Source: a bacterium (GTDB lineage: Bacteria; Sysuimicrobiota; Sysuimicrobiia; Sysuimicrobiales; Segetimicrobiaceae). From it: DNA of 41,678 nt. Under the pieces are notes generated by a model. The model worked only from the letters and a program-made list of their open reading frames with translations. It had not been told where the DNA came from and searched no databases. The position numbers were made by a program, and so were the translations under genes. Location of the stretch: the NCBI GenBank assembly GCA_035691305.1, contig DASSJF010000005.1, forward strand, positions 75,380 through 117,057. The letters are read 5' to 3'. Shown here in pieces: positions 1 to 41,678 of this stretch (position 1 is the first letter of the stretch; each line of letters starts with the position of its first letter).

Positions 1-182
1 GGGCGAGCCAGATGGCGAGCCAGGGGCTGCCCGACCCGTGGTCGACCGTGTCCGCGTTCCAGGACGTCGTCGGCCGGTACAGCGAGGCCGGCATCAACGA
101 GTTCATCATCGATCAGCCGCGCCGCGAGCAGCTCCCGGTCCTCGAGCGGATCGCGGCCGAGGTGATTCCCAAGTTGCGCTAA
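1..182 (+). CDS. C-terminal fragment of a luciferase-like (LLM) flavin/F420-dependent oxidoreductase
   Basis: An open frame enters from the left edge and stops at a TAA at 180-182, giving about 59 residues. The segment EAGINEFIIDQP followed by the ending ERIAAEVIPKLR is typical of the C-terminus of luciferase-like monooxygenases, where a predicted substrate-proximal strand (EAGxxEFI) is followed by a terminal helix. Family members use reduced FMN or F420 to oxidise small organic substrates in the cytoplasm. The catalytic core lies outside the window, so cofactor and substrate cannot be judged. The assignment rests on the C-terminal signature alone. Confidence 0.6.
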   Translation, partial: ASQMASQGLPDPWSTVSAFQDVVGRYSEAGINEFIIDQPRREQLPVLERIAAEVIPKLR

Positions 183-240
183 GCGACAATCCGCGGCGAC
201 GATTCATGCGCCGCCGGCGCGTCCGCCGCCGGCTCTCTTT

Positions 241-1128
241 TCAGAAGCTGACGCCCGCGGCCACAAACGGTCCCTGCCTCAGCGTATGGCAGGGGCACAC
301 GGCAGCGCCGAACATGTTCAGCGCGCCTTGCTCTTCCCGCACATAGCGGTAACCAACCTCGACGTTCCAGTGGCCGGGCGCGGTATAGCGCACACTGGCT
401 TGCCCGTCCCAGCCGGTGCCGCCGGCACTCGCCGTTTGCGTCATCGCATTGGCTGTACCGGAAATCGTCGTCGTCATGGAGGGCGCGTAAGCGACCCCGG
501 CGTTGAGCGACCAGGCGCTCGCCGCGAACGGGTACGAGAAGTCAAACCCGACGCGGAAGCCGGTGCTGTCGGCGGTCAGCGAAGCGGGGCCCAGGCCGGA
601 GAGATTCGACGAAAACAGATTCCCTTTCGCGTCGCCGTAGCCGAGGAACGCGCGAAACGTCACGAGTTGAAGGGGGTTCTCGGGAAGAGGTTGCTGGACC
701 AAGTACGACACATCGGCGGTCCAAATCGTATCCGTGCCGCTCAACGACAGTCCAACGGGTGCGGCGCCGCCAAACCCCCAATTGCTTTGGCTGCCGGTCA
801 CGCCATTCAGGTGAATCCCCCAGTGCGACCGGGTGTCTACGCGGAAGTCTATGCCGTACAACTGCGAGTTCCAGGTCTCCAGCACGCCGCCGCCCGGTTG
901 GGAAAAAAACTCTGAATTTGTCGGCCAGTACACGCCCTGGATCGTATACGTAACCGCAGGGGCTTGGTTATTCACCACGACGGTATACCTCACGTTGGAT
1001 TGCGCGGAAGCCTTGACCGGAACCATCACCACGGTCAAGATCGCCGCCAGTCCTAAGCCGAGTAACGCCCGGATTCCCTTCTTGCCGTCCCGGACCATCG
1101 AGCCGAAATGGAAATCGGGGCCCCCCAT
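241..1128 (-). CDS. secreted outer-membrane beta-barrel-like protein
   Basis: The product has 295 residues. A basic N-terminus (KKGIR, residues 16-20) and a hydrophobic stretch at about 21-38 lead to a likely signal-peptidase site after ASA (residue 42). The mature part is rich in Gly, Ser, Thr and aromatics, with alternating hydrophobic segments as in amphipathic beta strands (for example WNVEVGYRYVREE). It ends VAAGVSF, and a terminal Phe is the classical recognition signal for the BAM insertion machinery. The start at 1128 follows GGAGG by about 6 bases; an internal Met 12 is the alternative. No specific family was recognised, so a porin-like or structural role is inference. The gene stands alone on the minus strand. 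Confidence 0.6.
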   Translation of the reverse strand: MGGPDFHFGSMVRDGKKGIRALLGLGLAAILTVVMVPVKASAQSNVRYTVVVNNQAPAVTYTIQGVYWPTNSEFFSQPGGGVLETWNSQLYGIDFRVDTRSHWGIHLNGVTGSQSNWGFGGAAPVGLSLSGTDTIWTADVSYLVQQPLPENPLQLVTFRAFLGYGDAKGNLFSSNLSGLGPASLTADSTGFRVGFDFSYPFAASAWSLNAGVAYAPSMTTTISGTANAMTQTASAGGTGWDGQASVRYTAPGHWNVEVGYRYVREEQGALNMFGAAVCPCHTLRQGPFVAAGVSF

Positions 1129-1290
1129 TCCACACCTCCGCTATCCCAATCGCGCGAGAGCAGGTCAAGAATTCTGGCTCGCCCTCGCTTTTCCATGCCG
1201 GGCCCCTCCCGGCCGGACCGCGGTTAAGGGATGCGCGCGCCGTGAGGGCGTGGGAGGTTCGCACGGCCGGCCCGACCTGCGCGTGGGTCC

Positions 1291-1321
1291 GCTCGGGGAC
1301 CGGCTGTTTGAGTCCCCGAGC
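1291..1321. terminator. 10-bp inverted repeat, possible terminator
   Basis: The arms GCTCGGGGAC (1291-1300) and GTCCCCGAGC (1312-1321) pair perfectly across an 11-base loop. The repeat lies downstream of the small secreted gene at 1369-1677 and upstream of the barrel gene, both on the minus strand. No T-tract follows on either strand, so it may be a weak terminator, an mRNA-stabilising hairpin or an operator. The rest of the 1129-1368 interval holds nothing recognisable. Confidence 0.35.
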
Positions 1322-1368
1322 GAACCTATGGCGTTGGCTGCGTAACGAACGGATGCTGAGGGCGATAG

Positions 1369-1677
1369 TTAATGCGTTGTCTGCTGGAAGCAGGCGATAT
1401 CGTACTGCGAAACAGCGGTTGAACTGTTCGAATTGTTGGCCGATGCCGTTCCGGGGTTGCCGGCGTAATGATTTCCAGCCGTGCCGCTTGGGTTAAATGG
1501 CGTTCCGGCAGACGCCCCTGAACTACCCGGAGTCTGCGTAAATTGTTGACACGTTGTGTTGGGTGCGCCGGGCTGGCCGTGTCCATTTGGGCTTGGAGTC
1601 GCCCCAACCGTCAGCACCGCGGACCCCACGATGGCGATCACGGTCGCAAGCCCAACACCGACGAGTCGTTGCCGCAT
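1369..1677 (-). CDS. small secreted protein of unknown function
   Basis: The product has 102 residues. A signal peptide (residues 1 to about 26, with a hydrophobic core around residues 5-25 ending VLTVGA) is followed by a low-complexity mature region rich in Gly, Ser, Thr, Asn and Pro. It has two cysteines (in TTCQQF and ACFQQT) that could form one disulfide outside the membrane. The start is supported by AAGGAGGA about 8 bases upstream of the ATG. It lies in an envelope-protein neighbourhood next to the barrel gene. No known domain is visible, so the function is unknown. The upstream region contains an 11-bp-phased repeat and an inverted repeat that may control it. Confidence 0.6.
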   Translation of the reverse strand: MRQRLVGVGLATVIAIVGSAVLTVGATPSPNGHGQPGAPNTTCQQFTQTPGSSGASAGTPFNPSGTAGNHYAGNPGTASANNSNSSTAVSQYDIACFQQTTH

Positions 1678-1758
1678 GAGCCTGTCCTCCTTCGAGCGCC
1701 CGCGTCATGGGCGCCCCAGGACGCCTTTACCCGTGCGAGCACGGCTATCGCAAAGTAC

Positions 1759-1805
1759 CGTCCGGATTGTTACGGACATTTTACGGCTATCGGCCGAAAT
1801 GTCCG
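1759..1805. promoter_or_regulatory. phased direct repeats and overlapping 9-bp inverted repeat upstream of the small secreted gene
   Basis: TTACGG occurs at 1770-1775 and again exactly 11 bases later at 1781-1786, preceded by CGTCCG at 1759. An overlapping inverted repeat pairs CGGACATTT (1773-1781) with AAATGTCCG (1797-1805). Eleven-base spacing of direct repeats is typical of OmpR/PhoB-family regulator sites. The site lies 82-128 bases upstream of the minus-strand start at 1677. A regulatory role is inference. Confidence 0.35.
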
Positions 1806-1819
1806 GATCCTGCGCCCGC

Positions 1820-1885
1820 TTAGCGCAAAATCATGTGGCCGGTCATTGCCAAGACGAGACCGAACAGCAGCAGCAGAAGTAGCAC
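1820..1885 (-). CDS. putative 21-residue single-span membrane peptide
   Basis: A GTG-started frame encodes a peptide that begins MLLLLLLFGLVLAMTGH and ends MILR. It is almost entirely one hydrophobic segment, with polar residues only at its C-terminal end. A G-rich Shine-Dalgarno-like run (AGGGGGG) ends 7 bases upstream of the GTG. The size and hydrophobicity resemble the short membrane peptides that stabilise larger membrane proteins, but no family is recognised. It lies upstream of, and on the same strand as, the small secreted gene. A run of CTG/CTT codons could arise by chance in GC-rich DNA, so confidence is modest. Confidence 0.35.
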   Translation of the reverse strand: MLLLLLLFGLVLAMTGHMILR

Positions 1886-2283
1886 GCTGTGTCCCCCCTC
1901 TCCTACGAATGAATCGCGGTTTCGGTCAGTTCTCGACACGGGGCTTCGGTCGTGAGGTCGTACTTTGGTACTCCGGGCCGCCACATCGTGCGGTCCCGAT
2001 AGACTGGCACGAGCGTCACCCCTCCAAATTCCGGTCCAAAGATACGGGCGCGGACCCTCCCAACCGACGGTTCACTGCTTATTTTGGGTGACGACCGGGA
2101 GCGTGGACGCTCGCCCTCAAGAACGACGCTACCTGGACGAACGGAAGATTCTATGAAACGAATTGTGAGGAAGTGATGAATTGGGGATCCCGGTCTCAAT
2201 CGTGGTGATTGCCCTGGAGGACACCAACTAAATGGGATCCGAGCTCAGGGCAATCGTGACCCTATCGTTCGTAATACCTGCGA
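1886..2283. other. gene-poor interval with a 10-bp inverted repeat
   Basis: There is no convincing gene. A 98-codon TTG-started minus-strand frame at 1903-2199 has no Shine-Dalgarno, no clear GC3 bias and no recognisable domain; I leave it uncalled. An inverted repeat pairs GATTGCCCTG (2207-2216) with CAGGGCAATC (2246-2255) across about 29 bases. It sits just downstream of the coiled-coil gene that ends at 2284 and could terminate that unit. Confidence 0.35.
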
Positions 2284-2772
2284 TTAGGTAGGCGACCGGG
2301 CATCACCGCTCTGGGTTTCCAAGGCCAGTGCCGTTCTTATCAGTCCTATCTCGATATTCTTGTGGGCCGATGTCATCCTCTCGCTTGCCGAAATCTCCCT
2401 CAAGCCGCGCGCGAGCACGTCTCGGTCGACCTTCGACAGCGCGGCGGTCGTCGTCTTCCGCCCTTCTCTGAGGCGTTCGTCTCGTTCAAGACCGAGCAAC
2501 GTCGATTTGCCGATGTGATCAAAGAGATCGACATACCGTCGCAACTCCGCAAGCAAACGGTCCTCTTCTTGCCTGAGGTCCTCTAGAGTGCGCCCCGGTC
2601 TATTCCGCAGCCAAGCGTCAATCCAGCCAAGTTCGTCGGTCGACGCGCCCTCGGTCATGAGACTGGCGCGATCTTCAGGCGAGAGGCCGGACGGTTCAGG
2701 CGGCGGGGGACCGAGATCCTCGTCGACTTGCACGAGTTCCACCGGTTTCATCTTCCGGAACCAGCCGACCAC
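2284..2772 (-). CDS. hypothetical charged helical protein
   Basis: The product has 162 residues, is strongly charged and is predicted to be mostly helical. It has an acidic/Pro-rich N-terminal part (VDEDLGPPPPEPSG) and a Glu/Arg/Leu-rich central region (about residues 60-120) that could form a coiled coil. There is no signal peptide or membrane segment. The GTG start at 2772 is preceded by AAAGGAG at about 9 bases. The upstream DUF6717 gene ends at 2776, only 3 bases away, so the two are almost certainly one transcription unit. I recognise no family and offer no function. Confidence 0.55.
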   Translation of the reverse strand: MVGWFRKMKPVELVQVDEDLGPPPPEPSGLSPEDRASLMTEGASTDELGWIDAWLRNRPGRTLEDLRQEEDRLLAELRRYVDLFDHIGKSTLLGLERDERLREGRKTTTAALSKVDRDVLARGLREISASERMTSAHKNIEIGLIRTALALETQSGDARSPT

Positions 2773-2775
2773 GTC

Positions 2776-3336
2776 TCACCACTCCTTTGGTCGATGACCG
2801 GCCAGGAGTATGGGCGTTTCTTTCGCCTCAACACTCGAATCCTGCGGCCTCTCGCCCCGCTGCGTGTGGAATATTGAGAAAGGCGTCCTCCGCGCCCTAA
2901 CCTGACAGTGAATCCGCGCGAGGGGCGCGTCGAAGTACCGGAGGAGTCCCGGCCACAGCGCTTCCGTCCCGCTCCACCGGTACCAGGTGCCCTCGCGGTC
3001 ATCGCGCACCCATTCCAGGACGAACCTATACCCTAGCCGAAAGGCGTCGCGGTCGCTGAAAGTGAGTGCAAAAGGCTGCCGCGGCGGCAACCCCGCTTCC
3101 CGGAGGATTTGATCGACGACGGCCGGGGCCCGCGCCACCAGCGGCTTGGTCCACAGTCTCCGCGTCAGATCGTCGAACACCCACGCCCCGTCGTACCAGT
3201 AGGGCTTGATCGTGTTCAACACCGGCCCCGTCCGGTCTCCTTCGGGTTGCCGCACGGCCACGACGAGCGCCCGCAACCGCGTCGCATAGGCCCTTTCGTC
3301 CACCTGCGCCTGGAGTCGTTCCCGTGGCAGCCTCAT
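2776..3336 (-). CDS. DUF6717-like protein
   Basis: The conserved block is LNTIKPYWYDGAWVFDD, then a segment LTFSDRDAFRLGYRFVLEW, then GTWYRW and LLRYFDAP. I associate this arrangement with the uncharacterised DUF6717 family: small cytoplasmic proteins, usually about 110-130 residues. This one has about 186 residues with a C-terminal extension. The frame is open to 3444, but the extra 36 codons would run through a terminator-like hairpin at 3386-3412. I therefore prefer the ATG at 3336, which has a G-run (GGGGGG) 5 bases upstream. It is followed after 3 bases by the charged hypothetical gene. The biochemical role of the family is unknown. Confidence 0.55.
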   Translation of the reverse strand: MRLPRERLQAQVDERAYATRLRALVVAVRQPEGDRTGPVLNTIKPYWYDGAWVFDDLTRRLWTKPLVARAPAVVDQILREAGLPPRQPFALTFSDRDAFRLGYRFVLEWVRDDREGTWYRWSGTEALWPGLLRYFDAPLARIHCQVRARRTPFSIFHTQRGERPQDSSVEAKETPILLAGHRPKEW

Positions 3337-3385
3337 GGACGTCCCCCCGCTCGCCGTCTTCTGCGACCGCCTTACGAAAAGCAGA

Positions 3386-3412
3386 AACCCGGCCACTGCT
3401 TTCGGCCGGGTT
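3386..3412 (-). terminator. terminator-like hairpin ahead of the DUF6717-like gene
   Basis: AACCCGGCC (3386-3394) and GGCCGGGTT (3404-3412) form a perfect 9-bp stem with a 9-base loop. On the minus strand the stem is followed by TTCTGCTTTTC, the U-rich tail of an intrinsic terminator. It lies about 50 bases upstream of the preferred start at 3336, with no gene before it on that strand for several hundred bases, so it may be a leader attenuator. Confidence 0.45.
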
Positions 3413-3797
3413 CGCCACTCGCTCCCCACCGCCCAGGCGACCATCTATGGGCGGGAGATCATCGCGTCCGAAAGGGCCGCTTCCGCGCCGCCGTGAGGTC
3501 CGGTCGTGTCGAAGGAGTGCGAATCGTGTGGTAGAGGTGGTGTGAAGGACGGAAGCGACAGCGTTTTCTCTTTGGAAGTGCCCTTCGGCCCACCCCGGCC
3601 CCACTCCTCCTTCACTGCGGATGTGGCCTGGGTGCCTGCCAAACGGTGACGTCTTCGCGGCGGAACTCGGCGCATCGACGCGCGATCGGGCGCCGCTCAA
3701 CGGAAGCACCGAAGCACGATGTCATTTGGCGATGGTGTCCCGCGTCCGATTTGTTACGCGACCGTCACATCGCTTCTACCAGGAGGTCGCCGCCTGC
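3413..3797. other. intergenic stretch with a phased GT(T/C)AC repeat
   Basis: No frame here has a start signal or recognisable product. Upstream of the cupredoxin, GTTACG at 3753-3758 is followed exactly 11 bases later by GTCACA (3764-3769), with CGTCCG at 3743. The same arrangement occurs at 1759-1786 and a similar one at 21768-21807. Confidence 0.35.
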
Positions 3798-3842
3798 ATG
3801 AGAAGTAACAGGCAAACGATCGTCAAGGAGGAATGCGGGTGA
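3798..3842 (+). CDS. possible 14-residue leader peptide overlapping the cupredoxin start
   Basis: An ATG at 3798, 11 bases after AGGAGG, opens a 14-codon frame (MRSNRQTIVKEECG) whose TGA stop overlaps the GTG start of the cupredoxin gene as GTGA. Such overlaps allow translational coupling. The downstream gene has its own Shine-Dalgarno inside this frame, so the leader may be incidental. Confidence 0.25.
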   Translation: MRSNRQTIVKEECG

Positions 3843-4288
3843 AAACGCGGCTAACCGTGGGCGTGTGCCTGGGATTGGCCTTGCTGCTGGGCACAGGACT
3901 AATGACGTCCGCGCAGACGGCGCCCACACGAGTCATCAAGATTTCGACGATGTCGTTCAAGTTCGATCCCAGCGTCATCACGATGAACGTCGGAGACCGC
4001 GTCACGCTGCAGGTCACCAATAACGACAAAGACCATCCGGGCCGGGCGCACAGCATCGCCTCTCCGTTCTTTCAGAGCCTGAACTACACCGTGAGCGGTG
4101 AGGCGCAACAAGGCGTAGCGAAGGCAGACGGATGGAAGTATATCCTAATCGATAACGGCAAGACCGCCGAGATAACGTTTGTCCCGCAGACGCCGGGGCA
4201 ATTCAATTTCCTGTGCGAGCAGAACAACCATGCCTCGCTCGGCCAGGTGGGCGCGTTCATTGTCTGGCCAGCGGGATACAAGCCGTAG
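3839..4288 (+). CDS. secreted cupredoxin-domain protein (Gln in the axial ligand position)
   Basis: The product has 149 residues. A signal peptide covers about residues 1-26 (hydrophobic CLGLALLLGTGLM, cleavage near TSAQ). The cupredoxin fold follows: FDPSVITMNVGDRVTLQVTN, then the ligand His of GRAHSIA (residue 71), then the loop CEQNNHASLGQVG with Cys 126 and His 131. In plastocyanin/azurin-type sites the residue five positions after this His is the axial Met; here it is Gln 136, as in stellacyanin. It is probably an exported type 1 copper electron carrier, but metal content is inferred. I chose GTG at 3839 rather than ATG at 3833 because AAGGAGG lies 7 bases from the GTG but only 1 base from the ATG. 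Monocistronic. Confidence 0.75.
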   Translation: MKTRLTVGVCLGLALLLGTGLMTSAQTAPTRVIKISTMSFKFDPSVITMNVGDRVTLQVTNNDKDHPGRAHSIASPFFQSLNYTVSGEAQQGVAKADGWKYILIDNGKTAEITFVPQTPGQFNFLCEQNNHASLGQVGAFIVWPAGYKP

Positions 4289-4427
4289 CTCAGCGCATTA
4301 CCCGAAACCGAGGGGCTCGGATCGGCGCGGCGCATTCGAGCATGCCCGCGCGTCGGATGATCGCACGAAGATCGTTCCAATCCCGCGCGAGTCCAGAGCA
4401 GGGAGACCGGCTTCTTGACCGCTGAGC

Positions 4428-4445
4428 GCAGCGGTAAGACTGTCT
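4428..4445. terminator. hairpin between convergent cupredoxin and bioY genes
   Basis: ACCGCTG (4428-4434) and CAGCGGT (4439-4445) pair across a 4-base loop in the 211-base gap between two convergent genes. There is no T-tract, so termination is inferred from position only. Nothing else is recognisable in 4289-4499. Confidence 0.3.
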
Positions 4446-4499
4446 GTCCCTGCCGAACCAGCGCGCCATCGGTTCTGCCCGTAGAGGATATGCGATCGT

Positions 4500-5048
4500 T
4501 TACCCTCGAGGCGTAGGAACAGCGCGCGCGACCGCCGCGGCCGCAATCGTCTTGAGCGCATCGCCGGGCAGGAACGGCACCGCGCCGAGCAAGATCGCGC
4601 GCTTCCACGTGAGGTGCGCGGTCCAGGCCAGCCAGGGCAGTCCAAGGACGTAAATAACCGCCATCCCGGCCGCCGTCGCGAGCCATACATTGCGCCGTCG
4701 CACGGCGCCCGCCAGAAACGCCGCGACGATGAATCCCACGAGGTAGCCGCCGGTCGGCCCGACCAGCACGCCGGCTCCGGCATGCCCTGCGGCGAACACA
4801 GGCACGCCGGCGAGGCCGACCAGCACGTACACTACCATCGCGACTGCGCCGTCGCGGGGGCCGAGGAGCAGTCCCGCCAGCACGGCCATGAGATTGCTAA
4901 GCACCACGGGGACAGGGCTCCCGGGCAGCGGGATCGCGACCTGCGCGGCTACCGCGGTCGCGGCCACCAGCACCCCGATTCGCGCGAGCCGGCGCGTCTT
5001 GCCAGCTACCGATCCCGTAGTTGTTCCAGCAGCACGAACGGTCTGCAC
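4500..5048 (-). CDS. bioY: BioY-type biotin transporter (ECF S component)
   Basis: The 182-residue integral membrane protein has about six hydrophobic segments. Typical BioY features are the loop IPLPGSPVPVVLSNLMAV after the first span, LLLGPRDGAVAMVVYVLVG, VGPTGGYLVGF, and the C-terminal loop PFLPGDALK. BioY binds biotin in the cytoplasmic membrane and works alone or with the EcfA/A'/T energising module, which is not encoded nearby. The frame is open to a TTG at 5090, but the GTG at 5048 has GGAGGAG 6 bases upstream and starts at the normal place. No BirA-type operator or riboswitch was seen upstream; that DNA is an AraC-gene remnant. The kbl/bioF-like gene is 14 kb away and not obviously co-regulated. 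Confidence 0.85.
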   Translation of the reverse strand: MQTVRAAGTTTGSVAGKTRRLARIGVLVAATAVAAQVAIPLPGSPVPVVLSNLMAVLAGLLLGPRDGAVAMVVYVLVGLAGVPVFAAGHAGAGVLVGPTGGYLVGFIVAAFLAGAVRRRNVWLATAAGMAVIYVLGLPWLAWTAHLTWKRAILLGAVPFLPGDALKTIAAAAVARAVPTPRG

Positions 5049-5148
5049 AAGCGACTCCTCCACTCCTACGCCGGTCGCGCCGTGGAACAAACGGCTACTC
5101 TCGGCTAGCGGACCCGACCGTGATGTCGTCTACTTGACCGTGTGTCTG

Positions 5149-5316
5149 CTACCCACGAGTCTCCGTCGCAAGTTGCGACAGGCTGAGATTCTCTGTTAAG
5201 TTGTCCGCGGTGTAGTCAAGCACACGCTTCAGCCGATACCCGGGCAAACCGCCCCTGTAGACGATAGGTGTTTGACGCAGCGTAGCATAACGCGTCCGAA
5301 GGTAGACTGCCAGAGA
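5149..5316 (-). pseudogene. remnant of an AraC-family regulator
   Basis: Between an in-frame TGA (5317-5319) and a TAG (5149-5151) the minus strand reads about 55 residues containing LAVYLRTRY, then YRGGLPGYRLKRVLDY and LTENLSLSQLATE. This matches the linker and first helices of the C-terminal AraC DNA-binding domain (RGGLPxxxLxRVLxYI...LSLxxLA). The second helix-turn-helix and the recognition helix are missing, and no N-terminal domain is found in frame upstream. It has no start or Shine-Dalgarno. I read it as a decayed fragment, not a working gene. It sits directly upstream of bioY, whose promoter must now lie within it or just downstream of it. Confidence 0.5.
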
Positions 5317-5430
5317 TCACCGTTCTCTTTGACTTCGGTCGCGGTCCTCATCCCGCTCATCGTCCTCATCCGCTTATCATCCTGGTCCTGCTCCTCGTCC
5401 CCCTACTCCTGATCGTGGTCCTTACCCTCG

Positions 5431-5658
5431 TTATGGCGATCGTGATGTTCGTCCCCTTCGCGGCGTTGGTGCTGTTGGCACTCCTTCTGGCCCTAAGGAC
5501 CGACCAGTTCTTTCGACCGACGTTGCCTGCTCAAGGTATCTGAGCAAGAATCTCGCGAATGGCATTGGGTCGTCTCCGACCTGAGCCGTCTCGACAGATC
5601 GGAAATATTCAGTTCGGTCCTCTGCGCGAAGTGTCACCCAAGGGAAGCCCTCAGCTAC
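5431..5658 (-). pseudogene. C-terminal remnant of a Fic-family protein
   Basis: On the minus strand the frame reads AEGFPWVTLRAEDRTEYFRS followed by VETAQVGDDPMPFARFLLRY. This resembles the end of Fic/DOC AMP-transferase proteins, where a G(Y/F)Px(V/I)xIR strand is followed by (E)DRxxYxxALExAxxGDxxPFxxFL. The catalytic HPFxxGNG motif is absent, since the upstream frame is closed by a TAA at about 5659. The distal part (after about residue 50) is unrelated low-complexity sequence. It is probably a fragment left by deletion. Its place just outside the integrated element suggests repeated insertion and decay beside ssrA. Confidence 0.4.
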
Positions 5659-5798
5659 GCAATAGGCGGCTTAGACCCCTGATCCATTTATTTCCGGATG
5701 CCGCTGGTTGTTTCTCCCACCAGAAGCAGTGAAGGTGACCCGGCGGTGGTTTTCGGACCAGACTCTGCGGCGGGGGCGCGAAATACATCCAGAATTTG

Positions 5799-5827
5799 TG
5801 GTGGAGGCGGCGGGAATCGAACCCGCG
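5799..5827. repeat. distal att site (copy of the ssrA 3' end)
   Basis: The 29 bp begin TGGTGGAGGCGG and end GAACCCGCG, and are identical to 8861-8889; the flanking bases differ at once on both sides. On the minus strand this is a T-arm and CCA end with no matching 5' acceptor strand or anticodon arm upstream, so it is an attachment-site copy and not a tRNA. Confidence 0.85.
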
Positions 5828-6103
5828 CAGGCCAATTCTGCCGATCCCGCCAAACCCGCAAATGACAAGGATTCCAGCCGCGGTTCGGAAATATGAGCCG
5901 CCGCCGTGCCCTTGTCCTGCCCTTGTGCCCTCGCTATCGCGCAACACGGCGTTAGCGAACCGCACCGTTCGGGCGCTACTGCCAAACGCTACTCTAGGAT
6001 CTAATCGCCCACGTAGAATCCCTCCTAGAGCGATTCTTCGCTGTCGGAGGGCATCGTAGCGGGAGCTGCGGCATCGATCCAGAATCCTGTACCACCTGCC
6101 GGG
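5828..6103. other. non-coding left end of the element
   Basis: No supported gene. An inverted repeat pairs CTCTAGGA (5992-5999) with TCCTAGAG (6023-6030), about 75 bases past the methyltransferase stop. It could be a terminator or an arm-type recombinase site; neither can be decided by eye. Confidence 0.3.
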
Positions 6104-7102
6104 TCACGCTTGCTCGAACAGAACGAGGCTCTGTGGAGTGGGTGGCAGCGGTTTCACGATCACTCCTGCAAATCCTGCCGCGCGGCCCATCTCCTCGAAC
6201 TCCCGGGCCGTGTACGCATCACCGTGCGGCGTCGAACCAAGCATCTGAAAAGCGAACATGACGGGGAAGCGCGGAGACACCCGGTCCTCGTTCGTCAAAA
6301 ACTCGACCGCCGCAGCTCGCCCGCCGGAGACGAGACTGTTGCGAGCCTTGCGAAGAAGGACCACACAGGCATCACGATCGAGTTGGTGGAGGAAGTTGGC
6401 CAGCAGCACCAGATCGAACCCGCTACCCCAGTCAGTGTCGAATCCACTCCCCGCCAACGTGTGATAGCGTCCGGATACGCCCGCTGCCTCGGCGTTCTCT
6501 CGTGCCACTGAAAGGACGGCCTTCCAGTCGATCGCCGTGATCTGCGCGTCCGTCACGGCTTGAGCGATCGCGATGCCGAACATGCCGTGTCCCGCGGCAA
6601 CATCCAGCACCTTGCGGGGATAGGAGACCGCAAGCTCGGACGCGATCTTTCTTGCGAGGGGAACCCTTGACGAACCCATCACCCGCGCAAACTTCACCCA
6701 GATCGGATGGTCCGGCGCATTGTTCGCCAACCCGACTGAGCCGCCGTTTCGGACATAGGCGGCGGGATTGCTCAGGAAGAGGTCCATCATCTCGGGCGCG
6801 GCCAGATACTCGACAACGTCGCCCATCCACAACGGGGCGTTTCGGTCCAAGAACGCGGCCGTAGATGGAGTGAGTCGGAATTGGTTGCCATGCTTTTCGA
6901 GATGGCCGCGGACCGTGAGGTAATTGCAGAGTATGCGGATACCGCGAACCGCCGCTCCGGTTGTCTGCGCAAGACTCTCGGCCGTAGCATTGCCCTTCGC
7001 GATCTTCGTAAACAGGTCGAGCTCGAGAGCAGCTTTGATCGCCGCGGTCTGCTGATAGGCGAGAACCGCGTCCATGAACACATCGGGCGATATATCGGCC
7101 AT
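6104..7102 (-). CDS. SAM-dependent O-methyltransferase-like protein (element cargo)
   Basis: The product has 332 residues and the two-part layout of the plant/ASMT-type O-methyltransferase family. A helical dimerisation domain (residues 1 to about 100, with QTAAIKAALELDLFTKIAKG and a winged-helix-like RGIRILCNYLTVRGHLEK) precedes a Rossmann domain. SAM motif I is VLDVAAGHGMFGIAIA (about 166-180), followed by acidic ITAIDW. NFLHQLD (His 239) sits where the catalytic base usually lies. Substrate unknown. The frame is open to 7510, but the ATG at 7102 gives the normal family N-terminus and follows a purine-rich GGGAAAGG. It is transcribed away from the excisionase/integrase pair and is the only cargo gene of the element. 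Confidence 0.8.
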   Translation of the reverse strand: MADISPDVFMDAVLAYQQTAAIKAALELDLFTKIAKGNATAESLAQTTGAAVRGIRILCNYLTVRGHLEKHGNQFRLTPSTAAFLDRNAPLWMGDVVEYLAAPEMMDLFLSNPAAYVRNGGSVGLANNAPDHPIWVKFARVMGSSRVPLARKIASELAVSYPRKVLDVAAGHGMFGIAIAQAVTDAQITAIDWKAVLSVARENAEAAGVSGRYHTLAGSGFDTDWGSGFDLVLLANFLHQLDRDACVVLLRKARNSLVSGGRAAAVEFLTNEDRVSPRFPVMFAFQMLGSTPHGDAYTAREFEEMGRAAGFAGVIVKPLPPTPQSLVLFEQA

Positions 7103-7433
7103 GTCCTTTCCCTTTTCCACCCGAAGCCCCGAAGCCTGCGGTACCAAGGGACCGCAGGTGTCCAGGCGAGGCGCTGGAAGCCGCAACCCGGCGAGCCGGT
7201 ATCGCGGAGCGGACACTTGAGCGGGCCCGCCTGCGAGCCGGGGTGGTGACGCGCCGACAGGGATTCGGTCCGCGTGCCATCTATGTCTGGAGTCTTCATG
7301 CTCGCCAAAACTCCCATGCTCGCCAGCCCTCTGACCCTTGCGGACGTGGCGCACATGGCGAGCATGAGGCACCAAAGGCACAAACGTGAACGCACGTCGC
7401 CCGCTCGAAATCACCGCGCACGTGGAGGGCGGC
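7103..7433. promoter_or_regulatory. divergent control region with three CATGCTCGCCA iterons
   Basis: The 331 bases between the methyltransferase and excisionase genes hold no gene. CATGCTCGCCA occurs at 7297-7307 and again, 18 bases on, at 7315-7325; its exact inverse TGGCGAGCATG is at 7356-7366. Two direct plus one inverted 11-mer in a divergent intergenic region look like binding sites for the element's own excisionase-like protein or another regulator (inference). Confidence 0.5.
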
Positions 7434-7649
7434 ATGCCCCCGGCGATGTGGAAGATCAAGGATCTCTGCCGGTACCTCGGCGTGTCGAAACGATGGGTGC
7501 ACGAGCGCACCCGGCGGCGCGAGATCCCGAGTTATCGGTTCGGGACATCTCTGCGGTTCGACCCGGAGGAAATACGAGCGTGGCGGGCCAAGTTCCACCA
7601 CCCTCCAGAGGAGAATACGAGTCGCGAAGGAGCCCCTGGGAGGCGCTGA
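7434..7649 (+). CDS. excisionase/MerR-like helix-turn-helix protein
   Basis: The product has 71 residues. WKIKDLCRYLGVSKRWVHER is the winged helix-turn-helix (HTH_17) found in excisionases and recombination directionality factors, followed by the basic wing REIPSYRFGTSLRFDPEEIRAW. Such proteins bend DNA at att arms and tip integrase toward excision, and often repress the divergent promoter. I chose ATG 7434 because GGAGG lies about 7 bases upstream; an upstream GTG at 7386 keeps the frame open but adds no conserved sequence. The stop at 7647-7649 directly abuts the integrase GTG at 7650, so the two are one operon. Confidence 0.75.
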   Translation: MPPAMWKIKDLCRYLGVSKRWVHERTRRREIPSYRFGTSLRFDPEEIRAWRAKFHHPPEENTSREGAPGRR

Positions 7650-8895
7650 GTGTCGATTCGGTGGCGCGGCAAGTCCTTCCACATTCGCTACTATGGCCCG
7701 GACGGCCACCAGCACGAGGAAGCCGTCGGCCCGAACCGCAAAGAAGCTGAAACCGTTTTGCATCAGCGTCTGTATGAGTCACGCCTCGGCAAGTATCCCA
7801 TCCTAGCCAGACGCACCCGCACGACGTTCACGACCTTCGCCGACGACTGGAAAGACAAGCACTTGGCGCGCGTACGGGCGTCGACGGCGAAGCGCTACCG
7901 GGAGCTGCTGACCCACCAGCTACTGCCTCACTTCGGCACACACGCACTTTCGACCATCACACTGTCGGCGGTAGAGACGTTCCGGACAGATGCCTTGGAA
8001 TCGGGGCTCGCGCCCAAGACCGTAAACCACGCGACCGCACTCCTCAAGCAGCTGCTCGACGCGGCGGTGGACTGGGGCTATTTGCCGATATCGCCTATCG
8101 CCAAACTCAAGAAATTGCGCGTGCCGCGGCCCTCGCTGGCGCTGTGGACCCCGCGCGAGATCCGCCGGTTTTTTGCTTGTCGCCCCGGAGCCGTGGCGTT
8201 CCGTGTTCATCGTCGCAGTATTCACCGGGCTTCGCCCTGGGGAAATTCAGGCGATGCGGTGGACCGGGCAGAATTGGCCGGACTTCGCGGCTAACAAAAT
8301 CCGCGTCACGGCATCCTATGAGGCCCGATCGAAAGTTCTCGGCGCCCCGAAGACGGACCGCTCTGTCCGCGACGTGGACATGGTGCCGATCGTGCGTCAG
8401 GTCCTCGAGGCCCTACCGAGCCGTGCGGCCGGCGCCTGGGTTTTCCCGGCGACGAGTGGGGCGATGCTCCCTCGGACCAATATGCGGCGGGCCTGGGAGG
8501 AGACAATCACCGAGGCCAAGGTCCGGCCCATATCGCCGTACACCGCGCGCCACACCTTCGCCTCACTGCTGATCGCGGCGGGTAAGAATTCGCTCTACGT
8601 GTCGCGCCAGATGGGGCACCATAGCCCAGGCTTCACGCTCACCGTCTACGGGCACCTAATGGACTCCGTCCCCACCCGCTACGTCGAGTGGATCGACGAG
8701 CTCGTCTTCCCCGAGGGGCTTGAGCGTGCCCTTAATTTGCCCTTGGACAGCGCTCTGCGGGACGCTGCGGCGTGCAGTCGCGTGCAGCAGCGAGAATGGC
8801 TGAAACCCAATGCTGACGCCGTTTCTGGCATCGTTGTGCAGTTCAGTGCAACCGAGGGCATGGTGGAGGCGGCGGGAATCGAACCCGCGTCCTAG
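7650..8895 (+). pseudogene. tyrosine integrase with a +1 frameshift
   Basis: The N-terminal part (7650 to about 8171) contains a short arm-binding-like region and a SAM-like core-binding domain (TFADDWKDKHLARVRASTAKRY onward in shape, ending VPRPSLALW). The catalytic domain continues in another frame from about 8173: Arg in FTGLRPGEIQAMRW, YTARHTFASLL (Tyr where the first box II residue is usually His), MGHHSPGFTLTVYGH with the His and the Tyr nucleophile. The break falls in a T6 run (8169-8174); removing one T joins the halves as REIRRFLLVAPEPW. The last codons lie in the att core and stop inside ssrA (TAG 8893-8895). It is either truly broken or a homopolymer sequencing error; a +1 shift does not fit ordinary -1 programmed frameshifting. 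Confidence 0.8.
8861..8889. repeat. proximal att site within the ssrA 3' end
   Basis: Identical to 5799-5827. The repeat covers the CCA end, the acceptor 3' strand and the T-arm of tmRNA, and also encodes EAAGIEPA at the C-terminus of the integrase. Confidence 0.85.
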
Positions 8896-9091
8896 AGCCG
8901 CGAGGGCAGGGCGTCTACGCGCGTAGCCTGCGCTTTGGATTCGCGAAGCCGGTCTCCCGCAGACCGGATCCCGGTCCCGCTAGCTCTCTAGGTCTTAGCC
9001 GGTCCTCCCGGAGCGAAGAGGCCCGGAGCAGCCGGCTTGCTGACGCCCACTCCCCGCCCGCCGGCGCTGCGGGGGGAGCGTCGCTACTTAA

Positions 9092-9142
9092 CTAAGCAGC
9101 GAGTGCGAGCTGTGTATCGGCGTGTATGCGCCGTCCGGTTGT
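9092..9142 (-). CDS. tmRNA-encoded proteolysis tag
   Basis: Within ssrA a frame ends LALAA followed by TAG at 9092-9094, the canonical ClpXP-type tag end. In this frame an in-frame TAA (9143-9145) lies 16 codons before the stop, so the tag cannot exceed TTGRRIHADTQLALAA. If resumption is directly after the TAA, the first codon is ACA (Thr) instead of the usual Ala; a shorter tag is possible. Confidence 0.6.
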   Translation of the reverse strand, partial: TTGRRIHADTQLALAA

Positions 9143-9266
9143 TTAACGAGGGCCCGGACCACCTCGGCGCGCAACCCTGCTTCTGCGAGCCCAGTCGAGA
9201 CCTGTCGCCCCCAAGACTGAGAGGCGCGCGGAGCTCACCCGCGCGTCGCACGTTCCAACCAACTCC

Positions 9267-9275
9267 ATTGTATCA
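9267..9275 (-). promoter_or_regulatory. candidate ssrA promoter (extended -10)
   Basis: On the minus strand TG-A-TACAAT lies about 55 bases upstream of the mature 5' end, giving a precursor leader for RNase P processing. No good -35 is seen. It sits between the lipase-like stop (9302) and ssrA. Confidence 0.4.
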
Positions 9276-9301
9276 CCGGCGTCCAGGCTGTTCTCCAGAA
9301 A

Positions 9302-10588
9302 CTACTCGTCCACCCTGGAGGCGAAGCGGTCGAGCATCATATCGGCGATGCGGCGGGCGCCGACCTCGAGCAGCCGTGTGTGGTAGACCGGGCCGAGATC
9401 GACGCGAAGGACCGGCCGCTCCAGGAGCGCGGGCACCCCGTTCCCGCCCCGGATCGGCAGCCCCTGGGCGCTTGCCGCGAGAACCATCCCGTCCCCCGGC
9501 GCATACGCCAGCTCGGCCTCCGGGAGCAGTCCCGTGATACCGGCCGACGTCTGCGGTCCGCCGGTGCCGCGGGGATCGTGGCTCCCGTAGAAAACCGAGA
9601 GGCGGATGCCCGCCGGAATCGGACGCGTGTTGAGGTCATTGAGCAGCGCATTCCCGGCGTCGCTCGGCATCGCCCATGCCTGCGCCGGCGCGGGGCGCCA
9701 GAACGGAAACGTCGGCATGAAGGCCAGCGCCGCCACGGTCCGGCCGAGACCGGCAAACGGCAACGCGGATGGCGCATGATTGGCAACATAGGCCTGCACG
9801 ATGCCCTCGTTGGGAACGCCCACGAGCGCGAGCCGGTTGACGAGGGTCCCCCATCCGTCGACGTCGTAGGCAACGTTCCACCGTGCCATGAGCCCGCCGA
9901 GGCTGTACCCGACGACGTTGACCTTTGACGCGTACGTGGCGGGCAGGACGTCGCGGCGGACGTAGGCCGCGAGCGCCTCGGCCGCCCGCGGCAGCGTAAG
10001 ATCCTTCGACGCGTAGGTGAACCAGAACACGTTGCGGCCGGAGCCGGCGTCCGTGTACCCGTGGCGCCGGAAAGCGGCGAGGACCGTTTCGCTCGGTCCA
10101 TCGTGCTCGTTGAGGAAGCCGGGCACGATAACCGCGGGCAGCGGCACGATCACCTCGCGCCGCGCCGTGGCAACATGGGCTCCGCGCCGGATCGTCACCT
10201 CGACCGGAAAGCGCATATTCTCCGTGAACCTCGGCAGCGGCGTAAAGCGCCCGACCGAGACACCGCCGACGAGAACGGCGCCGGCGGCGAGATCGAACTC
10301 CATCGCGAAGCGCGGCGGCATCTGGATCAGCGGCAGCGCGGCCTCCGCGGGGACGCCGTCGAGCCACACCGACACCGTCACGGTCGCCGGGTCCGTTCGG
10401 GCGTCCTCGAGGCCCGACACCGCCATGGTGACGCGCAGAATCGACCCGGCAACTCCGACGTCGAGAATAGCCACACTGGGCGCGCCGAACGGCTGCGCGG
10501 CCGCCGGCGCCGCGGCGAGGCCGACAACGGCCACCAGTACGCCCGCGATCACGGCGTGCCGCTTGTAATTCGCGCTGCCTCCCTGCAT
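9302..10588 (-). CDS. secreted alpha/beta-hydrolase, lipase/esterase-like
   Basis: The product has 428 residues. A signal peptide (about residues 1-31, ending APAAAQ) is followed by a beta-rich N-terminal domain (about 35-150). The alpha/beta-hydrolase domain begins VIVPGFLNEHDG and carries the nucleophile elbow VVGYSLGGLMA (Ser 229). YGSHDPRG may supply the acid and GPVYHTRLLE the catalytic His near the C-terminus. The layout resembles extracellular triacylglycerol lipases with an oxyanion loop after PGF. Substrate is not shown by sequence. I chose the ATG at 10588, with GGAGAAGG about 9 bases upstream, over the TTG/GTG-extended frame to 10630. It is probably transcribed alone. Confidence 0.75.
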   Translation of the reverse strand: MQGGSANYKRHAVIAGVLVAVVGLAAAPAAAQPFGAPSVAILDVGVAGSILRVTMAVSGLEDARTDPATVTVSVWLDGVPAEAALPLIQMPPRFAMEFDLAAGAVLVGGVSVGRFTPLPRFTENMRFPVEVTIRRGAHVATARREVIVPLPAVIVPGFLNEHDGPSETVLAAFRRHGYTDAGSGRNVFWFTYASKDLTLPRAAEALAAYVRRDVLPATYASKVNVVGYSLGGLMARWNVAYDVDGWGTLVNRLALVGVPNEGIVQAYVANHAPSALPFAGLGRTVAALAFMPTFPFWRPAPAQAWAMPSDAGNALLNDLNTRPIPAGIRLSVFYGSHDPRGTGGPQTSAGITGLLPEAELAYAPGDGMVLAASAQGLPIRGGNGVPALLERPVLRVDLGPVYHTRLLEVGARRIADMMLDRFASRVDE

Positions 10589-10630
10589 CTTCCGCGTCCT
10601 TCTCCTGTATGGGTGCGCTGGCCACAGCAT

Positions 10631-10773
10631 AGGGCGGAAGCTCCCTCCCAGGCTGTGAACGGCATCACACGCCGGGCTGAAATGCCCTACCTATAGATAA
10701 CGCGATTGCGGGGGGAATATTCAATGCGCCAAAACGGCGCCGATCAGGTACTCGGTCGAGTACGAGCGGTAGT
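10631..10773. promoter_or_regulatory. intergenic region with two small hairpins
   Basis: On the minus strand, downstream of the LysE-type gene, GTACTC-GACC-GAGTAC and then GGCGCC-GTTTT-GGCGC can form hairpins, which may terminate the long moeA-lysE unit. Further on TTGAAT and TATCTA about 19 bases apart could be a weak promoter for the lipase gene. Both readings are tentative. Confidence 0.3.
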
Positions 10774-11427
10774 CTAACGAGCGCGGCTGACGGCCAGGCG
10801 CAGGCCGAGGGCCACCAGGACGCCGCCGGAGACCCACCGGGCGGCGGCCGCCCAGGCAGCGCTCCGGCGGAGGCGCGCCTGCAGGGCGCCCGCGAAGATC
10901 GCGATCAGTCCGAGTGACACGGCGCCGAAAACGACGAAGACCGCGCCGAGCGCAAACATTTGCAGCGGGACGTCCGGACGCCGCGCGTCCACGAACTGCG
11001 GCAGCACCGACGCGTAGAACAGCGCGGCTTTGGGATTGAACAGCTCGGTCACGACCCCGTCCCGGTACAGCCGGAGGTTCGTGCGGCCGTCGGGGTCGGG
11101 CTCAAACGCGGCACGGATGGCGGCGGCCCGTGGACGCGGCTTCGAGGCCAGGGTGCGAAGGCCCAGGTAGACCAGATACGCCGCGCCGGCCATCTGGATG
11201 CCTTCGAACACGAGCGGCGCTCCGGCGAGAACGCCGGTCAGGCCGAGCGCGGCCAGGGCGACGAGGACGAGGGTTCCGCTCAACAGTCCGGCGGCCGACA
11301 GCAGCCCCGCCCGCGGGCCGAGGGCGGAGGCCCGGCTCAACACGAAGAGCGTCGCGGGGCCCGGGGTAAACGCCATGACGAGCGCCACCGGAAGGTAGAG
11401 CGCAAGCGCGGCCGGGGCCGGCATCAC
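10774..11427 (-). CDS. LysE/RhtB-family amino-acid exporter
   Basis: The 217-residue membrane protein has about six hydrophobic segments. The N-terminal signature is LALYLPVALVMAFTPGPATL with the family motif TPGP, then GLLSAAGLLSGTLVL, and in the middle LFNPKAALFYASVLPQF, the typical second conserved block. Members export amino acids or derivatives such as lysine, homoserine or threonine. The exact substrate cannot be told from sequence. Its GTG start overlaps the smpB TGA (GTGATG), so translation is coupled and it is the last gene of the moeA-smpB unit. An ATG directly after the GTG is an equally good start. Confidence 0.85.
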   Translation of the reverse strand: MMPAPAALALYLPVALVMAFTPGPATLFVLSRASALGPRAGLLSAAGLLSGTLVLVALAALGLTGVLAGAPLVFEGIQMAGAAYLVYLGLRTLASKPRPRAAAIRAAFEPDPDGRTNLRLYRDGVVTELFNPKAALFYASVLPQFVDARRPDVPLQMFALGAVFVVFGAVSLGLIAIFAGALQARLRRSAAWAAAARWVSGGVLVALGLRLAVSRAR

Positions 11428-11924
11428 TGACCGCGGCGGGGCGGCTCCCGCCGTTCCCGGGCGCCGAGCGCCCGCTCGATGCGGCGCTGCGCGTCGCGCT
11501 CGGCGATCCGTTCGCGCTTGTCGTAGGTATGACGCCCCCGGGCGAGGCCAAGCTCAACCTTCGCCACGCCGTTGCGGAAGTAGATGCGCAGTGGCACGAG
11601 CGTGTACCCGCGCTGCTGCACGCGCGCGCCGAGGCGCTCGATCTCGCGCTTATGCAGCAGCAGCTTGCGGGTCCGCATCGGATCGTGGTTTTGAATGTTG
11701 CCCTGCTCGTAGGGGCCGATGTGCAGGTGCAGCAGCCACGCCTCGCCGCGGTCGATGCGGGCGAAGGCGTCGCCAAGAATCACGTGCCCGGCGCGCACCG
11801 ACTTCACCTCGGTCCCGGTCAGCGCGATCCCGGCCTCGTGCGTCTCCTCGATCCAGTACTCGTGGCGCGCCCGCCGGTTCGTCGCGACGGTCCGCACGTC
11901 CTCGCCGGCGGCCTTCTGCGCCAC
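11424..11924 (-). CDS. smpB: SsrA-binding protein SmpB
   Basis: The 166-residue protein matches SmpB along its length. ATNRRARHEYWIEETHEAGI begins the beta-barrel, GTEVKSVRAG is the signature, and LHLHIGPYEQGNIQNHDPMR forms the tmRNA-elbow-binding face. RKLLLHKREI follows, then the conserved YFRNGVAKVELGLARGRHTYDKRE that leads into the basic tail that folds in the decoding centre. The tail is longer than usual (ERIAERDAQRRIERALGARER). It delivers alanyl-tmRNA to stalled ribosomes. It lies in an operon between a thioesterase-like gene and the LysE-type exporter, with ssrA 2.2 kb downstream on the same strand. Confidence 0.95.
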   Translation of the reverse strand: MAQKAAGEDVRTVATNRRARHEYWIEETHEAGIALTGTEVKSVRAGHVILGDAFARIDRGEAWLLHLHIGPYEQGNIQNHDPMRTRKLLLHKREIERLGARVQQRGYTLVPLRIYFRNGVAKVELGLARGRHTYDKRERIAERDAQRRIERALGARERREPPRRGQ

Positions 11925-11927
11925 GCC

Positions 11928-12335
11928 CTACGCACTCCGCGCCAGCGTGCCGCGCGCCTCGGCCAGACACGTGCCGTCGGGGAGCGCGAGGGTCGCCTCG
12001 GCAGTGAAGAACCGGCCGCGCTCTCCGGTGGTCCGCGCGGTCACGACGAGGCGCTGCCCGATCGGCGCCTCGCGACGGTACCGGATCTCGAGCCGCGCCG
12101 TCACCGTTTCGCGCCCGCGCAGGTGGAACAGGTTGGCCATCGCGTCGTCGAGCGCCGCGGCCACGATACCCCCGTGCAGCACGCCCTCGTAGCCCTGGTA
12201 CTGCGGGCCGGGCGTGAACTCGGCGCGGATGCCGTCGTCGCCCTCCAGCTCGAACCTGAGGCGCAGGCCGATCGGATTCGCCGGGCCGCAGGCGAAGCAG
12301 GTCCCGGCGCCCCGAAGCGGCGCGGACTTATCCAC
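11928..12335 (-). CDS. PaaI-type hotdog-fold thioesterase
   Basis: The product has 135 residues. Core elements are CFACGPANPIGL near the N-terminus, then GPQYQGYEGVLHGGIVAAALDDAMA, where HGG followed by the helix with Asp is the hotdog (4HBT/PaaI) catalytic helix, and later VTARLEIRYRREAPIGQ. Family members hydrolyse acyl-CoA thioesters in the cytoplasm as tetramers. The CxxC near the start is seen in a subset and may bind metal or be structural. The GTG start overlaps the end of the ABC-F gene by 8 bases (GGTGGATAA), giving coupled translation. The physiological substrate is unknown. Confidence 0.8.
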   Translation of the reverse strand: MDKSAPLRGAGTCFACGPANPIGLRLRFELEGDDGIRAEFTPGPQYQGYEGVLHGGIVAAALDDAMANLFHLRGRETVTARLEIRYRREAPIGQRLVVTARTTGERGRFFTAEATLALPDGTCLAEARGTLARSA

Positions 12336-14256
12336 CGGCGTCCTGCTCCGCGGCGCTGAGGCGCGCGTACAGCGCTTCGAGCTCCGCGTTGACCTCCTCG
12401 TAGCGCCGCACGGTGTCGCGGGCGCGCGCGGCGTCGCGGTACAACTCGGGATCGCCCATCAGACGGCTGAGGTCCTTCTGCTCCTGCTCGAGCGCCCCGA
12501 TGCGTTCGAGCAGCGCGTCGACGTCGAGCGTCCCCGCCCGTGCGTGCGCGATCCGGCGGCGGGGCGCATCGTCCGCCCGGCGCACCGGCGCCGTGGAAAC
12601 CGGCGGAGGCTCCGGGGCCGGCTTAGCCGCCACCTGGGCCGCCGGGCCGCCGGTGAGCGCTTCGCGGTACGCGTGGTACGGACCCGCGACGTCCCGCACG
12701 CTGCCGGCGTCGACGATCAACAGCCGCCGCGCGACGTGGTCCAGCAGATACCGGTCGTGCGAGGCGAGCAGCATCGCGCCTTCGAACGCCCCGAGCGCCT
12801 GCTCCAGCGCTTCAAGCGAAGGCAGGTCGAAGTGCGTCGTGGGCTCGTCGAGCAGCAGCAGGTCGGGCCGGTCGAGCACGAGCCGGGCCAGCGCGACGCG
12901 CCGCCGCTCCCCGCCGCTCAGATCGCCGATGCGCTTGTAGACGGTATCGCCAGAGAAGAGAAAGCGGCCGAGCACGCGGCGCACCTGCTCCGGAGACAGC
13001 GCGCGGTCGCCGAGCACCGCGTCGAGCACGGCTTGGTCGAGAGGGAGCGTCTCCTCGGCGTGCTGCGCGAAATACCCGACCCGCACGCCCGGGCCGAGTT
13101 CGGCGAGGCCGCCGCTCGGCGGCTCGAGCCCCGCGATGATCCTAAGCAAGGTCGTCTTGCCGGCGCCGTTGGGGCCGATCACGCCGACCTTTTCGCCGCG
13201 CCGGATCTCGAGCGACACGCCGGACAGGACCATGCTCTCCCCGTAGCGCTTGCCGAGATTCCGAAGACGCACAACGACCTGCGGACCGCGACGCGGCGCC
13301 TCCAGCCGGAACGCGGGCCCCCGCGCGCTGCGGGGCGCTTCGAGCCGCACCATCTTTTCGAGCCGCTTCTCGCGCGACTTGGCCTGGCGGCTCTTCTGGC
13401 CCGCGCGGTTGCGGCGGATGTACTCTTCGAGGGCCGCGATCTCTTCGCGCTGCCGCTCGAACAGCGCTTGCTGCCGGATCCGGCGCGCCTCGCGCTCGGC
13501 GACGTAGGCGGTGTAGGCGCCCGGATAGTCCTCGACGCGCCCGGCGTCGAGCTCGAACGTGTGGCTCGTGACCGCGTCGAGCAGATAGCGGTCGTGGCTC
13601 ACGACCAGCACCCCGCCGCGGAAGCTCTGCAGAAACCCCTGCAGCCATTCGAGCGCGTCGAGGTCGAGATGGTTCGTCGGCTCGTCGAGGAGCAGGAGGT
13701 CGGGCGCGGTCAGCAGGAGGCGCGCCAGCGCGCCGCGCGCGCGCTGGCCCCCGCTCATCGACGCCAGCGGACGCGCCCACTGCTCTTCCTGAAAGCCCAG
13801 GCCTGCGAGGGTACGGCGGATCTCCGCCTCGTACGTGAAGCCTCCGGCGCGCTCAAAGGTCTCGCGCAGGCGGCCGTATTCCTCGAGCGCAGCCGCCAGT
13901 TGGGCCTCGTCGCCGTGTACCTCGGGCAGCGCGAGACGGTGCTCGGCCTCCCGCAGCCGGCGCTCGGCGCCGCGCGCGGCCGCAAACGCGGAAGCGGCTT
14001 CTTCCCACAGTGTGCGGCTCTCATCGACCACCGGCAGTTGCGGCAGATACCCCGCCGTGGCGCCCGGCGCAAACACGACCTGGCCGTCGTCCGCGCTCTC
14101 GAGGCCGGCGACGATGCGGAGCAGCGTAGTCTTCCCGGCGCCGTTGCGGCCGACGAGCCCGGCCTTTTGCCCCGGCTCGAGGGTGCACGACGCCGCGGCG
14201 AGCACGGACACGCCCGCGTACGATTTCGTCAGATTGACAGCGCTGACCAGCGGCAT
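12328..14256 (-). CDS. ABC-F family ATPase (ribosome-associated type)
   Basis: The 642-residue protein has two ABC domains and no membrane segment. The first has Walker A GRNGAGKTT (about 36-44), signature MSGGQRARGALARLLL and LLLLDEPTNHLDLDAL. The second has GPNGAGKTT, LSGGERRRVALARLVL and LLLLDEPTTHFDLPSL. Between them lies the P-site tRNA-interaction linker, rich in Arg/Lys/Glu (RNRAGQKSRQAKSREKRLEK), and the C-terminus ends in a charged coiled coil. ABC-F proteins act on the ribosome in translation control or antibiotic protection. It belongs to the EF-4/Uup-like housekeeping kind by layout. The ATG at 14256 is the natural start. It sits beside smpB, another ribosome-rescue gene. Confidence 0.9.
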   Translation of the reverse strand: MPLVSAVNLTKSYAGVSVLAAASCTLEPGQKAGLVGRNGAGKTTLLRIVAGLESADDGQVVFAPGATAGYLPQLPVVDESRTLWEEAASAFAAARGAERRLREAEHRLALPEVHGDEAQLAAALEEYGRLRETFERAGGFTYEAEIRRTLAGLGFQEEQWARPLASMSGGQRARGALARLLLTAPDLLLLDEPTNHLDLDALEWLQGFLQSFRGGVLVVSHDRYLLDAVTSHTFELDAGRVEDYPGAYTAYVAEREARRIRQQALFERQREEIAALEEYIRRNRAGQKSRQAKSREKRLEKMVRLEAPRSARGPAFRLEAPRRGPQVVVRLRNLGKRYGESMVLSGVSLEIRRGEKVGVIGPNGAGKTTLLRIIAGLEPPSGGLAELGPGVRVGYFAQHAEETLPLDQAVLDAVLGDRALSPEQVRRVLGRFLFSGDTVYKRIGDLSGGERRRVALARLVLDRPDLLLLDEPTTHFDLPSLEALEQALGAFEGAMLLASHDRYLLDHVARRLLIVDAGSVRDVAGPYHAYREALTGGPAAQVAAKPAPEPPPVSTAPVRRADDAPRRRIAHARAGTLDVDALLERIGALEQEQKDLSRLMGDPELYRDAARARDTVRRYEEVNAELEALYARLSAAEQDAGG

Positions 14257-14279
14257 CCCTGCGCCTCGCAGAAGCGGTC

Positions 14280-14804
14280 TTACGGCCGGTGCTCCCGGCC
14301 CCACTCCAGTTTTCCGTCGTGTAAGAGCTCGACCGTGTGGCGGAGCACCGGGAGAATGACGTCCATCCACTCCCGGACCGCCTTCGGGCTGCCGGGCAGG
14401 TTGACGATCAGCGTCCGCCCGCGGATCCCGGCGACGGCGCGCGACAGCATCGCCAGCGGCGTGCGCGAGGCCGTCGCGATCCGGGCGGCCTCGGGAATAC
14501 CGGGCATCTGCCGCTCCACCACCCGCAGGGTGGCCTCCGGCGTCACGTCACGCGGTGCCGCCCCGCTCCCGCCCGTCGTGAGCACCAGGTCCACGCCGAG
14601 CCGGTCGGCCATCTCGGTCAGCGAGGCGGCGATCGTCTCGAGGTGGTCTGGGACGACGACGCGGGCGAGCACTTCCGCACCCTCGGCCCGCAGCGTCTCC
14701 GCGAGGTAGTTTCCGCTGCCGTCTTCGCCCCGCCCCTTGCTCACCGAGTCGCTCGCGGTGAGAATGCCGCAGCGGATCCCGCGCAGCCGGCCCTCCGCGC
14801 TCAC
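14280..14804 (-). CDS. mogA: molybdopterin adenylyltransferase-type protein (MogA/MoaB)
   Basis: The product has 174 residues. CGILTASDSVSKGRGEDGSG opens the MoCF-binding domain, and VLTTGGSGAAPRDVTPEAT is the substrate-binding signature, followed by AMLSRAVAGIRGRTLIVNLPGSPKAVRE. The enzyme adenylylates molybdopterin before metal insertion. MogA and MoaB cannot be separated by eye. The GTG at 14804 overlaps the moaC TGA (GTGA) and gives a normal length; an ATG at 14834 would overlap moaC by 33 bases. The gene follows moeA and moaC in a moco operon. Confidence 0.88.
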   Translation of the reverse strand: MSAEGRLRGIRCGILTASDSVSKGRGEDGSGNYLAETLRAEGAEVLARVVVPDHLETIAASLTEMADRLGVDLVLTTGGSGAAPRDVTPEATLRVVERQMPGIPEAARIATASRTPLAMLSRAVAGIRGRTLIVNLPGSPKAVREWMDVILPVLRHTVELLHDGKLEWGREHRP

Positions 14805-15319
14805 GAGCCGCGCGGCGGCTGCGCGCCGTTCCATTGGTACGTGCCGGACTTGCCGCCGGACTTGCGCACCAGCCGGACGCCCTCGATCGCGGCGCCCCGC
14901 TCGACCGCCTTGATCATGTCGTATACGGTGAGCGCCGCCGTCGCGACCGCGACGAGCGCTTCCATCTCGGCACCGGTCCGCCCGCGCGTCCGCACCCGCG
15001 CCTCGATGAGCACCCGACCGCGCGCCGGGTCGGGCTCGAGCGTGACGTCCACGCCGGTGAGCGGGATGGGGTGGCAAAGCGGGATCAGCTCCCACGTCCG
15101 CTTCGCCGCCGCGATCCCGGCGATCTGTGCGACTGTAAGCACGTCGCCCTTGCGGCCCTCGCCGCGCATGATCGAGCGCAGCGCCGGCGCGCGCATCACC
15201 ACCTCGCCGCGCGCCACCGCTTCACGGACGGTTTCCGCCTTCGCGCCGACGTCCACCATGCGGGCGCCGCCGCGGCCGACGTGCGTGAGGCGCGTTCTCG
15301 GCCTCGCGGGAGCCGTCAC
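14801..15319 (-). CDS. moaC: cyclic pyranopterin monophosphate synthase MoaC
   Basis: The product has 172 residues. TRLTHVGRGGARMVDVGAK is the family N-terminus, followed by IAGIAAAKRTWELIPLCHPI (conserved KxTxxLIPLCHP) and VRTRGRTGAEMEALVAV (TGVEMEAL-type), then AALTVYDMIKA (Asp and Lys of the active site) and GKSG near the end. With MoaA it forms cPMP in the first step of molybdenum-cofactor synthesis. The GTG start at 15319 overlaps the moeA stop (GTGA). moaA, moaD and moaE are not in the window. Confidence 0.95.
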   Translation of the reverse strand: MTAPARPRTRLTHVGRGGARMVDVGAKAETVREAVARGEVVMRAPALRSIMRGEGRKGDVLTVAQIAGIAAAKRTWELIPLCHPIPLTGVDVTLEPDPARGRVLIEARVRTRGRTGAEMEALVAVATAALTVYDMIKAVERGAAIEGVRLVRKSGGKSGTYQWNGAQPPRGS

Positions 15320-16557
15320 GGCTCGAACAGTTCCACGTCGACGTCCGCGCCCTCGTCGAGCAGCCGCTGCCCGATGGGCACGACGACGACACCGTCGGCC
15401 CGCGTCATCGTCGTGATGATGCCGGACTTGCCGAGCACGGGCACCGCCCGCAGCTCGCCGTTCCGGCGCTCGAGGTACACTCGGACGTGGTCCTCCCGGA
15501 CGCCGGCGGCGGGAATGGGCCGGGCCAGCCTCGCCCGCACCACCCGGCCGTAGGGCCGGCCGTCGCCGCGGCCGGCCAGGCCGCGCAGCACGTCGCGCAC
15601 AAAAACGTCGAAGATCACCATACCGCTCACGGGGTGTCCGGGAAGGCCGATCATCGGCGTCCCGTCGACCAGGGCGAGGATCGTCGGCTTCCCCGGCTTG
15701 ATGCTGACCCCGTGCACGATCACGCCGGGACGGCCGAGTTCCCCGATCGCGCGGGCGACCGCGTCCTTGGCGCCGACCGAACTCCCGCCGCTCACGAGCA
15801 CGAGGTCCGCTCCGGCGCGCGCGTCCCGCAGCGTCCGCAGCAGGACGTCGTAGACGTCCTCCACGATCCCGACGATCTGCGGAACGCCGCCCTCCTGGCG
15901 CACGAGGGCCGAGAGCGTGTAGGTGTTGACGTCGCGCACCTGGCCGCCCTCGGGCGTGCGGTCCGCCGGCACGATCTCGTCGCCGGTCGCGATGATCGCC
16001 ACCCGAGGCCGGACGAAGACCGGAACCTCGGTCACGCCGATCGCCGCGAGCAGCCCGACGTCCTGCGGCCTGAGGCGGGTGCCCGGCCGCAGGGCCACGT
16101 CGCCCCGGCGCACGTCCTCCGCCCGGCGGATCACGTTGTCGCCGGGCCGCGCCGCGCGCCGCACCGCGAGCCGGCCCTGAGATTCGTCGACGTCTTCCAG
16201 CATAACGACGGCGTCCGCGCCGGGTGGCAGCATCCCCCCGGTCGGGATGCGCACGGCCTCGCCGCGCCCGGCGGGCACCGACGCCGTCTCGCCCATCTCC
16301 ACCTCGTCCACGAGGCGCAGCGCCGCCGGACGATCGGGGCCGGCCTGCGCGACGCTCTCCGCCTGCACGGCGAACCCGTCGACGGTGGAACGGTCGAACG
16401 GCGGCAGATCTTCGCGGGCGACCGCCTGCTCCGCGAGCACGCGGCCGTAGGCCTCGGTGAGCGGCACGCGCTCGCCGCCGCGGGGACGCGGCGTATAGGC
16501 GCGCGCGAACCGCTCCTTGGCCTCTCGGGGGGTCGACAACGTCGTAAATCCTGGCAT
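15316..16557 (-). CDS. moeA: molybdopterin molybdenumtransferase MoeA
   Basis: The product has 413 residues and all MoeA domains: an N-terminal segment with LPPFDRSTVDGFAV (family PxxxxSxxDG) and IPTGGMLPPGADAVVMLED, then the MoCF-like domain VAIIATGDEI ... LVLVSGGSSVGAKD, and IKPGKPTILALVDGTPMIGL leading to PGHPVSGMV. The C-terminal beta-barrel ends at VELFEP. It inserts molybdate into adenylylated molybdopterin. It is the first gene of the minus-strand unit moeA-moaC-mogA-ABC-F-thioesterase-smpB-lysE. The ATG at 16557 lies only about 4 bases after the expected transcription start, so the mRNA leader is very short. Confidence 0.95.
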   Translation of the reverse strand: MPGFTTLSTPREAKERFARAYTPRPRGGERVPLTEAYGRVLAEQAVAREDLPPFDRSTVDGFAVQAESVAQAGPDRPAALRLVDEVEMGETASVPAGRGEAVRIPTGGMLPPGADAVVMLEDVDESQGRLAVRRAARPGDNVIRRAEDVRRGDVALRPGTRLRPQDVGLLAAIGVTEVPVFVRPRVAIIATGDEIVPADRTPEGGQVRDVNTYTLSALVRQEGGVPQIVGIVEDVYDVLLRTLRDARAGADLVLVSGGSSVGAKDAVARAIGELGRPGVIVHGVSIKPGKPTILALVDGTPMIGLPGHPVSGMVIFDVFVRDVLRGLAGRGDGRPYGRVVRARLARPIPAAGVREDHVRVYLERRNGELRAVPVLGKSGIITTMTRADGVVVVPIGQRLLDEGADVDVELFEP

Positions 16558-16567
16558 GGCAACCTAG

Positions 16568-16576
16568 AGTATAGCA
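16568..16576 (-). promoter_or_regulatory. extended -10 promoter for the moeA operon
   Basis: On the minus strand TGC-TATACT lies 11 bases upstream of the moeA ATG. There is no well-placed -35. Initiation would be about 7 bases downstream, giving a nearly leaderless message with AGG close to the start. Confidence 0.5.
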
Positions 16577-16693
16577 CCGCCGCCCGACCGGCCGACGTGC
16601 AATCGACACCAGGGACGCGGACCGCGAGGATGTAAGTATGGACGGCGCCGGTGCAACCTCCCGCACCACTCCCTAGGAACGGAGGCGAGGCCC

Positions 16694-18678
16694 GTCTCAC
16701 ACGACGCGCTCACGCTCGAGCAGGTCCTGGCAATCACCTACACGTCGGGGCACGCGTGGTCCCCGGACGGGTCGCGGATCGCGTTCATCCACGACGACGG
16801 CGGACGCTTCTCGCTCCGCGTCCAACACGTCGATGGCAGCGCCGACGGCGAGGTATCGGCGGGGGACGCCCCGGTCAGCGCCTTCGCCTGGGGCCCCGCC
16901 GGCGAGATCGCCTACGTTCAGGGCGGCCGATTGCTTCTTGCAGGGCCGCCCGACGCCGGGCGCCCGACCGAGAGCGTGGCGCTCTACGATCCGCGGGAAC
17001 CCGTCACGGAGTTCGCCTGGGCGCCGACGGGGCGCGCACTCGCCTGCGCGAGCGGCGGCCGCGCGTGGATTGTCGATCTCGCCGGGCCGTCGATCCGGGA
17101 TCTCCGCGTGCCGACCCGCGTCCGCGCGCTCTATCATGAGCCCGGACTCGTCTGGGCACCGGACGCCGGCCGTCTCGCCTTGACGACGGAGCATCTCGGA
17201 CGATGGGACGTCGCCGTGATGGGCAACGGCGGCAACGTGGTCTGGCGCTCGGAGACGGACGAGCTCGAAGGCCCCATGACGTGGCTTCGCGCCGACCGCC
17301 TGCTGTACGCGCAGGCCTCCGCCGACTACACGGCTCGCCGCTGGTGGGTCTTGGATCTCGACGGCTCCGGGCCGGCCGCCTCGTCTGGACTGAGCACGAG
17401 CCCGAAGGGCTGGGCGCCACATTCGCGGCGCAGGCACTCCCGGACGGCACCGGCGCCGTGCTGACGCTGCGGCACGAGGGTTGGTGGCATCCGTACCTGC
17501 TCGACGTGGAGCGCGGCGGGGTCCGCGCGCTGAGCGGCGGAGCGTGCGAAGACGTGGGCCACGCGGTCGACTCGCCGCGCGTGAGCCCGGACGGCCGCGA
17601 GATCGTGTTCTCGAGCAACCGCCTCAATCCAGGGCAGCGGCACCTCTTCGCGGCGGACATCGAGACCGGCGCCACGCGGCAGCTCACACCCGGCGCCGGA
17701 ACGAGCGTCGAACCGCAGTGGTCGCCGGACGGCCGCCGTATCGCGTTCAAGCACAGCACCCTCCGCCACGCCCCGGAGATCTGGGTCGTGTCACGGAACG
17801 GAGGCGATATGCGGCGCGTGGTGGGCGCCATGCCGGCCGACGCGCATCCCGGGCGGTTCCCCGTTCCCGAACTGGTGCACACCCGCGGCGCGAACGACTG
17901 GGAGATCCCGGGATATCTGCTCACGCCGGAGCCGCGCGTCCCGGGCCGCCGCTACCCCGCCCTCGTGTACGTGCACGGCGGCGGCATGCGGCAGATGCGC
18001 GAAGGCTTCCCGCCGCTCGAGGCCTACGCGTTCTTCTACGCGGTCTCGGTGTGGCTGGCCGGCCGCGGCGTCGTCTCGTACCTCGTCAACTACCGCGGCG
18101 GCATCGGCTACGGGAAGACGTTCGAACAGGGCAACAGCGGCGGTCTCGGCGTGCTCGAGTGCGAGGACTGCGTGCGCGCCGGCGAGTACGTCAAGACGCT
18201 GCCGTTCGTCGACCCGGCGCGCGTCGGCATCTGGGGCCTCAGCTACGGCGGATGGCTCACCCTCGCGTCCCTCGTGCGCTCACCGGAGACGTTCGCCATC
18301 GGCCTCAACATCGCCGGCATCTGGGACTTCGATCACTGGATGGCGTGGGCGAAAGAGCACTACCGGCCGCCGTACGACTACTTCCTCGGACGCGCCGGCG
18401 CACGCGCGCAGCGACCGGAGGTGTGGGACGGCGCGTCACCGGGCCGGCTCGTCGAGCGCATGCGGGCGCCGCTCGTCAACTTCCACGGGACCCGGGACGA
18501 GGCGGTGCCGTTCGAGCAGCTCGACCTGATCGTGCGCGACTGCGTGGCCCACGGGAAGCGGTTCGAAACGCATTACTATCCCGGCGAGTCGCACCTCTTT
18601 ACGCGGCGCGACACCTGGCGGGACGCGCTCGGCAAAGTCGATGACGCGCTCCGTCGCTACCTGGGAGTGGAGCCGTAG
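16694..18678 (+). pseudogene. S9-family (prolyl oligopeptidase/acylaminoacyl) peptidase with a frameshift
   Basis: Joined, the two frames encode about 660 residues. The N-terminal part is a beta-propeller with TolB/WD-like repeats (WSPDGSRIAFI, VSPDGREIVFSS, WSPDGRRIAFKH), followed by a hydrolase domain: PALVYVHGGG, GIWGLSYGGWLTL with the nucleophile Ser, GTRDEAVPFEQ with the acid Asp, and GESHLF with the His. The propeller begins in one frame (to about 17368) and the rest continues in another from about 17374, a -1 shift near CTCCGGGCCGG. No ATG, GTG or TTG precedes 16931 in frame; GGAGG at 16681-16685 points to a GTC codon at 16694. The gene is either decaying or damaged by sequence errors; the catalytic residues are intact. 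It probably cleaved short peptides in the cytoplasm. Confidence 0.75.
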
Positions 18679-18714
18679 CGGTTCGCCCCGACCACCACGT
18701 GGAGTAAGAGCACC

Positions 18715-19932
18715 TTACGACGCCGTAACCACTCCCATCTCCCGCCCTACCCGTCCGCACGCCTCGAGTGCCTCCGCCAGTTGCTCGCGCGTGTGGCCCG
18801 CGGTCACGATCGTCCGCACGCGCGCCTTGCCGCGGGGCACGGTCGGGAACGCGATCCCCAGCGCAAACACCCCTTCCTCGAAGAGCCGGTCCGAGAAGCG
18901 CATCGCCGTCGCCTCGTCACCGATCATGATCGGGGTGATGGGCGTCTCGCTGGTCCCGGTGTTGAAGCCGAGCCGCGACAGGCCGGCCTTGAAGAATCTG
19001 GTGTTGTCCCACAACCGGTCAATGAGACCGGGATCGGCCTCGATCCGGTCGAGCGCGGCGAGCGCCGTCGCGGCGACCGACGGGGGGTGGGACGTGCTGA
19101 AGAGCAGCGGGCGCGCACGCTGCATCAGGAACTCGATCAACGGGCGGCTGCCGGCGACATAGCCCCCGAGGCACGCCCAGGCTTTGCTGAGGGTCCCCAC
19201 CTGGATGTGGACGCGGCCGTGGAGGCCGAAGTGATCGACGGTCCCCCGCCCGCCTGCGCCCATCACGCCGCTCGCGTGAGCATCGTCCACCATCATGATC
19301 GCCCCGAACTCCTCGGCTGCCTCGACGAGCGCCGGCAGCGGCGCGACATCACCATCCATGCTGAAGACCCCGTCGGTGATCAAAAGCACGTGCCGGCCGG
19401 CGCCGCCGGCGCCGGCCCGCGCTTCGGCGAGGAGCCGCCGGGCCGTCTCGACGTCGCGGTGCGGGAAGATCTTGCGTTCCGCCCCGCTGAGCCGGCAGCC
19501 GTCGATGATGCTCGCGTGGTTGAGCTCGTCGCTGACGACCACGTCGCCCTTGCCGAGCACGGCCGAGACCGTGCCTGCGTTCGCCGTGAACCCGGACTGG
19601 TAGAGCAGCGCGGCCTCCGTGCGCTTGAACGCGGCCAGCCGCGCCTCGACCTGCTCGTGAATCGCCAGGTTGCCGGCGATCGTGCGGACGGCGCCCGAGC
19701 CCACCCCGTACTCGCCGATCGCCCGCCGCGCCGCGTCCTTGAGGAGCGGGTCGTTGGCAAGACCGAGGTAGTTGTTGGAACAGAGATTAACGACGCGCCG
19801 CCCGTCGTAGACGCAGACCGCCGCCTGCTCGCCGGTGAGCCGCCGGGGCCAGCGGTACAGGCCCTTCGCCCGCAACGCGGCGAGCTCGTCGTCGAGAAAC
19901 GCGAGGGGGTTCGTGTCCGGGGACTCCGTCAT
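18715..19932 (-). CDS. kbl: PLP-dependent 2-amino-3-ketobutyrate CoA ligase / AON synthase-type enzyme
   Basis: The product has 405 residues and belongs to the alpha-oxoamine synthase family. NLCSNNYLGLANDP near residue 50, GVGSGAVRTIAGNLAIHEQ around 77-94, DELNHASIIDG (134-144), VDDAHASGVMG (Asp 216, His 219) and GTLSKAWACLGGY with the PLP lysine at residue 250. These enzymes condense an amino acid with an acyl-CoA: glycine plus acetyl-CoA (Kbl, threonine degradation) or alanine plus pimeloyl-CoA (BioF). The sequence fits Kbl best, but BioF cannot be excluded by eye. No tdh or other bio genes are adjacent. The gene starts 26 bases after a kinase-like gene on the same strand. Confidence 0.85.
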   Translation of the reverse strand: MTESPDTNPLAFLDDELAALRAKGLYRWPRRLTGEQAAVCVYDGRRVVNLCSNNYLGLANDPLLKDAARRAIGEYGVGSGAVRTIAGNLAIHEQVEARLAAFKRTEAALLYQSGFTANAGTVSAVLGKGDVVVSDELNHASIIDGCRLSGAERKIFPHRDVETARRLLAEARAGAGGAGRHVLLITDGVFSMDGDVAPLPALVEAAEEFGAIMMVDDAHASGVMGAGGRGTVDHFGLHGRVHIQVGTLSKAWACLGGYVAGSRPLIEFLMQRARPLLFSTSHPPSVAATALAALDRIEADPGLIDRLWDNTRFFKAGLSRLGFNTGTSETPITPIMIGDEATAMRFSDRLFEEGVFALGIAFPTVPRGKARVRTIVTAGHTREQLAEALEACGRVGREMGVVTAS

Positions 19933-19958
19933 GCGAGCCGCCTCGAGGCGGCGCCGGG

Positions 19959-21668
19959 TCAGGTCGAGACACGCGCCGCGGCGACCGCGTCGCGATACCC
20001 ATCCAGGGTCAGGTGGATCGATCCCGTGCGGGCCGCGACCGCATACCCGATGAGGTCCATCGTGCGGGCGACCGCCTCTTTGAGGCCCGCGATCTTTGGA
20101 TCATTCGCGAGAATCGTATTGAGATCGTAGCACCGGCTGGCCTGATGCAGCACCCGGAACAGATCGAACTCCTCGGCGAGCGTCTCCGGCAGGCCGTGCT
20201 GCCGCTGGAACGCGGCGTAAAGCGCCTCCGGCGTGCCGCCGTCCTTGGCCGCCTCCGCCTCGACGCGGGCGATGACGGCCTTCTCCGTCTCGTCGTCGAC
20301 GGCACGGTAGGCGTTGTAGGCGATCTCGCGCTTTCGGTCCGGCGTCTCCCCGAGCAGCAGACGGCCCATGAACGCTCCGAGCGACAGCGTCTCGAGGACC
20401 GTCTTGTCGCTCGGATTCCGCTTGAGCAAGATCACGCTGGAGAGCGGCGTCGGCTCCATCGGGTTCGTGACGACGCGCGATGCCGGCAGAATGCGCGTGA
20501 TGTCAAGCATCGTGCGGCTGTTGTCGAACGCGATCATGCGGGCCAGCAGGCGCTTGAGCTCCTCGCGCGGCATCGCGCCGAGGTGGGCCGCGGCCTCCCG
20601 GGCGTACTGATCTTCCCCGCCGGTCACGGCCAGGATGTCGTCGACGAGCGCGTCGAGCTCCGCCGCGTGGTCGTCCAGAAACGTCGCGGTCACGTCCGGC
20701 ACGTTCTCGAGCGGCGACCGCAACATCTCGTGCGCGGAGATGGGAAAGTTGCCGACGAGGTTGGTGCGCAGGTAGAAGATCTTCTCGCTCGTGTACGCGT
20801 ACGCTTCGGGCGGCTGCGAGAGGTCGAGGTCGGCCAGCGGCGCCGTCCTCTCCGCGTTGCGGAGATCGAGGCCGCGGATCCGCCCGGGCGCGTTCCGGTG
20901 CTCCTCGAGCCACCGGAAAACGCGGTAACCGCGCACCGGCGCGCCCTGCGCCGGCAACACTTCGAGCGGCGCGAGACGGTCGCCCCCGCGGGTGGCGTAC
21001 GCGTAGCGTACGTACACCCAGTCGTCCGAGTGGAATCGCGTGTCGGGGTACACCGCCTGCAGGCCGTACGACGACGTGGACTTCCCGGTCCCGGTCGGCG
21101 CGATGTAGAGGACGCCCCGCCCGCCCTTCTCGACACAGGCGCCGTGGATGCTGTGGATCCCCCACTCTTCAGCGAGCACGCGACCGACCGCGCCCAGGAC
21201 CCACGACTTGAGTTGCCCGTAGTAGGAGGTGTTGAAGAACACCACCGTGTTCGTGCGCCGGCTGTAGTAGGCCGCCTCCTGCTGGTCGGCGACGCGTCCG
21301 AGCGCGTACACCGTCACCTGGGGTTTGACCGGAGGCTCAAGGCGTGTCTGCGCCCGCCACTCGTCCGGGCTGTACCAGTTGGTCCGCCAGAAGTTCGAGA
21401 GATGCGCGGAGTTGGTGATCGCGCGGACACGCACGCCGTGGATCACGACATCCTGGAGGGTCAGCGGCTCTTTACCGGCGTGCCGCACGATGTGCTCGAC
21501 GGCCGACGAAACCAACTCGTCGCGCCGGCCCTCGATCCGATCGATGGTCTTGTCGTGGACCGCGGTGCGGCCCTTCGTCCGTGTAATGGTGTTGCGGGCG
21601 CCGATCGGCGTCCCGGGCCATTCGGGGGCCTTTGCGTCTGACGCAGGAGGAAAGGTGAACGGGTCCAG
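19959..21668 (-). CDS. uncharacterised PEPCK/HPr-kinase-like P-loop protein
   Basis: The product has about 569 residues. A central GVLYIAPTGTGKSTSSYGLQ (P-loop residues 191-198) followed by TRFHSDDWVYV (Asp-Asp 215-216) resembles the nucleotide-binding core shared by PEP carboxykinase and HPr kinase. About 150 N-terminal residues and a long, helical C-terminal region (about 300-569) have no recognised family. It has no signal peptide or membrane span. For the start I prefer CTG at 21668, since GGAGGAGG lies exactly 7 bases upstream; the nearest conventional start is a TTG at 21725 without a Shine-Dalgarno. It is followed after 26 bases by kbl. Function is unknown; a phosphotransferase acting on a protein or small molecule is only an inference. 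Confidence 0.65.
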   Translation of the reverse strand: MDPFTFPPASDAKAPEWPGTPIGARNTITRTKGRTAVHDKTIDRIEGRRDELVSSAVEHIVRHAGKEPLTLQDVVIHGVRVRAITNSAHLSNFWRTNWYSPDEWRAQTRLEPPVKPQVTVYALGRVADQQEAAYYSRRTNTVVFFNTSYYGQLKSWVLGAVGRVLAEEWGIHSIHGACVEKGGRGVLYIAPTGTGKSTSSYGLQAVYPDTRFHSDDWVYVRYAYATRGGDRLAPLEVLPAQGAPVRGYRVFRWLEEHRNAPGRIRGLDLRNAERTAPLADLDLSQPPEAYAYTSEKIFYLRTNLVGNFPISAHEMLRSPLENVPDVTATFLDDHAAELDALVDDILAVTGGEDQYAREAAAHLGAMPREELKRLLARMIAFDNSRTMLDITRILPASRVVTNPMEPTPLSSVILLKRNPSDKTVLETLSLGAFMGRLLLGETPDRKREIAYNAYRAVDDETEKAVIARVEAEAAKDGGTPEALYAAFQRQHGLPETLAEEFDLFRVLHQASRCYDLNTILANDPKIAGLKEAVARTMDLIGYAVAARTGSIHLTLDGYRDAVAAARVST

Positions 21669-21767
21669 CGGCGGTCCTCCTCCAAGCGAAAACTGCGGGC
21701 GCGGACAACACGGTCCACGCACCAAGACCCGTCACTTCTGTCCGGTCCTCCGCCCCCCCTCCTGAAC

Positions 21768-21812
21768 CGTCCGTACGCCGTTACGCAGTCGTGACGCGTC
21801 CGTGACGGTGCC
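21768..21812. promoter_or_regulatory. 11-bp-phased direct repeats before the two-component operon
   Basis: CGTTACG (21779), CGTGACG (21790) and CGTGACG (21801) repeat with an exact 11-base period, and a weaker CGTCCGT lies one period before them (21768). Such tandem half-sites are how PhoB/OmpR-family regulators bind. The region lies between the divergent kinase-like gene and the response regulator, so autoregulation is likely. Confidence 0.5.
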
Positions 21813-21931
21813 CCAACCGTCGATGCGGAAAATGTGAGGCAGACGGCCGCGCCGCGGGCCGTTGGAGGGAAGGGACCCGGCGCGGAGAAGCGACACGGGC
21901 TCCCGGTGCGGTCGGGATGGAGGCAGACGGT

Positions 21932-22759
21932 ATGGCGGTCAAGTCCGACTGGCAACCCGAAAGTCCGGGCCGGGTGAAACCCGGCGGACGGATCCTCGTC
22001 GTGGACGACGAGCCGCACATCGTCGAGCTCGTGCGCTACAACCTCAGCCAGGAGGGGTTCGCCGTGGACGTCGCCTACGACGGCCACGACGCGCTCGAAA
22101 AGGCGCGCACCTCCCCGCCGGACCTCGTGATCCTCGACCTCATGCTGCCCTACGTCGACGGCCTGGAGGTGTGCCGGCACCTGCGGCGCCAGACGTCCGT
22201 GCCCATTCTGATGCTGACCGCGAAGGACGGCGAACACGACCGCGTGCTCGGCCTCGAGTCCGGGGCCGACGACTACGTGACGAAACCGTTCAGCCCGCGC
22301 GAGCTCGTCGCGCGCGTCCGGGCGATACTCCGCCGCACCGGGCGCGACGACGTTCGCGGCGCGGAGGCGGCGCTCGTCGCCGGACGTCTCGCGCTCAACG
22401 CCGTCACGCACGAGGTCAGGCTGGGCGACCGCGTCATCGACCTGACGGCCAAGGAGTTCGACCTCCTGCGTCTCCTGATGAGCCATCCGAACCAAGTGTT
22501 CACCCGGGATTTTTTGCTCGAGCACATCTGGGGCTATGAGTACTTCGGTAGTACGCGCACCGTCGACATGCACATCAGCCGGCTCCGCGAGAAGATCGAG
22601 GACGATCCGAACACCCCCACGTTCATCGTGACCGTCCGCGGCGTCGGCTACAAGCTCAAGCGCGACGCAGGAGGCGCGAATGCGCCGGAGGTCTCGCGGG
22701 AAGGCCGCGAAGGCGGCCGAGACCGGGCGGCCGAAGGCCCAGACAGGTCGGGAGGATGA
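21932..22759 (+). CDS. PhoB/PhoP-like response regulator
   Basis: The product has 275 residues. The receiver domain begins ILVVDDEPHIVELVRYNL, with the phospho-acceptor Asp 69 in LVILDLMLPYVDG, Thr in MLTAK and Lys in VTKPFSPREL. The winged-helix OmpR/PhoB domain follows (EVRLGDRVIDLTAKEFDLLR, then TVDMHISRLREKIE and VRGVGYKL). A Gly/Arg/Glu-rich tail of about 35 residues follows the usual end. The ATG at 21932 has GGAGG 8 bases upstream; the ATG at 21917 lacks one. The stop overlaps the kinase start (ATGA). The pair most resembles phosphate-responsive systems, but no phosphate-transport genes are in the window. Phased repeats upstream are its likely site. Confidence 0.9.
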   Translation: MAVKSDWQPESPGRVKPGGRILVVDDEPHIVELVRYNLSQEGFAVDVAYDGHDALEKARTSPPDLVILDLMLPYVDGLEVCRHLRRQTSVPILMLTAKDGEHDRVLGLESGADDYVTKPFSPRELVARVRAILRRTGRDDVRGAEAALVAGRLALNAVTHEVRLGDRVIDLTAKEFDLLRLLMSHPNQVFTRDFLLEHIWGYEYFGSTRTVDMHISRLREKIEDDPNTPTFIVTVRGVGYKLKRDAGGANAPEVSREGREGGRDRAAEGPDRSGG

Positions 22760-24552
22760 CCGGCAGCCTCCGCTGGAAGCTCACCGCGAGCCATCTGCTG
22801 CTGGTGGTGTTTTCGCTGGCCCTCGTCGCCGCGTACCTTGTCCCGGCGCTGGTGCAGCTGCAGACCGAGATGTACGCCCGCGCGGTGCTGAGCCAGGCGC
22901 GCATGGCCGCGGTCGCGCTCGAACGCTACGAGGCGGAGAATCCCAACCTCACGCTCTCGGCGCTGGATGACGCCGCGAGCCGGCTCGCCTGGCGGAACGA
23001 GGTCTACATCGGCGTGAAGGACGCGGCGGGACATCCGCCCGCGACCAGCCGGTGGGCCTCCGCCGAAGCGGGGCCGGTCCCGCGCGAAGTGGCGGCTGCG
23101 TTGCGTAGAGAACCGATGCCGGTCGACGTCCGCCACGATCCCGTGATGCGCGAGACGCGCATGTTCGCGGCCGCGCCGCTCGTTTCAAACGGCCGGGTGA
23201 CCGGCGTGGTCCAGGTCAGCGTGCCGCAGCTCTGGGTCCAAAACGTGCTGAATCGGGTCTGGAGCGCCCTCGGCACGGCACTGCTGCTCGGCGCCGCGGC
23301 GGCCTGGCTGCTCGGCGCGTGGCGCGCCCGCGCGCTCTCGGCGCCGGTGCAGGAACTCGCGCTCACGGCCGAGCGCATTTCGGCGGGGGACCTGACCAGC
23401 CGGGCGACCGTACGGAGCCGGGATGAGATCGGCCACCTCGCCGCGTCGTTCAACGGGATGGCGGAGCAGCTGCGGCAGAAACTCGACGCCCTCACCGACG
23501 AGCGCGGCAAGATCGAGGCGATCGTGAGCTCGATGAGCGACGCGGTCGTGGCCACCGACGCCGAGGGACGCCTCCTGCTCCTCAACGGCGCGGCGCGGGA
23601 TCTGTTGGGCCTGCGGCCGGACGAGGTCGGCCGGCCGGCGGCGGCGGCCCTCGGCGACCACGCGGTGTGGCGGGCCCTCGATCGCACGACCCGTCGCGGC
23701 GTCGACGCCGCGGAGGAGTTTACGCTCGGCAGCGGGCTCAACGAGCGGCTGTTTCATCTCAACGCGACGACGCTGCGCGCGGCCGGCGGTCGGACGGCCG
23801 GCGCGGTGGCGGTCATCCGTGACGTCACGGAGTTCCGTCGCGCGGAGCGCCTGCGGCGGGACCTCACCGCGAACATCTCGCACGAGCTGCGTACCCCGCT
23901 GACATCGATCAAGGGGTTCACCGAGACGCTGCTCGCCGGCGCGTGGGCGGACGAAGCGGCCTGCCGGCGGTTTCTCACCATCATCGACGCCGAGGCGACG
24001 CGCCTCATGACGCTGGTCGACGACCTGATGGCCCTCTCCCGGCTCGAATCCCACGCCGACACGATGGATCTCGCGCCGGTGCGCCTCGACGCGCTTGTCG
24101 AGGCGGCGGCGAACCGCCTCCGGCCGCAGGCCGCGCAGCAGCGCATCGAACTGCGCACCTCGGCCGGCGAGCCGGCGATCGTGGAGGCGGACGCCGACCG
24201 CCTCCTCCAGGTCTTCACCAACCTGATCGACAACGCGATCAAGTTCACGCCCGAGGGCGGTACGGTGCGGGTCAGCCTCCGCCGGGACAACGGCGACGCG
24301 GTGGTCTCCGTCGCGGACTCGGGCCGGGGCATTCCCCCGGACGATCTGCCGCGGATCTTCGACCGGTTCTACCGGGTCGAGCGCTCGCGGAGCCGGGAAG
24401 CCGGGGGCAGCGGACTGGGGCTGGCGATCGCCAAGCACATTGTCGACGCGCACGGGGGACGGCTGACCGCGACGAGCCGGCCCGGCGCGGGCAGCACGTT
24501 CTCGGTCGCACTGCCGCTCGAGCGAGAGAAGGCGCCGGCGTCGGCGAACTGA
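22756..24552 (+). CDS. PhoR-like membrane sensor histidine kinase
   Basis: The product has 598 residues. A first membrane span (about residues 10-28) is followed by an extracytoplasmic domain, a second span (about 170-190), a HAMP linker (RALSAPVQELALTAERISAG), a PAS domain (IVSSMSDAVVATDAEGRLLLLN), HisKA with ISHELRTPLTSIKG (His 376) and HATPase_c with the N box IDNAIKFTPEG, and the G boxes DSGRGIPPDDL and GSGLGLAIAKHIV. It phosphorylates the response regulator encoded just upstream, with which it overlaps by 4 bases. The domain order matches PhoR/ResE-type kinases. The signal is not shown by sequence. A GC-rich hairpin follows the stop. Confidence 0.92.
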   Translation: MTGSLRWKLTASHLLLVVFSLALVAAYLVPALVQLQTEMYARAVLSQARMAAVALERYEAENPNLTLSALDDAASRLAWRNEVYIGVKDAAGHPPATSRWASAEAGPVPREVAAALRREPMPVDVRHDPVMRETRMFAAAPLVSNGRVTGVVQVSVPQLWVQNVLNRVWSALGTALLLGAAAAWLLGAWRARALSAPVQELALTAERISAGDLTSRATVRSRDEIGHLAASFNGMAEQLRQKLDALTDERGKIEAIVSSMSDAVVATDAEGRLLLLNGAARDLLGLRPDEVGRPAAAALGDHAVWRALDRTTRRGVDAAEEFTLGSGLNERLFHLNATTLRAAGGRTAGAVAVIRDVTEFRRAERLRRDLTANISHELRTPLTSIKGFTETLLAGAWADEAACRRFLTIIDAEATRLMTLVDDLMALSRLESHADTMDLAPVRLDALVEAAANRLRPQAAQQRIELRTSAGEPAIVEADADRLLQVFTNLIDNAIKFTPEGGTVRVSLRRDNGDAVVSVADSGRGIPPDDLPRIFDRFYRVERSRSREAGGSGLGLAIAKHIVDAHGGRLTATSRPGAGSTFSVALPLEREKAPASAN

Positions 24553-24553
24553 T

Positions 24554-24578
24554 CCGCCCGCGCCGCGGCGGCGGGCGG
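24554..24578. terminator. GC-rich hairpin between convergent genes
   Basis: CCGCCCGC (24554-24561) pairs with GCGGGCGG (24571-24578) in the 31-base gap between the histidine-kinase gene and livF. No T-tract follows; a shared terminator is inferred from its position. Confidence 0.4.
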
Positions 24579-24583
24579 GGTCC

Positions 24584-25303
24584 TCACTCCAGCGATTCAC
24601 CGAGGTAGCTTTTCCGCACGAGATCGCTTTCGCGCAGCCGCTCCGCGCGGTCCGTCAGCACGATCCGTCCCGTCTCGAGCACGTACCCGCGCTTCGCGAT
24701 GGCCAGGGCCATCAGCGCGTTCTGCTCGACCAGCAGAATCGTCACGCCCTGCGCGTTGATCTCTTGGACCGTCCTGAAGATCAGCTCGACGAGCACCGGC
24801 GCCAGGCCCATCGAAGGCTCGTCGAGCAGCAAGATCTTCGGACGCGCCATGAGCCCCCGGCCGATCGCGAGCATCTGCTGCTCCCCGCCGGAGAGTGTGC
24901 CGGCCACCTGGGCGAGGCGCTCCTTGAGCCGGGGGAACAGGCCGCACACGCGGTCGAGGTCCTCGTGAATCTCCTTCGCGTTGGAGCGCGAGAAGGCTCC
25001 CATCTGGAGGTTCTCCGCAACCGTCATCCGCGGGAAGATGCGGCGCCCCTCGGGCACGAGGCACACTCCGCGCCTGGTGATTTCGTGCGGCCGAAGCCCG
25101 TGAATCGGCCGGGCTTCGAGCAGGATCTGTCCGGGATGCGGTCGGAGAAACCCGGCAATCGTCTTGAGGGTCGTGCTCTTCCCGGCGCCGTTGGCGCCGA
25201 TCAGCGTCACGATCTCGCCGTCCTCCACGGTGATCGACACGCCGTGGAGGGCGTGAATGTGCCCGTAGAACGCGTGCACGCCGTCGACGGTCAGGCCGGC
25301 CAC
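24584..25303 (-). CDS. livF: branched-chain amino-acid ABC transporter ATPase LivF
   Basis: The 239-residue ATPase has Walker A LIGANGAGKST, the LivF-type RRGVCLVPEGRRIFPRMTV in the Q-loop region, signature LSGGEQQMLAIGRGL, and Walker B KILLLDEPSMGLAPVLV. It couples ATP hydrolysis to import with LivG, through the permeases LivH and LivM. The GTG start lies 4 bases after the livG stop. It is the last gene of livK-livH-livM-livG-livF. Which amino acid is carried cannot be decided from sequence; HAAT-family systems take branched-chain amino acids, amides or other substrates. Confidence 0.93.
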   Translation of the reverse strand: MAGLTVDGVHAFYGHIHALHGVSITVEDGEIVTLIGANGAGKSTTLKTIAGFLRPHPGQILLEARPIHGLRPHEITRRGVCLVPEGRRIFPRMTVAENLQMGAFSRSNAKEIHEDLDRVCGLFPRLKERLAQVAGTLSGGEQQMLAIGRGLMARPKILLLDEPSMGLAPVLVELIFRTVQEINAQGVTILLVEQNALMALAIAKRGYVLETGRIVLTDRAERLRESDLVRKSYLGESLE

Positions 25304-25307
25304 GCGG

Positions 25308-26084
25308 TCACCCCAGCGCCGCCTTGCCGAGGTAGGCTTCGACGACCCGCGGATCGCGCCGGATCTCGTCGGGGGTGCCCTCGGCGATCTTCTCCCCGTG
25401 ATCGAGCACCGTCACCCGCTCCGCCACGCCCATCACGACACGCATCTGGTGCTCGATCAGCAGCACCGTCAGGCGGAGCTCACGGCGCAGCCGGCGGATG
25501 AACTCCATGAGGCGCCGCGCCTCCTCCGGGTTCATGCCGGCGGCGGGCTCGTCGAGCAGCAGGAGGCGCGGCTCGAGCGCGAGGGCCCGCGCGATCTCGA
25601 GGCGCCGCTGGTCGCCGTAGGCCAGGTTCTTGGCCATCTCGTCGTCGCGCCCGCGCAGGCCGACGAACGTGAGCAACTCGCGCGCGTTCTGGTGTGCCTG
25701 CGCCTCCTCCCGCGCGATCGCCCGGGTCCCCAGGACGATTCGCACCGGATCGGCGGTCAGATGCGCGTGCCGGCCGATCAGCACGTTTTCCAGCGACGTC
25801 ATGTTGGCGAAGATGCGGATGCTCTGGAAGGTCCGGGCGATGCCGCGGCGCGCGATCTCGTGCGGCCGGCGGCCGGTGATGTCCTCACCGCCGAACGTGA
25901 TCCGGCCGGCGGTGGGGTGGTACAGTCCGGCGACCACGTTGAAGAAGGTCGTCTTCCCGGCGCCGTTCGGCCCGATCAGGGCGACGACGCTCTCCGCCGG
26001 GACCGTGAAGTCCACGTTGTTCACGGCGGTGAGGCCGCCAAAGGCCTTCGTGACGCCCCGGGCGTCGAGCAGCAGCTCGCTCAT
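25308..26084 (-). CDS. livG: branched-chain amino-acid ABC transporter ATPase LivG
   Basis: The 258-residue ATPase has Walker A LIGPNGAGKTTFFNVVAG, the LivG insert ITGRRPHEIARRGIARTFQS, NLAYGDQRRLEIARALA in place of the standard LSGGQ, and LLLLDEPAAGMNPEEAR. The C-terminal segment GEKIAEGTPDEIRRDPRVVEAYLG is typical of LivG/BCA_ABC_TP_C. The ATG at 26084 overlaps the livM stop (ATGA). A longer open frame to 26735 is only a shadow of livM. It forms the ATPase heterodimer with LivF. Confidence 0.93.
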   Translation of the reverse strand: MSELLLDARGVTKAFGGLTAVNNVDFTVPAESVVALIGPNGAGKTTFFNVVAGLYHPTAGRITFGGEDITGRRPHEIARRGIARTFQSIRIFANMTSLENVLIGRHAHLTADPVRIVLGTRAIAREEAQAHQNARELLTFVGLRGRDDEMAKNLAYGDQRRLEIARALALEPRLLLLDEPAAGMNPEEARRLMEFIRRLRRELRLTVLLIEHQMRVVMGVAERVTVLDHGEKIAEGTPDEIRRDPRVVEAYLGKAALG

Positions 26085-27205
26085 GAGCCGCCCTCCGGAG
26101 GCGCCTCCGCCGCGCCGGTCGCGCCCGCGGCGGCCGAGACGTCTTCCGGCGGAATCTCCGCCGCCACGCGCTCGGTGATGATCGCCTTGGTCCGCCGCTC
26201 GGGGAACAGCCCTTCCGGGCGCAGCAGCATCAAGAGAATCAAGCCGAGGCCGTACAGCAGAAACTTGAGGTCGACGAAGTTCACCGTCGTCAGGAACGCG
26301 ACCCGCCACGCCGCGCCGAGCGTGTGCGCCCACTGCGTGAGGTCGTTCAGAAACAGCGTCTGAAACTCGTACAGAATACCGGCGCCGGCGATCACGCCGA
26401 AGACGCTGCCCATCCCGCCGAGCACCACCATCGCCAGGATCGTGAACGACACGGTGAAGTTGAACTGCTCGGGACTGACGACGCCGAGCTTGGCCACGTA
26501 CAGCGCGCCGCCGAACCCGGAAAAGAACGCCCCGAACGAGAACGCGAGCAGTTTCGTCGTCGTCAGGTTGATGCCCATCGAGGCCGCGGCAATCTCGTCC
26601 TCCCGCACCGCCAGCCAGGCGCGGCCGAGGCGGGAATCCCGGAGGCGCAGGACGGCGATCACGGAGAAGACGATGATCGCGATCAGCGTGTAGTAGTACG
26701 GCACCGGATTGAACCCGAAGCTGCCGTAGCCCCACAGCACCGGCTTGTCGATCCCGACCACGCCGTTCGTACCGCCCGTGTACTTGGGCAGGTTCAGAAA
26801 GACGGTCGGCACGATCTCCCCGAACCCCAGCGTGACGATCGCGAGGTAGTCTCCGCGCAGCCGCAGCGTCGGCGCCCCGAGCAGCGCCCCGGACACCCCG
26901 GCGATGATCGCCCCGAGGAACAGCATCGGCCAGAACGGGATGTGCACGTTGTAGAAGGGCGAGGCCGCGAGCGCGTACGTGTACGAGCCGATCGCGAAGA
27001 AGGCCGCGTAGCCGAGGTCGAGCAGCCCGGCGAAGCCGACGACGATGTTCAGACCGAGCGCCAGTAGCACGAAGACGGCGGCGTCGGCGGCGGCGTTGAC
27101 GTGGGCCGGATTGCGATCGAGGAGCGGATACAGGACGAAGAGGACCAGTACCCCGAGGGCGATCCGGTAGCGGCCGGCGCGCGCCAGGAGCCCCGGCCCC
27201 CCCAT
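26081..27205 (-). CDS. livM: branched-chain amino-acid ABC permease LivM
   Basis: The 374-residue membrane protein has about ten hydrophobic segments. NIVVGFAGLLDLGYAAFFAIGSY is the LivM hallmark, followed by APTLRLRGDYLAIVTLGFGEI and the cytoplasmic coupling segment RDSRLGRAWLAVREDEIAAASMGIN. It ends with a charged tail, typical of LivM. The ATG at 27205 lies 5 bases after the livH stop and gives the normal N-terminus; the frame is open further upstream only in the livH shadow. It pairs with LivH to form the translocation channel. Confidence 0.92.
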   Translation of the reverse strand: MGGPGLLARAGRYRIALGVLVLFVLYPLLDRNPAHVNAAADAAVFVLLALGLNIVVGFAGLLDLGYAAFFAIGSYTYALAASPFYNVHIPFWPMLFLGAIIAGVSGALLGAPTLRLRGDYLAIVTLGFGEIVPTVFLNLPKYTGGTNGVVGIDKPVLWGYGSFGFNPVPYYYTLIAIIVFSVIAVLRLRDSRLGRAWLAVREDEIAAASMGINLTTTKLLAFSFGAFFSGFGGALYVAKLGVVSPEQFNFTVSFTILAMVVLGGMGSVFGVIAGAGILYEFQTLFLNDLTQWAHTLGAAWRVAFLTTVNFVDLKFLLYGLGLILLMLLRPEGLFPERRTKAIITERVAAEIPPEDVSAAAGATGAAEAPPEGGS

Positions 27206-27210
27206 CACGC

Positions 27211-28128
27211 TCAGGTGCGCTCCGGCAGCTGCTGGCCGAGCAGGCCGGTCGGCCGGAAGATCAGCACCAGGATGAGAACGGAGAAGATCGTCACCTCGGC
27301 CCACTGGAACCCGACGTACTGCGCGGTCATGACCTCGATGAACCCGATCAGAAAACCCCCGAGCGCGGCGCCGGTCGTGTTGCCGATGCCGCCGAGCACC
27401 GCGGCCGTAAACGCGATCAGCCCGGCCCGAAAGCCGTTGACGAACCAGGCGTTGCCGTAGTAGAAGCCCGTGATGACGCCCGCCGCGCCGGCGAGCAAGG
27501 AGCCGATGAAGAACGTGAGCGCGATCGTCTTGTTGATGTCGATGCCCATGATCTCTGCGGCTACCCAGTCCTGCGCCGTCGCCCGCATCGCCCGGCCGAG
27601 CTTGGTGCGGTTCACAAACAGGCTGAGCGCGATCATCATCACGAGCGACGAGAAGATGACGACGAGCTGCATCTGTCCCACGCTGACCGGGCCGAGCTCG
27701 AAGAACGGGTTGGGGATGATCTGCGGGATCGGCACCGGCGACGGACCCTTCCAGAGCTGGAGAATGTTCTCCAGGCTGAACGAGACCCCGATCGCCGTCA
27801 GGAGCGGGGCCAGACGCTGCCGCCCGCGGAGCGGCCGGTACGCGAAGCGTTCGATGATCACGCCCGTGGCGCCCATCACAAACATGGTCACGACAAACAC
27901 CACGGTCAGCGCGAAGGCGAGCGCCAGCCCCGCCATGCGGTGCGTCGCGCCCATGAGCACCAGCACCGTGAGGGCGACGAACGAGCCGGCGGTGTACACG
28001 TCCCCGTGGGCGAAATTGATGAGCTCGATGATGCCGTAGACCATGGTGTAGCCGAGGGCGACGACGGCGTAGATCGCCCCCAGCGACAGGCTGTTGATGA
28101 GCTGCTGGCTGAAGAGAACCCAGTTCAC
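27211..28128 (-). CDS. livH: branched-chain amino-acid ABC permease LivH
   Basis: The 305-residue membrane protein has about eight hydrophobic segments. The N-terminus QQLINSLSLGAIYAVVALGY leads into TMVYGIIELINFAHGDVYTAG, both LivH hallmarks, and the coupling motif LGRAMRATAQDWVAAEIMGID lies in the middle. The GTG start at 28128 has only a weak Shine-Dalgarno, and a strong hairpin separates it from livK upstream, so it may be made in smaller amounts than the binding protein. It works with LivM, LivG and LivF. Confidence 0.92.
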   Translation of the reverse strand: MNWVLFSQQLINSLSLGAIYAVVALGYTMVYGIIELINFAHGDVYTAGSFVALTVLVLMGATHRMAGLALAFALTVVFVVTMFVMGATGVIIERFAYRPLRGRQRLAPLLTAIGVSFSLENILQLWKGPSPVPIPQIIPNPFFELGPVSVGQMQLVVIFSSLVMMIALSLFVNRTKLGRAMRATAQDWVAAEIMGIDINKTIALTFFIGSLLAGAAGVITGFYYGNAWFVNGFRAGLIAFTAAVLGGIGNTTGAALGGFLIGFIEVMTAQYVGFQWAEVTIFSVLILVLIFRPTGLLGQQLPERT

Positions 28129-28141
28129 GGCAGGCGGGTCG

Positions 28142-28166
28142 GGGGGCGGATCGGCGATCCGCCCCC
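28142..28166 (-). terminator. strong intercistronic hairpin between livK and livH
   Basis: GGGGGCGGATC (28142-28152) and GATCCGCCCCC (28156-28166) form an 11-bp perfect stem with a 3-base loop. No U-tract follows on the minus strand. It probably acts as a partial terminator or as a 3' stabiliser for livK mRNA, letting the binding protein be made in excess (inference). Confidence 0.5.
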
Positions 28167-28203
28167 GCCCCGTCTCGCGATGCCTATCCGCGCGGCCGCG
28201 CGG

Positions 28204-29382
28204 CTACTGCGCGATCTCCTGGTCGGCCCAGACCCATTTGCCGTTCTTGACGACGTAGACGCTGATGACGCGGTTCGTGGTGTCGCCGTTGGCGTCGAAC
28301 CCGAAGGTGCCGAGAATGCTCTTGTAACCCTTCAGCGCGGCCACCCACGCGCGGACCTTCGCGCGGTCCGGCCCGACCGCCTTCACCGCGTCGATGAGGA
28401 TCTTCGCGGCGACATAGGCGCTCGCGCTGTACGCGCCCGGATCGTCGTTGAACTTCGCCTTGTACGCCGCGAGGAAGGCCTTCGCCGACGCGATCTTCGT
28501 CGCGTCGATCGCCGCGACCGTGCCGTACGATCCGTCCGCCGCGTCGCCGGCGACCTTGAGGAACTCATCCTCGACGATGCCGTCCCCGCCCTCATAGGCG
28601 GCCTTGAGCCCGACGTCGGCCATCTGCTTGCGGATCAGCCCGCCGCCCGTCGTGGTGACGCCGCCGAAGAACAGGATGTCGGGGTTCTCGGCCTTGATCT
28701 TGGTCAGGATGGCGTGGAAGTCCTGAGTGCCCTTCGGGATGCCGTCGTGGCTCAGCACGGTGCCGCCGAGCCGCTTGAACTCCTTCTCAACCTCGTCGGC
28801 GATGCCCTTGCCGTAGGTTTCCGTGTCGTCGAGAATCGCCATCTTGCGTGCCTTCAGGGCCTTGAACGCGTAGTCCGCGGCCACGGGCCCCTGCAGGTCA
28901 TCCGTCGCGCAGATCCGGAAGTAGTTGTTCGCCTTCGCCCGCAGAGCCTTCGCGTCCGCCCCCTTCGTGAGCGACGGGTTCGTCTGCGACGGGGTGATCT
29001 GGACGACGCCCGCCGCGTTGCTGATCGGGATCGACGCTTTGCCGACGTTGCTGTTGAAGTTGCCGACGATGCCCATCACCTCGGCGTCGGCGACGAGCTC
29101 CTGCACGTTCTTCGCGCCCTGCGCGGGATCGTGGACGCCGTTGACCGCGTCGTCCTTCAGCACCTCTTGGAACGTGTACATCCCGCCGGCCTTGTTGGCC
29201 TCGTCGATCGCGAGCAGCACGCCGTTGTTGGTCGGCACGCCGTTCGGCGCCTCGCCGCCCGACATCGGCAGATCCACGCCGATCTTGACCGTCCGGGTCG
29301 CCGCGCCGGCGCTCGGGCCGCCCGCGCCGGCGGTGAATCCAAGAACCGCCAGAATCGCGCCAAGTGCGATAATCCGTTTCAC
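28204..29382 (-). CDS. livK: periplasmic amino-acid-binding protein LivK-type
   Basis: The product has 392 residues. A signal peptide (about 1-27, ending SAGAATR) precedes a type I periplasmic-binding fold: VKIGVDLPMSGGEAPNGVPT, VMGIVGNFNSNVGKASIPIS, VQITPSQTNPSL and later KARKMAILDDTETYGKGIADE, all typical of Peripla_BP_6 amino-acid-binding proteins. No lipobox cysteine is seen, which fits a soluble periplasmic protein. The GTG at 29382 has GGGGAGG about 7 bases upstream. It is the first gene of the liv operon. The ligand class is aliphatic amino acids by family, but not proved. Confidence 0.9.
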   Translation of the reverse strand: MKRIIALGAILAVLGFTAGAGGPSAGAATRTVKIGVDLPMSGGEAPNGVPTNNGVLLAIDEANKAGGMYTFQEVLKDDAVNGVHDPAQGAKNVQELVADAEVMGIVGNFNSNVGKASIPISNAAGVVQITPSQTNPSLTKGADAKALRAKANNYFRICATDDLQGPVAADYAFKALKARKMAILDDTETYGKGIADEVEKEFKRLGGTVLSHDGIPKGTQDFHAILTKIKAENPDILFFGGVTTTGGGLIRKQMADVGLKAAYEGGDGIVEDEFLKVAGDAADGSYGTVAAIDATKIASAKAFLAAYKAKFNDDPGAYSASAYVAAKILIDAVKAVGPDRAKVRAWVAALKGYKSILGTFGFDANGDTTNRVISVYVVKNGKWVWADQEIAQ

Positions 29383-29604
29383 GATCCCACCTCCCCTGTC
29401 GCTTCCCCCCCAGAGCAAAGGGACGCCCGTACGATTCGCATCGTGTCGGGCAACCTCCTGGAACTCAAAGCAGGACGAGCACCTCGACGAGGCGCTCGCC
29501 CGCGATGAAGCGGCGGGCCGCCCGCCGCAGAAGTGGGTGTCGCCGCGGCGCGTCGCGCGGCCGCCGCCACCTGGACAGCCCGAGAAAAGCCGACCGAAGG
29601 AACG

Positions 29605-30873
29605 CTAAGGGTAAATTCCTCGCGTCAACAGCGCGTCGTTCAGGCGGCTCACCGCGCGCACCAGCGCGCCGGTGCGCATGTGGACCTGCTTTTCCTGCGA
29701 CGTCTCGAGCACTTCGCGGAAGCTGCGCACCATGATCCGCTCGAGCCGCTCGTTGATCTCCTCTTCGGTCCAGAAGAACGACTGCAGATCCTGGACCCAC
29801 TCGAAGTAGGAGACGACGACGCCGCCCGCGTTGGCCAGAATGTCGGGGACGACGAAGACTTTTTTGCCGCGCAGCACCTCGTCGGCCTCCGGCGTGGTGG
29901 GGCCGTTTGCGCCCTCGACGACCATGCGGGCCTTGATCCGATCGGCGTTGTCCTTCGTGATCTGGCCTTCCAGCGCGCTCGGCACGAGAATTTCGCACGG
30001 CAGCTCGAGGAGATCGTCGTTGGTGATCGCGTCCGTGCCCCGGTAGCCGGTCACGCTGCCGGTATGCTCCTTGTGGCGCAGCAGGTCGGCCGGGTCGATG
30101 CCCTTCGGGTTGTAGACGCCGCCGCCGCTGTCGCTGGCCGCGACGACCTTGCAGCCCTGTTCCTGGAGCAGCATCGCCGCGATGCTGCCGACGTTGCCGT
30201 AGCCCTGGACGACGACGCGCGCGCCGGCCAGCGGCATCCCGAGGTGCTTCGCCGCCTCGCGGGCGGTGATCATGCAACCGCGCCCCGTTGCCTCGACGCG
30301 GCCCTGCGAGCCGCCGATCGAGAGCGGCTTGCCGGTCACGACCGCGGGGACCGAGTATCCGCGGTGCATGCTGTAGGTGTCCATGATCCACGCCATGATG
30401 CGCGGCGTGGTGCCGACGTCGGGCGCGGGGATATCGCTCTCCGGCCCGATCAGCATCGAGATCTCGGTAGCGTACCGCCGGGTCAGATGCTCGAGCTCCT
30501 GCAGCGACAACTCCTTGGGATTGCAGATCACGCCGCCCTTCGCGCCGCCGTAGGGCAGCCCGACGACCGCGCATTTCCACGTCATCCACATCGCGAGCGC
30601 CCGCACCTCGTTGAGCGTCACGTCAGGATGGTAGCGGATGCCGCCCTTCGTGGGTCCGGGGACCGTCGTGTGGTGCACGCGGTAGCCCGTGAAGACCCGG
30701 ACGGAGCCGTCCTCCAGTTTGACCGGAAAGTTGACGGTCAATTCCCGCTTCGGCTGCGCGAGCAGTTCCCGCACGCCGCGCTTGAGGCCGAGCATGTCCG
30801 CGGCGATCTGAAACTGCCGGAGCGCGACTTGCCAGGCGTCTTCACGCGGCGCCGTCATCACTGCTTTGGCCAT
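29605..30873 (-). CDS. gdhA: glutamate dehydrogenase (Glu/Leu/Phe/Val dehydrogenase family)
   Basis: The 422-residue protein contains KGGIRYHPDVTLNEVRALA, the active-site loop VGLPYGGAKGGVICNP with the catalytic Lys, the catalytic-region Asp of SDIPAPDVGT, and the nucleotide-binding segment ARVVVQGYGNVGSIAA. The acidic end of the second strand is replaced by VVAASDSGGG, which does not settle NAD versus NADP use. It interconverts glutamate and 2-oxoglutarate with ammonia. The ATG at 30873 follows AGGAGGGGAG at about 7 bases. It starts 19 bases after ftsX, and the liv operon follows after 222 bases, so amino-acid uptake and nitrogen assimilation lie together. The 29383-29604 gap holds no gene and no riboswitch I recognise. 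Confidence 0.93.
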   Translation of the reverse strand: MAKAVMTAPREDAWQVALRQFQIAADMLGLKRGVRELLAQPKRELTVNFPVKLEDGSVRVFTGYRVHHTTVPGPTKGGIRYHPDVTLNEVRALAMWMTWKCAVVGLPYGGAKGGVICNPKELSLQELEHLTRRYATEISMLIGPESDIPAPDVGTTPRIMAWIMDTYSMHRGYSVPAVVTGKPLSIGGSQGRVEATGRGCMITAREAAKHLGMPLAGARVVVQGYGNVGSIAAMLLQEQGCKVVAASDSGGGVYNPKGIDPADLLRHKEHTGSVTGYRGTDAITNDDLLELPCEILVPSALEGQITKDNADRIKARMVVEGANGPTTPEADEVLRGKKVFVVPDILANAGGVVVSYFEWVQDLQSFFWTEEEINERLERIMVRSFREVLETSQEKQVHMRTGALVRAVSRLNDALLTRGIYP

Positions 30874-30892
30874 AATCTCTCCCCTCCTACTC

Positions 30893-31873
30893 TCAGACGC
30901 GTACATACCGGCGCACGGCCAACAGGCTCGCCGTCACGCCGATGACTACTCCCCACACGAGCAGTTTCCAGACGACATCAAACGCGACCTCCCCCGCCCC
31001 CGGCAGGGGCACGAACGGCAGCGCCCGCGTCGCGCCGCCGGCGATCAGCGCGTAGCCTCCCGCCACCGCGGCCGCGGCGGCCACCGCGCCGCACGCGCCC
31101 GTCACGGCGCCCTCGACGACGAAGGGCCACCGGATGAACCACGCGGTCGCGCCGACGAGCCGCATCACCTCGATCTCCGCGCGCCGCGCGAACACCGTGA
31201 GCCGGACCGTCGCGGCGATCACGACGAGCGCCACGCACGCGAGCAGAACGCCGGCCGCGGTCCCGCCGACGCGCACGGCGCGGGTCACGCGGAGCAGCCG
31301 GTCGAGCACCTCGCCTCCGTCGCGCACCTCTTCGACCCCGGGGAGATCCCGCGCCGCCGCCGCGATCACCGGCAGTTGGTCGCTCGCCGTCGCGGTCACG
31401 ACGAGGGACCCCGGCAGCGGATTGTGCTGGAGCAGATCCCGGAACTTTGCCCGCGGTCCAATCTGGGCCTCGAGGCGCCGCAGTGCCGCCTCCGGGGACA
31501 CGTACTCGATGCCCGCGACGCCGGGAACGCGCGCCAACTGCCCGCGCGCCGCGGCGACCTCCTCCGTGGTGACCCCGACGCGGAAGTACGCGACGACCTG
31601 GAGCTGCTGCTCGAGCGAGGCGGCCACGTGGTTGAGCGCGCCCGCGACCGCGAGCGCACCTCCCAGCGCGACGAGCGTCACCGCGGTGATCACGACCGAC
31701 GCGAGGCTCATCAGCCCGTTGCGGAAGAAGCCCTGGGCGCCCTCGGCGAGAGCATAGCGGAGGCCGAGCGGGCGCACCGACCGCGGCGCCTTAGCATGCC
31801 GGCGGCCGGTCCCGCTCCCGCGGGGCGAGGCCGGCGCGTTCCGCCGGCTAGTCCCCACGGCCGGCGTAGGCAC
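30893..31873 (-). CDS. ftsX: cell-division permease-like protein FtsX
   Basis: The product has up to 326 residues. After an Arg-rich cytoplasmic N-terminus, a first span (GLMSLASVVITAVTLVALGGA) precedes the extracytoplasmic domain (VVAYFRVGVTTEEVAAARGQL, VEYVSPEAALRRL-like ECD) and three more spans at about 205-226, 255-285 and 300-320. The FtsX permease core has LTVFARRAEIEVMRLVGAT. FtsX relays ATP cycles of FtsE to periplasmic cell-wall hydrolases. The GTG at 31873 overlaps ftsE by 26 bases; a GTG at 31858 is also possible. No hydrolase gene such as ripA or pcsB is adjacent. Confidence 0.88.
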   Translation of the reverse strand: MPTPAVGTSRRNAPASPRGSGTGRRHAKAPRSVRPLGLRYALAEGAQGFFRNGLMSLASVVITAVTLVALGGALAVAGALNHVAASLEQQLQVVAYFRVGVTTEEVAAARGQLARVPGVAGIEYVSPEAALRRLEAQIGPRAKFRDLLQHNPLPGSLVVTATASDQLPVIAAAARDLPGVEEVRDGGEVLDRLLRVTRAVRVGGTAAGVLLACVALVVIAATVRLTVFARRAEIEVMRLVGATAWFIRWPFVVEGAVTGACGAVAAAAAVAGGYALIAGGATRALPFVPLPGAGEVAFDVVWKLLVWGVVIGVTASLLAVRRYVRV

Positions 31874-32537
31874 CCTCGGCGTCGTCGCGAACGATCGCGC
31901 CGTGGTCGACGGCGATAACCCGGCGCCGGAGGCGGTCGACGATCGTCTGGTCGTGGGTCGTCACGATCACGGTCGTGCCCTCTGCGCTGATGCGCTGCAG
32001 CAACTGCACGATCTCCCAGGAGGTGGCGGGATCGAGGTTGCCGGTCGGCTCATCCGCGAGCAGGAGGCGCGGCCGGTGCACGAGCGCGCGCGCGATGCTG
32101 ACGCGCTGCTGCTCGCCGGCGGACAGCTCCCGCGGCAGCGCGTCGGGCCGCGCGGCGAGCCCCACCTGTTCCAAGAGTTCCGTCACCCGGCGGCCGGCGT
32201 GGGGCGGCGCGCTGCCGGTGACCTCCAGCGCAAACGCGACGTTTTCCCAGGCAGACTTGCGCGGCAGCAGCCTGAAGTCCTGAAAGACGACGCCGACACG
32301 CCGGCGCAGGTACGGGATCTCGCGCGCCGGCATCCGCGTGACTTCGCGGCCCCCGACGTGAACCGTCCCGCGGGTCGGTAGCTCCTCGCGGTAGATCATC
32401 TTGAGCAGCGTGGATTTGCCGACCCCCGTCGGCCCGACGATGAAGACGAATTCGCCCGGTGCGACCTCGAACGAAACATCGCGCAGCGCCTCGACGCCGT
32501 TCGGATACGTCTTGCGCACCGAGGCGAAGCGGACCAT
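31848..32537 (-). CDS. ftsE: cell-division ATPase FtsE
   Basis: The 229-residue ATPase begins MVRFASVRKTYPNGVEALRD, the standard FtsE start. Walker A is VGPTGVGKSTLLKMIYREE, the Q-loop VGVVFQDFRLLP, signature LSAGEQQRVSIARALV and LLLADEPTGNLDPATS. FtsE forms a membrane complex with FtsX and controls peptidoglycan hydrolysis at division. The frame is open to a GTG at 32606 with no conserved extra sequence, so I take the ATG at 32537. It overlaps ftsX and lies 85 bases downstream of surE. Confidence 0.92.
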   Translation of the reverse strand: MVRFASVRKTYPNGVEALRDVSFEVAPGEFVFIVGPTGVGKSTLLKMIYREELPTRGTVHVGGREVTRMPAREIPYLRRRVGVVFQDFRLLPRKSAWENVAFALEVTGSAPPHAGRRVTELLEQVGLAARPDALPRELSAGEQQRVSIARALVHRPRLLLADEPTGNLDPATSWEIVQLLQRISAEGTTVIVTTHDQTIVDRLRRRVIAVDHGAIVRDDAEGAYAGRGD

Positions 32538-32622
32538 CGGGCCCCCGGCGGCGTCCGCCGCCCGGTTCCCATTGCCCCCCAGCCACCACGTCCGCGCCCC
32601 GGTCACGGCATCCGTATGCCCA

Positions 32623-33456
32623 TCAGCGCCCCGGCACCGCCAGCCTCCAGGAGCGGAGGACCGGATCGAGCTCCTCGTAGGTCATGCTGAGCCGCAGCGG
32701 CGTGACCGAAATTCGCCCCTGCGCCACCGCCCAGGCGTCCGTGCCCCCGGGGCTCTCCGCATCCTCCGCGGATCCGGTCAGCCAGTAGTAATCGCGGCCG
32801 CGCGGATCGGCGCGCTTTTCGAGCCGGCTGGCGAAGCGGCGGGTGCTCTGGCGCGTGATCTCCACCCCGCCGATCTCGAGCGCGGGGCGGTTCGGGACGT
32901 TCACGTTCAGGAAGGTATCGGACGGCAGGCCGTGCTGCGCAATCTGCGCGACCAGCTGCACCGCAAAGTCCGCCGCCGGCTCCCAGTACAGGTCGCGGAA
33001 CGCGGCGACCGACATCGCGACGGCGGCGACGCCGAAGAGCGCCCCTTCGACCGCGCCGGACACGGTGCCGGAGTAGATGAGATCCATGCCGAGGTTCGCG
33101 CCGACGTTGATGCCCGAGACGACGACGTCCGGCGGCTGAGCGAGCAACTCGAGCATGCCGAGCGCCACGCAGTCGGCCGGCGTGCCGTTGGTCGCCCAGG
33201 CCGGCACGTCGAGGCCGGCGAGCGCGACGCGGGTCGCGCGGAGCGGCTTGTGGAGGGTGATCGCGTGGCTCGCGGCGCTGCGCTCGTGCTCCGGCGCGAC
33301 GACGAACGTCGACGCCGCACGGCTCATCGCCCGGGCCAACGCGAGCAACCCGGGCGACGCGATTCCGTCGTCGTTGGTGAGAAGAACGTGAAGCGGAGCC
33401 CCGCCGCCCGCGGGCCGCGCGTCAGTCCTGGTCGCGCCACCAGTCCGGAGAGACAT
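32623..33456 (-). CDS. surE: 5'/3'-nucleotidase SurE
   Basis: The product has 277 residues. HVLLTNDDGIASPGL with the metal-binding Asp-Asp pair, VVAPEHERSAASHAITLHKP with the catalytic Ser and following Thr, WATNGTPADCVALG, VVSGINVGANLGMDLIYSGT with the conserved Asn, and the signature SGTVSGAVEGA are all SurE features. It dephosphorylates nucleoside monophosphates and short polyphosphates in the cytoplasm. The ATG at 33456 overlaps the HEAT-repeat gene by 35 bases. Its association with ftsEX here is positional only. Confidence 0.93.
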   Translation of the reverse strand: MSLRTGGATRTDARPAGGGAPLHVLLTNDDGIASPGLLALARAMSRAASTFVVAPEHERSAASHAITLHKPLRATRVALAGLDVPAWATNGTPADCVALGMLELLAQPPDVVVSGINVGANLGMDLIYSGTVSGAVEGALFGVAAVAMSVAAFRDLYWEPAADFAVQLVAQIAQHGLPSDTFLNVNVPNRPALEIGGVEITRQSTRRFASRLEKRADPRGRDYYWLTGSAEDAESPGGTDAWAVAQGRISVTPLRLSMTYEELDPVLRSWRLAVPGR

Positions 33457-34597
33457 CTTTCTTCTTATAGGTCTTCACGGCCGGACGAGTTCCGGCCTTC
33501 TCCCGCGCGACGCGCTTGCGCAACTCTTCATACTCGTGCAGGTTCGTGAGCACCTTGAGGGTGTCCCACACCGCTTCTTCCACCTGGCCACCGTCTTTCA
33601 GCAGCAGGCCCATCAGCGGCTCGATCACGCGCTTGTCTCGCAACTTCCCGAGGAGGCGCACCACGAGCCGCTTCACGTCGGGATCGTCGTCGGCGAGATA
33701 GCCGAGCAGCCTGTCGAACGACGCCTCACCCAGCAGCGCGAACATCGCCTTGAGCGCGAAGCGCCGCACTTTGCCGATCGGATTCTCCATGGCGCCGGTG
33801 AGCGCCTGAAGCACGGCGTCGCGATCGCCCTGCTGCAGCGCCTGGACGACCTCGGGCGGCAAACCCGCCTCGCGGTCGCCCGGCGGGAGCGCGATCACCA
33901 CCCGTTCCTCCAGCCGGCCGATCGTGCCCGCGGCGGTCTCCTGGAGCCGCGGGTCGCTCAAGAACACGTTGATGATCGGCGCCACGACGCGCTTGTCCCC
34001 GATGCGCCCGAGGATCGTCAGCGCGGTCAGTTTGACGTAATAGTTTTCGTCGTTGAGGGCCGCGAGCAGCGCGTCGGTGCTCCGCGGCCCCATCTCGGTG
34101 AGGATCCGCCAGACCTGCGCGCCGATCCGCCGCCGCAGGTACCGATCCTTGAAGGCCTCCATGAGCGGACCGACGGCCTCGGGCCCGATCCGGATCAGCG
34201 CGTCCGTCGCCGCGGTCACGAGCGACCGCTCCCGGCGCGAGAGCACCTTGATGAGCGCCTCCGCGGCGCCGGCGTCACGCAGCTCGCCGAGACCCTTCAC
34301 CGCCTGCACGCAGACCTGCTCGGACCGGTCGCCGAGCGCCTGGCGCATCGCCTCCATCGCGGCCTGCCCGCCGACGCGACGTAGCGCCATGATGGCGCTC
34401 TTCCGGACATACTCGTCCTGATCGTGGAGGGCCTCGGCCAGGCCCGGCACCGCTCGTTCGTCGGCCAGCTTGCCGAGCGCGTGGGCGGCATCACTGCGAA
34501 GCGTGACGTCGGCACTGCGCAGCTGTTGCATGTAGTGCTCAACGTCGTGCTCGGATCCCGTGGATTCCGGCCGGCCACCCGCAGGGGGTGTCGTCAT
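33422..34597 (-). CDS. HEAT-repeat (PBS-lyase-type) scaffold protein
   Basis: The product has 391 residues and is almost wholly made of helical repeats of about 30-32 residues: LRSDAAHALGKLADERAVPG, VRKSAIMALRRVGGQAAMEA, VCVQAVKGLGELRDAGAAEA, VTAATDALIRIGPEAVGPL, VKLTALTILGRIGDKRVVAP and VRRFALKAMFALLGEAS, among others. These are HEAT/PBS-lyase repeats, which make a curved binding surface for proteins. The charged C-terminus ends TYKKKDVSPDWWRDQD. No catalytic site is visible, so its partner is unknown. The ATG at 34597 follows GGGAGG at about 9 bases. It is the first gene of the run to livF. Confidence 0.85.
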   Translation of the reverse strand: MTTPPAGGRPESTGSEHDVEHYMQQLRSADVTLRSDAAHALGKLADERAVPGLAEALHDQDEYVRKSAIMALRRVGGQAAMEAMRQALGDRSEQVCVQAVKGLGELRDAGAAEALIKVLSRRERSLVTAATDALIRIGPEAVGPLMEAFKDRYLRRRIGAQVWRILTEMGPRSTDALLAALNDENYYVKLTALTILGRIGDKRVVAPIINVFLSDPRLQETAAGTIGRLEERVVIALPPGDREAGLPPEVVQALQQGDRDAVLQALTGAMENPIGKVRRFALKAMFALLGEASFDRLLGYLADDDPDVKRLVVRLLGKLRDKRVIEPLMGLLLKDGGQVEEAVWDTLKVLTNLHEYEELRKRVAREKAGTRPAVKTYKKKDVSPDWWRDQD

Positions 34598-34717
34598 CGC
34601 ACACTGCCTCCCGGCCCGCCGGCCGCATTCGCGTTTTGCGAACGCCGCGGTCCGGGCCCTCTCAAGAGGGACATGCTTCGGGTTGGACACACGTTCGCCG
34701 ATCCCCAAACCCTCTCC

Positions 34718-34755
34718 TTGCCTTATTTTACACCGGCGGCTATACTATCGCTCAA
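34718..34755. promoter_or_regulatory. overlapping divergent promoters
   Basis: On the plus strand TTGCCT (34718-34723) and TATACT (34741-34746) are 17 bases apart and face the nuclease-like/hpt genes. On the minus strand TG-TAAAAT (about 34725-34732) with TTGAGC 19 bases upstream faces the HEAT-repeat gene. The two overlap, so initiation may be mutually exclusive. Confidence 0.5.
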
Positions 34756-34830
34756 GGTCGACGTAGCCGGCAGGAGGTCGCCGAAGGGCGGCCGGAGGTC
34801 TCGCCAAGACAGGGAGGACCACGGGGCTCG

Positions 34831-35205
34831 GTGAGGAGCCGTTTGCCCGCCGGCGAAGGGCACCCGCGGTTCGCCCACGCCAGCGAGGCTGAGTTCGCAC
34901 GAATACTGGATTTTTACGGGGTCCGGTGGGAATACGAACCCCGCAGTTTCCCCCTCCGCTGGGACGCCCGGGGCCGCGCAATCGAAAGTTTCAATCCGGA
35001 CTTCTATCTCCCGGATCTCAACCTTTATATCGAGCTGACGACGCTGAAGCAGAGCCTCGTCACCAAGAAAAACCGCAAGCTGCGGCGGTTGCGCGAGCTC
35101 TACCCCCACATCAACGTCAAGATCTTCTACGGACGCGACTACCGCCAGTTGCTTCTGAAGTACGGGCTGGCGCCGGCCGGCGAACCGCAGCTCGCGCCCC
35201 GGTAG
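34831..35205 (+). CDS. small PD-(D/E)XK-like nuclease-fold protein
   Basis: The product has 124 residues. FAHASEAEFARILDFYGVRWEYEP starts a helix and strand, then FNPDFYLPDLNLYIELTTLK contains Pro-Asp, and Glu-Leu-Thr followed by a Lys two residues later than usual, as in PD-(D/E)XK nucleases with a shifted lysine. KKNRKLRRLRELYPHINVKIFYGRDY completes the fold. Such proteins cleave or bind DNA, but activity is not certain here. In-frame GTG at 34831 is the likely start, with GGAGG 13 bases upstream, a poor spacing. hpt starts 5 bases after its stop, so the two are co-transcribed from the promoter at 34718. Confidence 0.6.
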   Translation: MRSRLPAGEGHPRFAHASEAEFARILDFYGVRWEYEPRSFPLRWDARGRAIESFNPDFYLPDLNLYIELTTLKQSLVTKKNRKLRRLRELYPHINVKIFYGRDYRQLLLKYGLAPAGEPQLAPR

Positions 35206-35210
35206 ACGCG

Positions 35211-35798
35211 GTGACCGGACCTCAGGCCGACATCCAGGAAGTTCTGTTCACGGAAGACCAAATCACCCGCCGCGTGCGCGAACTCGCCGCGGCGATCTCC
35301 CGCGACTACGCAGACCGCGCTCCCCTACTCGTGTCGGTCCTCAAGGGCGCGGTGTACTTCCTCACGGACCTGACGCGCGCGCTCGCCGTGCCGGTCGAGA
35401 TCGACTTCATGGCGATCACCACGTACGGTGGCGCCAAAGCCCAAAGCGGCGTTGTGCGGCTGATCAAGGACCTCGACGTGGAGATCACCGGGCGCGACGT
35501 CGTGCTCGTCGAGGACGTCATCGACACGGGGCTGACCGCGGGCTACCTGCTGCGCCTCCTGCAGGCACGCGCGCCCGCGAGCCTCCGCATCTGCACGCTG
35601 CTCGACCGGCCGTACCGCCGGATCCTCGACACGCTCGACATCGGGTACCGCGGCTTTGAGGTGCCGGACCGCTTCCTGGTCGGCTATGGCCTCGACTATC
35701 GCGAGCGGTACCGCCACCTGCCGTTCATCGGCGTGCTCAAGAACGAGGTGCTGGCCGCCGCGGCAGCCGCCGCGCCCTCCGGTCCTCCCGTGGGGTAG
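35211..35798 (+). CDS. hpt: hypoxanthine phosphoribosyltransferase
   Basis: The 195-residue protein contains SVLKGAVYFLTDLTRAL, the TTYGGAKAQSGVVR flexible loop, the PRPP-binding motif DVVLVEDVIDTGLTAGYLL (Glu-Asp pair), and the C-terminal ALLDRPYRR-like TLLDRPYRRILDTLDI and PDRFLVGYGLDYRERYR. It salvages hypoxanthine and guanine to IMP and GMP. The GTG start at 35211 follows the nuclease-like gene by 5 bases. Its 3' end overlaps the convergent dinB by 62 bases, so the alanine-rich tail is encoded on both strands. Confidence 0.93.
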   Translation: MTGPQADIQEVLFTEDQITRRVRELAAAISRDYADRAPLLVSVLKGAVYFLTDLTRALAVPVEIDFMAITTYGGAKAQSGVVRLIKDLDVEITGRDVVLVEDVIDTGLTAGYLLRLLQARAPASLRICTLLDRPYRRILDTLDIGYRGFEVPDRFLVGYGLDYRERYRHLPFIGVLKNEVLAAAAAAAPSGPPVG

Positions 35799-37035
35799 CG
35801 GCGCCCGGCTCCAGCACGCGCGCCGGTCCGACGGTGCCCTCCCCGAACCGCTCGTTGATCGCATCGACGACGTGATCCACCGGCTTACGGAGCGCCGGCT
35901 CGGCCGCCCCCCGCGCGCCCCCCGCGCCGGCCCCACCGAAGAGATCGGTCTGCGCCGCCGCGGGCCGCTCGAGGCCGCTGACCGACACCCCGACGAGACG
36001 CACGCGCCGCGTCAACGTTCCGAGCCGCTTCCAAAGATCGGTGACCGCTTCCGAGATCCGGCCGCCGTGGTCCGTCGCCGCGGGCAGCGTGAGGCGCCGC
36101 GTCACGGTGTCGAACGGTTCGAAGCGCACCTTGAGCACGACGACGCGGCCCGCGAGGCCCTCGGCGCGCAGGCTGTGGGCCACGTCCTCGCACGCCGCGC
36201 GGAGTGTACGCGCGAGCAGGTCGCGGTCGCGCGTGTCGTGGTCGAAGGTCGTTTCGCGGCCGATGGATTTCGCCTCGCCGCCCGGATCGACGGGGCGGTC
36301 GTCCTCCCCGCGGCTGAGGGCCGCGAGCCGCTCGGCGGGAAACCCCAGCATCGCCCGCAGCGCGGAGACCGGTGTCCGCCGCAGCGCGCCGATCGTCGTG
36401 ATGCCCCGGCCCTCGAGCCGCGCGCGCGTCTCCGGCCCGACGCCCCACAGCACGCCGACCGGCAGCGGGTCGAGCTCGGCCCGCACGCCGCTCGCGGGGA
36501 TCCGGCGCACGCCGTCGGGCTTCGCCAGTTCCGAGGCGACCTTCGCGAGAAACTTGTTCGGCGCGACACCGACCGACGCGGGCAGCCCGAGCCGCACCCG
36601 GATCCGCCGCCGGATCGCGCGCCCGAACCGCACGCCTGTCTCCGTCTGCTCGGCCGCTCCGTGCGGCGCATCCTCCGGTGCGGCCGGCACGGGGCAGCCG
36701 GTCAGATCGAGAAAGGCTTCGTCCACCGAGATCGGTTCGATCTGCGGCGTGAAGGTCTCGAGCAGATCAAAGAGCCGCGCCGATTCGGCCCGGTAGCGCG
36801 CCATGTCGGGTGGGAGGAAAACGGCGCTCGGACACAGCGTGAACGCGCGGCGCGACGGCATCGCCGAGTGAATGCCGTACCGCCGCGCTTCGTACGATGC
36901 GGCCGCCACCACGCCGCGTGCATGCGGGCCGGCGCCGACGACGACCGGCCGGCCGCGATACTCGGGACGGTCGCGCACCTCGATCGCCGCGAAGAACGCG
37001 TCCATGTCGACGTGCGCGATGATGCGCTCGCTCAC
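35737..37035 (-). CDS. dinB: DNA polymerase IV (Y-family)
   Basis: The 432-residue protein contains the catalytic IIAHVDMDAFFAAIEVRD and PISVDEAFLDLTG (metal-binding acidic residues), VGVAPNKFLAKVASELAKPDG, and the helix-hairpin-helix VGPETRARLEGRGITTIGAL. QTDLFGG near residue 386 is a sliding-clamp-binding motif. It copies across damaged bases with low fidelity. The start is a GTG at 37035 with no strong Shine-Dalgarno. Its Arg-rich C-terminus lies in the overlap with hpt. No LexA box was seen in the divergent region toward aconitase. Confidence 0.94.
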   Translation of the reverse strand: MSERIIAHVDMDAFFAAIEVRDRPEYRGRPVVVGAGPHARGVVAAASYEARRYGIHSAMPSRRAFTLCPSAVFLPPDMARYRAESARLFDLLETFTPQIEPISVDEAFLDLTGCPVPAAPEDAPHGAAEQTETGVRFGRAIRRRIRVRLGLPASVGVAPNKFLAKVASELAKPDGVRRIPASGVRAELDPLPVGVLWGVGPETRARLEGRGITTIGALRRTPVSALRAMLGFPAERLAALSRGEDDRPVDPGGEAKSIGRETTFDHDTRDRDLLARTLRAACEDVAHSLRAEGLAGRVVVLKVRFEPFDTVTRRLTLPAATDHGGRISEAVTDLWKRLGTLTRRVRLVGVSVSGLERPAAAQTDLFGGAGAGGARGAAEPALRKPVDHVVDAINERFGEGTVGPARVLEPGAATPREDRRARRLPRRPAPRS

Positions 37036-37113
37036 GGCGAGCGCGTTCGACGATCACGCGGGGCTCCCTGCAGGACCGCGAATGCGGCCGAGACACGAGC
37101 GAACGGGGCCGCG

Positions 37114-37142
37114 GTGACGCCCCGCGCGCAGAGTGCTATGCT
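37114..37142 (+). promoter_or_regulatory. promoter of the aconitase gene
   Basis: GTGACG (37114-37119) and TG-C-TATGCT (-10 at 37137-37142) are separated by 17 bases, with an extended -10. Transcription would begin near 37149, 30 bases before the ATG. Confidence 0.5.
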
Positions 37143-37178
37143 CTGTTGGGTTCGGATCCCATCTGGGGGGCTTTCCGC

Positions 37179-39455
37179 ATGGTCACGATCGAGTCGACCG
37201 CCGCGATGGCGGCCGCGGTCTACGCACGCATGGAACGGACGCTCGGCGTGGTCCGGCGCCGCCTCGGCCGGCCGCTCACGCTGGCGGATAAGGTGCTGCT
37301 CGGCCATCTCGACGATCCCGACTCGCAGGAGATGCGGCCGGGCCACAGCTACCTACTGCTGCGGCCCGACCGCGTCGTCCTTCAGGATGTACTGGGGCAG
37401 ACGGCGATGCTGCAGTTCATGCAGACACGCCGCAGCGCCGTGGCCGTGCCGACCACGATCCACTGCGACCATCTGATTCAGGCCCGGGTCGAAGGCCGGG
37501 CGGATCTCCAGGCCTCCATCGCTGAAAACTCGGAGGTCTACGACTTTCTCCGGTCCGCGGCGGCGAAGTACGGTGCGGGGTTCTGGGGGCCGGGCGCCGG
37601 CATCATCCACCAAGTCGTTCTCGAACACTACTCGTTTCCCGGCGAGCTGATCATCGGCACCGACTCGCACACTCCGAACGCCGGCGGGCTTGGCGCCTGC
37701 GCGGTGGGTGTGGGCGGCGCGGACGCCGTCGAGGTGATGGCCGGCCTGCCGTGGGAGGTACTCTACCCGAAGCACATCGCCGTCTACCTGACCGGTGAAA
37801 TGAGCGGCTGGACGGCGCCGAAGGACGTGATCCTCTACGTCGCGGGCCAGCTCACCGTCGCGGGCGGTACCAACGCGATCGTCGAGTACATCGGCCCCGG
37901 CGCGCGCACGATCAGCGCGACCGGCAAGGCCACGATCACAAACATGGGAGCGGAGCTCGGCGCGACGACGTCGATGTTTCCGTACGACGAGCGGATGGCG
38001 ACGTATCTGCGGGCCACCGGCCGCGCGGAGCTCGTCGACCCCGCCCGCACGCATCAGCATCTGCTGGCACCGGACACGGAAGTGGAAGCCGACCCCGAGC
38101 GCTACTACGACCGGGTGGTCCGGCTCGACCTGTCGGCGCTCGAGCCCTACGTCGTCGGACCGCACTCGCCGGATCGGGCGCGGCCGGTCTCCAAGCTCGC
38201 CGCCGAAGTCCGGGACACCAAGAACGAGTTCCTCGACAAGATCTCCGCGGCGCTCATCGGCAGCTGCACGAACTCGTCCTACGAGGACATGAGCCGCGCG
38301 GCCGACGTGGCGGAGCAGGCGCGCGCGCACGGACTCAAAGCGGCCGTACCGTTCCTCGTGACGCCCGGCTCCGAACAGGTCCGGGCGACGATCGAGCGCG
38401 ACGGCCAGATGCATTCACTGACCGAGATCAAGGCAACGGTCCTCGCGAACGCCTGCGGCCCGTGCATCGGACAGTGGCGGCGGGCCAGCGCGGAAGCGAC
38501 GGTCCCGAACACGATCGTGACCTCCTATAATCGCAACTTCCCCCGCCGCAACGACGGGCAACCCACGACGATGAATTTCATCGGCAGTCCGGAGCTGGTC
38601 ACGGCGTTCGCGCTCGCCGGCCGGCTGTCGTTCAATCCTCTCACGGACACCCTGACCGGCGCGGACGGGAAGCCCTTCCGGCTGCGCGCCCCGGCCCCGG
38701 CGCCCGAGGTGCCGTCCACGCCTTTCGACCCCGGCCGCATCACCTACGTGGCGCCGCCCGCCGATGGCAGCCCGGTGGAGCTGAAGGTCGACCCGAAGAG
38801 CGAACGCCTGCAGCTCATGGAACCCTGGCCGGCGTGGGACGGGAAAGATTTTGCGGACATGCCTATTCTATTAAAGGCGAAGGGCAAGACCACGACCGAC
38901 GCCATCTCCCCGGCCGGCCCGTGGCTGCGCTACCGGGGCCATCTCGACAAGTTCAGCGACAACGTGTTCTCAGGCGCGATCAACGCCTTCACCGGTGAGG
39001 CGGGCAAAGTCCGCAACCTCATCACCGCGGAGGCCGGCCAGCCGGTCTCCGCGGTGGCGCGCGACTACAATGCGCGCGGGCTCCGCTGGGTCGTGATCGG
39101 CGACTCCAACTACGGCGAGGGTAGCAGCCGCGAGCACGCGGCGCTGTCGCCGCGCCTTTTGGGGGCCGCGGCCGTGATCGCACGCACCTTCGCGCGCATT
39201 CATGAGTCGAACCTCAAGAAGCAGGGCGTACTGGCCCTCACGCTGGCCGAGCCGGGCGACTACGACCGTTTCCGCGAGGACGATCGCGTGAGCCTGGTCG
39301 GTCTGGAGGCCATGGCGGCGGGCAAGCCGGTGGAGTGCCGGATCCGTCACGCCGACGGTACGACCGAGACGCTCTGGCTCAACCACTCGTACAGCACCTC
39401 GCAGCTGGAGTGGTTCCGGAAGGGATCGGCGCTGAATCTGTTCCACGGGCACTAG
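37179..39455 (+). CDS. aconitate hydratase (mitochondrial-type)
   Basis: The 758-residue protein has the full aconitase layout. Active-site and cluster features are HCDHLIQA, GIIHQVVLEHYSFPG, IIGTDSHTPNAGGLGACAVG, then GSCTNSSYEDM (first cluster Cys) and NACGPCIGQW (CxxC, the other two), IVTSYNRNFPRRNDG, and the swivelling domain with IGDSNYGEGSSREHAALSPR. It isomerises citrate to isocitrate through a [4Fe-4S] cluster in the TCA cycle. Length and motifs fit the mitochondrial-type group, not AcnB. The ATG at 37179 follows GGGGGG by about 8 bases. It is monocistronic, ending at a bidirectional hairpin. Confidence 0.94.
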   Translation: MVTIESTAAMAAAVYARMERTLGVVRRRLGRPLTLADKVLLGHLDDPDSQEMRPGHSYLLLRPDRVVLQDVLGQTAMLQFMQTRRSAVAVPTTIHCDHLIQARVEGRADLQASIAENSEVYDFLRSAAAKYGAGFWGPGAGIIHQVVLEHYSFPGELIIGTDSHTPNAGGLGACAVGVGGADAVEVMAGLPWEVLYPKHIAVYLTGEMSGWTAPKDVILYVAGQLTVAGGTNAIVEYIGPGARTISATGKATITNMGAELGATTSMFPYDERMATYLRATGRAELVDPARTHQHLLAPDTEVEADPERYYDRVVRLDLSALEPYVVGPHSPDRARPVSKLAAEVRDTKNEFLDKISAALIGSCTNSSYEDMSRAADVAEQARAHGLKAAVPFLVTPGSEQVRATIERDGQMHSLTEIKATVLANACGPCIGQWRRASAEATVPNTIVTSYNRNFPRRNDGQPTTMNFIGSPELVTAFALAGRLSFNPLTDTLTGADGKPFRLRAPAPAPEVPSTPFDPGRITYVAPPADGSPVELKVDPKSERLQLMEPWPAWDGKDFADMPILLKAKGKTTTDAISPAGPWLRYRGHLDKFSDNVFSGAINAFTGEAGKVRNLITAEAGQPVSAVARDYNARGLRWVVIGDSNYGEGSSREHAALSPRLLGAAAVIARTFARIHESNLKKQGVLALTLAEPGDYDRFREDDRVSLVGLEAMAAGKPVECRIRHADGTTETLWLNHSYSTSQLEWFRKGSALNLFHGH

Positions 39456-39483
39456 ACGGGCCGAGCGGTCCTTGGGACAAATT

Positions 39484-39510
39484 GAGGGGCGGCCCGAGCG
39501 GCCGCCCCTC
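39484..39510. terminator. bidirectional terminator between aconitase and mutM
   Basis: GAGGGGCGGC (39484-39493) pairs perfectly with GCCGCCCCTC (39501-39510) around a 7-base loop and is followed on the plus strand by TCTCTC. On the minus strand it is followed by AATTTGTCCC. It serves both convergent genes. Confidence 0.6.
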
Positions 39511-39528
39511 TCTCTCGCCCGCCGGCGC

Positions 39529-40317
39529 TCAGCGCTGGCAGCGCGGACAGAAGTAGGCCGTCCGCCCGCCGATCTTCGCGGTTCGCAGGAGACCGCCGCA
39601 GCGGGGGCAGGTCCCTCCCCGCCTTCGGGCTTCGACAAGATCGCCGGCCGGCGCGCCGCGGCGCGAGAGCGCCGCGATCCCCCGGCGGAGCGCCGCGCGA
39701 ATCGAGCGATGGAGGGCGCGAATCTGAGGCGGGCGCAGCGTGCGCAGCATCCGCGCGGGGTGCAGGCGCGCCTGAAATAGAATCTCGTCGGCGTAGATGT
39801 TGCCGATGCCGGCGATCAAGTCCTGACGCAGCAAGAACGCCTTGAGCGTTGCGCGCCGGCCAGCGATCAGGGCGCGCAGGCGGTCCGGCGAGAACGCCGC
39901 GGTCAACGGCTCCACGCCGAGCGCGCGCAGTCCGGGAACCTTCGCCAGGTGACCCACGCGGACGAGATCCACGTGGCCGAACCGCCGCTGGTCCACGAAC
40001 CGCATGTCGTCCGGTCCAAAGCCGACGACGAGCCGCGTCTGCGGACGAAAGACCGCGCGCCTCGGCACAACGACGAAATCTCCGGTCATGCGCAAGTGCC
40101 CCACCATGACGAACGCGCCGCTCAGCGGAAAGATCAAGTACTTGCCCCGGCGACCGACCGTCAGGACCCGGCGGCCACGGAGCGTGCGCGCGAACGTGCG
40201 CGGTGCGGGGGAGCGCACGACGGACGGATCACGGACGGCGACGCGCGACACACGCCGGCCGCGGATGCGCCGGCGGAGGTAGCGCGCGGCCGATTCGACG
40301 TCCGGCAGTTCGGGCAC
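39529..40317 (-). CDS. mutM: formamidopyrimidine-DNA glycosylase
   Basis: The 262-residue protein starts MPELPDVESA, with the catalytic Pro 2 and Glu 3. VGRRGKYLIF supplies Lys 59, VGHLRMTGDF is the conserved strand, RFGHVDLVR and LIAGIGNIYADEILF form the helix-two-turn-helix, and CPRCGG plus YFCPRCQ make the C-terminal zinc finger. It removes oxidised purines such as 8-oxoguanine. The third position normally Glu in PELPE is kept; the sixth is Asp instead of Glu. The GTG start has a weak Shine-Dalgarno. It converges with aconitase. Confidence 0.93.
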   Translation of the reverse strand: MPELPDVESAARYLRRRIRGRRVSRVAVRDPSVVRSPAPRTFARTLRGRRVLTVGRRGKYLIFPLSGAFVMVGHLRMTGDFVVVPRRAVFRPQTRLVVGFGPDDMRFVDQRRFGHVDLVRVGHLAKVPGLRALGVEPLTAAFSPDRLRALIAGRRATLKAFLLRQDLIAGIGNIYADEILFQARLHPARMLRTLRPPQIRALHRSIRAALRRGIAALSRRGAPAGDLVEARRRGGTCPRCGGLLRTAKIGGRTAYFCPRCQR

Positions 40318-40483
40318 GCGAATTCGTTCAACGGGCGACGCGCCGGATCATCCCCGGCCGGGGCTTCACAACTCCGAAGGGCCGTTCACAAAGTCCGCAT
40401 GGTTTCCGCACCGCTTTCCCACACCGCGTTCACGAGCCGGCGGTATCGTGAGGGCAGGCAAGCAGGCTGAGGAGGGTTGAGCC

Positions 40484-41678
40484 GTGCGAAGCGCTATTGC
40501 CGTCGTGATCGCCGTGTTCGTCTCACTTCTTGGGCTCAACGGCGTCGGCCACGCACAAACCGCCGCGGAAATCCAAGGAACGCTCGAGACCGTCGACTGC
40601 CAGAACGGCGCGGTGACGACGCTCGACGCTTTGGGCAACACAGAAACCGTCTACGCCTCCGATTCGACGGCGGTCGCGGTGGAATCGTCAAGCGTGGACT
40701 TCTGCTCGCTCAATGGATACGTCGGCGCGCCCGTGGACGCCTGGGTCGTTCCGTACGACAACGAGTTCGTCGCCACCCAGATCGACGTGACCGGCCCCGT
40801 CCCGGTCCTGGCGGCGACCCAGACCGCGGTCGCACCGATGCCGATCGTCGGCGCGGTGCTCGGCACCATCCTGGTCGGCGGGCTGCTCTATCTGCTCGCG
40901 CACGACAGCGCCGCCTACTACCGCTATCCGTACTACGGCGCGTACTACCATCACTACTACAGCGCGTCGTACCGACCGTACACCGGCTGGTATCCTGCAT
41001 CCCCGCCGATCATCTACGTCGCGACGCCGATCGTCGGCACGGTCCTCGGGATCGTGGCGGTGAATAACTACCAGTACCTCGCCGTCCGAGATTACGACGG
41101 AGCGTACCGCCGGTACCCCTATTACGGGCCGTACCGGTCGTACTACTATCACCCGACCTACCGCTACTACAGCGGCACGTACGTCAACATCTACACACAG
41201 GCGCCGGTCGCAGTGGGCGATTCGCACTGGGACGCGCCTCGATACCAGATGCAGCAGTGGCAGCGGACGGTGACTTCGCGGCCCAACGCATGGTCGGCGC
41301 CGCATCGTTCGATGCCGGCGACCTACCAACGGCCGCAGTGGCAGCCGCAGTCCCAGCCGGTATTTCAGCGTCCGGCCCCGGCGCCGCAGCCGCAACCGAC
41401 GTATCAGCGGCCCCAGTGGCAACAGCAACCGCAGGCGCAGCCCACCTACCAGCACCCGCAACCGCAACCGACGTATCAGCGGCCCCAGTGGCAGCAGCCG
41501 CCGCAGGCGCAGCCCACCTACCCGCGCCCGCAGCCGCAGCCGCAACCGACATATCAGCGGCCCCAGTGGCAACAGCAACCGCAGGCGCAGCCCACCTACC
41601 AGCGCCCACAGCCGCAACCGCAACCGACCTATCAGCGGCCCCAGTGGCAGCAGCCGCCGCAGGCGCAGCCCACCTACC
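40484..41678 (+). CDS. secreted Tyr-rich, Pro/Gln-repeat protein (runs off the right edge)
   Basis: GTG 40484, with GAGGAGG about 8 bases upstream, opens a frame still open at the right edge (398 codons). A signal peptide (residues 1 to about 25, ending VGHAQ) precedes a small domain with two Cys (to about residue 120). A hydrophobic segment (PIVGAVLGTILVGGLLYLLA) follows, then a region rich in Tyr (YYRYPYYGAYYHHYYS). From about residue 280 it is Pro/Gln-rich, with repeats of 24-26 residues built on PTYQRPQWQQ. It looks like a surface or extracellular matrix-like protein. No known family was recognised. Its end and any sorting signal lie outside the window. Confidence 0.6.
   Translation, partial: MRSAIAVVIAVFVSLLGLNGVGHAQTAAEIQGTLETVDCQNGAVTTLDALGNTETVYASDSTAVAVESSSVDFCSLNGYVGAPVDAWVVPYDNEFVATQIDVTGPVPVLAATQTAVAPMPIVGAVLGTILVGGLLYLLAHDSAAYYRYPYYGAYYHHYYSASYRPYTGWYPASPPIIYVATPIVGTVLGIVAVNNYQYLAVRDYDGAYRRYPYYGPYRSYYYHPTYRYYSGTYVNIYTQAPVAVGDSHWDAPRYQMQQWQRTVTSRPNAWSAPHRSMPATYQRPQWQPQSQPVFQRPAPAPQPQPTYQRPQWQQQPQAQPTYQHPQPQPTYQRPQWQQPPQAQPTYPRPQPQPQPTYQRPQWQQQPQAQPTYQRPQPQPQPTYQRPQWQQPPQAQPTY
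41396..41678 (+). repeat. tandem 72-78-bp coding repeats
   Basis: Repeat units start at 41396, 41468, 41546 and 41624 (periods 72, 78 and 78 bp). Units alternate between QWQQQPQ and QWQQPPQ forms, a two-unit higher-order pattern of 150-156 bp. The array continues past the window edge, and all length changes are multiples of three. Confidence 0.8.

Follow-up and report, generated by a model that had tools for sequence, protein, structure and literature searches.

Several described groups of proteins resemble parts of the gene product considered here. CusF and SilF are periplasmic Cu/Ag chaperones, with His and Met as the copper ligands of CusF. SlyB and the 17 kDa antigen belong to glycine-zipper outer-membrane or lipoprotein families, and DUF5666 (PF18914) is a small exported β domain. 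One common type of S-layer protein carries a wall-anchoring SLH domain. Tyr/Pro-rich low-complexity sequence has been proposed to serve cohesion in mussel foot protein, Bacillus CotT and the Tyr-rich oocyst-wall proteins of coccidia. The self-assembly domain of the Viridibacillus arvi S-layer protein is reported to form the four-fold axis of that S-layer (PMC11410804); this domain, OB-like in fold and exported and self-assembling in its setting, is part of a 1016-residue S-layer protein.

The window, meaning the whole stretch of 41,678 nucleotides analysed, ends in a gene whose product shares features with these groups. The head of its product has the OB fold of CusF and SilF and is likened to the V. 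arvi domain by fold alone. It is, like DUF5666, a small β domain of a protein that appears to be exported, but differs in having two invariant cysteines and a Tyr-rich and repeat tail, and PF18914 matched neither the window protein nor the members of a 13-member scan (A2). With the glycine-zipper families the protein shares probable export and a GxxxG-rich hydrophobic stretch; in contrast to them, it shows no lipobox by eye, and its zipper occurs together with Tyr blocks and with a Cys cap. No glycine-zipper Pfam family matched the window protein or the scanned members. The likeness to the mussel, CotT and oocyst-wall proteins is one of composition only, and the Pfam scan found no SLH domain in the window protein, SLH domains sitting in other genes of the host. 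As in hypervariable genes with intragenic repeats, the array is in frame and its unit number differs between relatives. The family is a lineage-restricted variant of repeat-tailed exported proteins, of which we found no account among the open-licence papers listed as matches on the phylum, DUF5666, Tyr-rich repeats and glycine zippers. Our leading reading, which we hold tentatively, is that the gene belongs to a lineage-specific family whose members are exported scaffolds of the envelope or surface in a diderm soil bacterium, with the repeat as an in-frame adjustable spacer.

A truncated repeat gene at a contig end

A first-pass annotation had described a gene that runs off the edge of the window without a stop, and this holds: in the ORF list, the frame from 40484 stays open up to the last base. 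The window (G000:C5:75380-117057) and its contig C5 (117057 bases) end at the same base, so the absent stop reflects the contig end, and the gene is incomplete because of an assembly break inside the repeats. Searched against its own genome assembly, the array DNA matched only itself; the missing 3′ end is therefore not recoverable from this assembly. The frame is taken as a real gene because it has a Shine-Dalgarno-like site (Table 1), its core has a third-position GC content (0.85) like that of the neighbouring genes (0.89 and 0.85), and the core gives a dN/dS of 0.18 (dS 0.90, 271 codons) against the orthologue in a second genome of the genus, G002. Judged from these substitution rates, the core is under purifying selection. 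The orthologous locus (G002:C35) is syntenic, with aconitase, fpg and the repeat gene in that order. Adjoining the aconitase-type gene in the window is a minus-strand ORF (35737-37035) that we take, by recognition only, to be DNA polymerase IV (DinB)-like.

Table 1. Features of the repeat gene and its neighbours, in window positions
Feature	Position	Strand	Detail or basis
Aconitase-type gene (presumed, by sequence recognition)	37146..39455	+	ORF; order as in G002 locus
Fpg/MutM-type DNA glycosylase, divergent neighbour (presumed, by sequence recognition)	39529..40317	-	ORF; same neighbour at G002 orthologue locus
Shine-Dalgarno-like GAGGAGGG	40469..40476	+	7 bases upstream of GTG start; sequence
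Repeat-protein gene	40484..41677	+	398 codons seen; 3′ end cut by contig end
Signal-peptide-like N-terminus, aa 1-24, then QT	40484..40555	+	Read from sequence
OB-fold head, aa 25-105	40556..40798	+	AlphaFold2, fold matches and invariant columns
Gly-rich hydrophobic stretch 1 (IVGAVLGTILVGGLLYLLAH)	40844..40903	+	Mean hydropathy 2.34 over 19 residues
Tyr-rich block 1 (YYRYPYYGAYYHHYY...), aa 141-172	40904..40999	+	12 Tyr in 32 residues
Hydrophobic stretch 2, copy of stretch 1	41000..41083	+	Mean hydropathy 2.09
Tyr-rich block 2 (YRRYPYYGPYRSYYYHPTYRYY...), aa 201-232	41084..41179	+	12 Tyr in 32 residues; duplication
Pro/Gln-rich tandem array, cut by contig end	41383..41678	+	Repeat search and unit reading

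An array of alternating Pro/Gln units

The visible tail alternates between units of the form PTYQRPQWQQ(Q/P)PQAQ and PTY(Q/P)(R/H)PQPQ(PQ), and its final 98 residues contain 38 Gln and 29 Pro. Counted from one PTY to the next, the units measure 15, 9, 15, 11, 15, 11 and 15 residues, with an eighth unit cut, which bears out the earlier claim that two Pro/Gln unit types alternate; the lengths found here are 15 and 9–11 residues. The repeat search returned a period of 78 bp (3.9 copies, 88% match, score 441), the length of one pair, and a period of 150 bp (1.9 copies, 94% match, score 530), the length of two pairs; the best repeat score among 200 codon-shuffled tails was 115. These periods suggest copying of pairs and of pairs of pairs, as expected from the expansion by pair duplication that had been proposed.

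The G002 orthologue is closed at 514 aa and has 15 PTY units and a Cys pair at its end. Its PTY spacing is 15, 12, 15, 12, 15, 12, 12, 9, 15, 12, 15, 12, 12 and 12 residues, so that the alternation is partly broken. With at least 8 units in the window and 15 in G002, the unit count is not constant between species of one genus. Within the window array, long units share 94.1% identity (3 units; the pattern dropped the last of the four 45-bp units); the value is 97.3% within the G002 array (5 units) and 77.6% between the two. As identity is higher within arrays than between species, each array seems to have been homogenised after the two species diverged. In all 20 of the 20 family members with strong arrays, the best period is divisible by 3. 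The window array is probably longer in reality than the part that is seen, and we predict that its gene also ends in a Cys pair.

A small family with variable tails

An alignment of the family (A1) matched relatives in all 12 genomes of the window's bacterial family and in none of 31 others of the class. Across 386 genomes it matched 14, namely these 12 together with G084 (E 3.5e-5, positions 1-76) and G341 (E 9.5e-4, positions 6-75), two matches that are confined to the signal and a portion of the head and that we take as weak or chance. The window protein as a query found no relatives in 18 genomes of other groups. When named genomes were scanned with two YRYPYYG-type peptide patterns, 19 stretches matched and 5 encoded a relative. 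All five come from MAGs labelled 'Bacillota bacterium' (Centralia) or 'Terrabacteria group bacterium ANGP1', which we equate, as an assumption, with CSP1-3/Sysuimicrobiota. Soil lineages of this kind are described in the phylum paper (PMC11604079).

The two-module architecture discussed below was found in 9/12 genomes of the family; of the other three, G008 carries a copy with one module, G010 a short copy with the zipper, and G005 nothing but head-type copies. Strong Pro/Gln-type or Pro/Asn-type arrays are present in eleven copies, and their units differ except between close orthologues. Other members have Gly/Asn, Gly/Thr, Gly/Lys/Asp or Ala/Ser/Gly tails behind a related head. In this small, unnamed family, a lineage-specific repeat tail follows a folded head and a Tyr-rich middle. 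The member table (n=54) was built from hits and omits the copy on G001:C70. That same-genus copy (L036, minus strand, about 3497-4501 and 4036-4386) is split over three frames and is either a decayed gene or the product of assembly errors.

Members often lie at contig ends. This was the case for 6/13 two-module Pro/Gln copies, compared to 1.56 expected from contig density (P 0.001), and for 5/7 Gly-tailed copies, compared to 0.34 expected (P 7e-6), a group picked after the fact, once its members had been noticed at contig starts. Contig-end positions were likewise found for 9/20 strong-array members and 3/34 of the rest (p 0.005). The expected values rest on genome sizes that were rounded and on genes assumed to be 1400 and 900 bases long, the counts are made without the G001:C70 copy, and the 13 Pro/Gln copies are counted without the one-module copy on G008:C166. 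The excess indicates that the window's edge is a recurrent effect and that such arrays end contigs. Unit counts may be collapsed where an array meets a contig end. Because arrays break assembly, genes of this family are often truncated in the genomes examined, and cataloguers of this phylum's exported proteins will meet fragments. Five frames at contig starts (L056-L060; G009:C4, G007:C39, G005:C88, G002:C1 and G002:C8) encode a related head with Gly-rich arrays (GGNN, GGTT), and all five leave the contig inside the Gly-rich array.

A duplicated middle and a terminal cysteine pair

Between head and tail lie two modules, each composed of a Gly-rich hydrophobic stretch and then a Tyr-rich YYRYPYYG block. 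The two copies are identical at 27/51 aligned residues with a spacing of 63 residues, and the duplication scores 136, compared to a maximum of 61 in 500 shuffles. The 63-residue spacing recurs in all 9 scored copies of the 10 given; the unscored tenth, L045, has a second motif, YPYFG, that lies outside the pattern. G123, G127 and G133 of the first stretch are invariant among the aligned copies. A Tyr/His-rich stretch had been noted here, and Tyr is indeed abundant (24 in 64 residues), but His is minor (3 of 64). AlphaFold2 modelled the middle poorly, with ten-residue means of 28 to 59 past model residue 80, and confidence across the core model was restricted to the head. By hydropathy the hydrophobic stretches would be helices, whereas the AlphaFold2 model places them in low-confidence strands; a transmembrane reading of the stretches was not confirmed by the model.

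A C-terminal Cx(3-10)C pair is present in 30 of the 42 members with a visible C-terminus, and its distribution follows that of the zipper-like stretch. All 30 closed members with the stretch carry the pair (28 by the strict pattern and 2 by eye, L031 and L047, whose stretch the strict zipper pattern missed), compared to none of the 12 closed members that have no such stretch. Fisher's test on the strict counts (28, 0, 2, 12) gives p 8e-9, a value that overstates the case because the pattern was defined with the sequences already in view and because the members are related. Hydropathy alone gives a weaker link, with the pair in 30/37 closed members that have a late hydrophobic window and in 0/5 that have none. 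The distance from zipper to Cys pair ranges from 17 to 365 residues (28 members measured; the values for L037 and L042 are too short, the pattern having caught the second copy of the stretch). Members with one stretch and members with two carry the pair alike. In a simple inner-membrane span, these two kinds of members would have C-termini on opposite sides, which fits one disulfide role badly.

These results bear on whether the tail matters at all. If it had arisen neutrally, through replication slippage in a GC-rich disordered stretch, and were tolerated because it is in frame while only head and middle matter, one could understand why its units are unrelated between most lineages next to a conserved core, why related heads also bear Gly-rich or Ala/Ser/Gly-rich arrays, and why some members have almost no tail. 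However, the Cys cap persists whatever the length of the tail, and the strong arrays are all in frame, though this would be expected of any tolerated coding repeat. We consider a neutral tail rather improbable and continue with the scaffold reading, in which the tail is an adjustable spacer.

Envelope setting and proposed role

The envelope of the host was assessed from marker genes. Omp85 and SLH proteins were each found in all 12 genomes of the family (7/14 and 4/14 controls, respectively), and VKOR was found in 9/12 and not found in 3/12 (3/14 controls). The Spo0A effector domain (Spo0A_C) was matched in 0/12, and of the 14 controls only Bacillus subtilis matched. Together, the presence of Omp85, SLH proteins and VKOR and the result of 0/12 for the Spo0A effector domain point to a diderm that is probably not a spore former. 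SLH proteins are reported to serve outer-membrane tethering by OmpM in Terrabacteria (PMC10628300), and the host envelope is probably of this OmpM kind. A spore-coat role for the protein was set aside, as Spo0A_C was found in 0/12 genomes. Tyrosinase (PF00264) was likewise matched in 0/12 genomes of the family, and no control genome matched it either, so this result carries no weight on tyrosinase-made cross-links.

Such a setting could also accommodate a tether, from membrane to wall or from membrane to outer membrane, in which the stretches anchor the protein, the tail spans the periplasm in the manner of Pro-rich spacers and the Cys cap docks at its far end, so that the protein would never be outside. 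The spacer-like range of stretch-to-Cys distances given above and the diderm envelope with its SLH proteins are consistent with this arrangement. A tether should, however, have a roughly constant length within a species, and paralogues within G002 differ widely (44, 65, 134 and 365 residues); nor did the Pfam scan find a wall- or outer-membrane-binding domain in the window protein. We regard a tether as unlikely.

For the preferred envelope or surface scaffold, we propose the following arrangement. The protein would be exported and have a folded, OB-type head. The zipper-like stretch and the aromatic Tyr/Arg block, duplicated, would probably hold the protein in or against a membrane or pack it into a scaffold. 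The Pro/Gln tail that follows the modules is probably disordered and, in closed relatives, has the Cys pair at its end. This tail may act as a spacer or a sticky arm, its length shifting by in-frame gain or loss of repeat pairs, with the Cys cap kept while tail length changes. The architecture is well supported; export, disulfide formation, location and scaffold function are what we infer from it. The first-pass annotation was right in what it observed: the open frame and the alternation stand, and the periods are those that pair duplication would give. Its guess of a surface or matrix role, which may apply, was a reasonable one. A bolder version of the scaffold, which seems improbable as a whole, is modular: in one bacterial family of Sysuimicrobiota, a common OB head would be combined with interchangeable low-complexity arrays (Pro/Gln/Tyr, Gly/Asn, Gly/Thr, Gly/Lys/Asp or Ala/Ser/Gly), and the zipper branch would add the Tyr module and an obligatory disulfide cap, to yield length-tunable, disulfide-locked envelope polymers. 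To our knowledge, such polymers are not known from any diderm Terrabacteria. The analysis gives a shape to a protein family that has no Pfam or NCBIfam model of its own, in a phylum that is abundant, uncultured and found in soil, and the pairing of the zipper-like stretch with the terminal Cys pair offers a testable handle on the role of the tail.

The signal-like start and the OB-fold head

All 11 of the 11 aligned full-length copies have a signal-like start, in which L16, G17, G20, G22, A24 and Q25 are invariant, and this start suggests export of the protein. Domains of the Cu_amine_oxidN1 type are known from extracellular proteins. In one relative (L039:3527-5173, in G007), such a domain is present in full (PF07833, E 4.3e-35, residues 61-168) and separates the signal part from the OB head. 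Export is favoured because of the signal-like starts and because of this domain ahead of the head in one relative.

The AlphaFold2 model of residues 25-109, made from a six-sequence input, has a mean pLDDT of 88.1 and a pTM of 0.76. It consists of five strands and a helix, which precedes the fourth strand. Two head cysteines, C39 and C74, are invariant among the aligned copies. Structural comparison gave CusF as the best match (Z 10.0, rmsd 1.8 over 68 residues, 16% identity), followed by the V. arvi S-layer self-assembly domain (9FS9; Z 8.7, rmsd 3.0 over 78 residues) and other OB proteins, among them a tRNA synthetase (Z 8.3), OBody (8.2), SilF (8.0) and PilY2 (8.0). Unrelated OB proteins come within one Z unit of the S-layer match, which amounts to a tie; sharing an OB fold shows no function. 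Sequence searches of the PDB gave no significant relatives (best E 0.15). The window protein had no Pfam or NCBIfam match over cut-off, the sole NCBIfam match, DMT_1, being far under it (13.9 of 50 bits, E 0.026).

A metal-handling periplasmic protein, with a CusF-like head and the Tyr/His and Cys residues as extra ligands, is highly improbable: the fold comparison does place CusF first and SilF among the better matches, and one family member weakly matches Pfam CusF_Ec (E 0.16, not significant), but the window head (aa 25-105) contains 0 His and 0 Met and, unlike CusF and SilF, is joined to a large extra middle and tail. Given the aromatic blocks and a tail that is capped and varies in length, we favour the envelope or surface scaffold over a metal chaperone.

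Among seven distant relatives scanned, three gave sub-threshold DUF5666 matches, one of them with the head. This is L066 (E 0.0059, 17.3 of 27 bits); L070 (E 0.0027) and L062 (E 0.052) match with a second domain and not with the head, also below the 27-bit cut-off. L067 holds a TAA inside its matched stretch and was read only downstream of it. L062, together with L064 and L065, has a related head followed by a long Ala/Ser/Gly tail of the GNVSGGAGVSAGG type.
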